Shown piece after piece: positions 1 through 64,000 of a stretch of 64,000 bases of DNA. Source of the DNA: a virus. Location of the stretch: positions 1 to 64,000 of the IMG/VR virus record IMGVR_UViG_3300047321_000170; one strand, 5' to 3'. Both the position numbers and the translations under genes were made by a program. The notes below the pieces were generated by a model. The model saw only the letters and a program-made list of their open reading frames with translations, was not told the origin of the DNA and searched no databases. The first letter of the stretch is position 1. The number at the start of each line of letters is the position of its first letter.

Positions 1-2
1 GG

Positions 3-557
3 ACGACCGCGTCGATCTCCGTGCCGGCCGGCGCCAACGCGATCGCGAGCGAAACCGAATCCCGGTACGTGACGCTCTCCTACATCGCGGGCGGTCAGAG
101 CCGCCAACAGCACGCTGCCTATAGCCTACACCCGTTCCTCCCCCTCGAAGCCTCTGCGGACGCCGTGCGCGGTCTCCTCGGGGTTGCTTCGGACGAGCTG
201 CCTGACGACGACATCGAGCTGGTCCCCGCCTACTACGACCTGGTGGCCGACAACGGCGACGCGTTCAAGAACGCCTTCACCACCGGCAACCGGCAACGAC
301 AGCAGGCCAACCGGGCGCTCGCGCTGCGCGCTGCGCTCGATGCCCTGCCCTCGTTGCAGCTGCGGGTCTTCCAGGCGCGCACGAGCGAGAACAACACCTT
401 CGGTCGGTTCCAGACCGTTGACTTCCAGCAGCTGCGGGTTGACCTCACGGACCAGCTCGCCGCGGCCTTGAACATCGCCAACGCCTCGACCGCGACGGTC
501 TCGATACCGACGCTGTTCGTGGTGTCCACTCCGACCGACCCGGTGACGAACTCATAA
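3..557 (+). CDS. Virion protein of unknown function, 5' end outside window
   Basis: The reading frame is open from base 3. The first usable start inside the window is a GTG at 21 (178 residues), so the gene probably begins upstream. I recognise no motif. Its stop overlaps the next start by one base (TAATG), which implies coupled translation. It sits directly ahead of a lambda-type Z-U-V tail gene order, where head-completion or connector genes normally lie. The role is inferred from position only. Confidence 0.6.
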   Translation, partial: TTASISVPAGANAIASETESRYVTLSYIAGGQSRQQHAAYSLHPFLPLEASADAVRGLLGVASDELPDDDIELVPAYYDLVADNGDAFKNAFTTGNRQRQQANRALALRAALDALPSLQLRVFQARTSENNTFGRFQTVDFQQLRVDLTDQLAAALNIANASTATVSIPTLFVVSTPTDPVTNS

Positions 558-1072
558 TGTCCGCGCTCCCGTCTCTCACACGCGTCCTGATTAACCTGAC
601 GCGAGGCAACTCCAAGATCTGGGGCGTCGTCAACCTGCCGAAAGGCAGCGCGACGGGCTCCCTCGACTTCAGTCCCGTCGCCAAGATGCTGCTGACGCGG
701 CGCGGCTCGGTGGCGGAACCCGGCGACACGGTCCTGGACCTGGGTGAGCGATACGTGCTTGGGTACTTCAGCGCGGGCGTCAACGACAGCCTGTTCCGGA
801 TGTTCCGCACGCCGCACACGGCCACCGTCACACGCATGTTGACGGGAAAAGATCCCGTGACCCAGCTCGAACGCTCCGGTCGGCCCACCCCCCTCGGGCT
901 GTGCTCGTTCGACCGCACGAACCTCGGCATGACGGGAGACTTTGGCGCACACAAGCGTGTGAGCTATCGGATCATCACCGGCTTCCCGCTGGAGATTAAC
1001 GACATGCTCGACGATCTGAAGATCACGAACGTCCGTAGCGAGCAAGGCGTGGTGATCGCAGAGGCTGAGTAA
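557..1072 (+). CDS. Probable head-tail connector protein
   Basis: 171 residues with no recognised domain. It is joined by one-base stop/start overlaps to both neighbours (TAATG at 555-559 and at 1070-1074), so the three genes form one translational unit. In lambda-like phages the slot before the Z-like gene holds a head-tail joining protein such as FII, and a similar job is likely here. That is a positional inference; no sequence motif supports it directly. Confidence 0.55.
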   Translation: MSALPSLTRVLINLTRGNSKIWGVVNLPKGSATGSLDFSPVAKMLLTRRGSVAEPGDTVLDLGERYVLGYFSAGVNDSLFRMFRTPHTATVTRMLTGKDPVTQLERSGRPTPLGLCSFDRTNLGMTGDFGAHKRVSYRIITGFPLEINDMLDDLKITNVRSEQGVVIAEAE

Positions 1073-1905
1073 TGCCAACCCTCCAGCAGACATGGTCTGA
1101 GCTTGAGGCTTATGTCGAGCGGATCTTCTTCTCCCAGGTCACGGACAAGATCGCGGGTTACGCCGACGATCTTGCGGTGCAGATCGAGAAGGATATTAAC
1201 CGCTCGCTCAATACGTTCTTCAAAGACCTGGCTGGCCTGATACAGCCGGGACTTGAGGGACCGCCAGACGGCCTTGACCAGTACATGTACGGCAGCTGGG
1301 GGGAACTCAGCAATCGCTACTACAGCTGGAAGAACCCCTCGTCTATCACGAGGGACAACAGAAGCAGCAACTTCTTCATGCTGAGCGAGCTGGCTCGCAT
1401 CAAGCGCAATTCGACGAAGTCAAAGCAGCAGTGGCGTCAAAAGAGAGTGAAGACGGTCAAGCAGCTGAAGGCGAGCCCGAGTCTGCGGATGCAAGTCAGC
1501 AACCTGGCCAACCCCAGCGCTTACTACGGCAAGGTCTCGGTGACGATCGAGTCGCACACCAAAGTCAACCGTGGTGGCCGACGCCAATACAAAGCGGGGA
1601 CGTTCCGTCAAGGCGTCAACGTAGGTGGTCAAGTGATCCGGTCGGCGAGTGACTTTGTCACACTGAGCGTTGTATGGCTCCCGGCCATTAACGGTCTCGA
1701 TCCCCTTACGCGGGGCGTGACGGAGAACCCGCGTGGAGGCGCCGCACTGCCTGACAGCCTGCGAACAAAGTTGCTCAACCATGAACACAACGAGCAAGGC
1801 GTGGCATATCGTCCGCTGCTCGGCCCCTACATGCTGTGGTATCAGGACATGGTGATTCGCAGAATCGTCAAGTCCGCGATAGCCCCTTACGGACCACTGG
1901 AATGA
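1072..1905 (+). CDS. Minor tail protein, lambda Z-like position
   Basis: 277 residues, rich in basic residues around positions 110-135 (KRNS, KSKQQWRQKRVK), with no recognised catalytic motif. It lies where lambda gpZ lies, between the connector and the tail terminator, and is somewhat longer than gpZ. Its stop overlaps the next start (ATGA at 1902-1905). A tail-completion protein acting at the head-proximal end of the tail is the best guess. Family membership is inferred from gene order only. Confidence 0.5.
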   Translation: MPTLQQTWSELEAYVERIFFSQVTDKIAGYADDLAVQIEKDINRSLNTFFKDLAGLIQPGLEGPPDGLDQYMYGSWGELSNRYYSWKNPSSITRDNRSSNFFMLSELARIKRNSTKSKQQWRQKRVKTVKQLKASPSLRMQVSNLANPSAYYGKVSVTIESHTKVNRGGRRQYKAGTFRQGVNVGGQVIRSASDFVTLSVVWLPAINGLDPLTRGVTENPRGGAALPDSLRTKLLNHEHNEQGVAYRPLLGPYMLWYQDMVIRRIVKSAIAPYGPLE

Positions 1906-2363
1906 TCACGACCAACGCCTACGGCGACCATCTGTCGAGCCTGCTCAAGTTCTGCGGCGACTTCGCCGAAGAGATCAACGTACCGGGGCAACCTGACTTC
2001 CAGCCGGTCTACCTCGATGCCTACGAGGACTATGAAGCGTTGCCGGTCGGATCGCTGATCGGTGTCGCCGGCTACACGATCGGAATCGACGAGCACCTGG
2101 CCCACGTCACTGTGATGATCGGGCTCGCGACCGAGAACGATGCGAACGAGTTCCGGTTGACTGCGGCTATGGGGAAGTTAATGAATCGTCTGCTGCCCAC
2201 CAAGCGAATCGACGTGGTCGATTCAGAGACTGGTGAGCAGCTGGGTCAGATGACGATTGAAAACGGCATTCGAACGATGCCGTCGAGTGGAGCAATGGGA
2301 CGATCCATGAAATACATCGCATTCACGGCGTCGTCCGACGTTACTGTCGATTTGACTGCGTAA
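1902..2363 (+). CDS. Putative tail terminator / completion protein, U-like
   Basis: The start at ATG 1902 is chosen because it overlaps the previous stop in an ATGA. An in-frame start at 1836 would lie deep inside the upstream gene. The product has 153 residues, close to tail-terminator proteins of lambda-like phages, which cap the tube and join it to the head. It directly precedes the major tail gene, as U precedes V in lambda. The last 23 bases overlap the antisense ribbon-helix-helix gene. Confidence 0.5.
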   Translation: MITTNAYGDHLSSLLKFCGDFAEEINVPGQPDFQPVYLDAYEDYEALPVGSLIGVAGYTIGIDEHLAHVTVMIGLATENDANEFRLTAAMGKLMNRLLPTKRIDVVDSETGEQLGQMTIENGIRTMPSSGAMGRSMKYIAFTASSDVTVDLTA

Positions 2364-2535
2364 GGCTGCGGATCAACTCTGCATCTGACTTCGTGCCAGC
2401 GTCAAGGCCGGCTTCAATGAGAGTGATCAGCTCCGCGTTCTTCGTGCGGCGGTTGATCTTTGCTCGCGCGACGACTTGCTCATGTACCTCGGGCGGAAGT
2501 CGCAACGTGGACGCCACCATGTCTTCAACGTTCAT
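2341..2535 (-). CDS. Arc/CopG-type ribbon-helix-helix DNA-binding protein
   Basis: 64 residues. The N-terminal half has the ribbon-helix-helix pattern: a beta strand (VASTLRLPPEVHEQV) followed by two amphipathic helices (RAKINRRTKNAELITLIEAGL), as in Arc and Mnt repressors, which bind DNA as dimers. It is encoded against the tail operon, between the U-like and V-like genes, and overlaps the 3' end of the former by 23 bases. GGAG lies nine bases before the ATG. The inverted repeat 2580-2606, 45 bases upstream of its start, is a natural candidate operator. Repressor function is inferred. Confidence 0.8.
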   Translation of the reverse strand: MNVEDMVASTLRLPPEVHEQVVARAKINRRTKNAELITLIEAGLDAGTKSDAELIRSLTQSNRQ

Positions 2536-2579
2536 TCCTTGGTTCTCCTATTAACCAATAAAAACCTTTGATTCGAAAC

Positions 2580-2606
2580 GGTAGCACACGTAGCATCCGT
2601 GCTACC
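2580..2606. promoter_or_regulatory. Inverted repeat: operator or terminator
   Basis: Perfect 8-base arms GGTAGCAC (2580-2587) and GTGCTACC (2599-2606) enclose 11 bases that carry a further GTAGCA. The + strand continues with AGATTTTT, so it could end transcription from the U-like gene. The three half-sites and its place just upstream of the antisense ribbon-helix-helix gene equally suit an Arc-type operator. Confidence 0.6.
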
Positions 2607-2631
2607 AGATTTTTCAACCGGAGAACTAACG

Positions 2632-3423
2632 ATGGCTGGTGAAGCAAAGTCAAATAAGTTCATGCTTGGCGCGGCCACCGTGATGATCGGCCCGCAAAAA
2701 GACCTGTTCAACCTGAACCCCGACGACCACTCGATCGGTCTTGTCAAAAACTTCTCGATCAGCGGCCAGCCGGCATACACCGAACTGACGCAGGGCGTGA
2801 AGAACTCGGTGGTGTATTCGGTGATGACCGGTAACCCCGTCACCGCGACGATGGAAGTCTATGAGCACACGTCAAAGAACCTGGCATACGGCCTGGGTCT
2901 GGACGGCTCTGCGATGGACCCGATCGCCACGAAGACCACGACCAACGCTGACGTTCCTTCGAACATCGCGGGCACGAAGCTGCTCCCGGTGGCCTCGGTC
3001 ACGGACCTCGTCATTGGCGACTGGATTCAAGCCCTCGCTCCCGGCGCGACCGACAAAGTGCTGGTGGCCCGCATCACCGATGTCGACGCTGTTGCGAAGA
3101 CGCTCACGATTGCGGACGACCAGGCGTTCGACTACGCCCTGCCGATCGGCTCGACGGTGCAGAAGGTGAACGTGGTGGGTATCGGCTCGAAGTCCGACCA
3201 GCCGTTCCTGTCGGCCAAGGTCGTCGGCAACCTCGCGGACGGCACGCCGGTCGCGCTGCTGATCCCGAAGATCCGCATCACGGGCGGCTTCACGCTGGCG
3301 TTCAAGACGGACTCGTTCGGCAATCTGCCGTACAAGTTCCAACCGTACGACCTGGTCTCCGACGACCCGTTCTACGATACGTTCCTGCCGTTCGGCCAGG
3401 CGATGCTCGCAGCAGCGAACTAA
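2632..3423 (+). CDS. Major tail tube protein
   Basis: 263 residues. The ATG at 2632 is preceded by CGGAGA; an alternative start at 2599 lies inside an inverted repeat and has no ribosome site. It occupies the V position: after the terminator protein, before the tail assembly chaperones, with a strong terminator directly after it, the usual layout for the most abundant tail protein. The sequence is typical of a beta-rich tube subunit with an inserted central region (residues about 105-205). No catalytic motif. The assignment rests on position and general character. Confidence 0.75.
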   Translation: MAGEAKSNKFMLGAATVMIGPQKDLFNLNPDDHSIGLVKNFSISGQPAYTELTQGVKNSVVYSVMTGNPVTATMEVYEHTSKNLAYGLGLDGSAMDPIATKTTTNADVPSNIAGTKLLPVASVTDLVIGDWIQALAPGATDKVLVARITDVDAVAKTLTIADDQAFDYALPIGSTVQKVNVVGIGSKSDQPFLSAKVVGNLADGTPVALLIPKIRITGGFTLAFKTDSFGNLPYKFQPYDLVSDDPFYDTFLPFGQAMLAAAN

Positions 3424-3461
3424 GGTTCTTCGCGGTACTAAAAAGTTCCTTGCTGCACCAA

Positions 3462-3491
3462 GCCCTCAGATTTAAGATCTGAGGGCTTTTT
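3462..3491 (+). terminator. Rho-independent terminator after major tail gene
   Basis: Nine-base perfect stem GCCCTCAGA / TCTGAGGGC (3462-3470 with 3478-3486), loop TTTAAGA, then TTTTT. It separates the major tail gene from the chaperone genes and probably lets the former be expressed at a higher level. Confidence 0.9.
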
Positions 3492-3502
3492 CATTTGGAC
3501 CA

Positions 3503-3514
3503 CACCACCACCAC
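3503..3514 (+). promoter_or_regulatory. Start-associated CAC tract, unpaired form
   Basis: Four CAC units end immediately before the ATG at 3515. No Shine-Dalgarno sequence is present. It belongs to the family of sense-strand CACCACCAC elements found upstream of about 18 genes here. Confidence 0.6.
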
Positions 3515-3949
3515 ATGACCACCACACCTGAAAAACGCCCAGCGCCCGAGCCGCGCTTCAAAGTCATGATCAACGGCGAAGAGCGCACGCTTTTCATGTC
3601 GTTTGGCTTGCTCAATGAGATCTGCCGCGCCATCGGTGGGCTCGAAGCCGCGATCCAGATCCCGGTCGATAACGAGCTGCGCGACTACAGCCTGCTGGCC
3701 GTGCTGTCGAAGCGGGACGAACTGGGTGCCGTTGCTGAAGGCGGCGCCGTCAACCTGCGCACGCTTGACATCGCCGTCGAGGATGTCGAAGAACTGCTGG
3801 CCTGGATCACGGATCACGTCACCGATTTTTTTCTGCGGACGATGGAGAGAGTCGTCAAGGGTCAGCAGAAGAACGCGGAGCGGTTCCAGGCTCTGGCAAA
3901 AAGCAAGCCGGAAAGCTCACCGCCTACACCGACTGGTTCCGCGGCCTGA
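3515..3949 (+). CDS. Tail assembly chaperone, G-like
   Basis: 144 residues; an acidic, mainly helical protein in the lambda G position, between the major tail and tape measure genes. Such proteins coat the tape measure during tail assembly and are absent from the finished virion. Most ribosomes stop at 3949. A fraction are expected to slip back at the A5 run 3898-3902 to make the longer GT product. The ATG directly follows a CAC tract and has no ribosome-binding site. Confidence 0.8.
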   Translation: MTTTPEKRPAPEPRFKVMINGEERTLFMSFGLLNEICRAIGGLEAAIQIPVDNELRDYSLLAVLSKRDELGAVAEGGAVNLRTLDIAVEDVEELLAWITDHVTDFFLRTMERVVKGQQKNAERFQALAKSKPESSPPTPTGSAA

Positions 3950-4236
3950 GCTTTATCGAGGGGCTGTGCTGGGCGTTCGACGCAGTCCCTTCTGAAGTGG
4001 CCGGAATTATCTGGAAGTACACACGCGAGGACATTAAAATTCGCACACGCTTGCGCTTGGGTGAGACTCAGGCGCAGCACATGCAGGAATATCAGACGTT
4101 CGCCACCCTTCTCTCCGGAGTTCTCGGCACAAAAGAAGACGACTCAACTCCCGACTCGGACAAGTCATCTTCAGGAGTACCCAGTAACTTCGCGGATGCG
4201 CAGCGTCAACTCGCAGCAGTCTTCGGGAAATCATAG
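3515..4236 (+). CDS. Tail assembly chaperone GT, -1 programmed frameshift product
   Basis: The frame one base back (-1) is open through and beyond the G stop and codes for protein-like sequence (LTAYTDWFRGLSFIEGL at about 3916-3966), with no good separate start before 3997. Slippage of the Lys codon AAA at 3899-3901 by one base would join the first 129 codons to the frame starting at 3901, giving about 240 residues. This matches the lambda G/GT arrangement, in which the T extension recruits the tail tube subunit. The slip site is inferred, not a textbook heptamer. Confidence 0.75.
3896..3904 (+). promoter_or_regulatory. Candidate -1 frameshift site
   Basis: The sequence GCAAAAAGC is read as GCA AAA AGC in the G frame. 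Lys-tRNA on AAA can re-pair perfectly one base back on AAA. The classical X-XXY-YYZ form is not met, so the exact slip point is uncertain. Confidence 0.55.
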
Positions 4237-4238
4237 GC

Positions 4239-7200
4239 ATGGCCAATCAAGAGCAGGTAAAGAACTTTGAAGTGGGTCTCGGACTCACTGAGGACACCCT
4301 TCGCCAGTATTCGCAGCTGAAGGATGTCCTCGGAGTCATCTACGGCCAGCTGACCAAAGTCAAGCAGGCCGCAGCCGAAATCCAGATCGGGGGTGTCGGC
4401 GCTCGCGGACCCAACGACCCTGCTCTTTCCCAGCAGCTCGCAGCCCTTCAGGCCGAGCTGCGCACCCTTCTCACGTCGATCCGCTCGGGTGGCCCGAACG
4501 CCCAGCTGAACTCGGCCATCCTCTCCGGCCAGCAACAGCAGAAGCAGTTCTCGGACGGGCGCCTCGACCTCGAATCAGCTCGAATTGCGAACGCGCAGGC
4601 TGAGCGTCGCGTGATGCTCGCGAAGCAGGAAAACATCGCTGCGGAAGCACGGCGCCAGTACGCCACCGAAGAGATCGGCCTGACGCGCGAGATCGAGCAG
4701 GTAACGCTGCGCGTCGCGGCTGCACAGAAGCAGCTCACGCAAGCGAGGCTCCAGGAGGACACTATCGCGGAGGGCGCGTCGAAGCGCGCGATCCGCGACT
4801 CACAACTGCGCATGCAGCAGCTGCGCGAAGAGCTGGAGCTGCGCGAGCGCGGCGCGCGCGTACGCCTCGGCAATACGCTCGACAACGGCAATGACGCGTC
4901 GGGCGCGCAGGCTCAACTTAAGGCCGTGCAGGACGCGCGTGCTGCGCTCTCCGACTCGATCCGCAACGCAGCCGGCGCGATCCGTACCGCCGAAAATGAA
5001 GCGAACAGGACGATCGCCCAGAAGACCGCGCCGGTCTCCACCGCGCATTCCGCCGCGATCCGCGAAGACCGCACGCGCGACTACCAGAACGAGCTGGCCA
5101 CCGCACAGGTCGGCCCGCCCGTTGACCTCTACTACAAGGAGCTTCAGCGCCAGGCTCGCGAGCGCGAGGCTGCGGCCGAGAAAGCCCAAGCTGAAGAGCG
5201 CGCGGCGTTCGCCCGCATCCAAAGCCAGATCCGGCCGGCACAGGTAGAGGACCGCCGTCGCCAGCAAGAAGCCGAAGCGCTCGCCGCTCAAATCGGCCCG
5301 CCCACCGACCTCTTCTACAAAGAGCTTCAGCGCAAATCGCGCGAGCTGACCGCTGCTGCCGAGAAGGCCAAGCAGCTTGAGCAGGCCGAGTTCAACCGGC
5401 AGCAGAACCAGATCCGCCCCGCGCAGATCGAAGACCGTCGCCGCCAGGCTGAAGCCGAACAGATGGCTGCTGAGATCGGCCCGCCTGTCGAGCTGTTCTA
5501 TGCCGAGCTTCAGAAGCGCGTCAAGGAGCTGGAAGCTGCTCGCCGCAAGGCTGAGCAGGAGATGCAGAAGCAGCAGGAAGAGTTCAACAAGGCTGGCGCC
5601 AAGTATGGTCCTGACCGTACGCAGCTGCTGAAGCTGCGCGACGCGCAGATGGCCAAGGAGCAACAACAGCAGGAGTCGAACTCGGACATCCGCCAACGCC
5701 GTCACGACCTGACGCTCGGCGACGGCGGCGCTTCCATCGCGATGACTCAGGCCGCGCTGACCACGAACTACTTCGTGACGCAAGGGATCGTCCAGGCGTT
5801 CAAGAGCGCGATCCAGTTCACGGTCGAGTACGAGGAAGCCCTCGCACACCTGAAGACCATCGCGGGCGCGACCGAAGGCCAGATGGCCACGCTTCAGTCA
5901 ACGGTCGAAAGTGTGTCCAACGTGACGCGCTACGGCGCTGTGGATCTGACCAAGGCAGCTGCTGCCCTGTCGGAGACAGGCGTCACCGTCAGCCAGATGG
6001 GCGTCGCACTCAAGGGCGTTGCCGACCTGGCTACGGCCACTGGTGAGGACTTCAACAAGACCGTCGATACGGTCACGGGTGCGCTCGGCGCGTTCAAGCT
6101 GTCGGCTACCGATACGGTCGACATCACGAACATGATCGCGCAGGCGGTCAACTCGTCGCGCCTGACGATGGACAAGCTGAAAACGTCCATCGAAACGGCC
6201 GGCGAGACCGCAAGCGAGGCTGGCGTCTCCTTTAAGGAAATGCTGGCTGCGAACGTGGCCATCACGAACACCGGCACGGCCTCGGGCGCCACGCTCGGGG
6301 GCGGTCTGCGCTCGCTGCTGACGGACCTCGAAAAGCCTAGCGACAAGTTCAAGGCGACGCTCGAACGCGTGGGCCTGACCGAAGACGACATTAACGTCAA
6401 GACGCAAGGTCTGTACGGCGCGATGTCGAACCTGCACGATGCTGGCTTCGACGCAGCCGACGCCATGCAGTCGTTCGACGCGCGCGCCGCGTCGGCCTAC
6501 ACGTCCCTCTCTGGCAACCTCGCCGCGTTCGCAGAATTCGAAACGAGCCTGAATTCGACGGACGCCGCGGCGCGGGCCAACGCGGACCAGATGAAGACGC
6601 TGGGCGCGCAGTACGATCGTTTCAAGAACCAGACGAGCCTGCTGGTCGGAGAAGGCTTTAAGCCCCTGCTCGACGGCTTTAAAGATGTCGTGTCGTTCGC
6701 CGCGGATGCCGAGACGAGTATCCGCAGCATGAGCTTCGCAGTGGAAGCCACCGGCACGATCTTGGGAGGCGCTACGATCGCCTTGGGTACGCAGTACGTG
6801 GGCAAGCTCGGGGGCGGGCTCCTGGGCCTCGCAACGGGCGGTTTCGCGGCTGCTGAGGGCATGGCCGCAGTCGGCGCTACTATGGGCCTGTGGATCGGTG
6901 TCGCAGCCGCAGCCGCAGCAGGAATCGCCTTCCTGGTGAACCGTCTAACGGATTCGAAGAAGGCCTTCGAAGAGCAGCAGACCGCCGTCAACACGGCCAA
7001 GGACACGCTCACCGAGTCGAAGCAGGCCTACGACAGCATCGGCACGACGATCGTGACGCTGACCGACAAGATGGACGCGCTCAACAAGCATCCAGAGATG
7101 CTGAAGCGCGAGATCGACGATGTGGGCAAGCAGTTCGAGAAGTACGGTGAGCAACTGGACAAGAGCGCGATCCAGAAGACGGAAGATCTGATCAAGGTGC

Positions 7201-10200
7201 TGAAGGATCTGCACGACCAGATGGGCCAGAAGTACGAGCTGAACACCGTCCGATACGGCCAGCAGCTCGACCTGTTGACAGTACAGGCTCAGCAACAGGT
7301 GCAGGACACGAATTCAAAGTTCGGCCGCAATGCCTTCAACGGCCCTTCGGACAAGATCGAGCGCGCGCGCTCCAGCAAGAACACCGAGTACGTGGAAGGT
7401 GTCGTCGGCGGGCTGAACGGCGATGACTCACAGTACAACGTGCTGCCTAACGGCCAACGGTCCAGCGGCTATGCGGATCTCGGCGCAGGCCTCAACGCGC
7501 CCAACCTGGCTTCGTTCGTCAAGCTGCTAGGGGATGTCGGCGTCAAGGATCTGGACAAGGTCACATCTGGCTTCAAGGCTGCGCTCGACCCGAATGCGAC
7601 GGCAGACGTTGGCAACGATCCGCAAAAGGCTCAGGCGTACCTGAATCTGCTAGGCCAAGCAAACACCGGCCTGACGGCTGCGCAGATCAAGCTCGGTGAG
7701 CAGCGAAACGCAACGGGCACCGACGACGCTACCAAGCAGCGTATCGACGCGCTCGTGCAAATCTTCGCGAATGCGGGCGACCAGCTAAAGAAGTCGGTCG
7801 AAGCGGGGCAGACGCTGGCTGGAAACCTCAGCCAGAGGAAGGTCACCGAGGCGGATGTCGCGAACATCCAGTATGAGAACAACAACCCTGGTGCGCTCGC
7901 ACGTCGCACGGAGATCGAGAAGGTCATCCAGCGCTCGGTGGCGCTGCGCACCGCTGGCCTCGGCAGCAGCCGCGGTATCGACGATCTCTGGGCCGCTCAG
8001 ATCAACGCCGAAAGCCGTGGTCAGCAGTTCGACGCAAACGGTAGGACGCTTACCTCGTCCAAGGGCGCGATGGGCATCGCTCAAGTCCGTCTTTCGACTG
8101 GACCTGAAGCCGCCCGCCTGGCGGGCGAGACTTGGGACGAGAACAAGTTCCGCAACGACGCTGGCTACAACGAGAAGCTGGGTAAGGCGTACATGTCGCA
8201 CATGCTCGACCTGTACGGCGGTAACAACACGCTCGCGCTGGCTGGGTACAACTGGGGTCAAGGGAACGTCAACAACCTGCTGAAGAAGAAGAACCCGGAT
8301 GGCACGACAAACGACTTCCGCGTGCTGTCGAACAACCTGACTGAATCGGACTTCATCGACAAGCTGCCGAAGGAAACGCGCGACTATATCGCCAGAATCG
8401 GAGGCAGCGGTGCAGGCAACCTTGGACGCTTCGATCGACTCAACAGCAGCATCCCCGTTGCATCGCAAGTGCGCGACCTGAACGACCTGGTCCAGAGCCT
8501 GACCGCGCAGCGCGAAGCGAGCAAAGGCAACGCCCCTGAAGTCGCGTCGATCGAGAAGCAACTCACTGCGGCGAAGACCGAGCTGGCTGCATGGGAAAAG
8601 AAGTTTGACGAAGCGCGGGTTTCTGCCGCCCCGGCTCTCAAGAAGGCTTCCGCAGCGGATGAAGCTGCGTTGAATGCGCGCGTCAAGGCGCTTGACGCGC
8701 AGATCGGTAACTCGCGCAACATCGACGAAGTGCAAGCTATCGGGAAGCAAGCTGACGACACCATCGCAGCGGTGTATGGCCGCAAGATCGACACGCTCCG
8801 CGCTATCAGCCCCAAGGTCAAGACTGCGGACGGCACCCTCGACTACACCGCTGAAGTGCGTCAGCAGATCGAATCGCTCCAGAACGAGCGTGACGAGAAG
8901 ATCAAGGCGCAGGACGAAGCGATCAAGAAGCACATCGAGTCGATCAAAGACGCGTTGGACAAGGCCGAGCTGAAGAAAAACCTCGAAGCCGAAGCTCAGC
9001 AGTTTAAGGACGAGATGTCTGACCTGAAGCAACGTCAGCAGATCGAATCCACCGCGCACAGCACCGGTCTCAAGCAGGCAGCTCAACCCTTCAAGAACGA
9101 CCAGGCCGAAGCCTCGTACATGTCCGACCCGCGCTACTCCGCGCGTTTCAGCCAGGTGCAACGGACTGCCCTGTCGTTCCAGACCGCAGCCGACAGCGAT
9201 CGGAAGGACCAAGCCACGCTGGCTGAGGACCGCCGCCACCAGCTCCAGCTCCAAGCAGAGGAAGAACAGGCAAAGGCTGCGTTCTCGCGAACTGGCTCAA
9301 AGCTGACCGACCGACAAGACGCGCTGAGCAAGTCGACCGACGACAAGGAGCAGGCTCGCATCCAGCAACAGATCAACCAGCTGCTGGATGAACAGCGCAC
9401 TCAGGAGGAGAAGGTCACCGCCGCGTCGGATAAACGCAAGAAGAATGCTGAGGCAATCCTGGAGCTGGAAGAGAAGATCAGCTCGAAGGATGCCTCACCG
9501 ATGGGCCTGATGGAGGGCATCAATGCGGCGAATGCGAACTTCTTGCAACAGCACGACCTGATGGCCAATGCGATCGACGGCTACAACAGCTTGCTCGGCA
9601 CGGCGACGAACTCGTTCGAGCAGTTCTTCGATAGCATCGCAACCGGCTCGCGCAGCGCAGGCCAGGCGATCGGCGACTTCGCTCGCTCGTTCCTGAAGGC
9701 GATGTTGCAGATCCTCGAACAGCAGGCCGCGCTCGCCGCAGTGAAAGCGATCATCTCGGCGTTCGGTGGCGCCTTCGGCAGCTCGGGGCAAGCCGCTGGC
9801 ACGACCTCCGGTGTGAACTCCTACGGGTTCACTATGCCAACCGGGTCGATCCAAGGCGGTTCGGTCGGCTCAACCGGCCTCGTGACACGCGGCGGTGGTT
9901 TCACGCGCTTCGCGGCGGGTGGCTCGGTCAACGGTCCTATCACGACCCGCGACTCGGTCAATGCCCTGCTGAAACCCGGTGAGTACGTGCTGAACTCCGA
10001 CGCGACCGACATGGTCGGCACAGACTTCCTCGACGGCCTCAACTCGAAGGGCAACCGGATGATCTCGAAGAGCACGCCGGCCCCTCTGCCGAAGCGCGAC
10101 GCAAAGCCCTCCTTCACGAACGTCTGGGTCGTGGCACCCGACCAGAAGCCGCAGATGGGGCCGAGCGACGTGGTCGCCATCATGAGCGACGACATCATGC

Positions 10201-10250
10201 GCGGTGGCACCACGAAGCAACTGATCAAGCAAGTAGCGATGGGACAATAA
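4239..10250 (+). CDS. Tail tape measure protein with lytic transglycosylase domain
   Basis: 2003 residues; sets tail length and passes into the cell envelope during infection. Residues 1-480 are highly charged coiled coil with three 61-residue repeats. About 505-735 resembles the TP901-type tape measure core (YEEALAHLKTIAG at 531). Hydrophobic, Gly/Ala-rich segments follow (about 840-905). About 1230-1400 is an SLT lysozyme-like domain: catalytic Glu1258 in NAESRG, then SSKGAMGIAQV and LALAGYNWGQG, able to cut peptidoglycan locally. The C-terminal part is coiled coil, then a Gly-rich tail. At about 0.15 nm per residue the tail would be roughly 300 nm long (inference). It starts two bases after the GT stop. 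Confidence 0.95.
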   Translation: MANQEQVKNFEVGLGLTEDTLRQYSQLKDVLGVIYGQLTKVKQAAAEIQIGGVGARGPNDPALSQQLAALQAELRTLLTSIRSGGPNAQLNSAILSGQQQQKQFSDGRLDLESARIANAQAERRVMLAKQENIAAEARRQYATEEIGLTREIEQVTLRVAAAQKQLTQARLQEDTIAEGASKRAIRDSQLRMQQLREELELRERGARVRLGNTLDNGNDASGAQAQLKAVQDARAALSDSIRNAAGAIRTAENEANRTIAQKTAPVSTAHSAAIREDRTRDYQNELATAQVGPPVDLYYKELQRQAREREAAAEKAQAEERAAFARIQSQIRPAQVEDRRRQQEAEALAAQIGPPTDLFYKELQRKSRELTAAAEKAKQLEQAEFNRQQNQIRPAQIEDRRRQAEAEQMAAEIGPPVELFYAELQKRVKELEAARRKAEQEMQKQQEEFNKAGAKYGPDRTQLLKLRDAQMAKEQQQQESNSDIRQRRHDLTLGDGGASIAMTQAALTTNYFVTQGIVQAFKSAIQFTVEYEEALAHLKTIAGATEGQMATLQSTVESVSNVTRYGAVDLTKAAAALSETGVTVSQMGVALKGVADLATATGEDFNKTVDTVTGALGAFKLSATDTVDITNMIAQAVNSSRLTMDKLKTSIETAGETASEAGVSFKEMLAANVAITNTGTASGATLGGGLRSLLTDLEKPSDKFKATLERVGLTEDDINVKTQGLYGAMSNLHDAGFDAADAMQSFDARAASAYTSLSGNLAAFAEFETSLNSTDAAARANADQMKTLGAQYDRFKNQTSLLVGEGFKPLLDGFKDVVSFAADAETSIRSMSFAVEATGTILGGATIALGTQYVGKLGGGLLGLATGGFAAAEGMAAVGATMGLWIGVAAAAAAGIAFLVNRLTDSKKAFEEQQTAVNTAKDTLTESKQAYDSIGTTIVTLTDKMDALNKHPEMLKREIDDVGKQFEKYGEQLDKSAIQKTEDLIKVLKDLHDQMGQKYELNTVRYGQQLDLLTVQAQQQVQDTNSKFGRNAFNGPSDKIERARSSKNTEYVEGVVGGLNGDDSQYNVLPNGQRSSGYADLGAGLNAPNLASFVKLLGDVGVKDLDKVTSGFKAALDPNATADVGNDPQKAQAYLNLLGQANTGLTAAQIKLGEQRNATGTDDATKQRIDALVQIFANAGDQLKKSVEAGQTLAGNLSQRKVTEADVANIQYENNNPGALARRTEIEKVIQRSVALRTAGLGSSRGIDDLWAAQINAESRGQQFDANGRTLTSSKGAMGIAQVRLSTGPEAARLAGETWDENKFRNDAGYNEKLGKAYMSHMLDLYGGNNTLALAGYNWGQGNVNNLLKKKNPDGTTNDFRVLSNNLTESDFIDKLPKETRDYIARIGGSGAGNLGRFDRLNSSIPVASQVRDLNDLVQSLTAQREASKGNAPEVASIEKQLTAAKTELAAWEKKFDEARVSAAPALKKASAADEAALNARVKALDAQIGNSRNIDEVQAIGKQADDTIAAVYGRKIDTLRAISPKVKTADGTLDYTAEVRQQIESLQNERDEKIKAQDEAIKKHIESIKDALDKAELKKNLEAEAQQFKDEMSDLKQRQQIESTAHSTGLKQAAQPFKNDQAEASYMSDPRYSARFSQVQRTALSFQTAADSDRKDQATLAEDRRHQLQLQAEEEQAKAAFSRTGSKLTDRQDALSKSTDDKEQARIQQQINQLLDEQRTQEEKVTAASDKRKKNAEAILELEEKISSKDASPMGLMEGINAANANFLQQHDLMANAIDGYNSLLGTATNSFEQFFDSIATGSRSAGQAIGDFARSFLKAMLQILEQQAALAAVKAIISAFGGAFGSSGQAAGTTSGVNSYGFTMPTGSIQGGSVGSTGLVTRGGGFTRFAAGGSVNGPITTRDSVNALLKPGEYVLNSDATDMVGTDFLDGLNSKGNRMISKSTPAPLPKRDAKPSFTNVWVVAPDQKPQMGPSDVVAIMSDDIMRGGTTKQLIKQVAMGQ
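5106..5586 (+). repeat. Three 183-base in-frame repeats in tape measure gene
   Basis: Units begin at 5106, 5289 and 5472 (residues 290, 351 and 412), each opening with a form of (Q/E)-(I/V)-GPP-hydrophobic-(E/D)-L-(F/Y)-Y, followed by charged coiled coil. The third unit is incomplete. Exact 61-residue spacing indicates duplication that lengthened the tape measure. Confidence 0.85.
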
Positions 10251-10646
10251 ATGACCGCAACACTCCCGATCTTTGAATTCCCGAACCACATGGTTAGGGA
10301 GACTTACCCGGACCCTGGCACGTCGCTTCAGCTCGGGAACTCGTATCGCTTCGCGACTCCTCCGACCTCGCCCGATCAGCGTGTCTTCACCTTGAGCTTC
10401 CAGACCATCTGGCGTGGAATCAAAGCTGATGGAACGATGGATGCTGACACGTTCTACGACAACAACGCGACGCGTCTACTCCAGTTCTACGAGGCACATA
10501 AGCTGCACAAGACCTTCCAGTACAAGCACAACTGGCTGGGCATGCTGAACGTGCGTTTCAACAAGCCTCTTGAGCTGCCCAACCCCATCAAGGGTGGGGA
10601 CGGATGGACTGAGGACTTCAGCATCGAATTTATTGAAATGCCATGA
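10251..10646 (+). CDS. Minor tail protein, M-like
   Basis: 131 residues in the lambda M position, directly after the tape measure and overlapping the L-like gene by four bases (ATGA). gpM-type proteins are small beta-rich components of the tail tip that surround the tape measure end. The central motif (RVFTLSFQTIW) and C-terminal FSIEFIEMP fit such a beta structure. The assignment relies on size and conserved gene order. Confidence 0.65.
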   Translation: MTATLPIFEFPNHMVRETYPDPGTSLQLGNSYRFATPPTSPDQRVFTLSFQTIWRGIKADGTMDADTFYDNNATRLLQFYEAHKLHKTFQYKHNWLGMLNVRFNKPLELPNPIKGGDGWTEDFSIEFIEMP

Positions 10647-11137
10647 TCGACAACCTACCAGCCTCCCACATCGCTGAGGCGTACGAGCTTGATGCCGACG
10701 CCAAGGTTGACCTCTTCAAGATCTCTCTAAACCAACTGGCCGGAAGCACGATCGTCGGCATGACAGCGAGAAAAGACGTGGTCTGGCAAGGCATGACCTT
10801 CGAGTCAATCCCGATCTCCCTCTCTGGTGAAGGCGTCAACACGACCGGGGAATGGAAACGGCCAAAGCTCTCCATCGCCAACCCTGACGGAATCTGGTCA
10901 GCCTTCATTGCCCAGGGGAAGATGGACGGAGCGCAAATCACGCGTTACCGAGTGTCGCTCAACGACCTCAACGCCAACGCAGCGATCTATCAGATGAACA
11001 TCTGGCGGGTCTCGAAACCGCTGTCCGTGAACAAGCAGCTGGCTGTATTCGAGTTGCGATCACCCCTCGATGGTCAGCAGTTCCTGCTGCCTGGTCGAGC
11101 CTTCTACCCACCGGAGTACCCCCATGTCTCTCTATGA
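10643..11137 (+). CDS. Minor tail protein, L-like, short form
   Basis: 164 residues. The layout (residues DVVWQGMTFESIPIS, a GEWKRPKLSIANPDG turn, then GAQITRYRVSL) matches the N-terminal region of lambda gpL-type tail tip proteins. Lambda gpL is longer and binds an iron-sulfur cluster through C-terminal cysteines. This protein has no cysteine and ends early, so the cluster domain is missing. It overlaps the next gene by 14 bases. Confidence 0.75.
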   Translation: MIDNLPASHIAEAYELDADAKVDLFKISLNQLAGSTIVGMTARKDVVWQGMTFESIPISLSGEGVNTTGEWKRPKLSIANPDGIWSAFIAQGKMDGAQITRYRVSLNDLNANAAIYQMNIWRVSKPLSVNKQLAVFELRSPLDGQQFLLPGRAFYPPEYPHVSL

Positions 11138-11642
11138 CAAGTTCACAAAAGGCTACGAGGACATCCCGTATGTGGTCGGCAAGGACGATTGCTACGGTAT
11201 CGTGCGCCGATGGATGAGGGACAAGTTCGACCTGAACTTGACAAACTATGCCCGCCCGTTCGGCTGGGACGACCAAGGCTTCAACCTGCTGACCGACTTC
11301 TTCAACCGCGAGGGTTTTCAGATTGTCAGCGTTCCGTTCAACAGGCTGGAGATCGGTGATCTTCTGCTGATGCGCCTGGCCAATCGTAGCGGTCATCCAA
11401 ACCACATCGGGATCTATGTCGGCAACGGGTATCTGCTACACCACCTATTCGCGGCGAAGTCCAAAGCAGATCCGCTGACCAAGCAATGGACCTCGCGCGT
11501 CATAGATGTCATCCGGCATCCGGACGTGACTGAGAAGAACAAAGAGTTGATCGAGAAAGTCGATCTGATGAATTTCCTGCCCCCGCACTTGAAGGCACGT
11601 TATGAACGAATTGCTGCTGGCACACTGGAATCCGAACGTTGA
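11124..11642 (+). CDS. Tail tip NlpC/P60 cysteine peptidase (C-terminal half of lambda K)
   Basis: 172 residues from ATG 11124. Cys23 in KDDCYGIV and His94 in HPNHIGIYVGNG are the expected NlpC/P60 catalytic pair, and a further His lies at 106-107. These enzymes cut peptide bonds in peptidoglycan cross-links and help tail penetration or assembly. In lambda this domain is the C-terminal half of gpK; here it is a separate gene that comes before the JAMM gene. It overlaps that gene by 41 bases. Confidence 0.85.
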   Translation: MSLYDKFTKGYEDIPYVVGKDDCYGIVRRWMRDKFDLNLTNYARPFGWDDQGFNLLTDFFNREGFQIVSVPFNRLEIGDLLLMRLANRSGHPNHIGIYVGNGYLLHHLFAAKSKADPLTKQWTSRVIDVIRHPDVTEKNKELIEKVDLMNFLPPHLKARYERIAAGTLESER

Positions 11643-11961
11643 GCGTTGTGGATTCGTGCTTAATGACGACACCATCGTTGAGTGTCCTAACGTTCACGAG
11701 AACCCCGAGAAATTCTTTGAAATCAGCCTAGAGTCCATCGGACAATACCGGGACCGCGTGGTGGCCACATGGCACACGCACCCTATGACCGGGCCGAATC
11801 TGACGGCTGAGGACTACCGAGCATTCCAGGGATACCCCGAGTGGTTTCACTACATCGTTAGCGAACGCGAGGTCTGGTGCTATTACGTCCGCAACAAGGC
11901 GGTGATTCTCGTCGATGAAAACGATCTATCTGCATGGCTCCCTGACGGAGCGACACCCTGA
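11602..11961 (+). CDS. Tail tip JAB/MPN metalloprotease (N-terminal half of lambda K)
   Basis: 119 residues carrying a JAMM zinc motif: Glu15 (VERCGF), His58-Thr-His60-Pro, then Thr68-Ala-Glu-Asp71. This is the deubiquitinase-like fold found at the N-terminus of lambda gpK. It overlaps both neighbours (41 and 47 bases), so all three genes must be translated from one message with re-initiation. The substrate is not known for phage members. Confidence 0.8.
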   Translation: MNELLLAHWNPNVERCGFVLNDDTIVECPNVHENPEKFFEISLESIGQYRDRVVATWHTHPMTGPNLTAEDYRAFQGYPEWFHYIVSEREVWCYYVRNKAVILVDENDLSAWLPDGATP

Positions 11962-12556
11962 ACCGATCCGCGTCCACGCAACCTCGGTCGCGGAGGCTCT
12001 GACGTACCTGAAGCAGCTCCCCAGCTTCGACGTGGAGAACCCCGTTCCGATCAAGGTGAAAGGCTTTGAATGCCGGGACGCGATCTTCGCCCCGACCGAC
12101 GAGACAGAACTGCACGTCTACCCCGCGCTCTCCGGCGCGGGCGGCAATGGCGGTCTGCTTCAGACGATCATCGGGGCGGTGATTTTCGTCGTTGGTATCG
12201 TCGTGGGCGTGCTCACTTCGTGGACGGGTATCGGCGGCTACGCCGGCTTCGGCATGGCGATGTCGGGCGCCATGATGATGCTCGGCGGCATTCTCGCCAT
12301 GCTTGCGCCAACCCCAAAGGCTGGTAACGCCGGTAGTCAGTCGCTATACATACCTTCGAACCAGAACACGACGAAGATCGGCACCCGAATACCTCTCCTG
12401 TATGGGCGAATCCGGCACTTCGGGCACTACCTGTCATTCAACGTTGACGCGCGCAGGCTCGACGACAGCAAGATGAACCTCGCCGGCTACTGCTCCGGCA
12501 AGACCGACTCGAACGGCATCCGCTATTCCTACGGCACCACTTGCCTGATCGCCTGA
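11915..12556 (+). CDS. Tail tip assembly protein, I-like
   Basis: 213 residues. The N-terminal part is a ubiquitin-like region with IRVHATSVAEALTYL. A Gly-rich hydrophobic stretch follows (about 75-130: GGNGGLLQTIIGAVIFVVG, then GMAMSGAMMMLGGILA), as in lambda gpI, which works with J at the tail tip. The C-terminal region (IPLLYGRIRHFGHYLS) resembles the segment just before J in other lambdoid phages. Its stop shares a base with the J start (TGATG). Confidence 0.85.
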   Translation: MKTIYLHGSLTERHPEPIRVHATSVAEALTYLKQLPSFDVENPVPIKVKGFECRDAIFAPTDETELHVYPALSGAGGNGGLLQTIIGAVIFVVGIVVGVLTSWTGIGGYAGFGMAMSGAMMMLGGILAMLAPTPKAGNAGSQSLYIPSNQNTTKIGTRIPLLYGRIRHFGHYLSFNVDARRLDDSKMNLAGYCSGKTDSNGIRYSYGTTCLIA

Positions 12557-15500
12557 TGAAACTCGACAAGGACACCCAGGGTATGCGCGGCGCAGGCGGC
12601 GGCTCAAGCGGGCCGCACCGCACCGACGACAACCTCTTCTCGCGAGACGTTGTCGAGATGGTGCTCGCGCTCGGCGAAGGCCCGATCCGCGGCCTCACGA
12701 ACGGCATGAAGTCGTTTTATGTCGGCGGTACGCCGCTTCAATCCGACGATGGCTCGGTCAACTTCGAGTCTTTCAACCTCGGTGTCATGCGCGGCCACGT
12801 TGGTGATCCGCCTGTCAACTATCAACTCGGTGGCGAGACCTCGAACACCGCAGTCGGAGTGCGTCTGTTCCAGGGAACGTGGGTCACGCGTCAGACCGAC
12901 AGCTCACTGGTCAATGTCGTCGATCAGCTTCAGGTCCGGATACAGTTCTCCCAGCTGTACGTGCAGAACAACGATGGCTCGTACAACAACACGGCGCGGT
13001 TCGACATCCAGTATCGTCAGTCGTCGAGCAACGGCGCGTGGACTGCGTACAGCGGGAATACGATCGCTGTGACTGGGAAGACCTCGTCAGGTTACGTGGT
13101 GGATTACTGCTGGGATGTCCCGCGTGTCAATGACACCTGGGATATTCGCGTTCGTAAGCTGAACCCGGATAGCTCGAACACCGACTTCTGTGACTTGAGC
13201 TGGGAAAGCTACCAGATGGTCACGAAGGGAAACCGGACGTATGACCGCGTGGCGCTCATGCACCTGGTGGCTCTCGCCACCAGCCAGTTCACGTCTATCC
13301 CCGACTTCGGCGTTGAGGTGGACGGGCTTGAGATCCTGATCCCTACGAACTACAACGGCGACACGCACACGTATGACCTGTCGGTCCCGACCTGGGATGG
13401 CTCTTTCAAACAGGCCTGGTCCAACAACCCAGCCTGGATCTTGTATGACCTCTTGATGAACACGAACTACGGGTTGAGGAAATACTACCCGTGGTTGACT
13501 TGCAACCGCTTTGACTTTTACGACGCGGCCCAGTGGTGCGACACGCCCGTCCCGAACGGCAAGGGAGGCGTGCAGCCTCGTTACACCTTCAACATGGCGA
13601 TCAAGGACTCGCAGTCTGGTCTCGACATGTTGCAATACGTCGCTGGAACCTTTGGTGCGGTCATTTTCGATGACGCGACGGGTATGGTCCATCTGCGCGT
13701 GGACAAGTGGGAAGAGCCTCAATTGCTTTTCAGTCCGGAGAACGTGACGCCTGAAGGCTTCACGTACACGTACACTGACATGGCAACCCGGTACAACGAC
13801 TTCGAGGTCAACTTCGTCAACCCGGATCTCGACTGGCAGCAGGACATGCGCCCAGCCAAAGATCCTGATCACATCGCCCTCAACGGTCACATCCCGACAA
13901 CCTTCGATGCCATCGGCTGCACCGACGAGCATGAAGCGCTCCGGCGTGCGTACTATCGTCTGATCACGGCGACGACCGAGTGCGCGACGGTCACCTTCAC
14001 GGTCGCCCGCCTTGGTGCGATCGTTGACCCCTACCGGCCGATCGCTGTCGCGGACCCCTCTTCTGGCTTCTCGATGCCGGGTCGAGTCAAGTCGATCTAC
14101 AACGGCGTGATCTACCTGCGAGACGCAATCTATTTCACGGCAGTCCAGAACTACACGCTCAAACTGCAAACGCGCAGCGGTCTCGCACCGCTCGTGGTGC
14201 GCCCGTCTGCTGTAGGCGCGGCGTATCAGCTCACGATCGTCTCCGGTGTCGTACCGCCGAATGACGTGCCAGACCGCACGGTCTTCACCATCGAAGACAA
14301 CGGCGGCTTTGGTATCGCAAAGCCGTTTCGGGCCATCGCTGTCGAGCCGGTCGACAACAACCCGAATTCGTACAAGATCACTGCGGTCGAGATCAACATC
14401 AACAAGCAGTGGGCAGCGGACAACTGCGTGCCGATCGGCAGCGTGCCCTACTCGTTCAAGAACCCGCTGATCCCGCCACCGCCGACAAACATGGTGCTTG
14501 CCTCTGGCACCAATGAGATAATCATTGGGCAGGACGGGTCGATCATGGCTCGGATCTTCGCTTCGTGGGACGCCCCCGGCAGTGCGATGATCGACCACTA
14601 TGACGTGGCGTGGAAACCCTCGAACCAATCGACGTGGACCTACACGACCAGCTCGGGAGAGAGCATCTTCCTCGCGCCGTGTATCACGGGCGTGCTCTAC
14701 GACATCACAGTCTGGGCGGTCAATGCCTTCGGCAACCGCAGCGCACAGCTGTCCGTGTGGGGCTATAAGTGCGTCGGCAAGGACGATCCGCCGAGCAACG
14801 TCACAAACTTCACGATCCAGCGCCGCCAGAACGACATCCTACTGAAGTGGGACGCGATCAAGGACCTCGACCGTGCTGGCTACGAGATCCGCCTTGGCAC
14901 GAGCTGGGAGACGGCCATGCCGCTGGTCACCGACTACCAGGCGACGCAGTTCGCATGGACCACCGACACGGGTGGCATCTATACGTTCCTGATCCGCGCG
15001 ATCGACACGAGCGGCAACTTTTCGCAGCTGGCCACCAAGCAGACCATCAACCTGCAAGGCCCCTCGCCCGTTAAAGGCGTGATCGCCATTCAGTCGGGCA
15101 ACCGCATTGAGTTCCGCTGGAACCCGAATCCGGAAAACAACATCCTCAGCTACGAGATCCGCGAAGGGGACACCTGGGCCACCGCGGTGTTCGTCGCGCA
15201 GACGAAGGCGACCTCGTTCGGGCTGACGGCGGGCGCGGCCGGCACGCGCAAGTTCTGGATCAAGGCCATCGGCTCGCCGGGGATCTATTCGGACAAGGCG
15301 ACCTTCGTCACGACCGATGTGGCGCAGAGCGACAGCACGAACATCATCTACACGAGCGACGAGCTGGTCAATGGCTTCCAGGGCACGCGCTACAACATGA
15401 TCCCGTACGGCAACACGTTGCGGATGGATGATGGGAAGGCCAAGGCCGAGTACATCTTCAGCGTCAACCTGCCGACCGACTTCCGCGCGCAGAACACGCT

Positions 15501-16158
15501 GTTCGTCGGGCTTGATGCGATCGTAGACTTCACCACGAAGTGGTCTGAGGCCACCTTCCCGTGGAACGATCCGAAAGCTCAAGGTCCGTGGGCCGCACAA
15601 GGCGACATCTCGTCGATCAACTACCTGGCCGAGATCGCGATGCTCCGCACGTTGAGCGACGACATGCTGTATTCGTGGAAGCTCGACAACAACCTGACCT
15701 ACTCCGGCCCCGGTGAAGACGGCGCGATCATGGAGGAGCAGAACGTCAGCTACAAACCTGGCAAGTACGGTTCGGGCCTGTTCGTGCAAACGCCCCCGCT
15801 TCAACCGACGCCGACACGCGTCACGTTCAGCACGAACATCCCGAACAACTTCAGTACGCGCCAGTGGATCGTCCCCTACGACTTGCTCGATGACACCTGG
15901 TTCAGCTGCTGCGGTCGCAACGGGCGCCAGATCACCGTTGGCTATCAGGCATCAATTCAGAGCGTCTACGCAATCGATGACGAGGGCGCGAAGATCTCCA
16001 TTCCGATCGGGCTTGAAATCGGAGAGCGCTACTTCGTCGCGCTGACTCAGGACACGACCACACGCACGTTGTTCATCGGTAAGGAAGACGGCTCGACGTA
16101 CAGCGGCACGATCAATGTAGGCGGCATCGGCGCAACCATCAACTACGCACTCTATTGA
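12556..16158 (+). CDS. Central tail fibre / host specificity protein, J-like
   Basis: 1200 residues from ATG 12556, which overlaps the I-like stop; an earlier TTG at 12541 is less likely. The N-terminus (GGGSSGPHRTDDNLFSRDVV, ALGEGPIRGL) is the conserved opening of gpJ-type proteins that form the tail tip hub. Residues about 640-920 contain three fibronectin-III-like units (PPTNMVLASG; PPSNVTNFTIQ; SPVKGVIAIQSG). The C-terminal 250 residues are unlike lambda J and may form a jelly-roll receptor-binding head. It determines adsorption by analogy with lambda. Confidence 0.9.
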   Translation: MKLDKDTQGMRGAGGGSSGPHRTDDNLFSRDVVEMVLALGEGPIRGLTNGMKSFYVGGTPLQSDDGSVNFESFNLGVMRGHVGDPPVNYQLGGETSNTAVGVRLFQGTWVTRQTDSSLVNVVDQLQVRIQFSQLYVQNNDGSYNNTARFDIQYRQSSSNGAWTAYSGNTIAVTGKTSSGYVVDYCWDVPRVNDTWDIRVRKLNPDSSNTDFCDLSWESYQMVTKGNRTYDRVALMHLVALATSQFTSIPDFGVEVDGLEILIPTNYNGDTHTYDLSVPTWDGSFKQAWSNNPAWILYDLLMNTNYGLRKYYPWLTCNRFDFYDAAQWCDTPVPNGKGGVQPRYTFNMAIKDSQSGLDMLQYVAGTFGAVIFDDATGMVHLRVDKWEEPQLLFSPENVTPEGFTYTYTDMATRYNDFEVNFVNPDLDWQQDMRPAKDPDHIALNGHIPTTFDAIGCTDEHEALRRAYYRLITATTECATVTFTVARLGAIVDPYRPIAVADPSSGFSMPGRVKSIYNGVIYLRDAIYFTAVQNYTLKLQTRSGLAPLVVRPSAVGAAYQLTIVSGVVPPNDVPDRTVFTIEDNGGFGIAKPFRAIAVEPVDNNPNSYKITAVEININKQWAADNCVPIGSVPYSFKNPLIPPPPTNMVLASGTNEIIIGQDGSIMARIFASWDAPGSAMIDHYDVAWKPSNQSTWTYTTSSGESIFLAPCITGVLYDITVWAVNAFGNRSAQLSVWGYKCVGKDDPPSNVTNFTIQRRQNDILLKWDAIKDLDRAGYEIRLGTSWETAMPLVTDYQATQFAWTTDTGGIYTFLIRAIDTSGNFSQLATKQTINLQGPSPVKGVIAIQSGNRIEFRWNPNPENNILSYEIREGDTWATAVFVAQTKATSFGLTAGAAGTRKFWIKAIGSPGIYSDKATFVTTDVAQSDSTNIIYTSDELVNGFQGTRYNMIPYGNTLRMDDGKAKAEYIFSVNLPTDFRAQNTLFVGLDAIVDFTTKWSEATFPWNDPKAQGPWAAQGDISSINYLAEIAMLRTLSDDMLYSWKLDNNLTYSGPGEDGAIMEEQNVSYKPGKYGSGLFVQTPPLQPTPTRVTFSTNIPNNFSTRQWIVPYDLLDDTWFSCCGRNGRQITVGYQASIQSVYAIDDEGAKISIPIGLEIGERYFVALTQDTTTRTLFIGKEDGSTYSGTINVGGIGATINYALY

Positions 16159-16159
16159 C

Positions 16160-16621
16160 ATGGCACACGTAATCTCTGACATCGGCGTGTCAACCAAGGT
16201 CTTGAGCGCCGACTACTTCTACAACGAGTTGATGTCCGACGCCCCTATCGGATACTCGCCTTTTCAACCGTTCGTGCAGGGCGACTATGACTATCAGTCT
16301 GCGTTGTTCCGCATCTCGATGCACTCGGAGAACGGCGACCGCGGTGTCATCAACAAGCTGAACGTTACGGTAGACGTGCCGGATATGTTCGACCGTGGCG
16401 ATCAGATCATCTCCGACACAAGCGGGCCGACCCGCATCTACTTCGCGCGTCCTTTCCACATCCCACCTGTCGTCGTAATCGCGGTGCAAAGCGCAAGCGA
16501 TCCGTGTGTCGCAAAGCTGTACGGTGCGCCGACCCGGCAGTACTTCGACATGATCCTCGAACGCGTATCCGACAAGGCGATCATCGACGGCGCCGCAACC
16601 TGGGCAGCTCACGCGTACTGA
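16160..16621 (+). CDS. Unknown protein after J, possible tail tip accessory
   Basis: 153 residues starting two bases after the J stop, so co-translated. It is beta-rich, with FARPFHIPPVVVIAVQSAS at about 95-113, a pattern seen in small receptor-binding or H-type lectin-like beta sandwiches. I do not recognise the family with confidence. It is the last gene of the lambda-like tail block; a promoter and a new transcription unit follow. Confidence 0.6.
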   Translation: MAHVISDIGVSTKVLSADYFYNELMSDAPIGYSPFQPFVQGDYDYQSALFRISMHSENGDRGVINKLNVTVDVPDMFDRGDQIISDTSGPTRIYFARPFHIPPVVVIAVQSASDPCVAKLYGAPTRQYFDMILERVSDKAIIDGAATWAAHAY

Positions 16622-16628
16622 AACTCCT

Positions 16629-16656
16629 TTGGCGCACTGGCCTGCGTCGTTAAAAT
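16629..16656 (+). promoter_or_regulatory. Sigma-70-like promoter for the fibre/radical-SAM cassette
   Basis: TTGGCG (16629-16634), 16-base spacer, TAAAAT (16651-16656). Transcription would start near 16664, just before an AAAGGA ribosome site and a CAC tract. The TAAAATTCGG context recurs almost exactly at the endolysin promoter. Confidence 0.55.
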
Positions 16657-16672
16657 TCGGATAGCGAAAGGA

Positions 16673-16681
16673 CACCACCAC
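16673..16681 (+). promoter_or_regulatory. Start-associated CAC tract, unpaired form
   Basis: CACCACCAC lies one base from the ATG at 16683 and follows AAAGGA, so here a Shine-Dalgarno site coexists with the element. Confidence 0.6.
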
Positions 16682-16682
16682 G

Positions 16683-18116
16683 ATGCAAGCATTTCAACAG
16701 ATACCAGACAGCCAGCGGATCTCCGATTCGCTCGCGCCACTGCTGGACAACGACCGCACCGCGCTGTCGCGCAATGCCGGTCAGGCCTACCCTACCTCGG
16801 GCCTGGTCGTCGGCATGCCGTTCTTCAACTCCACCGAGAAGAAGCTGTACCGACTCGACAGTCTGTCGCCGATCACCTGGACGCTGGAGATCGACTTCAA
16901 CCGCACCTTCGCCTACGCGGACGATTTAGCCGCGGTGGCCGCGAACGCCAATGGGCGCGTGTCGAAGGCAGGCGACATCATGACGGGCTATCTGACGCTC
17001 AACGGCGACCCCACCCAGTCTCTGCACGCGACCTCGAAGCGCTACGTGGACGCGCAGCGCGACGCTGCGATTGCGATCGCAAACCAGGCAGTGCAGCGCG
17101 GCGGCAGCACGATGACTGGTCCGCTGCTGCTCTCCGGTGACCCGACGCAGCCTGCCCAGGCCTCGACGAAGAACTACGCCGACTATCTCTACAGCGCGCT
17201 GAACAATGCGAAGCTGAACCGCAACGGCGACACGCTTGGAGAGGTCTACAACAACGGCTGGTATCGCTCCAACGGAAACGTGGGCTGGTACAGCCAGACA
17301 TACGGCGGCGGCATTTACATGGGCGATGGCTCCTACGTGCGCGTCTACGGGGGCAAGGGCTTCGCCACGGACACGCACACCCTCGAACAGGGCACGGGCG
17401 GCATCTGGACCGCCCGCTATGGCTGGTTGGAGAACTTCTTCGCGCGCGCAGATGCCAACGGCGCACTGACCTCTGTCGGTACGGTGAACAACGGCGGCGG
17501 CGTCATCGCGAACCCGGATGGTTACTACCTTCAGCAGTCGGGCCGTCAAGTCCAGCTAGTCAAGACCTACGTCAACTGCAACTGCAACTGCGCCTGCACA
17601 TGCTTCCCGGCTGGCACTCGAATCCTGCTGGCTGACCGTTCGTGGAAGAACGTCGAGGACATCGTCGTCGGCGATGTGCTCTGGACGCCGACAGGCCCGT
17701 ATCCCGTGCTGGAAATCGAGACGCCGCTGCTCGGCGACCGCGCGCTGGTCTCATTCGAAGATGGCTCCCTGACCTGGACCGACGACCATGCCTTCTGGTC
17801 GCGCTCGGGCGACCGCCAGGGCTTCAGCGTGTTCGACAAGGACTCGTTCATGAACGGTGTGGAGGCCGGCCTCGTCACCGGCCTGATCGACCACAACGAC
17901 ATGATGCAGCTGGATGACTTCACCGAAGTCGCGCATCTGCACGGATGGAAGCAGCAGCCGATCAATGTCGATCGCGAGGTCGATCCTGATACGCGCGTCT
18001 ATCTGCCAATCGTCGGCGGATGCCACATGATCATCGCTGAAGGCTATGTCGTCTCTGCGGGCATGAACGGCTTCGACTTCGATTACGACTCGTTTAACTG
18101 GGAGGGTCTGAAGTGA
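16683..18116 (+). CDS. Tail fibre with Cys-rich tract and C-terminal Hint domain
   Basis: 477 residues. Residues about 98-185 hold two phage-fibre repeats (AGDIMTGYLTLNGDPTQSLHA; GGSTMTGPLLLSGDPTQPAQA). After a beta-rich shaft comes a striking tract in which every second residue is Cys (299, 301, 303, 305, 307). Cys307 opens a Hint domain: CFPAGTRI (block A), VEDIVVGDVLW, and T366-D-D-H369, the TxxH of block B. The end (GGCHMIIAEGYVVSAG) resembles the last Hint strand but lacks the terminal His-Asn of splicing inteins. Hedgehog-like cleavage or thioester chemistry at Cys307 is therefore possible, splicing unlikely. Overlaps the next gene (ATGA). Confidence 0.88.
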   Translation: MQAFQQIPDSQRISDSLAPLLDNDRTALSRNAGQAYPTSGLVVGMPFFNSTEKKLYRLDSLSPITWTLEIDFNRTFAYADDLAAVAANANGRVSKAGDIMTGYLTLNGDPTQSLHATSKRYVDAQRDAAIAIANQAVQRGGSTMTGPLLLSGDPTQPAQASTKNYADYLYSALNNAKLNRNGDTLGEVYNNGWYRSNGNVGWYSQTYGGGIYMGDGSYVRVYGGKGFATDTHTLEQGTGGIWTARYGWLENFFARADANGALTSVGTVNNGGGVIANPDGYYLQQSGRQVQLVKTYVNCNCNCACTCFPAGTRILLADRSWKNVEDIVVGDVLWTPTGPYPVLEIETPLLGDRALVSFEDGSLTWTDDHAFWSRSGDRQGFSVFDKDSFMNGVEAGLVTGLIDHNDMMQLDDFTEVAHLHGWKQQPINVDREVDPDTRVYLPIVGGCHMIIAEGYVVSAGMNGFDFDYDSFNWEGLK

Positions 18117-18814
18117 TCCTGCACAAGTCCCTAATCCCGTTCGACCTGGACGAGAACCAGCTGAAGGATATTGGCCCGATCGCTACGGTGATCGAGACGC
18201 CTACCGGCCTCGTGGTCAGCTCTAAGGAGCGCTCGCTCTACTGGCAATTTGATCTCAACAAGGTCGAGTTTGGACTGGATGTCCTGCACCTGGTGAAGAA
18301 CCGCTCCGGCCAGTACGTGCCTGTGTGGGGTAGCGACCTGCATGAGTCAAAAGACAGCTGGTCGGGCGCCATGTTCCGCAAGAACATCGACTCGTTCCAG
18401 CCGATCTGCATTATTGGCGTGTCGAAAGACAAGAAGAGCTTCACTGCCATCTTCTTTATCAGCACGCAGGAGCCGAACAACCTCGACACGCAGGAAGACG
18501 AGTCCGGTGAACCGGGGGACATGCTGCTCAAGCGAGTGATGCCAGAGCTGGCTCCGACGATCGACCGCTGGCATGCGAAGCACAAGCTGCTGAAAGACAC
18601 CAAGACGAACGACTCGCTCGCCGCACTCGAAGCTCAGGTGGATCTGCTGACGCAGTGGGTCGCCGCGCTGATCCCCGAAGAGTACCGCCAGAAACTCCTT
18701 GACGCTGGTGTGCTGACGCTGAAGGATACCGGGGTAGTTGTTGCTGATGTAGTTGCGTTCAAAAGCGCACTACGTGAGCGACAAAAAACCTACCTCACCA
18801 CCACAGCCCAATGA
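18113..18814 (+). CDS. Unknown protein between Hint fibre and radical-SAM enzyme
   Basis: 233 residues with no recognised domain. The N-terminal 120 residues look beta-rich (LYWQFDLNKVEFGLDVLHLV, QPICIIGVSKDKKSFTAIFF). The C-terminal 70 residues are helical (SLAALEAQVDLLTQWVAALI). It is coupled to the fibre by an ATGA overlap and to the maturase by a four-base overlap. Possible roles are fibre chaperone, substrate presenter for the maturase, or virion component; none is shown by the sequence. Confidence 0.7.
   Translation: MILHKSLIPFDLDENQLKDIGPIATVIETPTGLVVSSKERSLYWQFDLNKVEFGLDVLHLVKNRSGQYVPVWGSDLHESKDSWSGAMFRKNIDSFQPICIIGVSKDKKSFTAIFFISTQEPNNLDTQEDESGEPGDMLLKRVMPELAPTIDRWHAKHKLLKDTKTNDSLAALEAQVDLLTQWVAALIPEEYRQKLLDAGVLTLKDTGVVVADVVAFKSALRERQKTYLTTTAQ
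18796..18804 (+). promoter_or_regulatory. Start-associated CAC tract, unpaired form
   Basis: CACCACCAC lies six bases before the ATG at 18811, inside the last codons of the upstream gene. No Shine-Dalgarno sequence precedes this start. Confidence 0.5.
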
Positions 18815-20160
18815 CCTCGTTCGTTCTGACAGCGCTCGACGCCCGCGGCGTCGAGCGCGACTTTTTGTACAACAACATGTCGAGTCAGCTGACCGACGCG
18901 AGCACTGGCCGCTCGCTCGTCAGCAAGGCCGGCGACCGCCCATTCAGTCCTGCCCCACCACCGGGCCGCAAGGATGCACTGATACGCACACTGAAGATCC
19001 AGCTCGGGCTCTCGTGCAACTACAGCTGCGAGTACTGCTCGCAGCGCTTCGTGCCTCACGCGGAGCCAACCGGCCCTTACTCTGTCGACCACTTCATGTC
19101 TCGCCTCACCTGGTCCGTCACGCTGGCCGACGATGCCGAAGTCGAGTTCTGGGGTGGTGAGCCGCTGGTCTACTGGAAGACGCTTGTTCCATTGGTGGAC
19201 GCGCTTCGCATGCGCTACCCGGCGCTGACGCTGAAGATGATCACGAACGGCTCGCTGCTCGACGCGAACAAGGTCAGCTGGCTGGTCACGAACGGCTTCC
19301 ATATCGGCCTGTCGCACGATGGCCCCGGTCAGAAGGTGCGCGGTCCTGATCCGCTCGACGAGCCACAGACGCGCGACGCCATCCTCTCGCTGTATCGACG
19401 GCTCGCACCGCTGGGGCGCATGTCGTTCAACACGATGCTGCACAAGGACAACCGGTCGCGCGCGGCAGCGCAGGACTTCTTCGTCAAGCTGACGGGTGAC
19501 GCGAACGTGCCCATCGGTGAGGGCATGCTGATCGACGCCTACGACGAAGGCGGCAAGGGCATGTCCATGCTGGATCTGGACGCGCACATCGACTACCGCA
19601 AGCAGACCTTCGACGAGCTGCGCGCTGGCCGCGCCGTCAACTTCACGAGCGTTACCGGGAAGATCCATGACTTCGCGGACTCGCTTCAGACGAGCCGCCC
19701 CGGCTCCTCGGTCGGCCAGAAGTGCGGCTCGGATCGCAGCGACGTGGTCACCGTGACACTGAACGGCGATGTGCTGACGTGCCAGAATGTGTCGGCAGTC
19801 TCGACGGCCCCCAACGGCAAGCCTCACCGAGCGGGCTCCATCGAGAGCATCGACAGCGTAAAACTCGAGTCCTCGCGCCACTGGTCAACACGCGTGAACT
19901 GTTCGAGCTGCCCGGTCGTGCAGCTCTGCAAAGGCTCCTGCATGTTTCTGGAGGGCGACCTCTGGGACGTGACGTGTGAGAGCGCCTACAGCGACAACGT
20001 GGTGTTCCTGGCCACCGCCCTGTTCGAGCTGACTGGCTGCACCCTGAAGACTATCAAGCCGATGACGGGGCACTTGCCCGAGCACCGTCGCAACGTCTTC
20101 GGCCCACTCACCACCAAGCGGACCACCACCCGCCAACCGATCTGGATCAAACAGCAATGA
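18811..20160 (+). CDS. Radical-SAM/SPASM protein-modifying enzyme
   Basis: 449 residues. Cys69-x3-Cys73-x2-Cys76 (CNYSCEYC) binds the SAM 4Fe-4S cluster; WGGEP is the GGE motif. The C-terminal SPASM signature is complete: Cys305-x13-Gly-x4-Cys324, a gap, Cys364-x2-Cys367-x5-Cys373-x3-Cys377, a gap, Cys389, enough for two auxiliary clusters. Known relatives modify peptides or proteins (sactipeptide, AlbA-, PqqE- and anSME-type enzymes). Such an enzyme inside a phage tail cassette is unusual. The obvious substrate is the Cys-X-Cys tract of the fibre two genes upstream, which is inference. The short N-terminal region (1-55) is not a clear RRE domain. Confidence 0.95.
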   Translation: MTSFVLTALDARGVERDFLYNNMSSQLTDASTGRSLVSKAGDRPFSPAPPPGRKDALIRTLKIQLGLSCNYSCEYCSQRFVPHAEPTGPYSVDHFMSRLTWSVTLADDAEVEFWGGEPLVYWKTLVPLVDALRMRYPALTLKMITNGSLLDANKVSWLVTNGFHIGLSHDGPGQKVRGPDPLDEPQTRDAILSLYRRLAPLGRMSFNTMLHKDNRSRAAAQDFFVKLTGDANVPIGEGMLIDAYDEGGKGMSMLDLDAHIDYRKQTFDELRAGRAVNFTSVTGKIHDFADSLQTSRPGSSVGQKCGSDRSDVVTVTLNGDVLTCQNVSAVSTAPNGKPHRAGSIESIDSVKLESSRHWSTRVNCSSCPVVQLCKGSCMFLEGDLWDVTCESAYSDNVVFLATALFELTGCTLKTIKPMTGHLPEHRRNVFGPLTTKRTTTRQPIWIKQQ

Positions 20161-20540
20161 ACGAAGCTACCCAAGCCCTCGACCCCCAACCGTTGATCGA
20201 CGCACTGACGCGCCAGCGCAACGAACAATGCGACCGTGTCGCGCAAGCTGAGGCCGCGCTCTTCTCGACGCAGGCCGCGCTCCAGCAGACGCTGGCCAAC
20301 CAGGCGAAGACGCAGTCGATGCTTGACGACACGCTGGTTGCGATGAAGCAACAGCAGGATCTGCACGCGACCAGTCTGGATGAACGAGAGCGCATCGAAG
20401 CCGGTCTGCGCGATCAGATCAAGAGCTTGGAGTCGCAGCTCGACTCCTACACGCGCGTACCCACAACCGTAGCCGTCTCTGTGGAGATGCCGCCTGAGGC
20501 TCCGGCACCGCTGGCCTATCCGGGGTCAATGCCTACCTGA
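20157..20540 (+). CDS. Coiled-coil protein ending the radical-SAM cassette
   Basis: 127 residues. Residues about 10-100 are one long heptad-type coiled coil (QRNEQCDRVAQAEAALFSTQ onward); the last 25 are Pro-rich. It is coupled to the maturase by an ATGA overlap and followed by a terminator. Small coiled-coil proteins after fibre genes often act as fibre assembly chaperones; that role is a guess. Confidence 0.7.
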   Translation: MNEATQALDPQPLIDALTRQRNEQCDRVAQAEAALFSTQAALQQTLANQAKTQSMLDDTLVAMKQQQDLHATSLDERERIEAGLRDQIKSLESQLDSYTRVPTTVAVSVEMPPEAPAPLAYPGSMPT

Positions 20541-20566
20541 CACCACCGTGGTTCAGCGTAGTTCAT

Positions 20567-20591
20567 AAGGGAACCTAACAGGTTCCCTTTT
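20567..20591 (+). terminator. Rho-independent terminator of the cassette
   Basis: Nine-base stem AAGGGAACC / GGTTCCCTT around TAACA, followed by further T residues. It lies 27 bases after the last gene of the cassette and just before the lysis promoter. Confidence 0.9.
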
Positions 20592-20614
20592 GCTTTGCTG
20601 TGCGAAGAAACTCT

Positions 20615-20643
20615 TTGTGTTGGGTTTACGCGGCCAATAAAAT
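20615..20643 (+). promoter_or_regulatory. Sigma-70-like promoter for lysis genes
   Basis: TTGTGT (20615-20620), 17-base spacer, TAAAAT (20638-20643). The expected start of transcription falls within a few bases of the 5' arm of the next hairpin. Confidence 0.6.
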
Positions 20644-20646
20644 TTC

Positions 20647-20672
20647 GGCACTCACCACCACCACAGAGTGCC
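20647..20672 (+). promoter_or_regulatory. Start-associated hairpin with CAC loop
   Basis: Perfect seven-base stem GGCACTC / GAGTGCC (20647-20653 with 20666-20672), loop ACCACCACCACA, four bases before the endolysin ATG at 20677. No Shine-Dalgarno sequence. This is the clearest + strand member of the family. Confidence 0.8.
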
Positions 20673-20676
20673 CCTC

Positions 20677-21207
20677 ATGTCCGTCACATCCGATCAGCTG
20701 CGGAAGATCTGGACGCATGCTCCTTCAGTGCGCTGCGTGTCGTTCGCGCCGCTGCTGAGCAGCGCAATGCAGCGCTTTGGCATCGACACCCCCGAAGAGA
20801 TCGTCGAGTTCCTGGCTCAAGTCTCGCACGAGTCTGGCGAAGGCCAGTGGCTCAAGGAGCTGGCCAGCGGCAAGGCCTACGAAGGCCGTAAGGATCTCGG
20901 CAACACGCAACCGGGCTGGGGTGTTCTCTACAAAGGCCGCGGCTTGATCCAATGCACGGGATACACGAACTACGTGCTTATGGGCCATCTGTTGGGCCTA
21001 GACCTGATCAACCATCCGGAGCTGCTGGAAGAGCCCGCTAACGCGTGCTTGAGCGCCGCAGCATTCTGGTGGAACCACCATCTCGATAACCTCGCGTTGA
21101 AGAAGGACTTCGTCGGTGTGACGAAGGTCATCAACGGCGGAACGAACGGCCTCAAGGAGCGTGAAGAGTATCTGGCGCTCGCCCGCGCCGCTCTGGGAGT
21201 GAACTGA
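20677..21207 (+). CDS. Endolysin, glycoside hydrolase family 19 type
   Basis: 176 residues from ATG 20677 (a GTG at 20668 lies in the hairpin arm). The motifs are those of chitinase-like GH19 phage lysins: AQVSHESGEGQWLKEL with candidate acid Glu52, YEGRKDLGNTQPGWGVLYKGRGLIQCTG (split here as YEGRKDLGNTQPG and YKGRGLIQCTG), and VTKVINGGTNGLKEREEYL. It hydrolyses the peptidoglycan sugar backbone at lysis. No signal peptide, so it depends on a holin. It overlaps the next gene by one base. Confidence 0.93.
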   Translation: MSVTSDQLRKIWTHAPSVRCVSFAPLLSSAMQRFGIDTPEEIVEFLAQVSHESGEGQWLKELASGKAYEGRKDLGNTQPGWGVLYKGRGLIQCTGYTNYVLMGHLLGLDLINHPELLEEPANACLSAAAFWWNHHLDNLALKKDFVGVTKVINGGTNGLKEREEYLALARAALGVN

Positions 21208-21617
21208 TGCCACGATCCAGCGACTTCATCGCAAGACTAGGCTTCACGACCTACACACTGGTCGTGTGTCTCACTTCCATCTTCTCTAACAACTGGGTGG
21301 CGGTTGTGAGTCGGTATAGCGGAGGGGCGGTCTTCTCGACGCTCCTCCTGCTGACCGGCACGTTGCTGGTGATCGACCTGGTCATCAACGACCTCATGCC
21401 CGAGCGGTTCGTTTTCCAATGGGGTTTGAAGTGGCGTCACTGGGTCTACCCCTGCGTGTCATTTGCCTTCACGTCGCTCCTTTTTATCGCTGAACAAACC
21501 TATAAGAGCGTCCCTCTCGACGCCCTCGCGGTCTACGGCTCGATGGCCCTTATCGGCGTCGTGCTGAGTTTCCGCAATCTCTTTTCTGAACGGGGTCGAG
21601 TGTGCAAAGAACACTAA
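21207..21617 (+). CDS. Four-helix membrane protein, lysis-associated
   Basis: 136 residues with four likely membrane helices (about 10-30, 45-65, 80-97, 104-122) and a basic C-terminus. It lies between endolysin and the holin-like gene and overlaps both, so a role in lysis (holin or antiholin) is probable from context. I cannot assign a named family. Confidence 0.65.
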   Translation: MPRSSDFIARLGFTTYTLVVCLTSIFSNNWVAVVSRYSGGAVFSTLLLLTGTLLVIDLVINDLMPERFVFQWGLKWRHWVYPCVSFAFTSLLFIAEQTYKSVPLDALAVYGSMALIGVVLSFRNLFSERGRVCKEH

Positions 21618-22003
21618 GAATCTGGGCGCTCTTGCTGGCGCTCACCTGGTCCGCAGCGGCCTATGCAGCAACCCATGCACAAGTCGCATTCGGTTCTGAC
21701 CTGGCCCGCATCCCGATGCTGGCCTATGTCATCACGATCGTGCTGAGCGGCATCGGTGGCGCCGCTTCCACGCTTCAGAAGCTGTCGCGCGCCGCAGACC
21801 TGTCGCGCTGGCAGCTGGAGGTCGTGAAAGACACCGTGTCGGCAATCGTCGCGGGCCTGCTCGTGTTCTTCCTGTGCGAGTCGTTCGAGTGGGATTCAGC
21901 GCGCGAGGCCTTCGCGATCACGATCGCCGGCTACGGAAACTCGAAGCTGATCGACCTGATGTTCCGCAACTTCGTGAAGCAACTGCCGGAGCCGAAGCAA
22001 TGA
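21602..22003 (+). CDS. Putative holin
   Basis: 133 residues from GTG 21602. Three hydrophobic segments: an N-terminal signal-like helix (RIWALLLALTWSAAAYA), IPMLAYVITIVLSGIGGAAS and VSAIVAGLLVFFLCE. The charged cytoplasmic tail and overlap with Rz fit a class I type holin, similar in outline to LydA-like holins. It would form the membrane lesions that release the endolysin. Confidence 0.7.
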   Translation: MQRTLRIWALLLALTWSAAAYAATHAQVAFGSDLARIPMLAYVITIVLSGIGGAASTLQKLSRAADLSRWQLEVVKDTVSAIVAGLLVFFLCESFEWDSAREAFAITIAGYGNSKLIDLMFRNFVKQLPEPKQ

Positions 22004-22536
22004 GCCTCCAATTCACAGCCATTTGTGCCGCCGTCGCCGCGTTGGTTGCGGCAGGCGGCAGCTGGTACGTGACCCGCGATGTCTACAAAGCCGACATCGC
22101 AGTCATGCAACGCGACGCGGCGACTGCGGCGGAACACGCGCAGCAGCATCTCGACAGCGCGCTGGCTTTCGCGCAGACGCAGTCTCAACTCGATCTCAAC
22201 GCGATCGACCAGAACTACAGGACGAAGATCAATGAAAAGGATTCTCAGCATCAGCTCGATGTCGCTGCTGTGCGCAACGGCACTCTCCGCTTGCGTGACA
22301 GCGCCGCAACCTGCCGCGCCGCAGATGAACAAGTTCCAACTGGCACCAGTGTCAGCGGAGCTGATGGAGCCGGTGGTGCCGAACTATCGCCTGCGGCTAC
22401 TGAGTTTCTTCTCGGAGAAGCCGACCGAGCAGACGGCCAAGCCCTTCGCGTTACAGCCCTCCAGCAAGTAGTCGCTGATGACCGCAAGGTCATCGACGAG
22501 CTGGTGCGCAGCTTGATGGGGGTAGCTGCAAAGTGA
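22000..22536 (+). CDS. Rz: i-spanin Rz
   Basis: 178 residues from ATG 22000. One N-terminal membrane helix (FTAICAAVAALVAAGGSWYV) is followed by a periplasmic coiled coil, as in lambda Rz. With Rz1 it spans the periplasm and fuses inner and outer membranes in the last step of lysis. It overlaps the holin gene by four bases and carries Rz1 inside it in another frame. Confidence 0.85.
   Translation: MSLQFTAICAAVAALVAAGGSWYVTRDVYKADIAVMQRDAATAAEHAQQHLDSALAFAQTQSQLDLNAIDQNYRTKINEKDSQHQLDVAAVRNGTLRLRDSAATCRAADEQVPTGTSVSGADGAGGAELSPAATEFLLGEADRADGQALRVTALQQVVADDRKVIDELVRSLMGVAAK
22232..22471 (+). CDS. Rz1: o-spanin Rz1, nested in Rz
   Basis: 79 residues in the +1 frame wholly within Rz. MKRILSISSMSLLCATALSAC has a basic start, hydrophobic core and an LSAC lipobox, so it is an outer-membrane lipoprotein after cleavage before Cys21. 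The mature part is Pro-rich (TAPQPAAPQ), as expected of Rz1. Nesting within Rz is the lambda arrangement. Confidence 0.88.
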   Translation: MKRILSISSMSLLCATALSACVTAPQPAAPQMNKFQLAPVSAELMEPVVPNYRLRLLSFFSEKPTEQTAKPFALQPSSK

Positions 22537-23237
22537 CCATCGCTGCTCCGCTCTCAGTCGCGCCTGTCAATCCGGAAGGCCAGCCGATCGTGCTGGTCAT
22601 CGCGCCGGTCTACAACAATCTCGGAACAAACATGCCTGTGAAGCTCCTGCATGGAAGTGGTGCGCCGTCTAATGACATCGGTACGGACGGCGACTCCTAC
22701 ATGAACGACGACAACGGATACTTCTACGGGCCGAAAGCAAACGGCCTGTGGCCGTCTGGCTACTCGCTGAAGGGGAACACCGGGGATCGTGGGCTCGATG
22801 GCGCACCGGGCGATCCGGGGCCTGCTGGCCCCAAGGGCGCTGACGGCGCAGCTGGTCCGCAGGGTCCGAAAGGCGACAGCTTCTATGACGTGTTCACGTA
22901 CCCGATTCCGGACGTGGCGCCGGGGGCGCATGCCGAGCTGGACATGACAGGCTCGGTCCCCTCCTTCGGCAAGACCACCGTCATGTTCCAGTCGGTGCGC
23001 GTGGTCGTGCAGACGGCCGATCCGTACCGCATCGAGATCTGCGAGCGTGACGCGCAGAACGCCGACACGGTGATCTACGCAAGCGCGCCGCAGCTCGACG
23101 CTTCGTACCGTGACAGTCGGCCGTTCACTGCGGACAAGCTCGATCCTGCGAACAAGCTGATCTTCAAGTTCTATAACCAGGCGTCGAGCACGACGATCTC
23201 TGGCGCGCAGTTGCGCACTGTCTCGACGGGAGTGTAA
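22533..23237 (+). CDS. Short collagen-like tail appendage protein
   Basis: 234 residues from GTG 22533 (GTGA overlap with Rz). Residues about 80-116 are Gly-X-Y triplets (GDRGLDGAPGDPGPAGPKG), a collagen-like trimerising stalk. The flanking regions are beta-rich, and the C-terminal 110 residues could be a small receptor-binding or carbohydrate-binding head. It is directly followed by the large GH114-like gene; together they may form one appendage. Confidence 0.75.
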   Translation: MTIAAPLSVAPVNPEGQPIVLVIAPVYNNLGTNMPVKLLHGSGAPSNDIGTDGDSYMNDDNGYFYGPKANGLWPSGYSLKGNTGDRGLDGAPGDPGPAGPKGADGAAGPQGPKGDSFYDVFTYPIPDVAPGAHAELDMTGSVPSFGKTTVMFQSVRVVVQTADPYRIEICERDAQNADTVIYASAPQLDASYRDSRPFTADKLDPANKLIFKFYNQASSTTISGAQLRTVSTGV

Positions 23238-26171
23238 ATGCGACCACCGTGGGACTCAGTCAACGACTTCCTTCAGATCTACCCCGGTACGCTGAATCAG
23301 GGGCTGGACCCGGCGAACCTGCGCGACCAGTTCTTCCCGGCCAGCGCGTTCGTGCTGAACGAATCTTTCACGCTGCCTGGCGGAACTGGCAAGACTACCG
23401 GGGCGTGGTCGTCGGATTCTGGCGACCAGACGATGCCGGCCGCGCAGATGGAACCTCGCGTCTACTGCACGAAGGGCAAGGCAACGCTCAACTTCAACGG
23501 CACATCGCTGGTCCTGCGTATTCAGCTTGACTCGGACTGGGGCACTGCCGCGATCTACATCGACGGCAAAGCTCCCAGCACGATGGGTCTGGCTACCGCG
23601 CTCGACACGATCAACTGCAACCTCGACACGTCCAGCTACCCCGGCATGCAGCCGGGAGTGCGTCAGTACATCGACGTGCTGGTGGCAGATGGACTGACAC
23701 CAGGCCTGCACACGGTCGACCTGTATGCGACGAACGGCGGGACTACCAAGTACCTGGTGGTCTCGGGTGCGAAGGTACGCTCGTACAACAAGCAGCCGTT
23801 CGTGCTCAGCGGCTGGAAAGCAGCTAACCTGAATACCGGCAAGCTGACGCTCGCGAACCGTGGTGCGGACGCCGTGCTGAACGTGACGTTGCAGGTTCCG
23901 GCGACGTTCAAGCAGGCAAGCGACGGCACCGCCTTCGCCTCACCGATCGCGGTCGGGAACCTGACGCCTGACTCACAGTTCGACCTCAACTATTCGATCG
24001 ACGGCTCGGGCCAGCCCGACAACGTCTCGATCCCGCTGTACCTGTCGGGGCTCTACCGAGATCCAGCTGGCGCCGTCCAAGTGAACACGCCGTTCACCTA
24101 TGGCATGACCAGCTCCGCGGTCACCTTCGGCCCGCTCAACGGCTGGTCGTTCGACGCGGATACACCCGATGGTTCCACGCGCGCGATCTCGAATGGCACG
24201 GCCAAGACGCTCAGCTTCTTCACGAGCGCAACCTCGGTGGACTTCACACTCCAGCGCGACAACGGCTGGGGCACAGCATCCGTACTGGTCAACGGCGTCT
24301 CGTACGGCACGCTCACGTCCAACGATGCAGTAGGTGGAGGCTTCCTCGCGGTTCAGACGATCTCTGGTCTGCCGGCTGGTAAGAAGCAGGTTGTCATCTC
24401 GACGCTCGGGACAGCAGCTCACCCACTCGTCATCACCAAGATCGCTGGTCAGAACAGCGACTGGTACTCGCAGGTTAATGAAACCATCTTCGTCAACTAC
24501 GCCTTCAGCAACGTACCTCCGTTCGCTGTTGATGCGGCATGGGCGAAGGACGATGTCGGCGTGACGTGGGTCAATCCCGACACCAGCAAGGTGGATCTCA
24601 GCATCCCGCGAGACAGCCGCAATGCAACCGGCGTGCGCGCGTATGCCCGGTTCCCCACCTTCGCGGTCTACTACCAGAGTGGCAAGCAGGACATCCTCTC
24701 CAGCTATGACCTCGTGATCGTGGACCCCAACGGGGTCTCACGACAGGACGTGCAGGCTCTTCAAGCCAAAGGGATCAAGGTTCTAGGATACGTCTCGTTC
24801 GGCGAAGAAGACGGCATCGTGCAGGACATCTACGATCCGAACTCGCCGATCGGCCCGTGGAGGGATGACGGCCTGGGCACTGGCGGCTACGCCTCCTACT
24901 ACAACAAGGGCGGCAACCTGTACGGCGAGCCCACCGAATGCAATCGCGACCTTCAGCGCACACAAGGCCTGAAGCAGTGCGAGCTGGGCCGCGCCGAATA
25001 CTTCACGGGTCGCGGTCGATGCAGCCAGGCCTGCACGTTCGACAGCCGCGCTGGCTACGTGACGTACAGCGCGGGTGGCAAATGCGGCGGTGGCTTCACG
25101 AGCAGCAATAACTGGATTCGTGACGAGTCGGCAGCATGCACGAACGGTGACTGCCCCAAGTACACGCCGGTCAACAAGAAGTGCCCGAAGTGGATCGAAC
25201 CAGATGTGGGTTGGGGGCAGGACTTTTCGCAGACGGAAGACTTCCCTGACCAGAACGGCATCTGGGGCTCGACGTACATCAACCCGCTCGCGCCAAGGTG
25301 GAAGGAGAAACTTCAAACCTTGTACCTTCCGACTGTGCTCGATGCTGGCGTGAAGTACATCGAAGAGGTCAAGACACTCGTGGCCTATGGCTCGACACAA
25401 ATGAGCTTCCGTGCCGCCCACTGGCCGATCGACGATGCCGAAGAGTTGGTCCTCACCAACGCTGACCGCAGCATCACGTACACGCCGAATCTGCACTTCG
25501 GATACGACAAGGCGACCGGCGCGTTCACGATGGACAACAACGTTGGCGTGGAAGACTTCGGCTGGCCTCCGCTCGTCGCGGGACAACAGCTGTTGCTCAC
25601 GTACACGCGCAAAGGCCTGCAATGCGATGGCGTGTTCATGGACACGGTCGATACGGTTGACATCTACCCGTCCGACGCATTCCAGCAGGCGATGGCTGAC
25701 ATGATCAACAGCCTGTTCGACGAGCGTAAGGCCACCACGCCCAAGCTCTTCTGCTCGAACCGTGGCTTCACGATCCTGCCGAAGATCGTCCAGTCGTGTG
25801 AGTACGTCATGTTCGAGAGCTGGCTCACGGACTATGACTTCGAGAAAGGCGTCTATGGCCCGATCACAGATCCTGAGTCCATCGCGTTCAACAACGGTGT
25901 GAAGGCGATGCTCCGTCAGCTGCGGCGTGAGCACACCTTCGATGTTCTGTCGTTGAACTACTGCACGAACGGCCCTGCTGGCAACACGCTGCGTCAGTAC
26001 CTGTATGACACCGACTCGGCGGAAGGCTACATGAGCTGGTCTTCCGTGATTGAACTCGACGACCCACTCCCGCAGCAGCAGATGCAAACGACTGTCGCCG
26101 CCGCGATCCGTTCGAACGTGTGGGCACTGCTGCGCAGCGGCGGTCTCACTGACGGCCAACCTAATAGCTAA
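23238..26171 (+). CDS. Large tail protein with GH114-like polysaccharide hydrolase domain
   Basis: 977 residues. The N-terminal 420 are beta-rich repeats (two copies of a D-(S/N)-G/D-WGTA-hydrophobic-IDG/VNG motif at about 94 and 345). Residues about 470-950 resemble the TIM-barrel family of TM1410 and GH114 endo-polygalactosaminidases: FAVYYQSGKQDILSSYDLVIVDP, GIKVLGYVSFGEEDG, KYIEEVKTLVAYGS, and CDGVFMDTVDTVDIY with the expected acidic residues. About 560-665 is an insertion with roughly ten Cys. A depolymerase acting on galactosamine-rich exopolysaccharide is a reasonable inference. Confidence 0.78.
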   Translation: MRPPWDSVNDFLQIYPGTLNQGLDPANLRDQFFPASAFVLNESFTLPGGTGKTTGAWSSDSGDQTMPAAQMEPRVYCTKGKATLNFNGTSLVLRIQLDSDWGTAAIYIDGKAPSTMGLATALDTINCNLDTSSYPGMQPGVRQYIDVLVADGLTPGLHTVDLYATNGGTTKYLVVSGAKVRSYNKQPFVLSGWKAANLNTGKLTLANRGADAVLNVTLQVPATFKQASDGTAFASPIAVGNLTPDSQFDLNYSIDGSGQPDNVSIPLYLSGLYRDPAGAVQVNTPFTYGMTSSAVTFGPLNGWSFDADTPDGSTRAISNGTAKTLSFFTSATSVDFTLQRDNGWGTASVLVNGVSYGTLTSNDAVGGGFLAVQTISGLPAGKKQVVISTLGTAAHPLVITKIAGQNSDWYSQVNETIFVNYAFSNVPPFAVDAAWAKDDVGVTWVNPDTSKVDLSIPRDSRNATGVRAYARFPTFAVYYQSGKQDILSSYDLVIVDPNGVSRQDVQALQAKGIKVLGYVSFGEEDGIVQDIYDPNSPIGPWRDDGLGTGGYASYYNKGGNLYGEPTECNRDLQRTQGLKQCELGRAEYFTGRGRCSQACTFDSRAGYVTYSAGGKCGGGFTSSNNWIRDESAACTNGDCPKYTPVNKKCPKWIEPDVGWGQDFSQTEDFPDQNGIWGSTYINPLAPRWKEKLQTLYLPTVLDAGVKYIEEVKTLVAYGSTQMSFRAAHWPIDDAEELVLTNADRSITYTPNLHFGYDKATGAFTMDNNVGVEDFGWPPLVAGQQLLLTYTRKGLQCDGVFMDTVDTVDIYPSDAFQQAMADMINSLFDERKATTPKLFCSNRGFTILPKIVQSCEYVMFESWLTDYDFEKGVYGPITDPESIAFNNGVKAMLRQLRREHTFDVLSLNYCTNGPAGNTLRQYLYDTDSAEGYMSWSSVIELDDPLPQQQMQTTVAAAIRSNVWALLRSGGLTDGQPNS

Positions 26172-26181
26172 CGAGGCACCT

Positions 26182-27273
26182 ATGACAGTTCTCTTCACCG
26201 ATGGCATGGACAGCTACGCAACTGCTGCCGATGTCGTGCTTAAGTGGGCCGCTTGCTCGATGGCCTTCGACTCTACTGCTGGCCGCTTCGGCGGTGGCTC
26301 GCTGCACGCCGCGGGTGTGACGCCCCAGTCGCTCGCGACGCCGCTCTTCCCGAGCAACGTCAAGTACGAGACGGTCTTCAACTTCGGCTTCAATTTCAAG
26401 TCGGTCGCCACCGACAGCTACGACTCGATCACCGCAGGCAAGCCGCTCGTCGCACTGCCTAACAACTTGGGCTCGGGCGCCCAGCTCGCAGGCATCCTGT
26501 ATGTGAATCCGGCCAACGGTGGCGGCAACATCGTCATGGGCCTGCTGGGCTCGACGAACCTGGGTCTGCAAGCAGCCGGCCGCGCGAACCTGCTTGATGG
26601 ACGGCAGCACTGGGTCGAAGTGCAGCTGAAGATCTCGTCGAACGCAGCGAACGGCATCTGCACGGTCTACGTTGACGGCGTTCAGGACCTGGTCTACACG
26701 GGCGCGACGGCGGTGGGCGCGCTCACGTCGCTCAACGGCAACGTCAACCTGTGGAACGGCGCACCGAACAACGCGAACGCCCACATCTGGTTCGACGACT
26801 TCATGCTCTGGGACACGACCGGCAACGCTGCATTGGATCTCACAACCTTCCCGGTTGGTCCGCAGCGCATCGTAACGCTGGACCCGAACGCTGACGGTGA
26901 CAACATCGACTTCACGCCGAGCGCGGTGGGCACACACTTCGGTCTTGTCTCCGGTTCCTACAACTCGGCGAGCTACGTGAGCGACGCGAGCGGTAACACA
27001 GGCCATCTTGAACTCTTCAAGTTCCCTGCTCTCCCCTTCGTGCCGAACGCAATCACCACCCTGGTCCTGAACCTGTTCGGCCAGAACCCTGGCTCGACTG
27101 CGCTGAACATTCTGCCGAAGGTGAAGCTCTCGGGCACCGTGGCCACGGGCGCGTCAATCAGGCTCTCGAACGGCGTGAACAAGCTCTCGCAGACATCGTT
27201 CCCGCGTGACCCGGCAGGCAACGTCTGGGTTCCGGCGAACGTCAACATCGTCCAAGCCGGCGTGGGTGACTAA
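26182..27273 (+). CDS. Lectin-like (jelly-roll) appendage protein
   Basis: 363 residues from ATG 26182 with a GAGG ribosome site. Residues about 1-210 follow the concanavalin/LamG pattern: GRFGGGSLHA early, then HWVEVQLKI, CTVYVDGVQD and IWFDDFMLWD near the end. The remaining 150 residues are beta-rich. Carbohydrate binding at the tail tip is likely. It overlaps the next gene by one base. Confidence 0.65.
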   Translation: MTVLFTDGMDSYATAADVVLKWAACSMAFDSTAGRFGGGSLHAAGVTPQSLATPLFPSNVKYETVFNFGFNFKSVATDSYDSITAGKPLVALPNNLGSGAQLAGILYVNPANGGGNIVMGLLGSTNLGLQAAGRANLLDGRQHWVEVQLKISSNAANGICTVYVDGVQDLVYTGATAVGALTSLNGNVNLWNGAPNNANAHIWFDDFMLWDTTGNAALDLTTFPVGPQRIVTLDPNADGDNIDFTPSAVGTHFGLVSGSYNSASYVSDASGNTGHLELFKFPALPFVPNAITTLVLNLFGQNPGSTALNILPKVKLSGTVATGASIRLSNGVNKLSQTSFPRDPAGNVWVPANVNIVQAGVGD

Positions 27274-27827
27274 TGGCCACCGCACTCAAGCGCGTCAGCA
27301 AGGTTCAGCAGGAGGTCGTAGCCAGCCAGGCTTCGAAGCCTGCTGCACGTCAGGTAACCAAGATCTCCGCTGAGCTGGTGCAGACGCTCGGCATCACTGA
27401 GGCAGCGGGGCGTGTCAGCAAGGCCCAGGTCGAAGCCGTGGTCGCGCCGTCCACGCGACCAGCTGCTCGTGCGCTCACGAAGGCGAACCTCGACGTGGTG
27501 GCCGCAGCACTGACGGACGCGCCCACGCGGCAAGTGCGGCGTGCCTACATCGAAGTGCTGTGTTCGCAACAGGAGAAGCTGGTTGTTGGTCTGCCGGATC
27601 TGGGCGAGGTCAACCCTTTCCTCGTGAACATGCCGGTCGTGGCTGTCGTTCGCACAGTGGCCAAAGTCAACGGCCAGGAAGTAGAGACGCCGCTGAATGA
27701 CTGCAAGCGCGTCTGGTATCGGATGACGGTCACGAAGAGCAACGGGCAGCAGCTACTGCCTTTTGTCGACGACGAGCCACGGCTGAAGCCTAACCCCACA
27801 GGACACGACGAGCCTCAAACGTACTAA
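27273..27827 (+). CDS. Protein with five ~20-residue tandem repeats
   Basis: 184 residues. Residues 7-105 are five imperfect repeats of the form R-x-(V/L)-(S/T/R)-K/R-x-x-x-(E/D)-(V/L)-(V/L), for example RVSKVQQEVVAS, RQVTKISAELVQT, RVSKAQVEAVVAP, RALTKANLDVVAA and RQVRRAYIEVLCS. Similar strings occur as short tags in other phage tail proteins, where they appear singly. Its function is unknown; a fibre-connector or decoration role is possible. Confidence 0.65.
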   Translation: MATALKRVSKVQQEVVASQASKPAARQVTKISAELVQTLGITEAAGRVSKAQVEAVVAPSTRPAARALTKANLDVVAAALTDAPTRQVRRAYIEVLCSQQEKLVVGLPDLGEVNPFLVNMPVVAVVRTVAKVNGQEVETPLNDCKRVWYRMTVTKSNGQQLLPFVDDEPRLKPNPTGHDEPQTY

Positions 27828-27834
27828 GCACCAC

Positions 27835-27854
27835 CGCCCGTCCACCACCGGGCG
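27835..27854 (+). promoter_or_regulatory. Start-associated hairpin with CAC loop
   Basis: CGCCCG (27835-27840), loop TCCACCAC, CGGGCG (27849-27854), 18 bases before the ATG at 27873; an AAGGAA site follows the hairpin. The loop is identical to those at 36862 and 52256 although the stems differ. Confidence 0.8.
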
Positions 27855-27872
27855 CCTACAAGGAAATGGATC

Positions 27873-28190
27873 ATGCCAGCTGGCCGCTACAACCTTTTGA
27901 TCGAGCAAGGCGCAACCTTCCGCCTTCCGTTCATCTATCGCGACGTGGGCGGTAATCCCGTCCAGTTCGACAACATGCAGGGCGTGATGACGCTGTTCGA
28001 TCCGAATGGCACAGTAGTCCTGAAGAAAACATCACCAGATGGTGTGCGCCTCGCAGTCGCAGGCTCGATCGACATCGAGCTGACGGCGGTCGAGACCGCA
28101 GCCCTCTCGGTCGGTGGGACGTATCGCTTCGAGCTGGTCAACGGCACGGATGTCGATCGGGTGCTCAAGGGAACGTGGAGCCTCGAATGA
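27873..28190 (+). CDS. Small structural protein, unknown function
   Basis: 105 residues, beta-rich (YNLLIEQGATFRLPFIYRD; GSIDIELTAVETAAL; GTYRFELVNGTDVDRVLKG). The layout resembles the small N-terminal domain of baseplate-upper-type proteins that dock fibres. It overlaps the collagen-like gene in an ATGA, so it may be its adaptor. The family is not certain. Confidence 0.6.
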   Translation: MPAGRYNLLIEQGATFRLPFIYRDVGGNPVQFDNMQGVMTLFDPNGTVVLKKTSPDGVRLAVAGSIDIELTAVETAALSVGGTYRFELVNGTDVDRVLKGTWSLE

Positions 28191-29674
28191 GCGATACCAA
28201 TCTGGTTGTTGAAGTGCATCCGACGCTGCACAACACCGTCGAAGTGCGCGCGGCCTCTAAGGCGGTGGACGTGCTCCCGCAGACGGGCAATCAAGTCGAT
28301 ACACATCCGCTCTCGCCGCTCGTCGAAGTGCGCGCGCCTGGCCTTCAGGGGCCGAAGGGAGATCCGGGTGATGTCGGCCCGACTGGTCCTGCTGGTGCGC
28401 AGGGCGAGCAAGGTCCGGAAGGTCCGCAGGGCGTGCCGGGTCCGAAGGGCGACGTGGGCGATCACGGGCCGCAGGGCATTCAGGGCGAGAAAGGTGACCC
28501 CGGCGCGCAGGGTCCACAGGGCCTTCCCGGTGTAAAGGGTGACACCGGGCCGCAGGGTTTGCAGGGGCCGAAGGGTGATCAGGGCGACCCTGGCCCGCAG
28601 GGGCCGCAAGGCCTGAAGGGCGACAAGGGCGATCAGGGCGACCAGGGGCCGCAGGGGATTCCGGGTGTGAAGGGTGACACCGGAGCGGCCGGCGCGGCTG
28701 GCGCGCAAGGGCCGGTCGGCCCTGCCGGTGCCGATGGTCTGCAAGGCCCAGCTGGTCCGAAAGGCGACAAGGGTGACCCTGGCGCGCAGGGGCCGCAGGG
28801 CGAGGTTGGCCCGATGGGACCGGCAGGCAGCGGTGAGGGAAGCATCGGCCCGGAGGGGCCGCAGGGTGTGGCCGGCCCGCAGGGGCCGAAGGGCGACACA
28901 GGCGACGTGGGACCGGCAGGCGCGCAGGGGCCGCAGGGTGAACAAGGGCCAGCCGGTGCGGACGGAGCGCAGGGGCCGCAGGGCATCCAGGGCGAGCCGG
29001 GTCCGAAGGGCGACACAGGCGCGCAGGGGCCGCAGGGTATCCAAGGCGAGAAAGGCGACACAGGGGCGCAAGGTCCGCAGGGGCTTCAGGGTCTGAAGGG
29101 TGACCAAGGTGACCCCGGTGCGCAAGGGCCGCAAGGGCTAAAGGGCGACACCGGGGCGCAAGGGCCGCAGGGCTTGAAGGGCGACACCGGGGCGGCAGGC
29201 GCGCAGGGCATTCAGGGGCCGCAGGGCACGCAAGGTGTGCAGGGCGTGAAAGGCGACACGGGCGTGCAGGGACCGCAAGGTGTTGCTGGTCCCACCGGCG
29301 CCACCGGCCCGCAAGGGCCGAAGGGTGACCCAGGCGCTACTGGCCCAGGAGCTATTCCGCTCCCCGGCACGATCGCCACCGCGTCCAAGACACTGGCTCT
29401 CACCGATGCGCCCTCCCCGGCCTATCAGGGTGGCGTGCCGATGAACGTGGCGACGGCGAACACCGTGACCGTCCCGCCGAACGCGAGCGTGGCCTTCCCG
29501 GTCGGCACCATGATCATGGTCGGCCAGCTAGGCGCGGGGCAGACCAGCATCGTGGCCGGATCTGGCGTGACGCTGCGCACCAGCTCGTCGCTGACGCTGC
29601 GCGCGCAGTACTCGTGTGCCACGCTCTGGAAGGTGGACACCGATACGTGGATGGTGATGGGAGATCTGACGTGA
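28187..29674 (+). CDS. Long collagen-like tail fibre
   Basis: 495 residues from ATG 28187. Residues about 52-386 are roughly 110 Gly-X-Y triplets, dominated by GPQ, GPK, GDx and GAQ, with one short break ([12 protein letters not shown]). Such regions form trimeric stalks around 95 nm long if fully extended (inference at 0.29 nm per residue). The C-terminal 108 residues are a beta domain ([15 protein letters not shown]) that is likely the distal head. The DNA of the stalk is internally repetitive and may recombine to vary length. Confidence 0.88.
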
Positions 29675-30396
29675 TCCCGGCTGCGTTCCGATACCGCCCG
29701 ACGATTCCCTCGGGCGGGAGCATTCAGGTCGTCTCGACATCGAGCGCGGTCGCTGACGTGGCCGTGGCCAACTCGGGCAACGCGTTCGCCACGCTGCCAG
29801 CGCCATCGGGCATCGTCGCGGGGAACCTGCTGTTTGCGTACGCGGTGTACGACGATTTGAACGCCGTGTCATCCCTCGCGCCTGCCGGTTGGACGGTGCA
29901 GCGCGCGTACAACTACTCGACCCACAACAACACCGGCTTCATAGCCACCTTGTGGAAGATCGCGACCGCCAACGAGCCCGCGAGCTATTCGTTTGGCAGC
30001 GCGAGCATCAACACGATCAGCGTGGGGTGCGTTCAGCTGTCAGGCGTTTCGCAGAGCAACCCGTTCGGCGGGATAGGCCCCACGAATACCAAGATCAACT
30101 CGGCCACGACGACCTTCGCGACGCTCACGCGGGCGGTAGCAGGGCTTGAATTGCTGGTAGCGGGCACGGGCTCCAACTACTCCAGCACTGTCGCGAACGC
30201 GTGGACGCCACCCTCTGGATATACCCAGCTGCCCGCCGTGACGGGCAACTACAACAAGAACAACACGTCCGAGTCGCAGGCGATCTTCGCGGCGTACAAC
30301 CTCAACGCCCCGGTTGGTGCGACGGGGGCCTTGACCGGGACTCTCAATAAGGCTTACTACAACGGCACCTTCAATATCTCCTTCAACCCTGCCTGA
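29671..30396 (+). CDS. Unknown virion protein, possible fibre tip
   Basis: 241 residues from GTG 29671 (GTGA overlap with the collagen-like gene). Ser/Thr/Asn-rich and beta-rich with little charge, as in tail fibre heads or adhesins. Coupled expression with the collagen-like fibre suggests the two work together. I recognise no family. It is the last late gene on this strand. Confidence 0.65.
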   Translation: MIPAAFRYRPTIPSGGSIQVVSTSSAVADVAVANSGNAFATLPAPSGIVAGNLLFAYAVYDDLNAVSSLAPAGWTVQRAYNYSTHNNTGFIATLWKIATANEPASYSFGSASINTISVGCVQLSGVSQSNPFGGIGPTNTKINSATTTFATLTRAVAGLELLVAGTGSNYSSTVANAWTPPSGYTQLPAVTGNYNKNNTSESQAIFAAYNLNAPVGATGALTGTLNKAYYNGTFNISFNPA

Positions 30397-30440
30397 TCGC
30401 TGTCACTACGCTACGCAATGAGACGCTAAGGAACGCCCTG

Positions 30441-30455
30441 GACTATACGATAGTC
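30441..30455. promoter_or_regulatory. Palindrome shared with 55186-55200, candidate operator
   Basis: GACTATACGATAGTC is a six-base-arm palindrome. Its inner 13 bases, ACTATACGATAGT, recur identically in the early region at 55187-55199. It lies about 30 bases upstream of the -35 of the excisionase-type gene. Confidence 0.55.
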
Positions 30456-30467
30456 GGGGCGGAAGAC

Positions 30468-30496
30468 TTGCAATTGAGGGAGAGCGCACATACGAT
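30468..30496 (+). promoter_or_regulatory. Candidate promoter of excisionase-type gene
   Basis: TTGCAA (30468-30473), 17-base spacer, TACGAT (30491-30496). A small hairpin GCGCA / TGCGC overlaps the -10 region (30484-30500). Confidence 0.5.
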
Positions 30497-30519
30497 GCGC
30501 CCTCTGGCCAACCCTCAAC

Positions 30520-30723
30520 ATGGAGCAAACGATGACACCCACCACTGTCACCACGCCCACCCCGAAGCTGTACCGAATTCAAGCCGTCATGCAGCAGCTC
30601 AGCGTCTCGCGCGCGACCGTCTATCGTCTCGTGAACAACGGCAAGCTGAAGCTGGTCAAGATCGGCGAACGCTCCAGCGGCATCACCGCGGAGAGCGTTG
30701 ACGCTCTGGTAGCCGGCGCCTAA
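30520..30723 (+). CDS. Excisionase-type helix-turn-helix protein
   Basis: 67 residues. KLYRIQAVMQQLSVSRATVY, then RLVNNGKLKLVKIGERSSGI, is the winged MerR/AlpA-like HTH found in recombination directionality factors and small phage activators. It lies 710 bases upstream of the integrase on the same strand, so a role in excision or control of int is likely. It could instead be a transcriptional activator. Starts at ATG 30520; an in-frame ATG follows at 30532. Confidence 0.75.
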   Translation: MEQTMTPTTVTTPTPKLYRIQAVMQQLSVSRATVYRLVNNGKLKLVKIGERSSGITAESVDALVAGA

Positions 30724-31037
30724 CCGGACTCCTCTCTCGGGGGCAGTTTCTCCGCTGCCCCAAGCGGGGCCACTCTCTGTGGCCCCGATCCCAAGAATCC
30801 CCGCCTCGACATCTCCTGCATCATCAGCACACGCAGCTTTTCCAGTGCGACCAGCTGGCCACCCACGTCAACTTCCCAGCAACGCTGCACGACAACCCGA
30901 TAGCTTTCGACCTCGTCGAACAGCTCGCGCATTCGCACGACCTCCAGCACGAGCGCGCGGATCTCGTCTTGAGGGTACGTCCGATACAGGCGTCGCAAGT
31001 CCGTCATCGTCGGCGTTCCGAAATCTGGCAATCGCAT
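30720..31037 (-). CDS. Unknown protein under a LexA-type box
   Basis: 105 residues; starts at ATG 31037 with AAGGAAG five bases upstream. Residues about 12-80 are helical and charged (DEIRALVLEVVRMRELFDEV; LVALEKLRVLMMQEM). No known domain. The LexA-type box 14-33 bases upstream of the start would place it under SOS control, which suits an antirepressor or prophage-induction factor. The role is inferred from the operator alone. Confidence 0.55.
   Translation of the reverse strand: MRLPDFGTPTMTDLRRLYRTYPQDEIRALVLEVVRMRELFDEVESYRVVVQRCWEVDVGGQLVALEKLRVLMMQEMSRRGFLGSGPQRVAPLGAAEKLPPREESG
30740..30786. terminator. Two GC-rich hairpins between convergent genes
   Basis: GGGGCAG / CTGCCCC (30740-30761) and GGGGCCAC / GTGGCCCC (30766-30786) stand in tandem where the excisionase-type gene and the opposed gene meet. 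There is no T run on either side, so they may slow or stop transcription without being classical terminators. They lie inside the last codons of the opposed gene. Confidence 0.55.
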
Positions 31038-31050
31038 GGCACTTCCTTAA

Positions 31051-31070
31051 TACTGTACGGATATACAGTA
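31051..31070. promoter_or_regulatory. LexA (SOS) box
   Basis: CTGT-N8-ACAG (31053-31068) lies inside a perfect eight-base inverted repeat ATACTGTA / TACAGTAT. This is the form bound by LexA in gamma- and beta-proteobacteria. It is placed to control the leftward gene 31037-30720. Confidence 0.75.
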
Positions 31071-31111
31071 TCACGAACGCGCGCGGATGCCAGTACACTC
31101 GGGCGATTTTG

Positions 31112-31416
31112 CAGCTACCCACCCTTCTGCCCTACCACCCCAAAAGTGGGTAGCTAGTCGGGTAGCTAGAGCCTAATTTTACTGGTCTGTTCACCGCAAA
31201 CCCTTATGCAGCAAGGCTGCGAGAAATTCATGAAGATTGCCACCTGCAATCTCCATTGATGTGTTTTAACGTACCGGAGTGTTTCAGGCAATCCCCGGAA
31301 AGCCCTGCCCAGCAAGGGTTCGTGTTCCGTAGTGTTTCATAATGTTTCGCGATACCACGCGAAATATGGGTAGCTAGGTGGGTAGCTAGAGCACGTATAA
31401 TCGCGCCTAGCTACCC
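31112..31416. promoter_or_regulatory. Integrase control region / candidate attP with GGGTAGCTAG repeats
   Basis: This stretch has no gene. GGGTAGCTAG occurs at 31148, 31160, 31368 and 31380, two pairs each spaced 12 bases and the pairs 220 bases apart. An inverted copy CTAGCTACCC lies at 31407, and a partial inverted copy (CAGCTACCC) at 31112. The last two full copies form a 12-base inverted repeat (GTGGGTAGCTAG / CTAGCTACCCAC) around a perfect TATAAT at 31396-31401. Between the pairs lie GATTGC / GCAATC (31235-31251), TTTCGCG / CGCGAAA (31345-31364) and repeats of AGTGTTTCA (31278, 31331). Arm-type integrase sites or repressor operators fit; no tRNA-like core is evident. Confidence 0.6.
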
Positions 31417-31432
31417 ACCACAGAGACCTACG

Positions 31433-32716
31433 ATGGCGCGTAAAACACATCTTCTGGACGACATCCAGATCCGGCACTGGATCGCCAAGGGCGAGCCGGT
31501 CGCCAAGTCAGATGGTGAAGGCCTGACCTTTACCCTCTCCTCAGCCGGCACCGCGAGCTGGATCTTGCGCTACCGCCGAGGCGGCGGTCGCCGTAAGGAA
31601 ATCACGATCGGCAACTATCCGGACATGACGCTCGCCGCGGCCCGAAAGGCTGCTCGTGCCCACCGCGTCGCGGTCGACAATGGGATAGACCCCGCAGCTG
31701 AGAAGAAGGTCGAGAAGGCGCGCTCCGTGCTCGCGTGGACCGTCAACGAGCTGTGCGACGACTACGAGGAGAAGCACCTGGTGGCGCCCCTCTCGAAGTC
31801 CACGATCTATTACCGGAAGTGGGACATCAAGAACATCATCCGGCCTAAGCTGGGTTCGCTCGAAGTTCGCAAGATCCTGCCTGCTGACATCGTCTACATT
31901 CTGGAGAACAGCGGGCGCACCTGGACGGTGAATAAGCGAATCCTTACATCTATGAAGCAGCTCTTTGGCCATGCGCTAGGGAAGCGGATCATCGACGTGA
32001 ACCCCGCCTTCGGTATCGAGATGAAGGCACTGTTCGGCAAACGCCCGCCCGTTCGCAAACGCCTGATGCTCACCGAGGGCGAGCTTCGCAAACTGCTGCC
32101 TGGCATTGACAAGAAGATCGGCCGCGAGAACGGCCTCATGCTGCGCGTGCTGCTGGCTACCTGCGTGCGAACGAACGAGCTGGTCATGGCCCGCAAGCAG
32201 TTCATCGATCTGAAGCGCGGCTCCTGGTTCGTACACGACGAGTCGGTCAAGACTCGTCAAGGCTTCACCGTCCCGCTGGTTCCTGTCGTCATTGGCTGGA
32301 TGAAAGAGCTGTACGCCCTGTCCGGAGACTCCGACTGGCTGTTGCCAGCTCGCAGCAACAAACGCCGCAACCGGCTTGGTGAAACTCATATCGGCAATAC
32401 CACGCTGTGGGCCGCGATCACGCGAGCGTTCCAATCTGAGAAGCTGGAGATGCGTCGCTTCACGCCGCACGATACGCGCAGCACCGCCAAAAGCCATATG
32501 CGGAATCTGGGCATCTCGAACGAAGTCAGTGAGCTTGCGCTTAACCACAAGCTCAAAGGTATGGAAGGGATCTATGACGTGCGAGAAGAGATCCCCGAGC
32601 GACGCGAGGCGATGGAGATATGGGCGCAGTTCATTGCAGACTGCTGCGACGGTAAGGAACCGGAAACGGGCCGACCAACGAACGTGGTCGCATTGAGAAG
32701 GAAGGCTGCGGCTTGA
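31433..32716 (+). CDS. int: P4-type tyrosine integrase
   Basis: 427 residues. The N-terminal 90 residues are the arm-binding domain typical of P4-family integrases (KSDGEGLTFTLSSAG, ITIGNYPDMTLAAARKAAR). The C-terminal catalytic domain carries Arg in ATCVRTNELV, HDTRSTAKSHM (HxxR), LNHKLKGMEGIYDV with the candidate nucleophile Tyr, then the usual family ending. It inserts the phage at an attachment site, often a tRNA gene in this family. Its promoter lies within the inverted repeat 31378-31418, suggesting autoregulation or repressor control. Confidence 0.93.
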   Translation: MARKTHLLDDIQIRHWIAKGEPVAKSDGEGLTFTLSSAGTASWILRYRRGGGRRKEITIGNYPDMTLAAARKAARAHRVAVDNGIDPAAEKKVEKARSVLAWTVNELCDDYEEKHLVAPLSKSTIYYRKWDIKNIIRPKLGSLEVRKILPADIVYILENSGRTWTVNKRILTSMKQLFGHALGKRIIDVNPAFGIEMKALFGKRPPVRKRLMLTEGELRKLLPGIDKKIGRENGLMLRVLLATCVRTNELVMARKQFIDLKRGSWFVHDESVKTRQGFTVPLVPVVIGWMKELYALSGDSDWLLPARSNKRRNRLGETHIGNTTLWAAITRAFQSEKLEMRRFTPHDTRSTAKSHMRNLGISNEVSELALNHKLKGMEGIYDVREEIPERREAMEIWAQFIADCCDGKEPETGRPTNVVALRRKAAA

Positions 32717-32718
32717 AT

Positions 32719-32743
32719 AAAAACGCCGGCTATGAGCCGGCGT
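32719..32743. terminator. Terminator between convergent integrase and early operon
   Basis: Nine-base stem ACGCCGGCT / AGCCGGCGT (32723-32731 with 32735-32743) with AAAAA on its left flank, so the - strand transcript ends in a T run. It ends the long leftward early operon and may also stop integrase transcripts. Confidence 0.85.
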
Positions 32744-32746
32744 GTC

Positions 32747-32980
32747 TTACTGTGCTGTCTGTTCAATCGGCCAAGGCATTTCCATACCTTCGCGAATGAT
32801 TACCGCCATCTCGGTAGCTAGAACCAGCCGGATCTCTGGCGGCAAGTTCAACAGCGGATCTTTGATGTCCCTCCGGTCACACAGATCGTGCAGCACGCCT
32901 AGTGCAACGGCGTCCGCTCGATCAACTGGCTTGTGGCCGCTAAACGGGTACTGAATGCCTCTCGCGATGTCACGGTTCAT
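32747..32980 (-). CDS. Hypothetical early protein
   Basis: 77 residues, starting at ATG 32980 with GGAGG upstream. A helical, amphipathic protein (LLNLPPEIRLVLATEMAVII) with no recognised motif. It is the last gene before the terminator of the leftward operon. Confidence 0.6.
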   Translation of the reverse strand: MNRDIARGIQYPFSGHKPVDRADAVALGVLHDLCDRRDIKDPLLNLPPEIRLVLATEMAVIIREGMEMPWPIEQTAQ

Positions 32981-33015
32981 GATTGATCCTCCAAGGTCTT
33001 AGCTGTCACTATAGC

Positions 33016-33360
33016 TCACGCTGTCAGCTCCATCACGTCAACCAGCGCGCTCTCGAATTCGAACGGCTCGTAGTCGACCAGCTTGATGCCCCACGATCCA
33101 TCGAGCGGTGGCCAGCCCTCTACCTCCCCGCTGTTGAACGCTGCCTCCGGGTCCATGCGTTCCACGGACAGCGCCATGAACTCGACGCAGAGCATCGTGA
33201 GTACGGCCAGCAGCGCGCTGCCATGCTCGAAGACGCGGTCTTCCGCTCCGCTCCAGAAGTTGTTCAGCTCGTGGGCCTTCTCGTCGGTCAAGATCGAATG
33301 ATCGACCTCGACGGTCATGTCGTAGCCATCGGCGTACGTCAGCTGGTATTGCTTCTTCAT
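33016..33360 (-). CDS. DUF2528-like phage protein
   Basis: 114 residues. YQLTYADGYDMTVEVDHSIL then KAHELNNFWSGAEDR matches my memory of the DUF2528 family of small phage proteins of unknown function. It overlaps its upstream neighbour by four bases. The family call is from recognition of the motif only. Confidence 0.6.
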   Translation of the reverse strand: MKKQYQLTYADGYDMTVEVDHSILTDEKAHELNNFWSGAEDRVFEHGSALLAVLTMLCVEFMALSVERMDPEAAFNSGEVEGWPPLDGSWGIKLVDYEPFEFESALVDVMELTA

Positions 33361-33587
33361 AGGATCTCCTGCTCGCTCGGCTCGAAGGAGTGATCTTCTT
33401 CGAAGCGATACTTCAGCTTACGTTTCCACGCGAACTCTTCAGCGCGGTCCTTGTTTGAGAACAACCACAGGCCCGCGTGCGGCCCAGTCGGGATGCTGCA
33501 TCCAACCGCTTCCGGAAACAGCTTTTCGTCGAAGGAGAAGGCCGGTGTTTTAGGACACACTTCGAACACAATCTCGTTATCGCTCAT
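33357..33587 (-). CDS. Hypothetical early protein
   Basis: 76 residues, acidic C-terminus, no recognised motif. Linked to both neighbours by four-base overlaps, so translated as part of the leftward operon. Confidence 0.55.
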   Translation of the reverse strand: MSDNEIVFEVCPKTPAFSFDEKLFPEAVGCSIPTGPHAGLWLFSNKDRAEEFAWKRKLKYRFEEDHSFEPSEQEIL

Positions 33588-33799
33588 GTCGGCTCCTTCG
33601 GAACAGTGGTCATGAAACCGTCGAACAGGTCGCGCATCTTGTCCTGTACGTGCTCACTGGTGATCACGCTGGACTTCGCGACGATGCGAAGCTGGCGAGG
33701 CTGGTTGTTTTTGTCAAAACACTTCGCGCCGAACTCCCACGAGTGGTTGAGCAAGGCGCGGAAGCGGGCAGCGTCTGCCGCTTCAGATCTGCTGGTCAT
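33584..33799 (-). CDS. Hypothetical early protein
   Basis: 71 residues, mixed charge, no recognised motif. Four-base overlaps with both neighbours. Confidence 0.55.
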   Translation of the reverse strand: MTSRSEAADAARFRALLNHSWEFGAKCFDKNNQPRQLRIVAKSSVITSEHVQDKMRDLFDGFMTTVPKEPT

Positions 33800-34113
33800 G
33801 GCGTCTCCTTTTCGACGAGACCCAGCGACTGCGAATACTCCAGGAAGTGCTGGACCTTCGCCAGCTTCTTGCTGATGGCCACATGGTCAGGCTGGCCGAT
33901 GTCGAAGAAGAACTCTCCGTTCGAGACATCACCCAGGCGCTGCACCATAGCGAGCACGTCATTCAGCTCAGCATAAATCCGTTGTGCGTTCGTCTCAGTG
34001 CGCTCCGGGTGACGCTCGCTCAAGCCGAAGTGCGCGGCCTTCAACGCTATCTGCGCAACTTCTGCTGCTTCCTCGGCGAGCTTCACGAGGTAGTACTGCT
34101 GTAGCGTCATCAT
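33796..34113 (-). CDS. MazG-like nucleotide pyrophosphohydrolase, small form
   Basis: 105 residues. EEAAEVAQIALK gives the ExxxE half and AELNDVLAMVQ the ExxD half of the magnesium-binding site of MazG-type all-alpha NTP pyrophosphohydrolases. Such enzymes remove non-canonical nucleotides or lower (p)ppGpp-related signals. It is the first of two such genes in the window; the other starts at 37470. Confidence 0.75.
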   Translation of the reverse strand: MMTLQQYYLVKLAEEAAEVAQIALKAAHFGLSERHPERTETNAQRIYAELNDVLAMVQRLGDVSNGEFFFDIGQPDHVAISKKLAKVQHFLEYSQSLGLVEKETP

Positions 34114-34349
34114 GGCTTCGCTCCTTGCTTCTTCGCGTTGTACGCTGCGATCACTTCCTTCTCCTTCTCCTTGTCACGCTTCGGCATCGCGGCCCACGCG
34201 AGGTAGTTCTCGCCCAGCTCGCCCGACCACGTACCTGTGACCAGCACGCAACCGATGGTGAGCAGCATCATCTTTGCGCCGGCATGCTGCGGCTTCTCGT
34301 AGATCCACTTAACGTCCGGAGCCGAGACGTAGTCTTTACCGAGGGTCAT
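34110..34349 (-). CDS. Hypothetical early protein with hydrophobic centre
   Basis: 79 residues. Residues about 26-42 (KMMLLTIGCVLVTGTWS) are hydrophobic but too short and interrupted for a sure membrane helix; the C-terminus is Lys-rich. Four-base overlaps on both sides. Confidence 0.55.
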   Translation of the reverse strand: MTLGKDYVSAPDVKWIYEKPQHAGAKMMLLTIGCVLVTGTWSGELGENYLAWAAMPKRDKEKEKEVIAAYNAKKQGAKP

Positions 34350-34519
34350 AGCTTTTGAAATCCTTTAAATTCTGGGATAAGGAGAACCAGCGCTGCCGCC
34401 ACATCTGCTCGGTCCACTTTTCCGGACCACTTCAGAAGGCCGTCTGATAGCTTGACCTCAATGGTCACTTCACACGGTCTCGGGTGCGGGCAGGGTGGCG
34501 CAATCGTTCCACCTGACAT
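34346..34519 (-). CDS. Small hypothetical protein (57 aa)
   Basis: ATG 34519 follows AGGAGG at the right spacing, and the stop overlaps the next start in an ATGA, so the frame fits the operon exactly. The product has 57 residues with EVTIEVKLSDGLLKWSG in the centre, a likely beta hairpin. No family recognised. Confidence 0.6.
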   Translation of the reverse strand: MSGGTIAPPCPHPRPCEVTIEVKLSDGLLKWSGKVDRADVAAALVLLIPEFKGFQKL

Positions 34520-34726
34520 TCAATCCTCCTGCGGAAACGCTGTGCGGCGCGCGTCGTAGCTCACTTCGAGCATCCCTCCGCACACGTTGTCAGTGAACAT
34601 CTCGCCCTTGAAGTCACCAGCTTGCAGCTCCAGCAGCCGGTTGCAGTGCGGGCACTTCACGAAGATGTCGTTGCTGTTGCTCTCGCGGTGATACTTCTTC
34701 ACCCCCAGGATCTCATTGAGGGCCAT
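34520..34726 (-). CDS. Small zinc-ribbon-like protein
   Basis: 68 residues from ATG 34726. CPHCNRLLEL with a later Cys (DNVCGGM) suggests a metal site, though only three Cys are present. It overlaps the upstream gene by one base. Confidence 0.55.
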   Translation of the reverse strand: MALNEILGVKKYHRESNSNDIFVKCPHCNRLLELQAGDFKGEMFTDNVCGGMLEVSYDARRTAFPQED

Positions 34727-35034
34727 CAGTGCGTCTCCGTCACGATGGTTTCCGTCTCTTGCCGGTGGCAGTTCTTGCCGCAGCTCACGGTGTACTGACG
34801 GTCGGTCGAGACCATGCTGTTCGGGCACTTGGTGAAGTAGTGATTCGTGTCGCCTACCTTGAACGCGTAGACATCACAACCGTCCTTCTTACGGATGATG
34901 TGTGGCTCTCGCTCAGCTGCTTCGCGTGCAGCCTTTTCCGCCTCGCCCTTCTTGTACCAGTCGGACTCCGAGCAGCTGTACATGCCAAAGACGGCGAGCG
35001 CTCCGAGGCTGATAACAATGATGAAGTCTTTCAT
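34726..35034 (-). CDS. Putative lipoprotein or membrane-anchored protein
   Basis: 102 residues. MKDFIIVISLGALAVFGMYSC has a hydrophobic core ending in Cys21, similar to a lipoprotein signal though the -3 residue is Met. The mature part has four further Cys (DGCDVYAF, FTKCP, SCGKNC) that could form disulfides in the periplasm. Superinfection exclusion is one possibility; nothing shows it. Confidence 0.6.
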   Translation of the reverse strand: MKDFIIVISLGALAVFGMYSCSESDWYKKGEAEKAAREAAEREPHIIRKKDGCDVYAFKVGDTNHYFTKCPNSMVSTDRQYTVSCGKNCHRQETETIVTETH

Positions 35035-35073
35035 CGGACACCTAATAAAATTTGGATAACTTTTAGTTGGGTA

Positions 35074-35093
35074 GATCCCGCCGAAGCGGGATC
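35074..35093. terminator. Hairpin between early genes
   Basis: Eight-base perfect stem GATCCCGC / GCGGGATC; on the - strand the loop is TTCG, a very stable tetraloop. No T run follows in either direction, so it may be an attenuator or processing signal rather than a full terminator. Confidence 0.55.
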
Positions 35094-35097
35094 AACT

Positions 35098-35289
35098 TCA
35101 GTCCAGCAATGTATGGCAACGCCCACACTGGTCCCGAAGCTTCATGCCAGGGAACTTATGGCTCGGACCCGTCTTCCGCGTCTCACGCTTGTGATAGCCG
35201 AACAGGCACGTTACGCGCTGCCAGAACGGCATCCCCTCCGGGAACCAAGGCATTGACTCGTTGCGGCGTGTGATGTCATCTCCGTTCAT
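35098..35289 (-). CDS. Hypothetical early protein with CxxC
   Basis: 63 residues. Ends in CGRCHTLLD; with His and Cys earlier (CLFGYHKRET) it could bind one zinc. Four-base overlap with the dNMP kinase gene. Confidence 0.55.
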   Translation of the reverse strand: MNGDDITRRNESMPWFPEGMPFWQRVTCLFGYHKRETRKTGPSHKFPGMKLRDQCGRCHTLLD

Positions 35290-35885
35290 TGGTCACCCAG
35301 CGCGTTGACCTTGTCGAACAGATCGTCGGCCTGCAACTCCAGACCGTGAATGTCGCCCTCGACATTGGTGATCACGAAGTCGAACGGCCAGTCGTCGAGC
35401 CCGCCTTCGCTGCTGTGGTCCTGCACGGCACGCGGCACGCCAGGGCGGTTCACGCGCACGAAGGTCGTCTGCACGTCAGACGCTATGAGGCGGTCGCCTT
35501 CTCCGTGCCGATAGCGCCAGTCATCGATCACATAGATGCTATGAGGCTCGCTGCGTTCGTCGGCATGAATGCCCGTGACCACGAGGTTCGCCCAGAACAG
35601 CGGCGAAATCCTGCGGCCCATGTCGCCCAGCTCGCGCATCAACCCGCGTGGTGACATACCGAACAGCTCGCGGATAGGTAGGTTCTTCAGGGTCGCGTGG
35701 TCGACGATCTTTCGCGCTTCCATCAAGTCGTCCCCAGCGCTGGCCAACAGAACGGCGGTCATCTCCTTGATCGGAGCAGCAAAGCGCGTGCGCTTTACGC
35801 CGTATGTCGAAAGCAGGTAGTTGGCCACGGTGGACTTGCCGTGACCCATGTCGCCAGATAGCGCAATGATTCGAGGTTTCATCAT
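35286..35885 (-). CDS. Deoxynucleoside monophosphate kinase
   Basis: 199 residues. GDMGHGKST (11-19) is a P-loop, followed by the small-kinase pattern seen in T4 gp1-like dNMP kinases (ELFGMSPRGLMRELGD; YVIDDWRYRHGEGDRL). It would phosphorylate dNMPs from host DNA breakdown or from ThyX to supply replication. Adjacent to thyX with a four-base overlap, which supports a nucleotide role. Confidence 0.85.
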   Translation of the reverse strand: MMKPRIIALSGDMGHGKSTVANYLLSTYGVKRTRFAAPIKEMTAVLLASAGDDLMEARKIVDHATLKNLPIRELFGMSPRGLMRELGDMGRRISPLFWANLVVTGIHADERSEPHSIYVIDDWRYRHGEGDRLIASDVQTTFVRVNRPGVPRAVQDHSSEGGLDDWPFDFVITNVEGDIHGLELQADDLFDKVNALGDQ

Positions 35886-36853
35886 GCCTCCCGACGCGGG
35901 TAGATCTCGTCGGCATCCATCGCCGCCTGGACCTGCGCACGCAGCCCGCTTTTCTGCGATTGCGTCAACGGTTGACTGAAGAACTTCACCATCTCGTCGT
36001 GAGTCAACGTGCGTCGCAGCCGACCTCCTGTGTACGGCGGCAGCACGGCCTCGACTTCCTGACGGTGTTGCTTCCAGCCACGCAGGTTGCCGAAGCGCTC
36101 GTTCGCGCCGACAGTCGGCGTTGCCTGGTGCTCTGTCGGCGAGGCGTGGATTGGCTGGGCGCCGACGAGGCGGTCATAGCGCTCACGCTCCTTTTCGACG
36201 GACGGGTTGCCATCGAACGGCGTGTAGCTGATCCGTGCACAGCGAGCGACCGACAGCTTTTTCTGGTCGTCGAGCGGGAGCGAGCGGCGCTCTTCGGTGA
36301 GAACATACGGGAGATGCCATTCGCCCCCGCGCAGCACGCGCGGAACGCTCAGCTCGATAGCAACCATGATCTCGATGGCCAGGTCGCGCATCGTGGGATC
36401 GGCGTCGGGGTGGCAGCGCAGCAGATCGAAGTTGTCCCAGTCCGTGCCGCTGAGCAGCGCGTCAACATACTGGTGCGCTTCGGTGACGCGGTTGGCAATC
36501 TGCTTGTGCGCGCCGAGCTTCATCATGCTCCAGCTGATCGCTGCGGAGAGCTTCGCGTGCGTGCGCCAGAGTGCCTTCACGCCGAACAGACGCAGACCCG
36601 TCAGCGCCGCGCCCGCTTGCATGCCAGCCTGGTTGCTACCCCATTCGCTCGGACAGGCCGGGTCGCTCCAGATCTGCTTGAGCATGGTCTTCACAGGCTT
36701 CGCACGCGAGGAACCGGCGTTCTTCGACAGTGCGCGATGCGTGTTGACTTCTGCTAGGACGATGCGCGGATAGCGCACCTGAACGGTCGTGAATCGAACA
36801 CCCGCAAGAGAGATCGAATCTTCGATGACCTTGGCCAGAATAGTAGGTTTCAT
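35882..36853 (-). CDS. thyX: Flavin-dependent thymidylate synthase
   Basis: 323 residues. THRALSKNAGSSRAKP (38-53) is the ThyX signature, related to RHRxxSxNxxSxR, which binds dUMP and FAD. The enzyme makes dTMP from dUMP using methylene-tetrahydrofolate and NAD(P)H. It is somewhat longer than bacterial ThyX (about 220-250), as in several phage forms. The ATG lies eight bases after the CAC-loop hairpin 36862-36885. Confidence 0.88.
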   Translation of the reverse strand: MKPTILAKVIEDSISLAGVRFTTVQVRYPRIVLAEVNTHRALSKNAGSSRAKPVKTMLKQIWSDPACPSEWGSNQAGMQAGAALTGLRLFGVKALWRTHAKLSAAISWSMMKLGAHKQIANRVTEAHQYVDALLSGTDWDNFDLLRCHPDADPTMRDLAIEIMVAIELSVPRVLRGGEWHLPYVLTEERRSLPLDDQKKLSVARCARISYTPFDGNPSVEKERERYDRLVGAQPIHASPTEHQATPTVGANERFGNLRGWKQHRQEVEAVLPPYTGGRLRRTLTHDEMVKFFSQPLTQSQKSGLRAQVQAAMDADEIYPRREA

Positions 36854-36861
36854 CTTCGGTT

Positions 36862-36885
36862 CAGGGCCGGTGGTGGACGGCCCTG
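36862..36885 (-). promoter_or_regulatory. Start-associated hairpin with CAC loop (thyX)
   Basis: Perfect eight-base stem CAGGGCCG / CGGCCCTG around TCCACCAC read on the - strand. A TAAAAC -10-like sequence lies about ten bases upstream (36895-36900). The strongest stem of the family. Confidence 0.82.
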
Positions 36886-36897
36886 CCTGTTGTCGTT

Positions 36898-37470
36898 TTA
36901 GGAGTTGCGTGCGTCGAGACCGCCCTTGTCTGCTCGTGCTTCAGCAGCGGCGTTCGAGTAGGCATCGGGGAATCGTTCGCGCAGCTTGGCGATGTTCTCT
37001 TCCATCACGTCTTCGATGGCGAAGCCCAGTGCGTCGCATGCGTGCGCTACCGCACAAACGACATTCAGGACACCACGCATAATGGAATCCTTCGACGACG
37101 CATCGCTCAAGTTCGGAAGCCCGAAGGCAATAAACCCGGTCTCGATGGCCAAGCGGAAAGAAACCAGCTTCAACTTCTCCGTGAGCGAATAGCTGTCGAA
37201 GTCGTCGAACAGATACTGATACTCGGGAATGTCGAACTCCAGAGCGTCACAAGCGATAGCGGCATACCAGAGGGTGTCGCCCAGCTCTTCACGCATGTGC
37301 GCGACGAACTCGGGGCTTAGCTTCTTGCCGTAGATCGCAACCCGTTTCACTGTGGTGGTGAATTCGCCGCTCTCGGTGGCCAGACCGAGGATGGCGTGCT
37401 CAAGGCGCAGAAAGGCCGTGGCCAACGGCTTTTCTGTGCGAAGAGCGAGAGGTACGTATTCTTGAAAGTT
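36898..37470 (-). CDS. MazG-like pyrophosphohydrolase, large form
   Basis: 190 residues from ATG 37470. ESGEFTTTVKR supplies ExxE and EELGDTLWYAAIA supplies ExxD of the MazG metal site; the C-terminal NIAKLRERFPDAYSNAAA is the usual MazG ending. It probably hydrolyses NTPs or damaged dNTPs. The start follows a long CAC tract and lacks a Shine-Dalgarno site. Confidence 0.82.
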   Translation of the reverse strand, partial: NFQEYVPLALRTEKPLATAFLRLEHAILGLATESGEFTTTVKRVAIYGKKLSPEFVAHMREELGDTLWYAAIACDALEFDIPEYQYLFDDFDSYSLTEKLKLVSFRLAIETGFIAFGLPNLSDASSKDSIMRGVLNVVCAVAHACDALGFAIEDVMEENIAKLRERFPDAYSNAAAEARADKGGLDARNS

Positions 37471-37476
37471 CATGAT

Positions 37477-37497
37477 GTGGTGGTAGTGGTGGTGGTG
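37477..37497 (-). promoter_or_regulatory. Start-associated CAC tract, long unpaired form
   Basis: Six CAC units broken by one TAC on the - strand, six bases before the ATG at 37470. No hairpin arms and no Shine-Dalgarno sequence. Confidence 0.65.
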
Positions 37498-37501
37498 AAA
37501 T

Positions 37502-37849
37502 TCAATAGGTCTCGGGCGGCGCTGTGAACCACAGCCGGCGCGCGACGACTTCCTCGACGGGAAAGGCATACTGGATTAGGTAGCCTTCATCCATCTTCTG
37601 CATAAGCGTCAACTCCCCCTTGTCATGCTTGATCTTGCAGATTGCCAATCGTCCAAGATCCGCGTCGGGCCACCGGCGCTCGCCGCGGTTGCGGCGGGCG
37701 ATGATGTGGGGGTAGTGCTTCGGCTCGCCCCACCCTGCGAGGGGTAGCTCGCGCATCACTTGGGCAACCCGCTCAACGGTGGTGTCGAGGAGCGTAGCGA
37801 TGTCGGGCGGGGTGTAGTTCTGATCCAGTAGAGTCTTTATGTTTTCCAT
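37502..37849 (-). CDS. Hypothetical protein with N-terminal HTH-like segment
   Basis: 115 residues. Residues about 5-35 (LLDQNYTPPDIATLLDTTVE) look like a helix-turn-helix of the kind used by small DNA-binding proteins. The rest is not recognised. It lies between the SbcC-like and MazG genes. Confidence 0.6.
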   Translation of the reverse strand: MENIKTLLDQNYTPPDIATLLDTTVERVAQVMRELPLAGWGEPKHYPHIIARRNRGERRWPDADLGRLAICKIKHDKGELTLMQKMDEGYLIQYAFPVEEVVARRLWFTAPPETY

Positions 37850-37860
37850 AGGCGGTCAGT

Positions 37861-39894
37861 TCATGCAGCTTCCTTCAGGGGTAGCGTGAAAACGTGATCT
37901 GCGATCGGCCGCTTGTGCGTCACAACGATCACCTGTTTGATGGTCTCCTTCAAACGCTGAAGGCACTCAGCGGTGTAACGGGCGCGCTTCTCGTCCATCG
38001 ACTCGTCGAACTCGTCGGCCATGAACACAGAGAACACACCGTTGGTCAGAACCTGACCGAGACCGATCCGCAAAGCGAGATTGGCCACGGCCTTGCCCGA
38101 ACCCGACAACGTCTGAACCTGCTGGCCATCGACCGTGATGTTGAACTCGTCGTCAACGACGATTGAGCTGCGAGCACCACCCGTCATCTGGTTGATCAGC
38201 ATGGACGCGACCTTGTTCAGCGATGGCACCAGGTACGACTTGATGACCACCTTCGCCTCGGCGATCGCAGCCTTGGCGTTTGTCCAATCCGTGGACTGCT
38301 CCAGCAGCCCGTCCATCTTCAGCTTGTCCTCCACGTAGGAGCGCACAGAAGCCTCGTAGGCGCCCTGGGCCTGCTCATAAGCACGCGAGGCCACCAGGCG
38401 CTCTTCCAGAGCCACCAGACGCCCTTCTACGGGCTCCAGCTCCCGGATGCGTGCCTCGCGCTCCTTGAGCTGGGCGAAGAACTGCTCGTACGCGGCTACC
38501 TGCGCGCCGTGGGCCAGGAGCGCGCCATCGAACTTCTGGCGTTCAGCGATGCGCCCCGATTGGTCCGGATTCGCTTTCAGCAGATCGTCCAGCTGCACGA
38601 TGTTCTTCGCGTTGGCCTCGAACGCCTCGACCTTCTCAGCGATCTGCTTGACCTTCTCGTCCATCTTGGCCGCGATCTGCTCTTTCTCAGCCGCAACGTC
38701 ACGCTCCAGCTGCGGAATCGAGTCTTCGAGCTGCTTCTTCAGATCGACGTTGAACTGGAGAGCGCGCTGCGCGTTCAGGTAGCCAGCCGAATACTGCGAC
38801 GGCTGGATCTCGATCGCGTCCGCATAGGCGTCCAGCTCCTCGCTCGCGACCGGCCAGGTGTGCGAGCACTTCGGGCACGAGTGGTGACCCTGTGCCAGCA
38901 GCTTCTGCTTCGCCGCCCAACGGGCGTGCTTCTCGTTGCGGCTGAACTGTTCGTCGATCGCGGCGGTCGTCATCTCCGGCAGCTTCAGCTCGGCCAGCTT
39001 CGCGCGGACCTGTGCCAGCTGCTTGGCCGAATACGACTCACCATCGAGCTGGGCGGCGAGCTTCAGCAACTCACCCTCGACAGTCGTTTTCTCGCGCATG
39101 ATCTGCGAGGCATTGCTGTCCGCCAGCTTGCGGGCGTCGAGCAGCTGCCCGCGGATGTCCTGAAGACTTTGAAGCGTCGCGACCGTCTCGTTGACCTCGC
39201 ACACGGGCGCCACCGGCTCGGCTGGCTTGTTGGCAACCATGCCGCGCAGCTGGTTCAACTCCGTCGCGATCAACACAGCTTCCTGACGCTTCAGCGCCAG
39301 CGTCGAGCTGCTTTCGTAGTTCTCCGGGACTTCCGGCTGGACTGGCTCACGCAAGACGCCCGCGATGCCCTCGGCCTGGCGCGCAAACTTCAGCGCCTGC
39401 TCGCCCGCTTCCTTGATCAGATCGTCCAGCACGGCGAGGCCGACAGTCTGGTCGACGATCTTCTTGCGCTCACCAGGCTTCGCGTCCGACAGAGCTTCGA
39501 CGGCCCCTTGCATCACTGCGTTGGCCATCGTGAACACGCTGTAGTCGTAGCCGAAGATCTCTTTCATCTTCAGGTTGACCGGCTTCGTACCGACCGCAAC
39601 ATCGTGCTCAGCGTTGTCGTTCAGCGGCGCACGAATCAGTTTTGCGTTCTTGATCGTGCGGTTGACGCGGTAGCGCTGATCCTTGACGACGAAAGTCAGC
39701 GTGACATCGAGCTTCTTATAATCGTCGGCGACACCGCGCAGCGCGACGCTGCCCCACAGCGCGAACAGAATCATTTCAAGCGTGACCGACTTGCCAGATT
39801 CATTCTCACCAGTGATCGCTGTCTGGCCAGCCTGGAAGTTGAAGACCGAATGCGGATGACGGAAGCCGTTCTTGATGATCAATTGTTCAAGCAT
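37861..39894 (-). CDS. SbcC/Rad50-like recombination ATPase (T4 gp46-type)
   Basis: 677 residues. Walker A GENESGKS (29-36), a long coiled coil with a zinc-hook CPKC at about 345, ABC signature LSGSGKAVANLALRIGLG, and Walker B FMADEFDES near the C-terminus. With the SbcD-like partner it forms a nuclease complex that processes DNA ends for recombination-dependent replication. AAGGAG precedes the ATG. Confidence 0.93.
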   Translation of the reverse strand: MLEQLIIKNGFRHPHSVFNFQAGQTAITGENESGKSVTLEMILFALWGSVALRGVADDYKKLDVTLTFVVKDQRYRVNRTIKNAKLIRAPLNDNAEHDVAVGTKPVNLKMKEIFGYDYSVFTMANAVMQGAVEALSDAKPGERKKIVDQTVGLAVLDDLIKEAGEQALKFARQAEGIAGVLREPVQPEVPENYESSSTLALKRQEAVLIATELNQLRGMVANKPAEPVAPVCEVNETVATLQSLQDIRGQLLDARKLADSNASQIMREKTTVEGELLKLAAQLDGESYSAKQLAQVRAKLAELKLPEMTTAAIDEQFSRNEKHARWAAKQKLLAQGHHSCPKCSHTWPVASEELDAYADAIEIQPSQYSAGYLNAQRALQFNVDLKKQLEDSIPQLERDVAAEKEQIAAKMDEKVKQIAEKVEAFEANAKNIVQLDDLLKANPDQSGRIAERQKFDGALLAHGAQVAAYEQFFAQLKEREARIRELEPVEGRLVALEERLVASRAYEQAQGAYEASVRSYVEDKLKMDGLLEQSTDWTNAKAAIAEAKVVIKSYLVPSLNKVASMLINQMTGGARSSIVVDDEFNITVDGQQVQTLSGSGKAVANLALRIGLGQVLTNGVFSVFMADEFDESMDEKRARYTAECLQRLKETIKQVIVVTHKRPIADHVFTLPLKEAA

Positions 39895-39904
39895 GTCGTT
39901 CTCC

Positions 39905-40918
39905 TTAGACCGTTTCGTTGCGCTTTTCGAGGTACTTCGTCAGGAGCACGCTGGACGTTTCGGCGGTGACACCATGCTTCGTGAAGCAGCGCGACAGGAT
40001 GTCCTGCATGTCGAACGATTCCGTTTGCACGGTGATGTCCACGAAGTCCTCGCCGTTGTCGGCGATCGGCTGCGTCGTGGTAGCCCACGCATCGAACTCG
40101 AAGTCGATCTGCTCACCGGGCTTCAGCCGAACGCGCACCGCCTTGTCGTGGAACTGGGTCGGGTCAGCCGCAACCGCCGCGCGCAGCTCTTCGAGCGACA
40201 ACGTGACGTACGTGTTGTTGTCCGGATCTTCACCGTGACTGTACGGTTGCATCGAGCCGGGGAACACCACGCGAATGCCGTTGATCATGTCGTCGAACGG
40301 GCGGTGATCGTGGCCGCTGACCACCAGCTTGGTGAAGGGCTTCAGCTCGAATAGCGGCACGGCGTTGTGCGGATTCTCGTCGAACGTCACACGATCCCAA
40401 TGGCCGACGACGAGATCAAACTCCATGAAGCCGTCTTTGCTGAGGCCAAGGTCGCGCGCCATCTCCTTCGAGTTGCGGAACGGATGCCACGGCACCACGC
40501 CGAGGCGGAACAGACCCGCCTGGATGATCTCGGTATCGTCGAGCGAGATGACGATGTTCTGCACGCCGAGGAGCAGCTGATGGAGAAGATCGTAGGAGCT
40601 GGCTTTATCTGCGTCGCGCGAGGCGTCATGGTTTCCACGCACCAGCACGAAGATCGTGTCCGGACGGGCCACAGCGGCTTTGCGATAAGCCATCGCCACT
40701 TCAAGGACGATCTCTGGCGGCACCACGTAGGTGTCGAAGATGTCGCCGAGGCAGATGTTGACATTCACTTCCGCGTACAGCTCTTCGTTGAACTGCGCAG
40801 CGATCGCGGCTTCACGTTCGCCGCGACGGTTCAGCGGGACACCAGTGAGAAAGTTGCGGCCCCGATGCACGTCGCCGATAAAGCCGACCTTCTGGCCAGC
40901 GATTTCCATAATCTTCAT
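39905..40918 (-). CDS. SbcD/Mre11-like nuclease (T4 gp47-type)
   Basis: 337 residues from ATG 40918, which has AAGG eight bases upstream; a GTG two codons earlier (40924) is possible. The five phosphoesterase motifs are present: GDVHRG, GDIFD, RGNHD, VVGHWD and SGHDH, which bind two manganese ions. It is the nuclease partner of the following SbcC-like gene. Confidence 0.93.
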   Translation of the reverse strand: MKIMEIAGQKVGFIGDVHRGRNFLTGVPLNRRGEREAAIAAQFNEELYAEVNVNICLGDIFDTYVVPPEIVLEVAMAYRKAAVARPDTIFVLVRGNHDASRDADKASSYDLLHQLLLGVQNIVISLDDTEIIQAGLFRLGVVPWHPFRNSKEMARDLGLSKDGFMEFDLVVGHWDRVTFDENPHNAVPLFELKPFTKLVVSGHDHRPFDDMINGIRVVFPGSMQPYSHGEDPDNNTYVTLSLEELRAAVAADPTQFHDKAVRVRLKPGEQIDFEFDAWATTTQPIADNGEDFVDITVQTESFDMQDILSRCFTKHGVTAETSSVLLTKYLEKRNETV

Positions 40919-40920
40919 GT

Positions 40921-41025
40921 TCACGACCTTGTGAAAATCTTGCTGAGGATGAAGATCACCGCGGCGGTGACTACCGCCGCGATGATTACTTCGATCGACT
41001 TGCGAATTCGATCAGGCAACGGCAT
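40921..41025 (-). CDS. Small membrane protein (34 aa)
   Basis: MPLPDRIRKSIEVIIAAVVT opens a short basic region followed by one membrane helix and the tail KIFTRS. GGAG lies about eight bases before ATG 41025. The stop overlaps the GTG at 40924 of the nuclease gene. It overlaps the exonuclease end by 14 bases. The regular spacing supports a real gene; its function is unknown. Confidence 0.5.
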   Translation of the reverse strand: MPLPDRIRKSIEVIIAAVVTAAVIFILSKIFTRS

Positions 41026-41623
41026 CGACGACATCTCCGGCTGCTTGCAGCGAAGGATGTTTCGTCGAGTGCTCGCGCACAGCAAACAGCACCTTGATCT
41101 GGTGGAACACGTCGAACAGGGCGCTATGGGCGGGGCCAACGAACGGGATCAGGCGCTCGAACTCGGGAGGGGTCTGCGGCCAGTAGCGGCCACGAATCCA
41201 CGAGTTCATGTCGTTCGTCTGGCGGAAGTGGAACGGGTTCTGCACTTCGAACTGCTTGCAGTAACTTTCAATGAACGGATATTCGAAGTGCGACGGCTTC
41301 GCCCAGAGGCGCAGCGTGTCGTTGTACGGGTCAGTGCCGACGCGAGCCCACGTCACGAAGTCCTGCATGACCTTCGCGGGGTTCTCGCTGCGCTGCATGA
41401 TGCTGGTCAGGATCTCGCGCTTGTCTTTGAGCCACCAGCTGCGCGTCTCTTCATCGAAGTAGCGCTTGGGCGGCATGATCAGGCAGCGGTCGAAGGTGTC
41501 AGGATGGATCTCGCCTGAAGCGAGGTCGAAGCGAACGGCGGCGATCTGGATGATGGCGTTCTCGTCGGAGCGAGTACCAGTCGTTTCCAGGTCAACCATG
41601 AAATCAAGGCATTTTACGGTCAT
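41012..41623 (-). CDS. DEDD-family 3'-5' exonuclease
   Basis: 203 residues from ATG 41623. FMVDLETTG (Asp and Glu of motif I), HFEYPFIE (motif II) and HSALFDVFHQ (His and Asp of motif III) make a DEDDh site as in DnaQ, RNase T and exonuclease X. A role in proofreading or end trimming is likely, although the DNA polymerase here has its own N-terminal exonuclease region. It overlaps the upstream nuclease by 20 bases. Confidence 0.85.
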   Translation of the reverse strand: MTVKCLDFMVDLETTGTRSDENAIIQIAAVRFDLASGEIHPDTFDRCLIMPPKRYFDEETRSWWLKDKREILTSIMQRSENPAKVMQDFVTWARVGTDPYNDTLRLWAKPSHFEYPFIESYCKQFEVQNPFHFRQTNDMNSWIRGRYWPQTPPEFERLIPFVGPAHSALFDVFHQIKVLFAVREHSTKHPSLQAAGDVVDAVA

Positions 41624-42068
41624 GTTGGGTGGCCAGAAGTTGTGAGAAAAGCACATGGTTCGAGATTCGGTGGTGGTCGATCTCGGCCCACTTCATCGAC
41701 TTTGTGGTGTTATCGATGATGTGCGACGCGTGGACTGCATACCAGATTCCATACGACTCTCGCCGGATGAAGAAGTAATAGTCCCCGCCTGCTGCTACTG
41801 CCTTGCGTGCTGCGCGCCACTGGTTCTTGGCGATCATGCTGAAGGGGAAAGACGGCTCCTTCACCGTGCTCTTCACTTCAGCGTAGAACATGCGGCCTTC
41901 CCATGTGACTGTGAAGTCAGAAGGCTGTGCGTCCTTGATTGCTCGTTGAAGCCCAGTGGCACCGCGCACATGCGCCGTGTCGGTAAGTCGCTCGACTGCT
42001 GCGCGCTTACCGAAAGGCGCAAAGAAGGAGATGAACTCCTCCTCTGCATCCTTCCAGACTTGCTTCAT
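41604..42068 (-). CDS. PD-(D/E)XK-type nuclease, possible Holliday junction resolvase
   Basis: 154 residues. QPSDFTVTWEGRMFYAEVKST gives Asp and Glu-x-Lys of a PD-(D/E)XK core, with an upstream helix carrying Glu; this is the layout of RecU-like or VRR-type nucleases. It lies among recombination genes, so junction cutting is plausible. The gene follows a promoter with a perfect TATAAT. Confidence 0.7.
   Translation of the reverse strand: MKQVWKDAEEEFISFFAPFGKRAAVERLTDTAHVRGATGLQRAIKDAQPSDFTVTWEGRMFYAEVKSTVKEPSFPFSMIAKNQWRAARKAVAAGGDYYFFIRRESYGIWYAVHASHIIDNTTKSMKWAEIDHHRISNHVLFSQLLATQHDRKMP
41661..41685 (-). promoter_or_regulatory. Start-associated hairpin embedded in upstream gene
   Basis: On the - strand CGAGATCG, loop ACCACCAC, CG-A-ATCTCG: eight pairs with one bulged A. 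It lies within the last codons of the nuclease gene but 37 bases before the exonuclease ATG at 41623, the position expected for a leader of that gene. Confidence 0.65.
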
Positions 42069-42083
42069 TTTTTCTTTGACTAC

Positions 42084-42095
42084 GTGGTGGTGGTG
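42084..42095 (-). promoter_or_regulatory. Start-associated CAC tract at a transcription start
   Basis: Four CAC units begin seven bases after the TATAAT at 42108-42103, so they would be among the first transcribed bases. 15 bases separate the tract from ATG 42068. Confidence 0.65.
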
Positions 42096-42102
42096 TGCAT
42101 CG

Positions 42103-42143
42103 ATTATATCTAGCTAGTACCTCTAAGGTTCAAGGAACTAGCT
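42103..42143 (-). promoter_or_regulatory. Promoter with overlapping dyad
   Basis: Consensus -10 TATAAT (42108-42103 on the - strand) with TTGAAC 19 bases upstream. A large inverted repeat, AGCTAGT-A-CCT / AGG-A-ACTAGCT (42112-42143), covers the -35 and spacer. The TAGCTAG core also occurs in the integrase operators, pointing to one shared regulator. Confidence 0.65.
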
Positions 42144-42151
42144 GATAGTTA

Positions 42152-43474
42152 TCACACTACTTTGTCTGTGCGAAAGCGCACGAACACCGGGTTGCGAAGC
42201 GACCCTTCGGAGGTCTTCTCCATGTACTCGCATTCGAGTATCCAGCCCAGCATCTCCTCACGCCGCTCCCAGAACTCGTGGCGTTGTGCGCGCGTATAGC
42301 CACCGCCCACGTTGACTCGGAACGAACTACCATCTTCCAATTTTCCCTCGATGGTGAAACCACCGAGTACGTGCTCGAACTGGCTCTTTTTCTTGCCGTT
42401 GTAAAAGCCGACAATGCGCCCTTCTGCCGTGTCCAGAGGCTTGCCCTTCAACCAATGCGGGCTGCGGCCCCACACATACGGCGCGCGCTTCGCCTTCAGC
42501 ATGAAGCCCTCGAATCCCTGCGCGAGCGCCAGGTCGAAGAACGCCTTTACTTCGTCCCGGTTGTTCACGGTCTGCTTGTAGCTCGGCAGGAGCTTGCCGG
42601 TCCACTGGAGCCCTTCCTCCGTCTCGACCGCGCAGACCTTCTCCAGCGCCGCGTCGAGCAGCTCGCTGCGCTCTTCCTGCGGGCGCACGCAAGTCTGCTG
42701 GTCCCACTCCACCTTCGTGAGCCAATCGTAGGCATAGAAGCGCAGCTGCGAGCGGTCAGCGCCATCCTTCTTGGACTTCGACGTGGCCGTCCAGCTTGGG
42801 TGCTTCTCGCCTGGAGCGACCACATGGATCATCAGCTCGCCGTCTAGCACCATCGGCTGATCGCCGACCAGCGCCTGGCGCAGTGCCTGCATGTCGGCGT
42901 CGAACAGCGTGCCCATCCAGTACGTCTGGTCAAGACCATCGCGCGAATACCCGACGACCGGCTGGCCGGGGTAGACGAAGACCGCTGTGCGTTGGCCGTC
43001 CATCTTGAACTCGATCTGGGCGGGGAACTCTGGGTCATGCTCGGCATACTTCTCGGCCAGCATCACGTCGAACACGGGGATCAGGCCGGGGAAGACCTTG
43101 TTGATCTCCTTCGCGCCGATGCCCACGCGCAGGTTCTTGCGCAGCACTGCCGCGAGGTTGTCGGCCGTCTCGACCGAGTATTGCGCCAGCGTGCAGCGAA
43201 TCACGTCCTTCGCCGCGTTGCCGGTCAGTCGGCGCGTCGCCAGTGACAGCAGCAGCTGGACGAACTCTTCACCGTTGTCCACGTCCTCGGCGCGGTAGTC
43301 ATCAGGCAGATCGAAGTCTTTCACCCCGTACGTCACGAAAGGCGACAGCGCTGCGACCAGCATCTTCTTGGCAAACTCTTCAGGGTCAGCACCGAGCTTG
43401 GTGATAGCTTCGATCTTCTCGTTCTTGCTGCTTGTTGCCCGGCACTCGGCCATCAGTCGGTTGAAACGTCTCAT
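42152..43474 (-). CDS. ATP-dependent DNA ligase
   Basis: 440 residues. Lys157 in FKMDGQR is the adenylated lysine of motif I (KxDGxR); VLDGELMIH is motif III and EGFMLKAKRAPY motif IV. The N-terminal 145 residues form an extra helical DNA-binding domain, as in T4 ligase. It seals nicks in replication and repair. It overlaps the small gene upstream by four bases. Confidence 0.92.
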   Translation of the reverse strand: MRRFNRLMAECRATSSKNEKIEAITKLGADPEEFAKKMLVAALSPFVTYGVKDFDLPDDYRAEDVDNGEEFVQLLLSLATRRLTGNAAKDVIRCTLAQYSVETADNLAAVLRKNLRVGIGAKEINKVFPGLIPVFDVMLAEKYAEHDPEFPAQIEFKMDGQRTAVFVYPGQPVVGYSRDGLDQTYWMGTLFDADMQALRQALVGDQPMVLDGELMIHVVAPGEKHPSWTATSKSKKDGADRSQLRFYAYDWLTKVEWDQQTCVRPQEERSELLDAALEKVCAVETEEGLQWTGKLLPSYKQTVNNRDEVKAFFDLALAQGFEGFMLKAKRAPYVWGRSPHWLKGKPLDTAEGRIVGFYNGKKKSQFEHVLGGFTIEGKLEDGSSFRVNVGGGYTRAQRHEFWERREEMLGWILECEYMEKTSEGSLRNPVFVRFRTDKVV

Positions 43475-43692
43475 GCTTTCAAGTCCTCTTCTACTGCTGC
43501 CTTTGCTTCGGCGACGATACGCACGGCTTCGTCACCCTCCCCGTTGATCGTCATGAGCCGCGCGATCTCGCGAAGACCCTCTTTCAGCGCTTGCGAATCG
43601 TTGACTCTGCTGCCGAACGCCTCACGCGACCTGTAGCCACTAGCGGTGGCGATGTAGATATCAACTTCGCTGTGTACGATCTTGTTGCTCAT
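43471..43692 (-). CDS. Hypothetical early protein
   Basis: 73 residues, no recognised motif; C-terminal helix (RIVAEAKAAVEEDLKA). It lies between polymerase and ligase with four-base overlaps to both, so a role in DNA metabolism is likely by context. Confidence 0.6.
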   Translation of the reverse strand: MSNKIVHSEVDIYIATASGYRSREAFGSRVNDSQALKEGLREIARLMTINGEGDEAVRIVAEAKAAVEEDLKA

Positions 43693-46409
43693 GCTGTTGC
43701 TTCCTCTTCCTGTTGTGCCTCAGCCGGCATGCCGTCGAGGATGTAGTCCAGAATCGCCTGGCGCTCTTCACGCGTGGCACGCTTGCCCCAACGGTCTTCC
43801 GCGATACACGGCAGACCCTTCTGCATTTCCATCAGCTCGACCTGGCCGTCAGGGCACTTCTCCTTGTTCCACGGCTGCATGGTCTTGCCGATAGCAAGGG
43901 AAGAGTCCAGCTTCAGGTTCTTCATCAAGCCAGCGTCTTCGATCATCACTTCGTAGAAGTCGTCAAAGAAGTCGATCACTTGCGAGCGCGGCACGCTGTA
44001 GATCAGTTCGTCGTGAATCAGCAGATAGAAGCGGGCGCGGTAGCCACGCTCAGCGATGCGCTGCTTCATGCGGATAATTGCGCGCTTCGCGAGCGCTCCA
44101 CCGAGACCCTGAACCTTCGCGTTCACGCACTGGTTACCAGCGCGGCGATTGATCTTCTTGATCACTGCATCACCGAAGGCTGCGATCGCCGGATCTCCAT
44201 AAGAAGCGAACTTCTGCTTCATGATGTTGATCCACTCGTAGGTCGCCTCGAAGCGGTCACGGCGATGGTGATCGGGTAGTTCAACGTAGCCGCGCTCGCG
44301 GGCTTCCTCGATCGTGCTGACGCGCCACTCTTCAGCCACAGAGAACGTCGCGCGGTACTTGTCGACCATCTCCCACATGAACTCGCTCGACCATCCCAGC
44401 GCTTCGCCGGTCGTGCCCAGGGCGCCCGAATACCAGTAGCCGAAGTTCGCCGGCTTGCCGATGTCGGTACGCAGCTGCTTCTTGTTGGGGTTCGACTCGT
44501 ACTCGTCGTCGGTCAGCCCCATCAGACCCGTCACGGCTTCCTTGTGCAGATCCTCGTGAGGCCGCTGGCCATAGGCCTTGCGGAACTTCGGATCGTTCGA
44601 GTAGTCGCCGATGATCACCAGCTCGACAGCGGACCAGTCGGCCGACACGAGCACATGCTCTTCGCCTTCAGCATCGTCGTCATCGGCCTCGAAGAAGCCG
44701 CGGACATACACCGCCTCGCCGAACTTGCTGAGCTGCTGGCCATTCGGGTTCTGGCACGAGCTGCGACGTGTCGCCAGCATCGACGACATCTGCGGGTACA
44801 CACGACCTGTATCGGGATCGACTAGGCACAGGTAAGGCGTCAGGTACAGCTTCACGCGCTGTGAGATAGAAGCCATCTCCTTGTACGCGCGGAACATGGT
44901 CATGCCCGCCTCGTAGCGCTTGATCAGCTCCTGGAGCGCTGGCAACGTCTTGGCCGACAACTTCAGGTCAGCGCTGACCTCACCAGTCTTCTCGTCGATG
45001 CAACCCTTCAGGATCTCGTCGTTGTAGCGTTTGATCCAGCGACGCTCCAGCTCGACGCGGCAGTCACCATCGCTTTGCGTCTTGCCATCGGCCTGCATAT
45101 ACGAGCCACGCAGCAAGTCATAGATGATCGTCCGCATCGGCATGTAGTGGATGAGGTTCACGCCGCTCGACTCTTTCACGCCGCGCTCGATCGCCCAGGC
45201 GTTCGATACCGGGCCGCGCGTCTGCATGCACTGCTCGAAGTCGTCGTCGCTGTCGTCGGACTTCGCCCACTTCTCGATCTGCGTGCGGTACTTCTTGTAG
45301 CCTTCGCTTCCCTTCGCAGGATCGAAGTACCACTTGTCGTACTTGGCCAGCTTCTCGTGTGGCTCCTCGGGGAACGGGAGCAGATCGCGGATCGCAGCCT
45401 TCATGGTCCGCAGGCAGCGCGCTTCGTTCTCGCGCTCCTGATCGCGTCGGGAGAGCACCGCCTTACCGTTCAGCTTGATGCCGTGTTGCCACGCCTTCGA
45501 GGCCTCTTCGACGAAAGGCATCTCCTGTTGCATGAACGTGTTGAACACGGGCGGGTTCGTCGCCATGATGAAAGCCATCACGCGGTGGAAGAGCTGCAAG
45601 CACCAGTAGGCGTCATCGACGCCGTACTCGTAGACCTCGTCGCCCGTCAGCTGACCCATGTGGGCGCGGCCCCGTAGCGTCTCCTCGAAGGTCGCCATCT
45701 TGTAGCCGAACCAGCTGTGGACGGCCCGCTTCAGGTCGTAGCCGATCTTGATCGACGCGACGTAGCCGTTGTAGCTGTGCGCTGAATCCGACTCCTTCGC
45801 GATGACCTTGTAGAGCAGATCTTCCTGGTCCGCGTTCATGGTCTGGCCAGGCTCGTATCCAGCGAACACGCGCGAGACGGCCGGCAGCAGGCGCTCGATG
45901 CCACCGAGTCCCGGTTCGCGGAACCGATCGATGAAGTAGGTATCCGGCGAGTACGCCGTCACGCACAGCTGCAACGTGCAGATGACGCGTGTGCCGAGAT
46001 CAAAGCCTGCGGCTTTGGCCATCATCGTCCACTCGAAGCTCGCGTTGTGGATGACCCAGTACGCGTCGGGCTTCTTCGCGGCCAGCAATGTGAGCGCTTG
46101 CGCAAGCGGCACACGGTTCTCGATGTCGGCGTGTGCGAGGTTGATGTAATACCCATGATGGTTTTCATCCGGGTACAGCGAGAATCCAGTTACGGTCGTG
46201 CGGTTCGTGTCGAAGACGAGCTTGGTGTTGCCGCCCTTCTTGCCTTCGTCGTTGATCTTCATGAGACGGTTCAGACCCTCGTGTCGACGAGAGTCTTCCG
46301 TTTCAATGTCGAATCCGATGAACCCCTTGCCCGCAACTTCTTCAATGATGCGCGGAGCCAGTTCGGCCCAATTGCGCGCATCAACGAGAACTTTGCGATC
46401 GGCTTCCAT
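43689..46409 (-). CDS. Family A DNA polymerase
   Basis: 906 residues from ATG 46409 (GGAG upstream). Residues about 25-230 form a 3'-5' exonuclease domain (FIGFDIETED). The polymerase domain has motif A SADWSAVELVIIGDYS, motif B LRTDIGKPANFGYWYSG and motif C IHDELIYSVP. There is no 5' nuclease domain; that function is a separate gene upstream. It is the replicative polymerase of the phage. Motif A has DWSAVEL in place of the common DYSQIEL. Confidence 0.95.
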   Translation of the reverse strand: MEADRKVLVDARNWAELAPRIIEEVAGKGFIGFDIETEDSRRHEGLNRLMKINDEGKKGGNTKLVFDTNRTTVTGFSLYPDENHHGYYINLAHADIENRVPLAQALTLLAAKKPDAYWVIHNASFEWTMMAKAAGFDLGTRVICTLQLCVTAYSPDTYFIDRFREPGLGGIERLLPAVSRVFAGYEPGQTMNADQEDLLYKVIAKESDSAHSYNGYVASIKIGYDLKRAVHSWFGYKMATFEETLRGRAHMGQLTGDEVYEYGVDDAYWCLQLFHRVMAFIMATNPPVFNTFMQQEMPFVEEASKAWQHGIKLNGKAVLSRRDQERENEARCLRTMKAAIRDLLPFPEEPHEKLAKYDKWYFDPAKGSEGYKKYRTQIEKWAKSDDSDDDFEQCMQTRGPVSNAWAIERGVKESSGVNLIHYMPMRTIIYDLLRGSYMQADGKTQSDGDCRVELERRWIKRYNDEILKGCIDEKTGEVSADLKLSAKTLPALQELIKRYEAGMTMFRAYKEMASISQRVKLYLTPYLCLVDPDTGRVYPQMSSMLATRRSSCQNPNGQQLSKFGEAVYVRGFFEADDDDAEGEEHVLVSADWSAVELVIIGDYSNDPKFRKAYGQRPHEDLHKEAVTGLMGLTDDEYESNPNKKQLRTDIGKPANFGYWYSGALGTTGEALGWSSEFMWEMVDKYRATFSVAEEWRVSTIEEARERGYVELPDHHRRDRFEATYEWINIMKQKFASYGDPAIAAFGDAVIKKINRRAGNQCVNAKVQGLGGALAKRAIIRMKQRIAERGYRARFYLLIHDELIYSVPRSQVIDFFDDFYEVMIEDAGLMKNLKLDSSLAIGKTMQPWNKEKCPDGQVELMEMQKGLPCIAEDRWGKRATREERQAILDYILDGMPAEAQQEEEATA

Positions 46410-46411
46410 CG

Positions 46412-46591
46412 TTACTCCTGCGCAGCTTTTTGCGCGCCGACCAGCGCGATGGCCAGGTTGGCGTGCTCCGGGTGTGCATTGAGCAGATCGTGGAGCTGGT
46501 TGGCGAGCCCCCACACCTTCGCCTTGACGATAGGTTCGAGCTTGCCTATCTCGTCCTCGACGAGCTTCAGTTGATGCTGAGCGATGTTCAT
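46412..46591 (-). CDS. Small helical protein (59 aa) before DNA polymerase
   Basis: ATG 46591 opens 59 residues (MNIAQHQLKLVEDEIGKLEP at the start, AIALVGAQKAAQE at the end), predicted largely helical. The stop lies two bases before the polymerase start. The leader has a CAC tract and a weak GGAT ribosome site. No family recognised; it could be a polymerase accessory factor. Confidence 0.6.
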   Translation of the reverse strand: MNIAQHQLKLVEDEIGKLEPIVKAKVWGLANQLHDLLNAHPEHANLAIALVGAQKAAQE

Positions 46592-46597
46592 TGTTTT

Positions 46598-46617
46598 GAT
46601 CCGTGGTGGTGGTGATC
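46598..46617 (-). promoter_or_regulatory. Start-associated hairpin with CAC loop, short stem
   Basis: GATC / GATC arms around ACCACCACCACG on the - strand, six bases before ATG 46591. The stem of four pairs is weak. Confidence 0.5.
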
Positions 46618-47393
46618 TACAGCAGGAAATCCTTCAGAACTTCGTTGAGCACGCGGTCATTGCGCTCTCCGACTACCAGGTTCTTCAGGAGGTCTTCATG
46701 GGGCATCTCATAGAAGCCTGTGATCTCCCACATGGCCTTGAGGACTGCCTCGTTCTCTTTGACCCAAGTGAGAGGCTTCTTACCGAGATTGAAGGAGCCA
46801 GCTTCGCTGTCCCAGGACGGGACATAACCCTCGGTGAAGTATTGGAGCCAGCGCTCGCGGTCGCAGTGTTCCCACGCCTTCTCGCCGAATCCTGGGATGC
46901 CTGTGATCTTGTCCGACTTGTCGCCGACGAGCGTCTTCATGAGGCGCACTTCAGACCACGCGGTGTTGTCGTAGTGGATGTTGTCGCGACCCATGATGTG
47001 CGTGTGTACGCCATCACAGGACGCGAGAAAGTCGCCGTCTGTCGAGTGGATGTTGATGCGGTCTACGAGCGGCCGGTAATGCTTGGCCAGCTGCGTGATC
47101 ACGTCATCTGCTTCCCAGCCAGCGATCTCCAGCGACATGCAGCGCGTAAAGCGCAGCACCTGCTTGAAGAGGTCCATCGTCTTGTAGAACACATCGGGTG
47201 GCGGCACTCGGCCTACCTTATAGCCAGGGTAAATCTTGCGACGGCGCTCTTTCGAGCCGTGGCCGTCCCAGACCCAGATGATTGTGTCGAACATGGGGAG
47301 CATGTTCATTTCATAGAGAACGTCACGGATCGTGCCGTTCGTCTCGAACTTGACGCGGAACTGGTTGTTCCCGTCGATCAGGTGAAGTGCCAT
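46617..47393 (-). CDS. 5'-3' exonuclease (FEN/T5 D15-type)
   Basis: 258 residues. Acidic motifs are in order: LIDGNN, VWDGHGSKERRRKIYPGYK, EIAGWEADDVI, HSTDGDF and GDKSDKITGIPGFG with the helix-hairpin-helix. It removes RNA primers and flaps, replacing the 5' nuclease domain absent from the polymerase. GAGG precedes ATG 47393. Confidence 0.93.
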   Translation of the reverse strand: MALHLIDGNNQFRVKFETNGTIRDVLYEMNMLPMFDTIIWVWDGHGSKERRRKIYPGYKVGRVPPPDVFYKTMDLFKQVLRFTRCMSLEIAGWEADDVITQLAKHYRPLVDRINIHSTDGDFLASCDGVHTHIMGRDNIHYDNTAWSEVRLMKTLVGDKSDKITGIPGFGEKAWEHCDRERWLQYFTEGYVPSWDSEAGSFNLGKKPLTWVKENEAVLKAMWEITGFYEMPHEDLLKNLVVGERNDRVLNEVLKDFLL

Positions 47394-47413
47394 GTGGTCC
47401 TCGCGTGGACGTA

Positions 47414-47447
47414 GAAAAAGCCGCGGGCTCTTTCGAGTCCGCGGCTT
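47414..47447 (-). terminator. Rho-independent terminator (leftward)
   Basis: Stem AAGCCGCGG / CCGCGGCTT (47418-47426 with 47439-47447); read leftwards it ends in TTTTTC. It follows the ssDNA-binding candidate and would limit read-through into the exonuclease and polymerase genes. Confidence 0.88.
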
Positions 47448-47464
47448 CCGATGACGCTAGGCAG

Positions 47465-48205
47465 TTACGCCGTCGCGCCTTCTTCCTGCTCCACTTCGAC
47501 GTATTCGCCGAGCGACGCCCAGCACATCACGCCCCAGGCGTTGCCCGCCTTGTTCGTCATGCGCTTCGACGTGACCTTCACATGCACTTGCGCGCCGATC
47601 AGACCTTCCTGCATTACGCGCTGGTAGAAGTCCTGCCATTCGCGCCAGTTGGTCGTCGAGGTCGCGTAGCCCACGCGTTGACCGGCCTTCGCCAGCACCG
47701 TGCCGTCCGGTGCGAGGACATCCTTGATCAGAACCATCGGCACGTCAACGGAGCGGTACGGCTTCGCCTTGTTGTCGATGTTCGCAGCCTTGGTGACTGC
47801 TTCGTTCCACGAGATGCCCTTGTCCGACTGCACGCCGTCATACGTCGACCAGTACTGCGCCGGGTTACCGGCCTTGATCGACATCTTCGGCGCGAAGCCG
47901 ATGCCTTCGGTCATGTCGATGTAGGCTTCGAATTCGGTGATCAGCTTGTCGCCGGCAGTGCCGATCAACATACCGAATTCTTTCACCTTCGCCCAGACAT
48001 CGACGTTCATCGCGCCGGTCATGAGCTGGTCCATCGACAACTTCTGGCCGGGGGCCGCAACTGCGCCCACTGCGGTCGTACCTACGACTGCGGGAACACC
48101 AGCGCCGCCTGCTGCTGCGGCTGCTGCTGCGGAGGGTGCGGCTGCTGCTGCGATCGCGCCAGCGTTAGCTTGAGCGCGTTCGATTGCTGCTTGGATCGGG
48201 TCCAT
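47465..48205 (-). CDS. Candidate single-stranded DNA-binding protein
   Basis: 246 residues. Ala/Gly-rich N-terminal linker (residues 10-50), a central beta-rich domain (MLIGTAGDKLITEFEAYIDM; PYRSVDVPMVLIKDVLA; GAQVHVKVTSKRMTN), and an acidic end (EYVEVEQEEG) like the C-terminal tip of SSB proteins. It has its own promoter, long leader and terminator, fitting a highly expressed replication protein. The fold is not proven; another DNA-binding role is possible. Confidence 0.5.
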   Translation of the reverse strand: MDPIQAAIERAQANAGAIAAAAAPSAAAAAAAGGAGVPAVVGTTAVGAVAAPGQKLSMDQLMTGAMNVDVWAKVKEFGMLIGTAGDKLITEFEAYIDMTEGIGFAPKMSIKAGNPAQYWSTYDGVQSDKGISWNEAVTKAANIDNKAKPYRSVDVPMVLIKDVLAPDGTVLAKAGQRVGYATSTTNWREWQDFYQRVMQEGLIGAQVHVKVTSKRMTNKAGNAWGVMCWASLGEYVEVEQEEGATA

Positions 48206-48381
48206 GTAAAAGCTCCAGTTTCATTAGCCAGGTTTCTGTGTCTTACTGCCCTCGCTGCTAAGGTGGTGGATCTCAGCGGCGAGTTCGAAGATCTTAACTT
48301 CGACCTTCTAACTATTCAATCGCATGTATATGCTACTTGCGACTGATAGATCCGCTTACGTGCTACTGCGCACATTCATTT
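48206..48381 (-). promoter_or_regulatory. Promoter and long leader of the ssDNA-binding candidate
   Basis: TTGAAT (48319-48314), 17-base spacer, TAAGAT (48296-48291) on the - strand. Transcription would begin near 48284, so the CAC-loop hairpin 48277-48257 would be the first structure of a leader of about 80 bases. No gene is visible between the helicase stop and this start. Confidence 0.6.
48257..48277 (-). promoter_or_regulatory. Start-associated hairpin with CAC loop
   Basis: GCTGAG / CTTAGC arms (one G-T pair) around ATCCACCAC on the - strand, 51 bases before ATG 48205 and close to the predicted transcription start. Confidence 0.7.
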
Positions 48382-49824
48382 TCATGAGAAGTCAGCCATA
48401 GAGATTTTGCGAGCGTGTGCCTTGCTCTTATCGAACATCTCTTTCTGGTCCTGACGCCGTTGTTCTGACAGCCTGAAGATCTCCTTCGTCGGATCGACCT
48501 TGTTTGCCTCAGTAGACTTCTGCTCGATGATCTGCATGATCCGCTGGTCAATCGAGTCGCGGTATTCGAGCACGTAGATCAGCAACGCTGTCTCACGCTT
48601 TCCACGAATACCTCGGCGATATGCCTGTACGAATGAGTCATCCATGTAGTTGAGCGAGCAGAAGACCATCACCTTCAGATGGTTCCAGTTAAAGCCAACG
48701 CCTGCCGTGTCAGCTGATGCAACCACGCAGTCGAGATGCCCAGCGCGGAACGCCTGGTCGATACCAGCTCGGCGTGCAGACGACACCGTGCCGTTGATCA
48801 GTCCGACGCGCAGACCCATCGACTTGGCGATTTCAACGATGCGCTCCTGCTCGGGGATAAGACACGCGAAGATCGCGATCGGCTCGCCCGACTGCTTGGC
48901 ATCTGCCAGGTGGATCTTCAAGCGTTCGTCCTTGCCTGTAGATTCGCCCTTGGCAATACCGAAGGTCTCCGGATGCGACATGATCTGACGGCATCGCATG
49001 GCATTGACTGCGGGTGTTGCTCCCTCCAGGAACTCGTCTTCCAGCTCGACCAGCGCTTCGTCTTCCATCTCCTCGTATGCGACGCGCTGCTTCGGCGACA
49101 TGTCGCACAGCTCGGTGACAATCACCTTGGCCTCTGGACCGTGGACTTCAGTGAAGGTATGGCGCACCGCGACGCGGGCCAGCACTGCCGACAACTTCTC
49201 GTGGTTGGTCCAACCGATCGTTTCGCCGTTAGCGCCTTGCAAGCGGTGGTAGCCGAGGAAGCCACCATAGGAGCCATAGAAGCGAGGTTCGATCACTTCG
49301 ATCGTTGGGTATGCACTGCCGAGATTGCCCTTGATGATCGTGCCGGTCATGCCCAGGTAATACTCGATCTGACGCATCGACAAGATCCAGTTCGTCGTGC
49401 GGCCGGCATTGTAGCCAGCGTAGCCAAGGTGCAGTTCGTCAACGACCACGGCGTTCAGCTCGGGCTGATAACTCTTCATCGCCTGCCAGTTATCTGACCA
49501 CTGCTGGAAGCCCATGATGAAGACTTTGGCTTCACGGTTCTGCATCTGCCTTTGGCGGCGCTTGCGATCACCATCGACTACCTGGACATCCTTGCTGTTG
49601 AAGCGCGTGAACTCCAGGATCTCGTCGCGGTTCTTACGCAGTAGCGACATCGGCATGACGAACGCCGTCTTCACGCCGCAGTTGTGCCAGAGGTAGTCCA
49701 TGTAGACGACCGCACTGCCGGTCTTCTGGCACGCCGGGTCAGACAAATTGAGGCAGCGCTTGGTCGCGATGTAGAACGCAAGATCGGCGATCTGGTGCTC
49801 GCGTAGAGCTTTCTTTTCAGTCAT
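48382..49824 (-). CDS. SNF2-type DNA helicase / ATPase
   Basis: 480 residues. The layout is that of superfamily 2 helicases: LREHQIADLAF (Q-like), VVVDELHLGYAG (DExH box), GMTGTIIKG (motif III), then a C-terminal lobe with GLRVGLINGTVSS, ASADTAGVGFNW and QAYRRGIRGKRE (motif VI). Motif I is irregular: LSDPACQKTGSAV keeps Lys-Thr but lacks the usual GxGKT. It probably serves replication or recombination as the main helicase in this window. Confidence 0.87.
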   Translation of the reverse strand: MTEKKALREHQIADLAFYIATKRCLNLSDPACQKTGSAVVYMDYLWHNCGVKTAFVMPMSLLRKNRDEILEFTRFNSKDVQVVDGDRKRRQRQMQNREAKVFIMGFQQWSDNWQAMKSYQPELNAVVVDELHLGYAGYNAGRTTNWILSMRQIEYYLGMTGTIIKGNLGSAYPTIEVIEPRFYGSYGGFLGYHRLQGANGETIGWTNHEKLSAVLARVAVRHTFTEVHGPEAKVIVTELCDMSPKQRVAYEEMEDEALVELEDEFLEGATPAVNAMRCRQIMSHPETFGIAKGESTGKDERLKIHLADAKQSGEPIAIFACLIPEQERIVEIAKSMGLRVGLINGTVSSARRAGIDQAFRAGHLDCVVASADTAGVGFNWNHLKVMVFCSLNYMDDSFVQAYRRGIRGKRETALLIYVLEYRDSIDQRIMQIIEQKSTEANKVDPTKEIFRLSEQRRQDQKEMFDKSKAHARKISMADFS

Positions 49825-50113
49825 TGGTTCTTCTCTTCTTCAGCTCAGCTTCCATCACTTGAAGACGGCGGCTAATGCGCTGTTTCAGATACCGCTCCAG
49901 TTCGGCGTCGAACTCTTGCTCAGCGAACATCTGGGCGTACTCACCTGTCAGCCCGGTCGGCGGAAGTGGGCGTGGCAGCGCTTCAGTGGGCGTGACCCAT
50001 CCGTTGCGACGCAGGAATTTGATCGCGTTGTCCAGATGCGCGTCGTCCATCTGCACGATAGAGAGTTCGCGCCCATCTCGGGTTCTCCAGACGGTGGGGT
50101 CAGGCCTACTCAT
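49817..50113 (-). CDS. Hypothetical early protein
   Basis: 98 residues from ATG 50113, overlapping the helicase by eight bases. The C-terminal half is a charged helix (AELERYLKQRISRRLQVMEA). No family recognised; it may be a helicase partner by position. Confidence 0.6.
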   Translation of the reverse strand: MSRPDPTVWRTRDGRELSIVQMDDAHLDNAIKFLRRNGWVTPTEALPRPLPPTGLTGEYAQMFAEQEFDAELERYLKQRISRRLQVMEAELKKRRTND

Positions 50114-50333
50114 CGTGGGTCTCCTCCATGTCCATTGCAAAGTTATGCAGCGCTTTCGTCGCCTCTTCAAAGCGACGTTCTGCCTTTCGCAGCTTGCGGT
50201 AGGCCTTCACCCACTCCGGGTGCTCGCGTTCGAGATCCGGCAGGATCTTCTCGAAGTCAACGAAGCTCTCAGGCTGCTTTTTCTCGGTGTAGTAGCAGAG
50301 GCTGAAGAGGTCGCCGGCTTTCAGCTTGCTCAT
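50106..50333 (-). CDS. Hypothetical coiled-coil protein
   Basis: 75 residues from ATG 50333. Residues about 30-75 form a charged helix (WVKAYRKLRKAERRFEEATK). It overlaps both neighbours by a few bases. Confidence 0.6.
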   Translation of the reverse strand: MSKLKAGDLFSLCYYTEKKQPESFVDFEKILPDLEREHPEWVKAYRKLRKAERRFEEATKALHNFAMDMEETHDE

Positions 50334-50593
50334 GCCGATCCTCCCGCGTCTGCATGCCGCGCGTCGTGGTAGCTGCACCACGCGTCGGGCGACACCTTGT
50401 AGTAGAAGCCGTTGCGATCCTGGATCAGCAGCCGATGCTCCATCAGCTTGCCGAGGATCGCTCCAGCGGTGCGGCCATGTGCGTTGGCCATGTCGGCGAG
50501 CGACATGCCCGACTCGAAGCGCGCCTTCAGCTGTGCGCGCTCTTCCGGCGTCCAGGTCGTTCCAGCGTTACTGCGGTTGAAGGTCTCGCTCAT
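50330..50593 (-). CDS. Small HTH-type protein
   Basis: 87 residues from ATG 50593. TTWTPEERAQLKARFESGMS, then LADMANAHGRTAGAILGKL, looks like a SANT/GcrA-type or sigma-like helix-turn-helix in which the second helix would read DNA. It may act as a transcription factor for phage genes. Four-base overlaps on both sides. Confidence 0.65.
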   Translation of the reverse strand: MSETFNRSNAGTTWTPEERAQLKARFESGMSLADMANAHGRTAGAILGKLMEHRLLIQDRNGFYYKVSPDAWCSYHDARHADAGGSA

Positions 50594-50868
50594 TTGTTCT
50601 TGCTCCCATCGTTCCAGTCCCACGCTTGCCAGTCGCCGTTTTCTGGCAGCTCAGCCTTGACCTCGCGACCGGCCCACTTCTCGAAGGCTTCCATGCTCAC
50701 CTTCGGGTAGCGACGACCGTTGGTGACACTTGGGCTGTCGTACTGGACCTGCGAACCGAACGAGTCGATCCAGAGAATTTGGCGATCATTCACCAGCGGC
50801 CTCAACATTGAGCCGGCAGCGACCGGGCGCTTCGCGCGCCATACCTGCCCCACCTGGAACTTGCTCAT
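50590..50868 (-). CDS. Hypothetical early protein
   Basis: 92 residues. The N-terminal MSKFQVGQVWRAKRP matches the opening of many small SH3-like phage proteins; the rest is not recognised. Four-base overlaps. Confidence 0.55.
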   Translation of the reverse strand: MSKFQVGQVWRAKRPVAAGSMLRPLVNDRQILWIDSFGSQVQYDSPSVTNGRRYPKVSMEAFEKWAGREVKAELPENGDWQAWDWNDGSKNK

Positions 50869-51584
50869 GCTGCCCTCCCCCGTGCCTGCGGCAGATCCGA
50901 AAGCGGATCTTCGCGCCGCGCGTGCCGCTTCAGCACCGTCATGCCAAGGGCTTCGAGCGGCAACGAAACGATGTGGCCTTCCTCACCGGCCAGGAGAGCC
51001 GTTTGCAGCCGCACAGCGGGCTTGCTGACGATCAGGTCAGCCGTACCCGTCACGATTACGCGGCGGGCGCTGTAGCGGGCCTGGGAGACGATCTCGTCGA
51101 GGATCTTCTGGTGCTTCGGCGTGGCCTGCGTGAGGACCAGCGGTTGCACGTTCGTGCGGTCCAGCTCGAAGACCAGGTCCGACATCGAGAAGTGCCATAT
51201 GCGGCGCACGATCGGCGTGAGCGGGCTGCTCATGCGCGACAGCGTCAGCAGCGTCAGGTTCAGCTCGTCGTTGGTGTCTTCCACCACGTAGACGCCGGCC
51301 TCGTGGTCCTGCTTAGGGATCGGCAGCATGGCCTGGACCAACGGGTCGCGCGCAAGCGCCTGAAACTGCTTCCAGTGGATGACATCCGGCACTGGGGCGC
51401 CGGTCGGGAACAGGTGGTTGCACATCGCGCGTCTCGACGGGACGACCAGGAACGGCGACGGCGCGCGCAGCGACATGAAGTTCTGCACGGAGCGCGCCTG
51501 GTGCAGATAGGCGATGCCTTCAGGCGTCCAGTGCAGGCCATACATCGCCACTTCGATCTTGTTGTTCTGTACTTCTGTATTCAT
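50865..51584 (-). CDS. Hypothetical protein in replication/regulation block
   Basis: 239 residues with no motif I can name. Beta strands alternate with charged helices, and the C-terminus is rich in Arg (LKRHARREDP). It lies between two HTH genes and overlaps both neighbours by four bases. It could be a DNA-binding or primase-like factor; this is not supported beyond context. Confidence 0.6.
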   Translation of the reverse strand: MNTEVQNNKIEVAMYGLHWTPEGIAYLHQARSVQNFMSLRAPSPFLVVPSRRAMCNHLFPTGAPVPDVIHWKQFQALARDPLVQAMLPIPKQDHEAGVYVVEDTNDELNLTLLTLSRMSSPLTPIVRRIWHFSMSDLVFELDRTNVQPLVLTQATPKHQKILDEIVSQARYSARRVIVTGTADLIVSKPAVRLQTALLAGEEGHIVSLPLEALGMTVLKRHARREDPLSDLPQARGRAA

Positions 51585-51985
51585 AGCTTGACCAGTTCGT
51601 TGAGCGGCTTCTTCGTGTACTGCACGAGATCCATAAGATCCATGAGCGTCACGTCATAGCGCCCGTGTTCGACAGCGAGCACCTTGTGTGCGGTCCAGCC
51701 CAAGCGTTCCGCGCATTCGCGGCGGGTTTGCTTGAGTTCCAGGACGCGGTGGGTGGCCAGTAGTTCGCCGAGCTTTTCATGCACGCGCGAGAGGGACTTG
51801 CGCGGCTGCTTCGGCTGATCGTCGGGGGTCTCTGGCTTCTTCCGGTTTGCAGCGGTCACGCCTTTGGCGCGCACGATCGCCCTGATCGATGGAACCGATA
51901 GGGAGAAGTCGCGCGCGAGCTTCGAGGCGGGAACACCGGACGCGTAGAGATCCGCGATCTGTTGATCGCGTTCCTCTTTGCACAT
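51581..51985 (-). CDS. Regulator with two helix-turn-helix domains
   Basis: 134 residues. The N-terminal RDQQIADLYASGVPASKLAR continues into a Hin/resolvase-type HTH. After a Lys/Pro-rich linker, residues about 70-130 form a Cro/CI-type HTH (RRECAERLGWTAHKVLAVEH). One chain could contact two half-sites. It is the best candidate for a phage-encoded transcription regulator of the early region. Confidence 0.72.
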   Translation of the reverse strand: MCKEERDQQIADLYASGVPASKLARDFSLSVPSIRAIVRAKGVTAANRKKPETPDDQPKQPRKSLSRVHEKLGELLATHRVLELKQTRRECAERLGWTAHKVLAVEHGRYDVTLMDLMDLVQYTKKPLNELVKL

Positions 51986-51992
51986 GGGAAGA

Positions 51993-52220
51993 TCAGACCT
52001 TCTGGAAAGGGAAAGTCTGGGGGTTCTTCTTGATCAGCCGGCTGAAGGTGCTGCCGAACGATTCCGCGGTGGTCAGTTGATCGACCGTGCCTTGATCGAC
52101 GTTGCTGTACTGATACTCGTCGCCGTTCTTCACGAAGACGATGTTCAGCTTCTTGTTGTTCGCGTCATAGGCGAACGCCGAGATTTGTGACGAAGTCACA
52201 GGTGTGTAGCCAGGTTTCAT
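51993..52220 (-). CDS. KTSC-domain protein
   Basis: 75 residues. PVTSSQISAFAYDANNKKLN, EYQYSNVDQGTV and LTTAESFGSTFSRLIKK follow the KTSC domain, a small phage and bacterial fold of unknown function. The gene has a CAC-loop hairpin leader 35 bases upstream. Confidence 0.75.
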   Translation of the reverse strand: MKPGYTPVTSSQISAFAYDANNKKLNIVFVKNGDEYQYSNVDQGTVDQLTTAESFGSTFSRLIKKNPQTFPFQKV

Positions 52221-52255
52221 GTTTCGATCCAGTAGATGAAAGTTATTACAGTAGG

Positions 52256-52277
52256 ACGCTCGGTGGTGGACGTGCGT
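52256..52277 (-). promoter_or_regulatory. Start-associated hairpin with CAC loop
   Basis: ACGCACG / CGAGCGT arms (one A-A mismatch) around TCCACCAC on the - strand, 35 bases before ATG 52220. Confidence 0.75.
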
Positions 52278-52292
52278 CTTACCGTATGCTGT

Positions 52293-52565
52293 TTAGATAA
52301 CTGCCGTGATGTTCTCCTTCTTGACGGGGTGTTCCATGTGGACGGAGACGACCGGATGCGTGCGACCGTAGATCGTGAGACAGATCGGATCGCCAGCATT
52401 CAGCCGTGCAAGTTCTTCAGGAGTCGGCAACCAGAATGAAGAGTAGGCATTCGACTCTTCATCGCGGTGTGCTGGCAGCGTGTGGCACTTGCCGTCTTTC
52501 GCCTCGTCCCAGTTAGTGGGTGCGCCGAGCCGCGCGTTCGTCAGCGTTGTGTCAACGATGTTCAT
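52293..52565 (-). CDS. Hypothetical early protein
   Basis: 90 residues. DGKCHTLPAHRDEESNAYSS, then FWLPTPEELARLNAGDPICL and GRTHPVVSV, is a pattern I associate with conserved phage proteins of unknown function. No catalytic motif is clear. Four-base overlap with the upstream gene. Confidence 0.6.
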   Translation of the reverse strand: MNIVDTTLTNARLGAPTNWDEAKDGKCHTLPAHRDEESNAYSSFWLPTPEELARLNAGDPICLTIYGRTHPVVSVHMEHPVKKENITAVI

Positions 52566-52783
52566 GCGGTCCTCCCGTGCGCGGCCTTCCAGACGATCCA
52601 GTAGCGGTGGACCTCGCTGTTGAGGTAGCCATCGTCTTTCGGATCACGTTCGAGCGACAGGCCTTCGAGGATTTCCAGCTTCTCGAACACGTCGCGGCGC
52701 AGCCAGCCATAGCGGCGCTTCTCGTACTTGCGCCGGATCGGCATGGGGAACGGGCTGGCGGGTTGGGGCTGTGCTGTGGTCAT
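52562..52783 (-). CDS. Hypothetical early protein
   Basis: 73 residues, basic centre (RRKYEKRRYGWLRRD), Pro-rich start. Possible nucleic-acid binding; no family. Four-base overlaps. Confidence 0.55.
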   Translation of the reverse strand: MTTAQPQPASPFPMPIRRKYEKRRYGWLRRDVFEKLEILEGLSLERDPKDDGYLNSEVHRYWIVWKAAHGRTA

Positions 52784-53040
52784 GACGGAACCCTCGTGCG
52801 CCGCAGGCGGTCACGCAGACCCTTGAGCTTGTTCTTCTGCTCTTTGGTCAGCATGTTCGTGTTGAGCAGGTTCTTGACTGCCTTGTTCCACTTCTCGCGG
52901 TTGACGGTCTTGGGCTCCGGATCACCCTCTTCGGTGATCGCGATCAGCTCCTTGTAGGTGAGCAGCTTCTCGCCGGTCGTCATCATCGCGGTGAACGCGG
53001 CGGAAGCCGCGTTAGGCGTGGTGGTCGATTTCGATTCCAT
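52780..53040 (-). CDS. Hypothetical early protein
   Basis: 86 residues; Ser/Thr/Ala-rich start (MESKSTTTPNAASAA) and a basic helical end (LTKEQKNKLKGLRDRLRR). It overlaps the upstream gene by 29 bases. No family recognised. Confidence 0.55.
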   Translation of the reverse strand: MESKSTTTPNAASAAFTAMMTTGEKLLTYKELIAITEEGDPEPKTVNREKWNKAVKNLLNTNMLTKEQKNKLKGLRDRLRRTRVPS

Positions 53041-53338
53041 TGTGGGTGCTCATGAAGATGCCCACGATCGACGGATCGTCGATTGCTTGTCCGAACCAGT
53101 GGCCAGGGTCCAGACGGGCATTGATGATTGTTTTCATCTCCTCCCACATCTTCAAGCCTTCATCGTTCCAGAACATGTGGTGGTTGTCCCGGATCGCCTG
53201 CTTGAGTCCATGCGGAAGGTACTTTTCTTTCAGCTCGACGAACGCGTCGATGTCAACTTTTAGCAACACTCCAAGGCCGACATCGACCACGTCACGCATC
53301 GCGCCGCTCTCGGCCTGATACACGACGAGTGCGGTCAT
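53012..53338 (-). CDS. Hypothetical early protein
   Basis: 108 residues from ATG 53338. Contains DNHHMFWNDEGLKMWEEM and ends DHHA; His- and Asp-rich, possibly metal-binding. No family recognised. Confidence 0.55.
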   Translation of the reverse strand: MTALVVYQAESGAMRDVVDVGLGVLLKVDIDAFVELKEKYLPHGLKQAIRDNHHMFWNDEGLKMWEEMKTIINARLDPGHWFGQAIDDPSIVGIFMSTHNGIEIDHHA

Positions 53339-53547
53339 TGCGTCACTACCGCGTTCGGCGGGAACTCGCTCAGCTCGAAGAGATTGAACTTCTCGACTAC
53401 TTGCAGAGCCTTGAGCGTGTTCATCGTCTTCATCCACGCGTCGAGCACGCGTGGGTGATCGAAGTAACGCGTCTGGACTTCTCCCGACGCGTACGTGATA
53501 AACATCACGAGCTTGTCACCTGGATAGATGGTCTTTTCCAACGGCAC
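53335..53547 (-). CDS. Hypothetical early protein
   Basis: 70 residues with no recognised motif (MPLEKTIYPGDKLVMFITY at the start). It overlaps the HNH-like gene by 32 bases. Confidence 0.5.
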   Translation of the reverse strand: MPLEKTIYPGDKLVMFITYASGEVQTRYFDHPRVLDAWMKTMNTLKALQVVEKFNLFELSEFPPNAVVTQ

Positions 53548-54064
53548 GTAAAACCTCCTTGATCATCTCTGGCGGAAAATCCGCCATGTATGGGTGGTTA
53601 GCGACATCATCGTAACAACGCGGCTGCGTGACGGCGAGCAGAGACTCCATCAGCTCCTTGCATTCCTGCCGTTGCTCGGTGCGCGGATCTCCGGTTGGCG
53701 TTCCGGCCATGAACATCGCTGCATCCTTATCGCGCAATAGCCAGTGATCGGGGTTGCAACACAGGGTGTTGCCGCAACGGTTCACCAGGCGGTACTTCGG
53801 CGTCTTCAGGATATGCGGGGTCGACCACTCGTACACGATCTTGTGCGGAGCCATGCGCTTGTTCTTTCCCAGCTTCACGAGACCGTAGGGCTTCGTGACG
53901 ACAGGCTGATAGAACGGCGTACGGTCGCGGGTTCGCATCATCTGCAAACGCGGGCCGGCCTTCGTCTTGGCTCCTGTCCAGGGCCAGCAGACGTTAGGCG
54001 TTCCGAAGTTGGTGATGCGAGACTTGATGCGATCGACGAGCAGCTGAAGCTGTTCCTCGGTCAC
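53516..54064 (-). CDS. HNH-like endonuclease, possibly degenerate
   Basis: 182 residues from GTG 54064. CWPWTGA with YGLVKLGKNKRMAPHKIVYE and NRCGNTLCCNPDHWLLRDK follows HNH_3-type homing endonucleases, including the two Cys and the final His. The first catalytic His normally found before the Cys-x-Asn pair is Asn here (LVNRCGN), so cleavage activity is doubtful. It may persist as a DNA-binding protein. Confidence 0.72.
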   Translation of the reverse strand: MTEEQLQLLVDRIKSRITNFGTPNVCWPWTGAKTKAGPRLQMMRTRDRTPFYQPVVTKPYGLVKLGKNKRMAPHKIVYEWSTPHILKTPKYRLVNRCGNTLCCNPDHWLLRDKDAAMFMAGTPTGDPRTEQRQECKELMESLLAVTQPRCYDDVANHPYMADFPPEMIKEVLRAVGKDHLSR

Positions 54065-54128
54065 AGGCCACCTTTGCGGGGCGCAGAAGAAAGGGGTTTC
54101 ATGTTGACTCCATTGTCAGAATGCTCAA

Positions 54129-54146
54129 GCGCGGTGGTGGTCGCGC
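54129..54146 (-). promoter_or_regulatory. Start-associated hairpin with CAC loop
   Basis: GCGCG / CGCGC arms around ACCACCAC on the - strand, 64 bases before GTG 54064; it also lies about 15 bases after the terminator of the next gene upstream. Confidence 0.72.
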
Positions 54147-54160
54147 ATCCTACAGATACA

Positions 54161-54192
54161 AAAAAGCCGCGCCTGGCAGGGCGCGGCTTTTT
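54161..54192. terminator. Bidirectional terminator
   Basis: GCCGCGCC / GGCGCGGC stem flanked by AAAAA and TTTTT, so it works on either strand. It ends the transcript of gene 54625-54203. Confidence 0.92.
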
Positions 54193-54202
54193 CGGGTACG
54201 GC

Positions 54203-54625
54203 TTAGTGCGCCGACTTAGCCAGCGTCGGGATCAGCTTGAAGTGCTTCGACAGATACGTCAGCACCTGGTCGCCGTGTTCCGCGAGGTTCGACAGCAGCG
54301 CTTCTTCGGTGATCGCGGCCGGCAGCGTGCGACCTTCAGCGACCGTGGTGCCGTCGACAACGACCGGCTCGATCACTTCGGTCTTCGCGCCCTTGAACAA
54401 CAGGCCGATGGCCTGCTTCAGCGTCGCGGTGCGCTCGGCGACGAACGCTTCACGGGCCTTCTGTTGAGCCTGGAAGGCGGCTTCTTGTGCCGGGGTCCAG
54501 TTGGTCGCGGCCTTCGGTGCGCCGCGCAGTGCGCGAGGCGTCTTACCGTCATTGCCACCCTTGCTCTTGGCCGGGGCTGCGTTCGTCTTCGTCGTCTTTG
54601 CGTTCGTGGTGGTGTTCGTGTCCAT
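54203..54625 (-). CDS. Hypothetical protein with disordered N-terminus
   Basis: 140 residues. Residues 1-40 are Thr/Asn/Lys/Ala-rich and probably unstructured (MDTNTTTNAKTTKTNAAPAK). The rest is helical (EAAFQAQQKAREAFVAERTA). It has its own leader hairpin and terminator, so it is a single-gene unit and may be strongly expressed. Function unknown. Confidence 0.65.
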   Translation of the reverse strand: MDTNTTTNAKTTKTNAAPAKSKGGNDGKTPRALRGAPKAATNWTPAQEAAFQAQQKAREAFVAERTATLKQAIGLLFKGAKTEVIEPVVVDGTTVAEGRTLPAAITEEALLSNLAEHGDQVLTYLSKHFKLIPTLAKSAH

Positions 54626-54681
54626 CTTCTAGTTCCTGGTACAGGTTAAAGAACGTCAGGCCAGTGACGTGGTTTCACCTA

Positions 54682-54696
54682 GCCCGTGGTGCGGGC
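54682..54696 (-). promoter_or_regulatory. Start-associated hairpin, short CACCA loop
   Basis: GCCCG / CGGGC arms around CACCA on the - strand, 56 bases before ATG 54625. A shorter-loop relative of the family. Confidence 0.55.
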
Positions 54697-54723
54697 CGGG
54701 CAGTTTCGATCCGGTATCGGGTA

Positions 54724-54963
54724 TTACAGAGCGCGGTTGTTCGCCAGCTCGGCGTTGAACACGCGACCGCGAGCAGTATTGCCGCGCAGTTCGTAGGAGA
54801 CCTTAGCATCCTCGAACTGCTTAGTGATATAGCCGTGGATTTCAACGCCATCCCATTCAGCAGGCATCACTTCGATTGCCTTTACGACCTTGTCGGTCAC
54901 CGTCTTCAGGAGGTCTTTAGCGAACTTGCGCTTTTGGGCCAGGCTCAGCGTCTTCTGTTGCAT
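54724..54963 (-). CDS. Hypothetical early protein
   Basis: 79 residues. A basic N-terminal helix (SLAQKRKFAKDLLKTVTDKV) is followed by a short beta region (EIHGYITKQFEDAKVSYELR). AAAGGA precedes the start. No family. It has a structured leader of about 280 bases. Confidence 0.6.
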   Translation of the reverse strand: MQQKTLSLAQKRKFAKDLLKTVTDKVVKAIEVMPAEWDGVEIHGYITKQFEDAKVSYELRGNTARGRVFNAELANNRAL

Positions 54964-55005
54964 TTGGTTACAAATCCTTTATAGGTCGTCGATATTACCT
55001 TACTA

Positions 55006-55032
55006 GGTCGCTCTGTGGTGGAAGATTTGACC
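55006..55032 (-). promoter_or_regulatory. Start-associated hairpin with CAC loop, internal bulge
   Basis: GGTC-AAA-TCT / AGA-GC-GACC arms around TCCACCAC on the - strand, 42 bases before ATG 54963. Confidence 0.65.
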
Positions 55033-55185
55033 TTTCTTTTTGTGCTTAAGACATCCTCTCACACGTTGACCGCCTGCTCAGGATATGTCTTGCGTGAAGG
55101 CGTATAACCGCCGACCCGTCTGTACGCTGCACGGCGTACATCGAAGGTTCGAATTGTAAGATGAAACCTTCAATCTTGGGGCTGC

Positions 55186-55200
55186 AACTATACGATAGTT
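55186..55200. promoter_or_regulatory. Palindrome shared with 30441-30455, candidate operator
   Basis: AACTATACGATAGTT; the inner 13 bases are identical to the palindrome upstream of the excisionase-type gene. On the - strand it includes TATAGT, a possible -10. Confidence 0.55.
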
Positions 55201-55241
55201 ACGTTCCTTTCTTCTCGTAAGGTTCGCCACCGCACAGTCTT

Positions 55242-55424
55242 TCAGATCCCTAATTCTTTTGCCACCAGGGCAACTTCCTCGTCGCTCAATGCGGCGAACT
55301 GTTGTATTAGCAGGGTGCTCAAGGCATGCTCATAGCCGACTGTGCAGGCCTGCACCATCGCGGCAGCAACGAGCGCGGTGCGGATCACTTCAGGTTCACG
55401 AAGCATCATGGTCGTATCCTTCAA
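55242..55424 (-). CDS. Hypothetical early protein (60 aa)
   Basis: 60 helical residues (VIRTALVAAAMVQACTVGYE; LSDEEVALVAKELGI). ATG 55424, with an alternative at 55409. Lies between two hairpins; no family. Confidence 0.5.
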   Translation of the reverse strand: MKDTTMMLREPEVIRTALVAAAMVQACTVGYEHALSTLLIQQFAALSDEEVALVAKELGI

Positions 55425-55429
55425 GAAAG

Positions 55430-55449
55430 AAGCCGCCTCGCGGCGGCTT
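55430..55449 (-). terminator. Rho-independent terminator (leftward)
   Basis: AAGCCGCC / GGCGGCTT stem with a four-base loop; a short T-rich stretch follows leftwards (CTTTCTTG). It follows the lipoprotein gene. Confidence 0.7.
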
Positions 55450-55465
55450 TGATAGATGGGCTACC

Positions 55466-55879
55466 TCACTCGACAGCTGGCTGTAGGTGGATTGAGTCGT
55501 CCATTGAGATTCGGTACAGACGCGAGCGCGTCGGGATCGTCACAGACACCGTCGAGTCGGCCGCGCCGAGTGCCCGTAGTGAGTTCAGGCCAGCTGTAAT
55601 GATGTGCTCGCCGGCAGGCAGGTAGACCGTGAGCGCTTCACGCTGCTCGATCGTCGCCACTTTCGCGCCGTCTACCCAGACAGCCAGCGTTGCCCCTCCC
55701 TTTCCAAAGCCGGCATCGCGTACGATCGTCAGGCTCTGCGCGCCCTCGCGTGGGCTTGTGAGACTCGTCGCCAGGATCTGATCTCTCGGGACGGGCTTCG
55801 TTTCGCTCAGTGGCACCAAGCTAGTCGCGCAGCCGGCAAGTGCGGCGGCAAAGGTGAGCATTATCAGGATGCGGCGCAT
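55466..55879 (-). CDS. Phage lipoprotein
   Basis: 137 residues. MRRILIMLTFAAALAGC is a lipoprotein signal with lipobox LAGC, so it is lipid-anchored at Cys17. The mature part (about 50-130) is beta-rich (GATLAVWVDGAKVATIEQRE; YLPAGEHIITAGL) and resembles small periplasmic lipoproteins. Superinfection exclusion or lysogenic conversion is possible. It is set apart from its neighbours by its own terminator. Confidence 0.75.
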   Translation of the reverse strand: MRRILIMLTFAAALAGCATSLVPLSETKPVPRDQILATSLTSPREGAQSLTIVRDAGFGKGGATLAVWVDGAKVATIEQREALTVYLPAGEHIITAGLNSLRALGAADSTVSVTIPTRSRLYRISMDDSIHLQPAVE

Positions 55880-55938
55880 TGAATCCCCGTCTTATAGTTG
55901 AAAGGATCGAAGTATGCCGCATCATGGTGTCGCTCCGC

Positions 55939-56718
55939 TCAGTCAAGGAAGAAGTGGCCGTTCTCTTCGGTGAATCCGTTATGCCGCAGATCCCCTTCCC
56001 AGTAGTGCTCCCAGTCGATGTAGCCGAACATCGGATGCTGGTCGTCGATCAGCCCGGTCTCGACGGCCCAGTCCATCGCGAAGTCCTTTACGCTGTCCCA
56101 GTGGCCGCGATATGCGTCGCGGAACTTGTCGACCGACGCGTCCTTGAGGTCGCCGCTCTGGCATGTATTGACCCAGATCATAAAGGCTTCCATCTCTTCG
56201 TCGCTGTCCAGCTCGCCGAGCACTTCCTCGATCTTCGCGATCTCGGACAGCGGCGTGTACTCGCCGATCAGCCCGTTCGGGTAGCCTTCGTGATCGTGGA
56301 TCGCGTACTCCTCTGACGAGGGCAACTTGCCTGCCCCGTGGCAGCGCTCGCACACCTTGACCTCGATGTTCTCGCCGGCCTGGAACGCCTCCAGCGCGGC
56401 AAGGCGTGTCGCGCCCACGTAGTTCATCGCGTCGAGGTCCTGCTCAGCCACCCAGCGACCATCGGCCAGCATGCGGGCGTTCCAGCCCTTCGTCTCGATG
56501 GCGTTGTCCAGCTGCTCTTCGAGTGTGTTGTCCCCCTCGCAGTCGGGGCACGTCACCAGCACGTTCGGGAAGCGGCTGGTCAATAAGACCTTGTCTCGTA
56601 CTTCCTCGTACAGCTCGTCGGCGTCCATGCCTTCGGTGTCGATCCAGGTGCCATGCAGAACGCCGTTGTTGTACGACGCAAGACAGGCCACATAAATGCG
56701 GCGGTCGGTTGTAGTCAT
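55939..56718 (-). CDS. ardA: ArdA-type antirestriction protein with zinc-finger insertion
   Basis: 259 residues. The opening RIYVACLASYNNGVLHGTWI and the later EEYAIHDHEGYPNGLIGEYT, FRDAYRGHWDSVKDFAMDWA and YIDWEHYWEGDL match ArdA, a DNA mimic that inhibits type I restriction enzymes. ArdA proteins are usually about 165-185 residues. Here residues about 55-130 are an insertion holding CPDCEGD and CERCHGAGK, two CxxCxGx(G) knuckles like half of a DnaJ zinc finger. The start follows a CAC tract with no Shine-Dalgarno site. Strongly acidic overall. Confidence 0.85.
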   Translation of the reverse strand: MTTTDRRIYVACLASYNNGVLHGTWIDTEGMDADELYEEVRDKVLLTSRFPNVLVTCPDCEGDNTLEEQLDNAIETKGWNARMLADGRWVAEQDLDAMNYVGATRLAALEAFQAGENIEVKVCERCHGAGKLPSSEEYAIHDHEGYPNGLIGEYTPLSEIAKIEEVLGELDSDEEMEAFMIWVNTCQSGDLKDASVDKFRDAYRGHWDSVKDFAMDWAVETGLIDDQHPMFGYIDWEHYWEGDLRHNGFTEENGHFFLD

Positions 56719-56721
56719 GAT

Positions 56722-56730
56722 GTGGTGGTG
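56722..56730 (-). promoter_or_regulatory. Start-associated CAC tract, unpaired form (ardA)
   Basis: CACCACCAC on the - strand, three bases before ATG 56718; no Shine-Dalgarno sequence and no clear hairpin. Confidence 0.6.
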
Positions 56731-56812
56731 ATGTTAGGTACAGACGGGCAGACAGAGCGCGGGGCCAGCCGCTTCTCTGTGAGCTATGGAATTGGGGGCT
56801 GCGGGTATGAAA

Positions 56813-56834
56813 ACAGCGCGCCTCAGCGCGCTGT
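56813..56834 (-). terminator. Rho-independent terminator (leftward)
   Basis: ACAGCGCGC / GCGCGCTGT stem, four-base loop, TTTTC following leftwards; 34 bases after the stop of gene 57086-56868. Confidence 0.88.
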
Positions 56835-56867
56835 TCTTGCTGCTATTCGGTGCTGCGATTCTCCGGC

Positions 56868-57086
56868 TTACAGGTTTGTAGCCATCGAGTTGTGCAACGT
56901 TTCGCGCTCGTCTGCGGCGACTTGCGTGCTGAGGCGGGTCTTGCGGTTCTTCAGGCCCGCGACCTTTGCAGCCCAGTGCTCTTGAGCGGCTTGCGCTTCG
57001 AGCAGTTCGAGTTCGCACTCGCGCAGTTGGTGCTTCGCTTCCGCTTTCGGGTTTTTGAAATTAAACAGGCTGGCCAGATAACGCAT
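56868..57086 (-). CDS. Hypothetical coiled-coil protein
   Basis: 72 residues. Residues 15-65 form a charged coiled coil (AKHQLRECELELLEAQAAQE). GAAGGA precedes ATG 57086, and a CAC tract of five units lies further upstream. Followed by a terminator. Function unknown. Confidence 0.65.
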   Translation of the reverse strand: MRYLASLFNFKNPKAEAKHQLRECELELLEAQAAQEHWAAKVAGLKNRKTRLSTQVAADERETLHNSMATNL

Positions 57087-57101
57087 GATTGATCCTTCAA
57101 T

Positions 57102-57116
57102 GTGGTGGTGGTGGTG
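57102..57116 (-). promoter_or_regulatory. Start-associated CAC tract, five units
   Basis: Five CAC units on the - strand, 15 bases before ATG 57086, with an ordinary GAAGGA ribosome site between them. Confidence 0.65.
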
Positions 57117-57117
57117 A

Positions 57118-57342
57118 TTACAACGGTGCTTCTACGGCCTGCTGCTCTGACGTGATCTGGAATCCGCACTCGCGCATCCAGTCGAGGGCGATGTTCGCCC
57201 AGTCAGTTGTTCCGAGTTCCCAACCGAACAGCTCTTCGAGCTTTTCGATCGGCGTCATAGCCAGGATCTGCCTGTCCTGGCTCATGTCGGTCTCGTCAAG
57301 GTTGCGTCGTTGACGCAGGATCTGCAAAACGTCGAGTCGCAT
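57118..57342 (-). CDS. Hypothetical early protein
   Basis: 74 residues, acidic centre (TPIEKLEELFGWELGTTDWA). Its stop lies one base from the next CAC tract. No family recognised. Confidence 0.55.
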   Translation of the reverse strand: MRLDVLQILRQRRNLDETDMSQDRQILAMTPIEKLEELFGWELGTTDWANIALDWMRECGFQITSEQQAVEAPL

Positions 57343-57348
57343 GCCGCC

Positions 57349-57570
57349 TCACTTGAGGTAGTGCTGAATGATGCCCATTGCGACGATGACCGTGAAGCCG
57401 AGGCCGTACAGCTTGTTACTCAGACGCGACTCCATCAGCTCAAGATCCTTCTTCGTGGCTACCTGATCCACGAGCGCTTCATTGAGACTTTCGGCCAAGG
57501 CTTCAGCCTGTTCGCGGGTCATCGAACCTTTGTCCTGCATCTTTCTTGCGAACTTCAGGGTGTCGATCAT
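57349..57570 (-). CDS. Small coiled-coil membrane protein (DUF1640-like)
   Basis: 73 residues from ATG 57570 with GAGG nine bases upstream (an ATG at 57585 is less well placed). DTLKFARKMQDKGSMTREQA then a short coiled coil (TKKDLELMESRLSNKL) and one C-terminal membrane helix (LGFTVIVAMGIIQHYL). Similar small proteins are common in phages and resemble DUF1640; role unknown. Confidence 0.7.
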   Translation of the reverse strand: MIDTLKFARKMQDKGSMTREQAEALAESLNEALVDQVATKKDLELMESRLSNKLYGLGFTVIVAMGIIQHYLK

Positions 57571-57624
57571 TGTTGGTTCCCTCATTTCCTTTTCACCATT
57601 CTAGAACTTTCCGCAGCTCGGCAG

Positions 57625-58305
57625 CTATTGTTGATAGACCAGGTTGTCGTCGCCGAGATACAGGTCAACATTGCCCGCGCTCTTCGCCGCCGCAGTGAGC
57701 GCGTCGCGCACGTCCTGCGGCAGCTCGTTGCGGTCCCAGAAGCCGGTGCCGTGGCCGGCGCGTGTCAGCCAGAAGTCGTGACCGGCGCGCTCGGCCGTGT
57801 AGCCGTTGACTTGCAGCGCGGCGAGCAGTTGCGGCTCTGCGAAGTCGCAGAAGTCCTTGCACTCTTCGCGAAACGTGGTACGCGTCTCGTCGGCCGGTTC
57901 GTACTCGTCGAGACTGACAGTTGTCTCGCCATCGTCATCAACGACGACATCTGTGCTCGACCACAGCGCGGCGGTCTCGTAGCCCTGGACGAAGTCGTCG
58001 AACCACAGCTCACGCGGGGTCTCGACGATCTCGACGTTCGGGTACTCGGCGCGGACAGCCTCCAGAGCCTCCCAGCGGTCCTTGGCACGCAGGAAGAACT
58101 CCACGTCACCCTCAACCTCGACAGCCCGCCACAGCGGCTCTCCTGCGCCCCAGTACGCCCCTCCCGCGTCATAGTCGCCGTCGACGAACGGGATATGGTG
58201 GACGACGAGCTTGATCGCGCCTTCGCGATCCCCGTCAGTGTGCGTGTCGGGGCGACCCATTGGGGCGCCGCGTGCGCTGCCTACTTCGGTGAGTGCTCGG
58301 ATCAT
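57625..58305 (-). CDS. Conserved hypothetical early protein
   Basis: 226 residues, strongly acidic. The C-terminal AGHDFWLTRAGHGTGFWDRN followed by an LPQDVRDALTAAAKS helix is a motif I know from many phage and plasmid accessory proteins of unknown function, often next to antirestriction genes. That neighbourhood holds here. DNA mimicry is possible given the charge. Confidence 0.65.
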   Translation of the reverse strand: MIRALTEVGSARGAPMGRPDTHTDGDREGAIKLVVHHIPFVDGDYDAGGAYWGAGEPLWRAVEVEGDVEFFLRAKDRWEALEAVRAEYPNVEIVETPRELWFDDFVQGYETAALWSSTDVVVDDDGETTVSLDEYEPADETRTTFREECKDFCDFAEPQLLAALQVNGYTAERAGHDFWLTRAGHGTGFWDRNELPQDVRDALTAAAKSAGNVDLYLGDDNLVYQQ

Positions 58306-58796
58306 TGCGGGCCTCCAAGCTCGTCGGGCACGTCCACTTCTTCGCGGAAAGTCGAGGCCACGTAGCAGCGCATGGCTGCGATCTTCGCGGTCGGTCCATA
58401 CGTCACGCTGGCCACGTAGAACTGATACATCGCGTCATGCTGCTGATGCTCGGTCGATTCGGACCAGGATTGTTGCCCGCGCTCGGCGCACCACACGGGG
58501 ATACGGACATCGTTGGTATAGCCCTGCGCGTCCTTGCCCCAGTCGTCATCGCTGCGAATGATGCTGATGCCTTCGCGCTCGATGATGTCCATCGCCTGCA
58601 AGCTGTCGACGGACGGGCAGAAGCGGTGGAAGTGCGGCGCGGAGCCGGGGTGGTTCTCGCGCTCGATCCACGCTGGCGTCGTCGCTTCGACGCGGCAAAT
58701 CTTCACGACACGGTCTTCCTTCCACTGCTTGTTGAGTGCAGCGGCTACAGCCCAGTCAAGCGCCGCGCCGAGCAAGTCTTTAGTTTTGATCTTCAT
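58302..58796 (-). CDS. DUF2591-like protein
   Basis: 164 residues from ATG 58796. MKIKTKDLLGAALDWAVAAA and the later IIEREGISIIRSDDDW follow the DUF2591 family of phage proteins of unknown function. Four-base overlap with the next gene. Confidence 0.7.
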   Translation of the reverse strand: MKIKTKDLLGAALDWAVAAALNKQWKEDRVVKICRVEATTPAWIERENHPGSAPHFHRFCPSVDSLQAMDIIEREGISIIRSDDDWGKDAQGYTNDVRIPVWCAERGQQSWSESTEHQQHDAMYQFYVASVTYGPTAKIAAMRCYVASTFREEVDVPDELGGPQ

Positions 58797-58800
58797 GTTT

Positions 58801-59130
58801 TTAGTCCGAGTAGCGTGCTTCACGAATTCGATTGCCTTCGACGAGATCGCCCCAGCAGCCGACCGTCATGTTCAGGCCGTGAAAGAGGATCGTCGTTGCG
58901 TAGGTGTCGCCGGCATTGCAGTAGTACACGTCGTAGCCGGTGCTGCGATGCACGCCCAGGAACTCGACGCCATACGTTTCGATCAGCTTGTCGATCTGGT
59001 CGCGCGCATCTTTGCGGTTCGTGACTGTCTTCCAGACCTTGCGCACCTGCGCGGCGATCTGAGGCGTGACATCCTTGATCTCTTGCAGCCGCTTGCTCGA
59101 AGCGGCGCGGCGGTCGTTGATGTGGGCCAT
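58801..59130 (-). CDS. Hypothetical early protein
   Basis: 109 residues from ATG 59130 (a GTG one codon earlier is possible). A basic helical N-terminus (QIAAQVRKVWKTVTNRKDAR) is followed by a beta region (VEFLGVHRSTGYDVYYCNAG). No family recognised. Confidence 0.6.
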   Translation of the reverse strand: MAHINDRRAASSKRLQEIKDVTPQIAAQVRKVWKTVTNRKDARDQIDKLIETYGVEFLGVHRSTGYDVYYCNAGDTYATTILFHGLNMTVGCWGDLVEGNRIREARYSD

Positions 59131-59363
59131 CACTCGCCTCGCTCGATCTTGATGATCGGATACTTCAGCGTCAGCACATCGTCGTGCTTAGTGATGATCG
59201 CGAGGGCCATGCCGACCTTGAGGTCCGGGTAATCAAGGAGGGTCGTGCCGTTCCACAGATCTGCCTGGAATGGCTGACTGTCCATGACTTTGCCGTCTTC
59301 GTCTATCGTCCAGCGGAGAAAGTCCTGGCCGTGGTCTTCGAACTCAATGCGGGTGGTAGTCAT
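59130..59363 (-). CDS. Hypothetical early protein
   Basis: 77 residues from ATG 59363, beta-rich and acidic (RIEFEDHGQDFLRWTIDEDG). It shares one base with each neighbour. Confidence 0.6.
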   Translation of the reverse strand: MTTTRIEFEDHGQDFLRWTIDEDGKVMDSQPFQADLWNGTTLLDYPDLKVGMALAIITKHDDVLTLKYPIIKIERGE

Positions 59364-59662
59364 CACTCGTCGTCCTCGTCTTTGACGGGGACCATGCGCT
59401 TGCCGGCGAAGTGCTCGTCGAGCGTCGCCTTCACTTCCTTCGCGGCGTCGCGCCAGGCAAGCGGGTGGATAAGGCCGTTGTTGCCGATCTGCTCGACGGC
59501 TTCTTCGTCGGTCAGCTTGGCGACTTTGTCGGCGTGCTTCGCCAGCGCGTCCATGATGAAGAGCTGGGAGATAGGACCGCACTTCGCGAATTCCATCAAC
59601 TCGGTGATGGTCTCAGTGTTCGTTGCGTTACGCATTTGCTTTTGCTTTTGCTTCTTGGCCAT
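59363..59662 (-). CDS. Hypothetical early protein
   Basis: 99 residues from ATG 59662. Basic start (MAKKQKQKQMRNA), helical centre (PISQLFIMDALAKHADKVAK), acidic end. It follows a CAC-loop hairpin and has no Shine-Dalgarno site. Confidence 0.62.
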   Translation of the reverse strand: MAKKQKQKQMRNATNTETITELMEFAKCGPISQLFIMDALAKHADKVAKLTDEEAVEQIGNNGLIHPLAWRDAAKEVKATLDEHFAGKRMVPVKDEDDE

Positions 59663-59666
59663 GATT

Positions 59667-59683
59667 ACTCTGTGGTGGTGAGT
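59667..59683 (-). promoter_or_regulatory. Start-associated hairpin with CAC loop
   Basis: ACTC / GAGT arms around ACCACCACA on the - strand, four bases before ATG 59662, the same placement as at the endolysin gene, whose stem also contains ACTC / GAGT. Confidence 0.65.
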
Positions 59684-59713
59684 GAGTGATGATGGAATGT
59701 TCAAAGTTAACAT

Positions 59714-59941
59714 TCAGAAGAGCTGGATTTCAGCTCCGTGCAGCTTGTGTTGCAGGCACTGCTGTGTAGCCCACTGCTCGGTTTCTTCGAGCGTGAACCA
59801 GTCGCGGCGACGCGTCTCGCGGCAATAGTCGCGGATGACTCCATCGTTGTTCTTGATCTTGAACACGACTTGCCAGTTATTGTTCTTCCGCCATTCGGCG
59901 GTCAGGTCTTCGTCGGTGAAGCGACGTGTGATTTCAGGCAT
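59714..59941 (-). CDS. Hypothetical early protein
   Basis: 75 residues from ATG 59941 (MPEITRRFTDEDLTAEWRKN). No recognised motif. It lies just upstream of the CAC-loop hairpin. Confidence 0.55.
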   Translation of the reverse strand: MPEITRRFTDEDLTAEWRKNNNWQVVFKIKNNDGVIRDYCRETRRRDWFTLEETEQWATQQCLQHKLHGAEIQLF

Positions 59942-59949
59942 GTTCGCTC

Positions 59950-60243
59950 CTAGTCGTTCCAGACGAGATAACGCTGGGCGCAATTGCCACAGGTTTCGAG
60001 GCTGGGACTGTTCCCCTCCGGGCTGATGACGTGAGGTAGAGTCCGAGCGCCACACAGCAGGCACGTTGTCGGCTGATCCCCGGCGAGTATGTCGCGCACA
60101 GGCTCATTCGATCTGTTGGCGCGGTCGGACAGGTCCTTGCCAAGGGCACGTTGCCGGTCCATCGAGGTCTTGCTCCACGTATGGTCGGCGGGTAGCTCAG
60201 GACGCCGTGTCAGGCTTAGCAGCTTCTTGATCCAGTTCTTCAC
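59950..60243 (-). CDS. Small zinc-ribbon protein
   Basis: 97 residues from GTG 60243 with GAGGGG upstream. CLLC and CGNC, separated by about 20 residues, form a likely zinc ribbon in the C-terminal half. Function unknown. Confidence 0.62.
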   Translation of the reverse strand: MKNWIKKLLSLTRRPELPADHTWSKTSMDRQRALGKDLSDRANRSNEPVRDILAGDQPTTCLLCGARTLPHVISPEGNSPSLETCGNCAQRYLVWND

Positions 60244-60485
60244 TTCTTCCCCTCAAGTTGAACAGTCAGACACTCGTCATACTTCTTGCCGAGATAGTGG
60301 AACGCGCGACCGCGCGTCCACTTCGTTCGCACACGCCACCAACGGCTGTTCCACAGCACGAGGTAGTACGGCTCTTCTTGCTCGTTCACGGGCAAGATGT
60401 ATTGCACCTGGACGCGTGTTGTGCAGAAGCTGTCGAACGAAGTGCCGTCGAGCGTGCGGCACTTCGTATGAACCCAGGCTTTCAT
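60240..60485 (-). CDS. Hypothetical early protein
   Basis: 81 residues from ATG 60485; aromatic and basic (YYLVLWNSRWWRVRTKWTRG). Four-base overlaps with both neighbours. No family. Confidence 0.58.
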   Translation of the reverse strand: MKAWVHTKCRTLDGTSFDSFCTTRVQVQYILPVNEQEEPYYLVLWNSRWWRVRTKWTRGRAFHYLGKKYDECLTVQLEGKK

Positions 60486-60826
60486 GCGCGCACCCAATAG
60501 GTCTCGTCGCTGAAGCTGACTTCCTTGTAGTCCTGCTTCAGCGCGTCAGCGGCTTTGGTCCAGTCGATGTAGTCATACGGCCAGCCGCTGACATTGCCCA
60601 TGCCCGAGGCGTAGTCTTCGCACCACTTCTCAAAGTGGTGGTCAGCGATCAGGGTCCACTCATCGCAGCTCCCGGTTGCGCTGTCGCCTTCGTCGAGCAG
60701 ATCCGTCAGGTCTTTCAGAAGCTGCGCGTCATTTCCGTCACACGTCTCCTTGACCTGATCGGCCTGCTCACCAATCGCGGCGATGATGTCGCTGCGAGTG
60801 ATGATTCGTTGTCCGGTGTCGATCAT
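60482..60826 (-). CDS. Hypothetical acidic early protein
   Basis: 114 residues from ATG 60826, strongly acidic. The C-terminal FEKWCEDYASGMGNVSGWPY followed by DYIDWTKAADALKQDYKEV and a TYWVR ending is a motif often seen in phage and plasmid proteins near antirestriction genes. A DNA-mimic role is possible but unproven. Confidence 0.62.
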   Translation of the reverse strand: MIDTGQRIITRSDIIAAIGEQADQVKETCDGNDAQLLKDLTDLLDEGDSATGSCDEWTLIADHHFEKWCEDYASGMGNVSGWPYDYIDWTKAADALKQDYKEVSFSDETYWVRA

Positions 60827-61314
60827 TTCGATTCCCCGTTGAGAATGCGTACAGCCTTGTTGTATTCGACGCGCTCCGGTGCCCACTCTTCGTAGGGCTC
60901 TTCAAAGCGCGGCTTGAGCTGGTCGAGCGCCCACGTCAGCACCTGTTCGAGCTGCCAGATCCGATAGCGCAGCTGCTCCTTCTCGCTCTCTTCGCGTTCG
61001 AGCGTGTGCCGCACAGACTCGGCCTCTTCCTTCGTCAGGAACTCGTCGCTGTACACGCCACCGCCGCGATGGCGGCTGACGCGGAAGCGTGGTATCGAAC
61101 CTTCACGCTGCAACGTCTCGACAACAAACGGGCAATGGTTATACGTCGCCGGCTTGAGCTTCGACTGGAACTTGTGCTCGCGGTTGACGCACTCGACGAT
61201 GTGCTTCGCGTCGGCCTCTTCCATGTCGCTCGCGACCAGCATGTCGTTGGCGTCGAAGATCTGGCTGTAGTTGCCTTTTGCTGCCCAGTTCCAAGGCAGC
61301 TTCTTCACTTCCAT
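60823..61314 (-). CDS. Hypothetical early protein
   Basis: 163 residues with GGAGG before ATG 61314. Residues about 100-140 form a charged helix (EAESVRHTLEREESEKEQLR). N-terminal ANDMLVASDMEEADAKHIVE resembles small phage beta-alpha units. No family. Confidence 0.6.
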   Translation of the reverse strand: MEVKKLPWNWAAKGNYSQIFDANDMLVASDMEEADAKHIVECVNREHKFQSKLKPATYNHCPFVVETLQREGSIPRFRVSRHRGGGVYSDEFLTKEEAESVRHTLEREESEKEQLRYRIWQLEQVLTWALDQLKPRFEEPYEEWAPERVEYNKAVRILNGESK

Positions 61315-61682
61315 ATTTCCTCCAATTGGTCTTTGTAGATCTCAAGGATTGCGGCGTGATTCTTGATGTCGCCTTCCTTGTACACGTAGCGGATCAGCTC
61401 CTTGATCATCCGCATGTCATGGATCAAGGAGCTGTAATAGTCGGGACCGTTGTCGCTGAAGCGGGCGCCTGTGCAGATGCCCGCGTTTCCATCGAAGTGC
61501 AGCCGCAGCACATAGCACTCGACCTCTTCACCTTTGAAGTACGACAGGCGATCCCACGGGCCGACGATCAGCCGGTCGGCCGCGATGAAGCGCTCCATGA
61601 CTTCGGTCTTCACCTTGATCATTCGATCCGTGTTGTGATGCGGCTCGAACTTCCACTCGCGACCGAACTTGTCCGTGTGCAT
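61305..61682 (-). CDS. Hypothetical early protein
   Basis: 125 residues with GGAGGAG before ATG 61682. Contains YYSSLIHDMRMIKELIRYVY and ends in a charged helix. No family recognised. Confidence 0.6.
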   Translation of the reverse strand: MHTDKFGREWKFEPHHNTDRMIKVKTEVMERFIAADRLIVGPWDRLSYFKGEEVECYVLRLHFDGNAGICTGARFSDNGPDYYSSLIHDMRMIKELIRYVYKEGDIKNHAAILEIYKDQLEEIWK

Positions 61683-61683
61683 G

Positions 61684-62001
61684 TCACTCCTCCTTCAGGA
61701 TGAAGCCGCAGTAAGCGGTGTCTTTCACGATGATCGCCGGGTGGCCGTAGCCTTCCGGCCCGCTCGTCGTCGCTTCGAGCGTGTGATCGGCCCAGCGCTG
61801 CCAGCCAGTTAGCTCTTGCGAGGTCTCGTAAGACTCCTGATCGACGAACTCGATGGTCAACGTGTGCAGCCACTCGAAGTGGAAGATGCCGTTGATTTCG
61901 AAGCTCTTGTCTTTCGCCGCGTCGTTGATAGCGTCAGACTCGGCTTCAGTCAGGCCTTGAGGGTACGGGAACGGGTAGCCGTTCAGAAGGATCAGCCGCA
62001 T
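61684..62001 (-). CDS. Hypothetical early protein
   Basis: 105 residues. Starts MRLILLNGYPFPYPQGLTEA, with a beta-rich acidic centre (HTLTIEFVDQESYETSQEL). Overlaps the upstream gene by ten bases. Confidence 0.58.
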   Translation of the reverse strand: MRLILLNGYPFPYPQGLTEAESDAINDAAKDKSFEINGIFHFEWLHTLTIEFVDQESYETSQELTGWQRWADHTLEATTSGPEGYGHPAIIVKDTAYCGFILKEE

Positions 62002-62369
62002 GATTCGTTGTTCTCCTCTTCATACTTCAACCACACCCACGCTTGCACGAAGCAGCCTTCGTCACCACGCGAGACGAGTGCACCATCGTCGATCTCGATG
62101 TTGTCGTCGGAGCCAATCGCATAATTGTCGCGAGCGGCCTCGATCTCGGCGGGCGTCGCGCGCTCTTCTTCAGGCTTCACGATGTAAGCCATCGTGTCGC
62201 ACTCAGGGCAGCGGCCGGCCGGCGACGGATCACCAGGCGTGAGCGAACAGTCGTCGATGTCCTTGAGATCGGAGAACACGCCTTTCCAGTCGCAGTCATC
62301 ACAATGGCAACGAGCGTCGTCCGCGATGCCGTCGATGGACGCGGTGTAGGTGAAAAATCGATCGCTCAT
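61992..62369 (-). CDS. Zinc-binding hypothetical protein
   Basis: 125 residues. CHCDDC (residues 21-26) and CPEC (about 54-57) make a likely zinc site. Acidic overall. AAGGAAA precedes ATG 62369. Confidence 0.62.
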   Translation of the reverse strand: MSDRFFTYTASIDGIADDARCHCDDCDWKGVFSDLKDIDDCSLTPGDPSPAGRCPECDTMAYIVKPEEERATPAEIEAARDNYAIGSDDNIEIDDGALVSRGDEGCFVQAWVWLKYEEENNESCG

Positions 62370-62848
62370 AGGTATTTCCTTTTCACTGCTTCAACAACAC
62401 GATCACAGGTCGCCACGTCGAACCATCCGATGTGGCATACATCGACGCTTGCGAGGCCCAGCATCTTGGCGAGCCAGGCATAGGCCTCCTTGCGCGTCAT
62501 CAAGCGTGTCTGCCACAGCGGGTTGAATGCCGCCTTCGCTCGCTTGCGTGCCTCGCGTGTCGGCGCATCGGCGAGAGTGCCCAGTGGTATTCCGGTGAAC
62601 GGGTGCAGCCCTACATACGCGCCGCATCCGCCGCACAGAAACGCCCAAGGCCATTCGCCGTAGGGTCGGCCGTAGATCTCCTCGTTGTTGACGATCGAGA
62701 CACTGCCAGGGCAGTACGGACAGGTCGTGGGCTGCGGCAACGGGTTCGTGACTCGTGCCGTCGCGCGCCGAGACGGATTCCACGGCGTCTTGCCACCGCT
62801 TGCGCGGTCAAACGCTTCTTGCATCGCGTTCATGGTCAGTGCGTTCAT
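62366..62848 (-). CDS. DUF3268-like zinc-finger protein
   Basis: 160 residues. CPYCPGSVSIVNNEEIYGRP, then WPWAFLCGGCGAYVGLHPFT and IPLGTLADAPTREARKRAKA, matches the DUF3268 phage family, with CxxC pairs forming a zinc knuckle. Function unknown. Four-base overlaps on both sides. Confidence 0.72.
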   Translation of the reverse strand: MNALTMNAMQEAFDRASGGKTPWNPSRRATARVTNPLPQPTTCPYCPGSVSIVNNEEIYGRPYGEWPWAFLCGGCGAYVGLHPFTGIPLGTLADAPTREARKRAKAAFNPLWQTRLMTRKEAYAWLAKMLGLASVDVCHIGWFDVATCDRVVEAVKRKYL

Positions 62849-63114
62849 CCGTTGAGCCTCGCGTTGTCGTAGGCGAAGCTCTGCGCGTCGTCGATGTCCG
62901 TGTTGAACGGACAGATCACTTCGTAGACGCTGACGGAGTAGCCAGCACGGTGGTCGATGTTGGCCTGCTCGTCACGGTCATCGACAAACGAGAACAGCTT
63001 GACGACGAGATCGCCGTTGTTGCGGTTCTTCGACTCGACCGCGTGGAAGATGACGGTCTCGTCACTGCGCATGTCTATCGCCGAGAGCTTGGCGATGTAG
63101 CGGTTGAGGCTCAT
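62845..63114 (-). CDS. Hypothetical early protein
   Basis: 89 residues from ATG 63114; beta-rich (DLVVKLFSFVDDRDEQANID). No family. Four-base overlaps. Confidence 0.58.
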   Translation of the reverse strand: MSLNRYIAKLSAIDMRSDETVIFHAVESKNRNNGDLVVKLFSFVDDRDEQANIDHRAGYSVSVYEVICPFNTDIDDAQSFAYDNARLNG

Positions 63115-63347
63115 GCCTGCTCCTCGATAAGTGCAGGACTGCACGTATCGACGTGCTCGTCGGTGTGGAAGATGACTTCAACGCGTTGCATACGCGCGAC
63201 GAAGAACTCTTTCTGGACGTAGCCGCTGCCGCCCTTGTTTGCTTCCTGCTTGGCGTGGGCGATCGCGTTCTTCGAAGATGCGAACTCACGCGCTCGATAA
63301 GCACCCGTCTTGGTGGTGATGCGGGTGCGATAGATCGGTTTGCTCAT
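63111..63347 (-). CDS. Hypothetical early protein
   Basis: 78 residues (MSKPIYRTRITTKTGAYRAR at the start), basic, beta-rich. No family. Four-base overlaps. Confidence 0.58.
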   Translation of the reverse strand: MSKPIYRTRITTKTGAYRAREFASSKNAIAHAKQEANKGGSGYVQKEFFVARMQRVEVIFHTDEHVDTCSPALIEEQA

Positions 63348-63547
63348 GACGTTTTGTTTTCCAGTTGCTCGATGCGTTTCAGCGCCTGTTCGAGTCTTGA
63401 TTCAAGTTGACCGACATAGTCGGCGAGCCAGAGCACACCTTCCTGAGTCTGTGCAATGCGCTCGCCTTCAGTGAGGTCACGTATGGTCACAGTGAGGACG
63501 CCGCCCGTGAGCGGATCACGGGCGCGACCTCTGCGTTCGCGGGGCAT
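63344..63547 (-). CDS. Small coiled-coil protein
   Basis: 67 residues; the C-terminal half is a coiled coil (YVGQLESRLEQALKRIEQLE). N-terminal RERRGRARDP is basic. Function unknown. Confidence 0.58.
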   Translation of the reverse strand: MPRERRGRARDPLTGGVLTVTIRDLTEGERIAQTQEGVLWLADYVGQLESRLEQALKRIEQLENKTS

Positions 63548-63549
63548 GC

Positions 63550-64000
63550 TCAGTCATCCGTCATAACGTCGCGCTCGGCCCAGAACTGAGCTTTAGCGGC
63601 TTCATGCGCGTCTTCTTCAGCCTCGCGCTTCTCTTCTTCCTTCGCCTGATACTCGCGCTCGCGATCCGCAGCGTGTTCAGCCATGCTGTCCGCGGCGTAG
63701 GCCGCTGACATCTCTTCGTCGTAGACGTGGTAGCTGACCTCACTAGCCATACCCTCGCCCATGCTCCAACCTGCAAGCCATCCGCGACCATGTGGCAACG
63801 CCAGCACTAGGCCGCGGATCTTCGCGTCCTGATAGTCATCGCAGTACCAGCCGGTGTGGTGGATTCGCGTAGCAATGTCGTCGCACCACTTCCAGCGCAG
63901 CTGGAACGGATTGCCGCCGCTGTCGGACAGGTAGAAGCCGATACCATCGGTGTTGTTGGGCGTCGGCGATCCGTAGTAGCCGCTCGTGCAGCAGCGCTTT
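63550..64000 (-). CDS. Conserved phage protein, 5' end outside window
   Basis: The frame stays open from the stop at 63550 to the right edge, so the gene starts beyond 64000; a start at the GTG near 63807 would cut a well-formed domain. About 149 residues are visible. NTDGIGFYLSDSG, RIHHTGWYCDDY, IRGLVLALPHGRGWLAGWS and MGEGMASEVSYHVYDEE follow a family common in phages and plasmids, of unknown function. The C-terminus is a charged helix. Confidence 0.68.
   Translation of the reverse strand, partial: KRCCTSGYYGSPTPNNTDGIGFYLSDSGGNPFQLRWKWCDDIATRIHHTGWYCDDYQDAKIRGLVLALPHGRGWLAGWSMGEGMASEVSYHVYDEEMSAAYAADSMAEHAADREREYQAKEEEKREAEEDAHEAAKAQFWAERDVMTDD

Follow-up and report, generated by a model that had tools for sequence, protein, structure and literature searches.

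A small gene that runs leftward inside the rightward tail operon of a phage raises the question of what its product does there and which gene it might control. The gene lies in a 64,000-nucleotide stretch of DNA (hereafter the window) from an 82,936-bp virus record, the source of which is a temperate siphophage of ~83 kb related to the Achromobacter phage JWF. The nearest named relatives are the Achromobacter phages 2-1 and JWF, with putative major tail proteins (MTPs) 60% and 58.5% identical to that of the window, followed by the Xylophilus phage Lumi and the Caulobacter phage Seuss. The best explanation, which we consider probable, is that the gene encodes a small ribbon-helix-helix (RHH) repressor, probably autoregulated, that is dedicated to a separate MTP transcription unit.

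A 64-residue Arc-like gene opposite the tail genes had been proposed in an earlier, sequence-only reading of this locus, and this assignment was confirmed by profile, fold and substitution analyses. The RHH (Arc/Mnt-type) regulator gene occupies positions 2341-2535 on the minus strand, begins with an ATG codon and is preceded by a Shine-Dalgarno sequence, AGGAG, at 2545-2549 on the same strand (score 5 in the start-codon check). Its 64-aa product matches the Pfam Arc family PF03869 (E-value 4.5e-6; 26.8 bits, where the cut-off is 20.4) as the sole Arc match in the 82,936-bp record, and it also matches PHROG 795/3178; no plasmid relatives were found at an E-value of 1e-3. The dN/dS ratios of the frame were about 0.07-0.30 in all nine of the close-relative pairs compared, with changes mostly at third codon positions, demonstrating that 2341-2535 is a protein gene rather than a chance frame; as judged from these sequence comparisons, it is under purifying selection. 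The AlphaFold2 model (pLDDT 91.5) contains helices at residues 15-27 and 32-62, preceded by the β-strand segment ASTLRLP (residues 8-14). Being modeled as a monomer, it has no strand assigned, the β-strand pairing only in the dimer. The strand-helix-helix fold was recovered by Foldseek with probability 1.0 to its top PDB matches, AmrZ (3qoq) and Arc (1par), at E-values of 0.02-0.03. PHROGs 795 and 2685 are labeled 'partition protein ATPase', yet the RHH protein matches through a DNA-binding domain, and the label looks wrong for Arc-like proteins, including gp66 and gp67 of the Pseudomonas phage PS-1.

According to our script-based ORF call, the RHH gene is the sole leftward gene before ~26 kb within the rightward structural block. 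The rightward gene upstream of it (1902-2363, plus strand) is a putative tail terminator by gene order alone, since it matched no PHROG family and exceeded no Pfam cut-off. As the earlier reading had stated, the two genes overlap, in this case by 23 nt from 3' end to 3' end. On the other side lies the putative MTP gene (2632-3423, plus strand; 263 aa), which matches PHROG 28493, of unknown function, at 2.5e-100 and, weakly, the major tail protein PHROG 807 at 4.5e-4, in a gene order like that of JWF and 2-1. No cognate toxin gene, such as a toxin-antitoxin pair would include, adjoins the RHH gene; both neighbors are conserved genes of the phage structural module. An intrinsic terminator is predicted just 3' of the MTP gene (3460-3488, plus strand; 13-bp stem and T-run), and a terminator-like structure follows this gene in 80 of 87 loci (drawn from the locus set described below, with L039 and L097 left aside as too short and L100 as unusable); it is also annotated in the JWF and Seuss records. 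The MTP gene thus belongs to a bounded unit consisting of the RHH gene, a shared control region, the MTP gene and the terminator. Elsewhere in the window, a glycoside hydrolase family 19 endolysin-like gene (20668-21207, plus strand) is followed by two small ORFs, with which it probably forms a lysis cassette, and an ArdA-type antirestriction protein (Pfam PF07275, 8.3e-28) is encoded at 55939-56718 on the minus strand.

The presence of the gene in related tail operons, a check that the earlier reading had proposed, was assessed in 90 loci encoding MTP relatives: the window, the 80 best of 116 viral relatives, one genome contig and eight phage records. Two loci, L064 and L100, end before the slot. 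In 77 of the 88 evaluable loci, an antisense RHH frame lies directly upstream of the MTP gene. Most frames were found by profile search; a marine set with weak or no score was added through shared sequence, and its fold was tested separately. Many loci are near-copies, and the RHH-bearing ones fall into 46 groups at below 80% intergenic identity. The slot is retained across MTPs down to about 35-40% identity, and the RHH protein varies among relatives from one to two RHH domains, the marine version being predicted as two RHH units in tandem (strand-helix-helix twice, pLDDT 88.4). Retention of this arrangement while the protein itself changes suggests that a single structural gene has a switch of its own built in. 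Four named phages have the slot occupied, namely JWF, 2-1, Lumi and Seuss. The gene is annotated as 'Arc-like DNA binding domain protein' in JWF and as 'hypothetical protein' in 2-1. For Lumi and Seuss, the deposited annotation leaves the gap empty, but both contain an unannotated antisense RHH gene on the minus strand of the locus (4644-4901 in L020, Lumi; 4496-4882 in L021, Seuss), the Seuss frame being longer at about 130 aa. The remaining 11 of 88 loci (L046, L055, L057, L073, L092, KB12-38 and five Acinetobacter phages) have an MTP gene without any RHH gene, indicating that the latter is dispensable; in RHH-less relatives, the gap before the MTP gene measures 58-101 nt. The slot of L046 (3901-5001) is occupied by another MTP-like gene, which shares 37% identity with its neighbor over 268 aa, so that a tandem tail-protein pair stands where others have the RHH gene.

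The conserved element between the RHH and MTP genes is an array of ACC/GGT triplets that recur roughly every 10 bp. In the window, the proposed operator array GGT-N10-ACC-N7-ACC-N13-GGT spans 2541-2582 (triplets at 2541-2543, 2554-2556, 2564-2566 and 2580-2582), with a further ACC beyond it at 2604. The array covers the Shine-Dalgarno region of the RHH gene and abuts the -35 element of the predicted MTP promoter. Tandem RHH dimers on one face of the DNA would require steps near one helical turn. We scanned the 46 groups for triplets repeated directly at any spacing between 2 and 15, with 300 dinucleotide shuffles as the control; ACC-N7-ACC ranked first, being present in 15 of 46 groups versus 1.19 expected and in no more than five groups in the 300 shuffles. 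In a separate scan for inverted triplets, GGT-N10-ACC came first (11 groups versus 0.66 expected), followed by GGT-N20-ACC (8 versus 0.61) and ACC-N13-GGT (8 versus 0.91), as well as ACC-N23-GGT. ACC-N7-ACC was found in 15 of the 17 groups whose β-strand reads [AG]x[TS]xR, a class defined after seeing the data, and in none of the 29 others. The MTP tree offers three independent pairs on supported branches (one agreeing, two uninformative), too few for significance, so we treat the association as a pattern that is not phylogenetically independent and does not amount to proof. For RHH types outside this strand class, no operator was established except GGT-N10-ACC in the marine group, the marine groups contributing this element only. 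Across the 82,936-bp record, the array occurs in one place only with up to one mismatch, the reversed control pattern giving one hit. No further copy was convincing, and since the reversed control outnumbered the motif at three mismatches, only the perfect site counts.

The top sigma70-like site of the intergenic region comprises a predicted -35 element (TTGATT, 2568-2573, plus strand) and, after a 17-nt spacer, a predicted -10 element (TAGCAT, 2591-2596, plus strand); the -35 begins 4 nt downstream of the first base of the last ACC in the array. A simple consensus scan requiring 9 of 12 matches returned no promoter at this site. In 10 of the 15 ACC groups, the distance from the start of the last ACC to that of the top sigma70-like site is 4-5 nt; in the other five, the site at that spacing ranks 2, 7, 2, 2 and 5. 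Over all 46 groups, sigma70-like scores (from unfitted weights) barely exceeded those of shuffled sequences, with a mean z of 0.47 rightward and 0.61 leftward; the promoter claim therefore rests on the ACC groups. The sigma70-like scan of the window's intergenic region found no clear leftward promoter for the RHH gene (reverse z -0.7).

From these data we infer DNA binding, repression, autoregulation and a role in timing for the RHH protein. Its dimers would bind the ACC/GGT triplets of the divergent region cooperatively at about 10-bp steps and would thereby mask the -35 element and spacer of the sigma70-type promoter predicted to drive rightward transcription of the MTP gene. The same binding would cover the upstream and Shine-Dalgarno region of the RHH gene, so that the repressor would limit its own synthesis. 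The outcome would be little MTP expression in lysogens and at the early stage of an infection, and the promoter could be released by template copy number or by falling repressor; a further route of release may be late transcription that traverses the repressor gene in antisense. The earlier suggestion that the Arc-like protein could repress its own promoter is probably correct, and the neighboring tail promoter is probably repressed with it, given an array that covers both the Shine-Dalgarno side of the RHH gene and the MTP -35. The late genes of phages are generally viewed as a single block that answers to one activator; if a conserved repressor acted locally on just one high-copy structural gene, dose or timing would be subject to an additional level of control. 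The repressor and its proposed site vary among relatives, so the 46 groups form a natural set for relating RHH β-strand residues to DNA triplets. A bolder version, which we offer as speculation and rather doubt, holds that these siphophages of ~80 kb keep, throughout the lineage, a fast-diverging RHH timer whose sole target is the MTP promoter, that antisense late transcription is its off-switch, with heads and neck licensing a burst of tail-tube synthesis, and that repressor and operator are exchanged together.

Two other readings were considered, and we regard each as unlikely. According to the first, synthesis of the RHH protein takes place chiefly in the prophage, where it acts like a second repressor that silences the tail (late) genes. 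The window phage does carry a tyrosine integrase (31433-32716), JWF is listed as temperate, turbid and reinducible (PMC3899368), and a relative with an MTP 80% identical to that of the window lies inside a 290-kb Burkholderia paludis contig. However, 14 of the 34 long RHH-bearing records, including those of Lumi, Seuss and JWF, lack a PF00589 integrase, which makes a purely lysogenic role unlikely, and an operator array that occurs once would not place late genes in general under its control. Among 44 long records, a PF00589 integrase was found in 20 of 34 with and in 3 of 9 without the RHH gene (L064 was not evaluable, and the count refers to PF00589 only); integrase presence thus shows no clear link to the RHH gene, and a lysogeny-only role was set aside. 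The general silencing of late genes in the lysogen suggested by the sequence-only reading is weakened on the same grounds. JWF (records L002 / L014, NC_029075.1), temperate by phenotype in the source just cited, has no PF00589 match, unlike the window phage. For Lumi, its authors report clear plaques and no temperate-phage genes, but allow for a prophage state given the kinship with JWF (PMC9959647).

The second reading, similarly unlikely as a full account, is a convergent switch. Late rightward transcription through the tail-to-tail overlap would shut off the RHH gene, so that expression of the head operon would open the MTP promoter, and RHH synthesis would in turn produce antisense RNA over the tail-terminator gene. 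The geometry is compatible with this: in 57 of 76 RHH rows, the 3' end of the RHH gene extends 4-83 nt into the upstream sense ORF, so that a terminator could hardly fit between them. The other 19 rows do not follow the pattern: in two the genes are separated by a gap, and in 17 the overlap is larger, probably representing chance sense ORFs inside the RHH gene.

Less probable still is that the gene is a moron or a remnant of a P22-type secondary immunity module (arc/mnt/ant) that was inserted into the late operon and is unconnected with the MTP gene. In phage P22, genes 16 and 9 of the late operon do flank the immI region (PMC8022706), and phage PS-1 carries divergent Arc-like genes and two antirepressor genes among its tail genes. 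Nevertheless, no antirepressor gene stands beside the window RHH gene, and both the retention of the slot over such diverged MTPs and the position of the array on the MTP-promoter side argue against an unlinked insertion.

It is very improbable that the RHH gene is incidental and that the hairpin at 2580-2606 acts as an attenuator or terminator before the MTP gene: the palindrome GGTAGCAC-N11-GTGCTACC does form a perfect 8-bp stem (GGTAGCAC/GTGCTACC, -13 kcal/mol) with a T-run behind it, but among the 13 loci of the window's clade, five (the window, L004, L005, L006 and L008) have this stem and in the other eight it is broken, even though the RHH gene and the GGT/ACC triplets have been preserved. 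A stem and T-run kept among relatives, as a terminator or attenuator would predict, were therefore not observed, and the attenuation of tail transcription envisaged earlier was dropped. The sequence-only reading had named loss of the gene with retention of the hairpin as the outcome that would speak against it; the reverse was found, with the gene kept and the hairpin lost. Its description of an inverted repeat with three GTAGCA copies is accurate (two direct, at 2581-2586 and 2590-2595, and one inverse, TGCTAC, at 2600-2605, all inside the stem-loop region). As half-sites these copies were rejected, being unconserved, with the second overlapping the predicted -10; what is conserved are the outer GGT and ACC triplets of the palindrome.

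Based on these results, a local repressor of the MTP gene remains the preferred explanation, and it can be compared with several known systems. What is new here is the conserved antisense RHH slot beside the MTP gene; JWF already had its Arc-like gene annotated, and no RHH regulator of a major tail gene was described in the open literature searched (titles and the beginnings of abstracts). JWF gp17 shares position and strand with the window RHH gene and is 37% identical to it, but it is known by annotation only, its record giving no operator or function. The best fold match of the marine two-RHH relatives is a chain of the F-plasmid relaxosome (PDB 9f0x chain E, E-value 3e-3), a tandem-RHH protein that we take to be TraY; it is an oriT accessory protein, whereas the marine relatives lie by a phage tail gene. 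The direct precedents are P22 immI and the cluster of Arc-like and antirepressor genes among the tail genes of PS-1. P22 Arc and Mnt resemble the window RHH protein in family, small size and late-operon location. They control the antirepressor gene ant (PMC8022706), whereas the window RHH gene has no ant beside it and is flanked instead by the putative tail-terminator and MTP genes. Likewise, the PS-1 genes adjoin antirepressor genes, whereas the window gene adjoins a candidate structural target. The best match of the window protein by both sequence profile and fold is AmrZ of Pseudomonas aeruginosa (PDB 3qoq), which reads 5'-GGC half-sites via Lys18, Val20 and Arg22, represses its own gene and, showing that RHH proteins can also activate, acts as an activator as well (PMC3325190). 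These contacts align to Ala8, Thr10 and Arg12 in the window protein, for which the proposed triplet is GGT/ACC, and while AmrZ regulates many cellular genes, the window RHH protein is proposed to be a local regulator.
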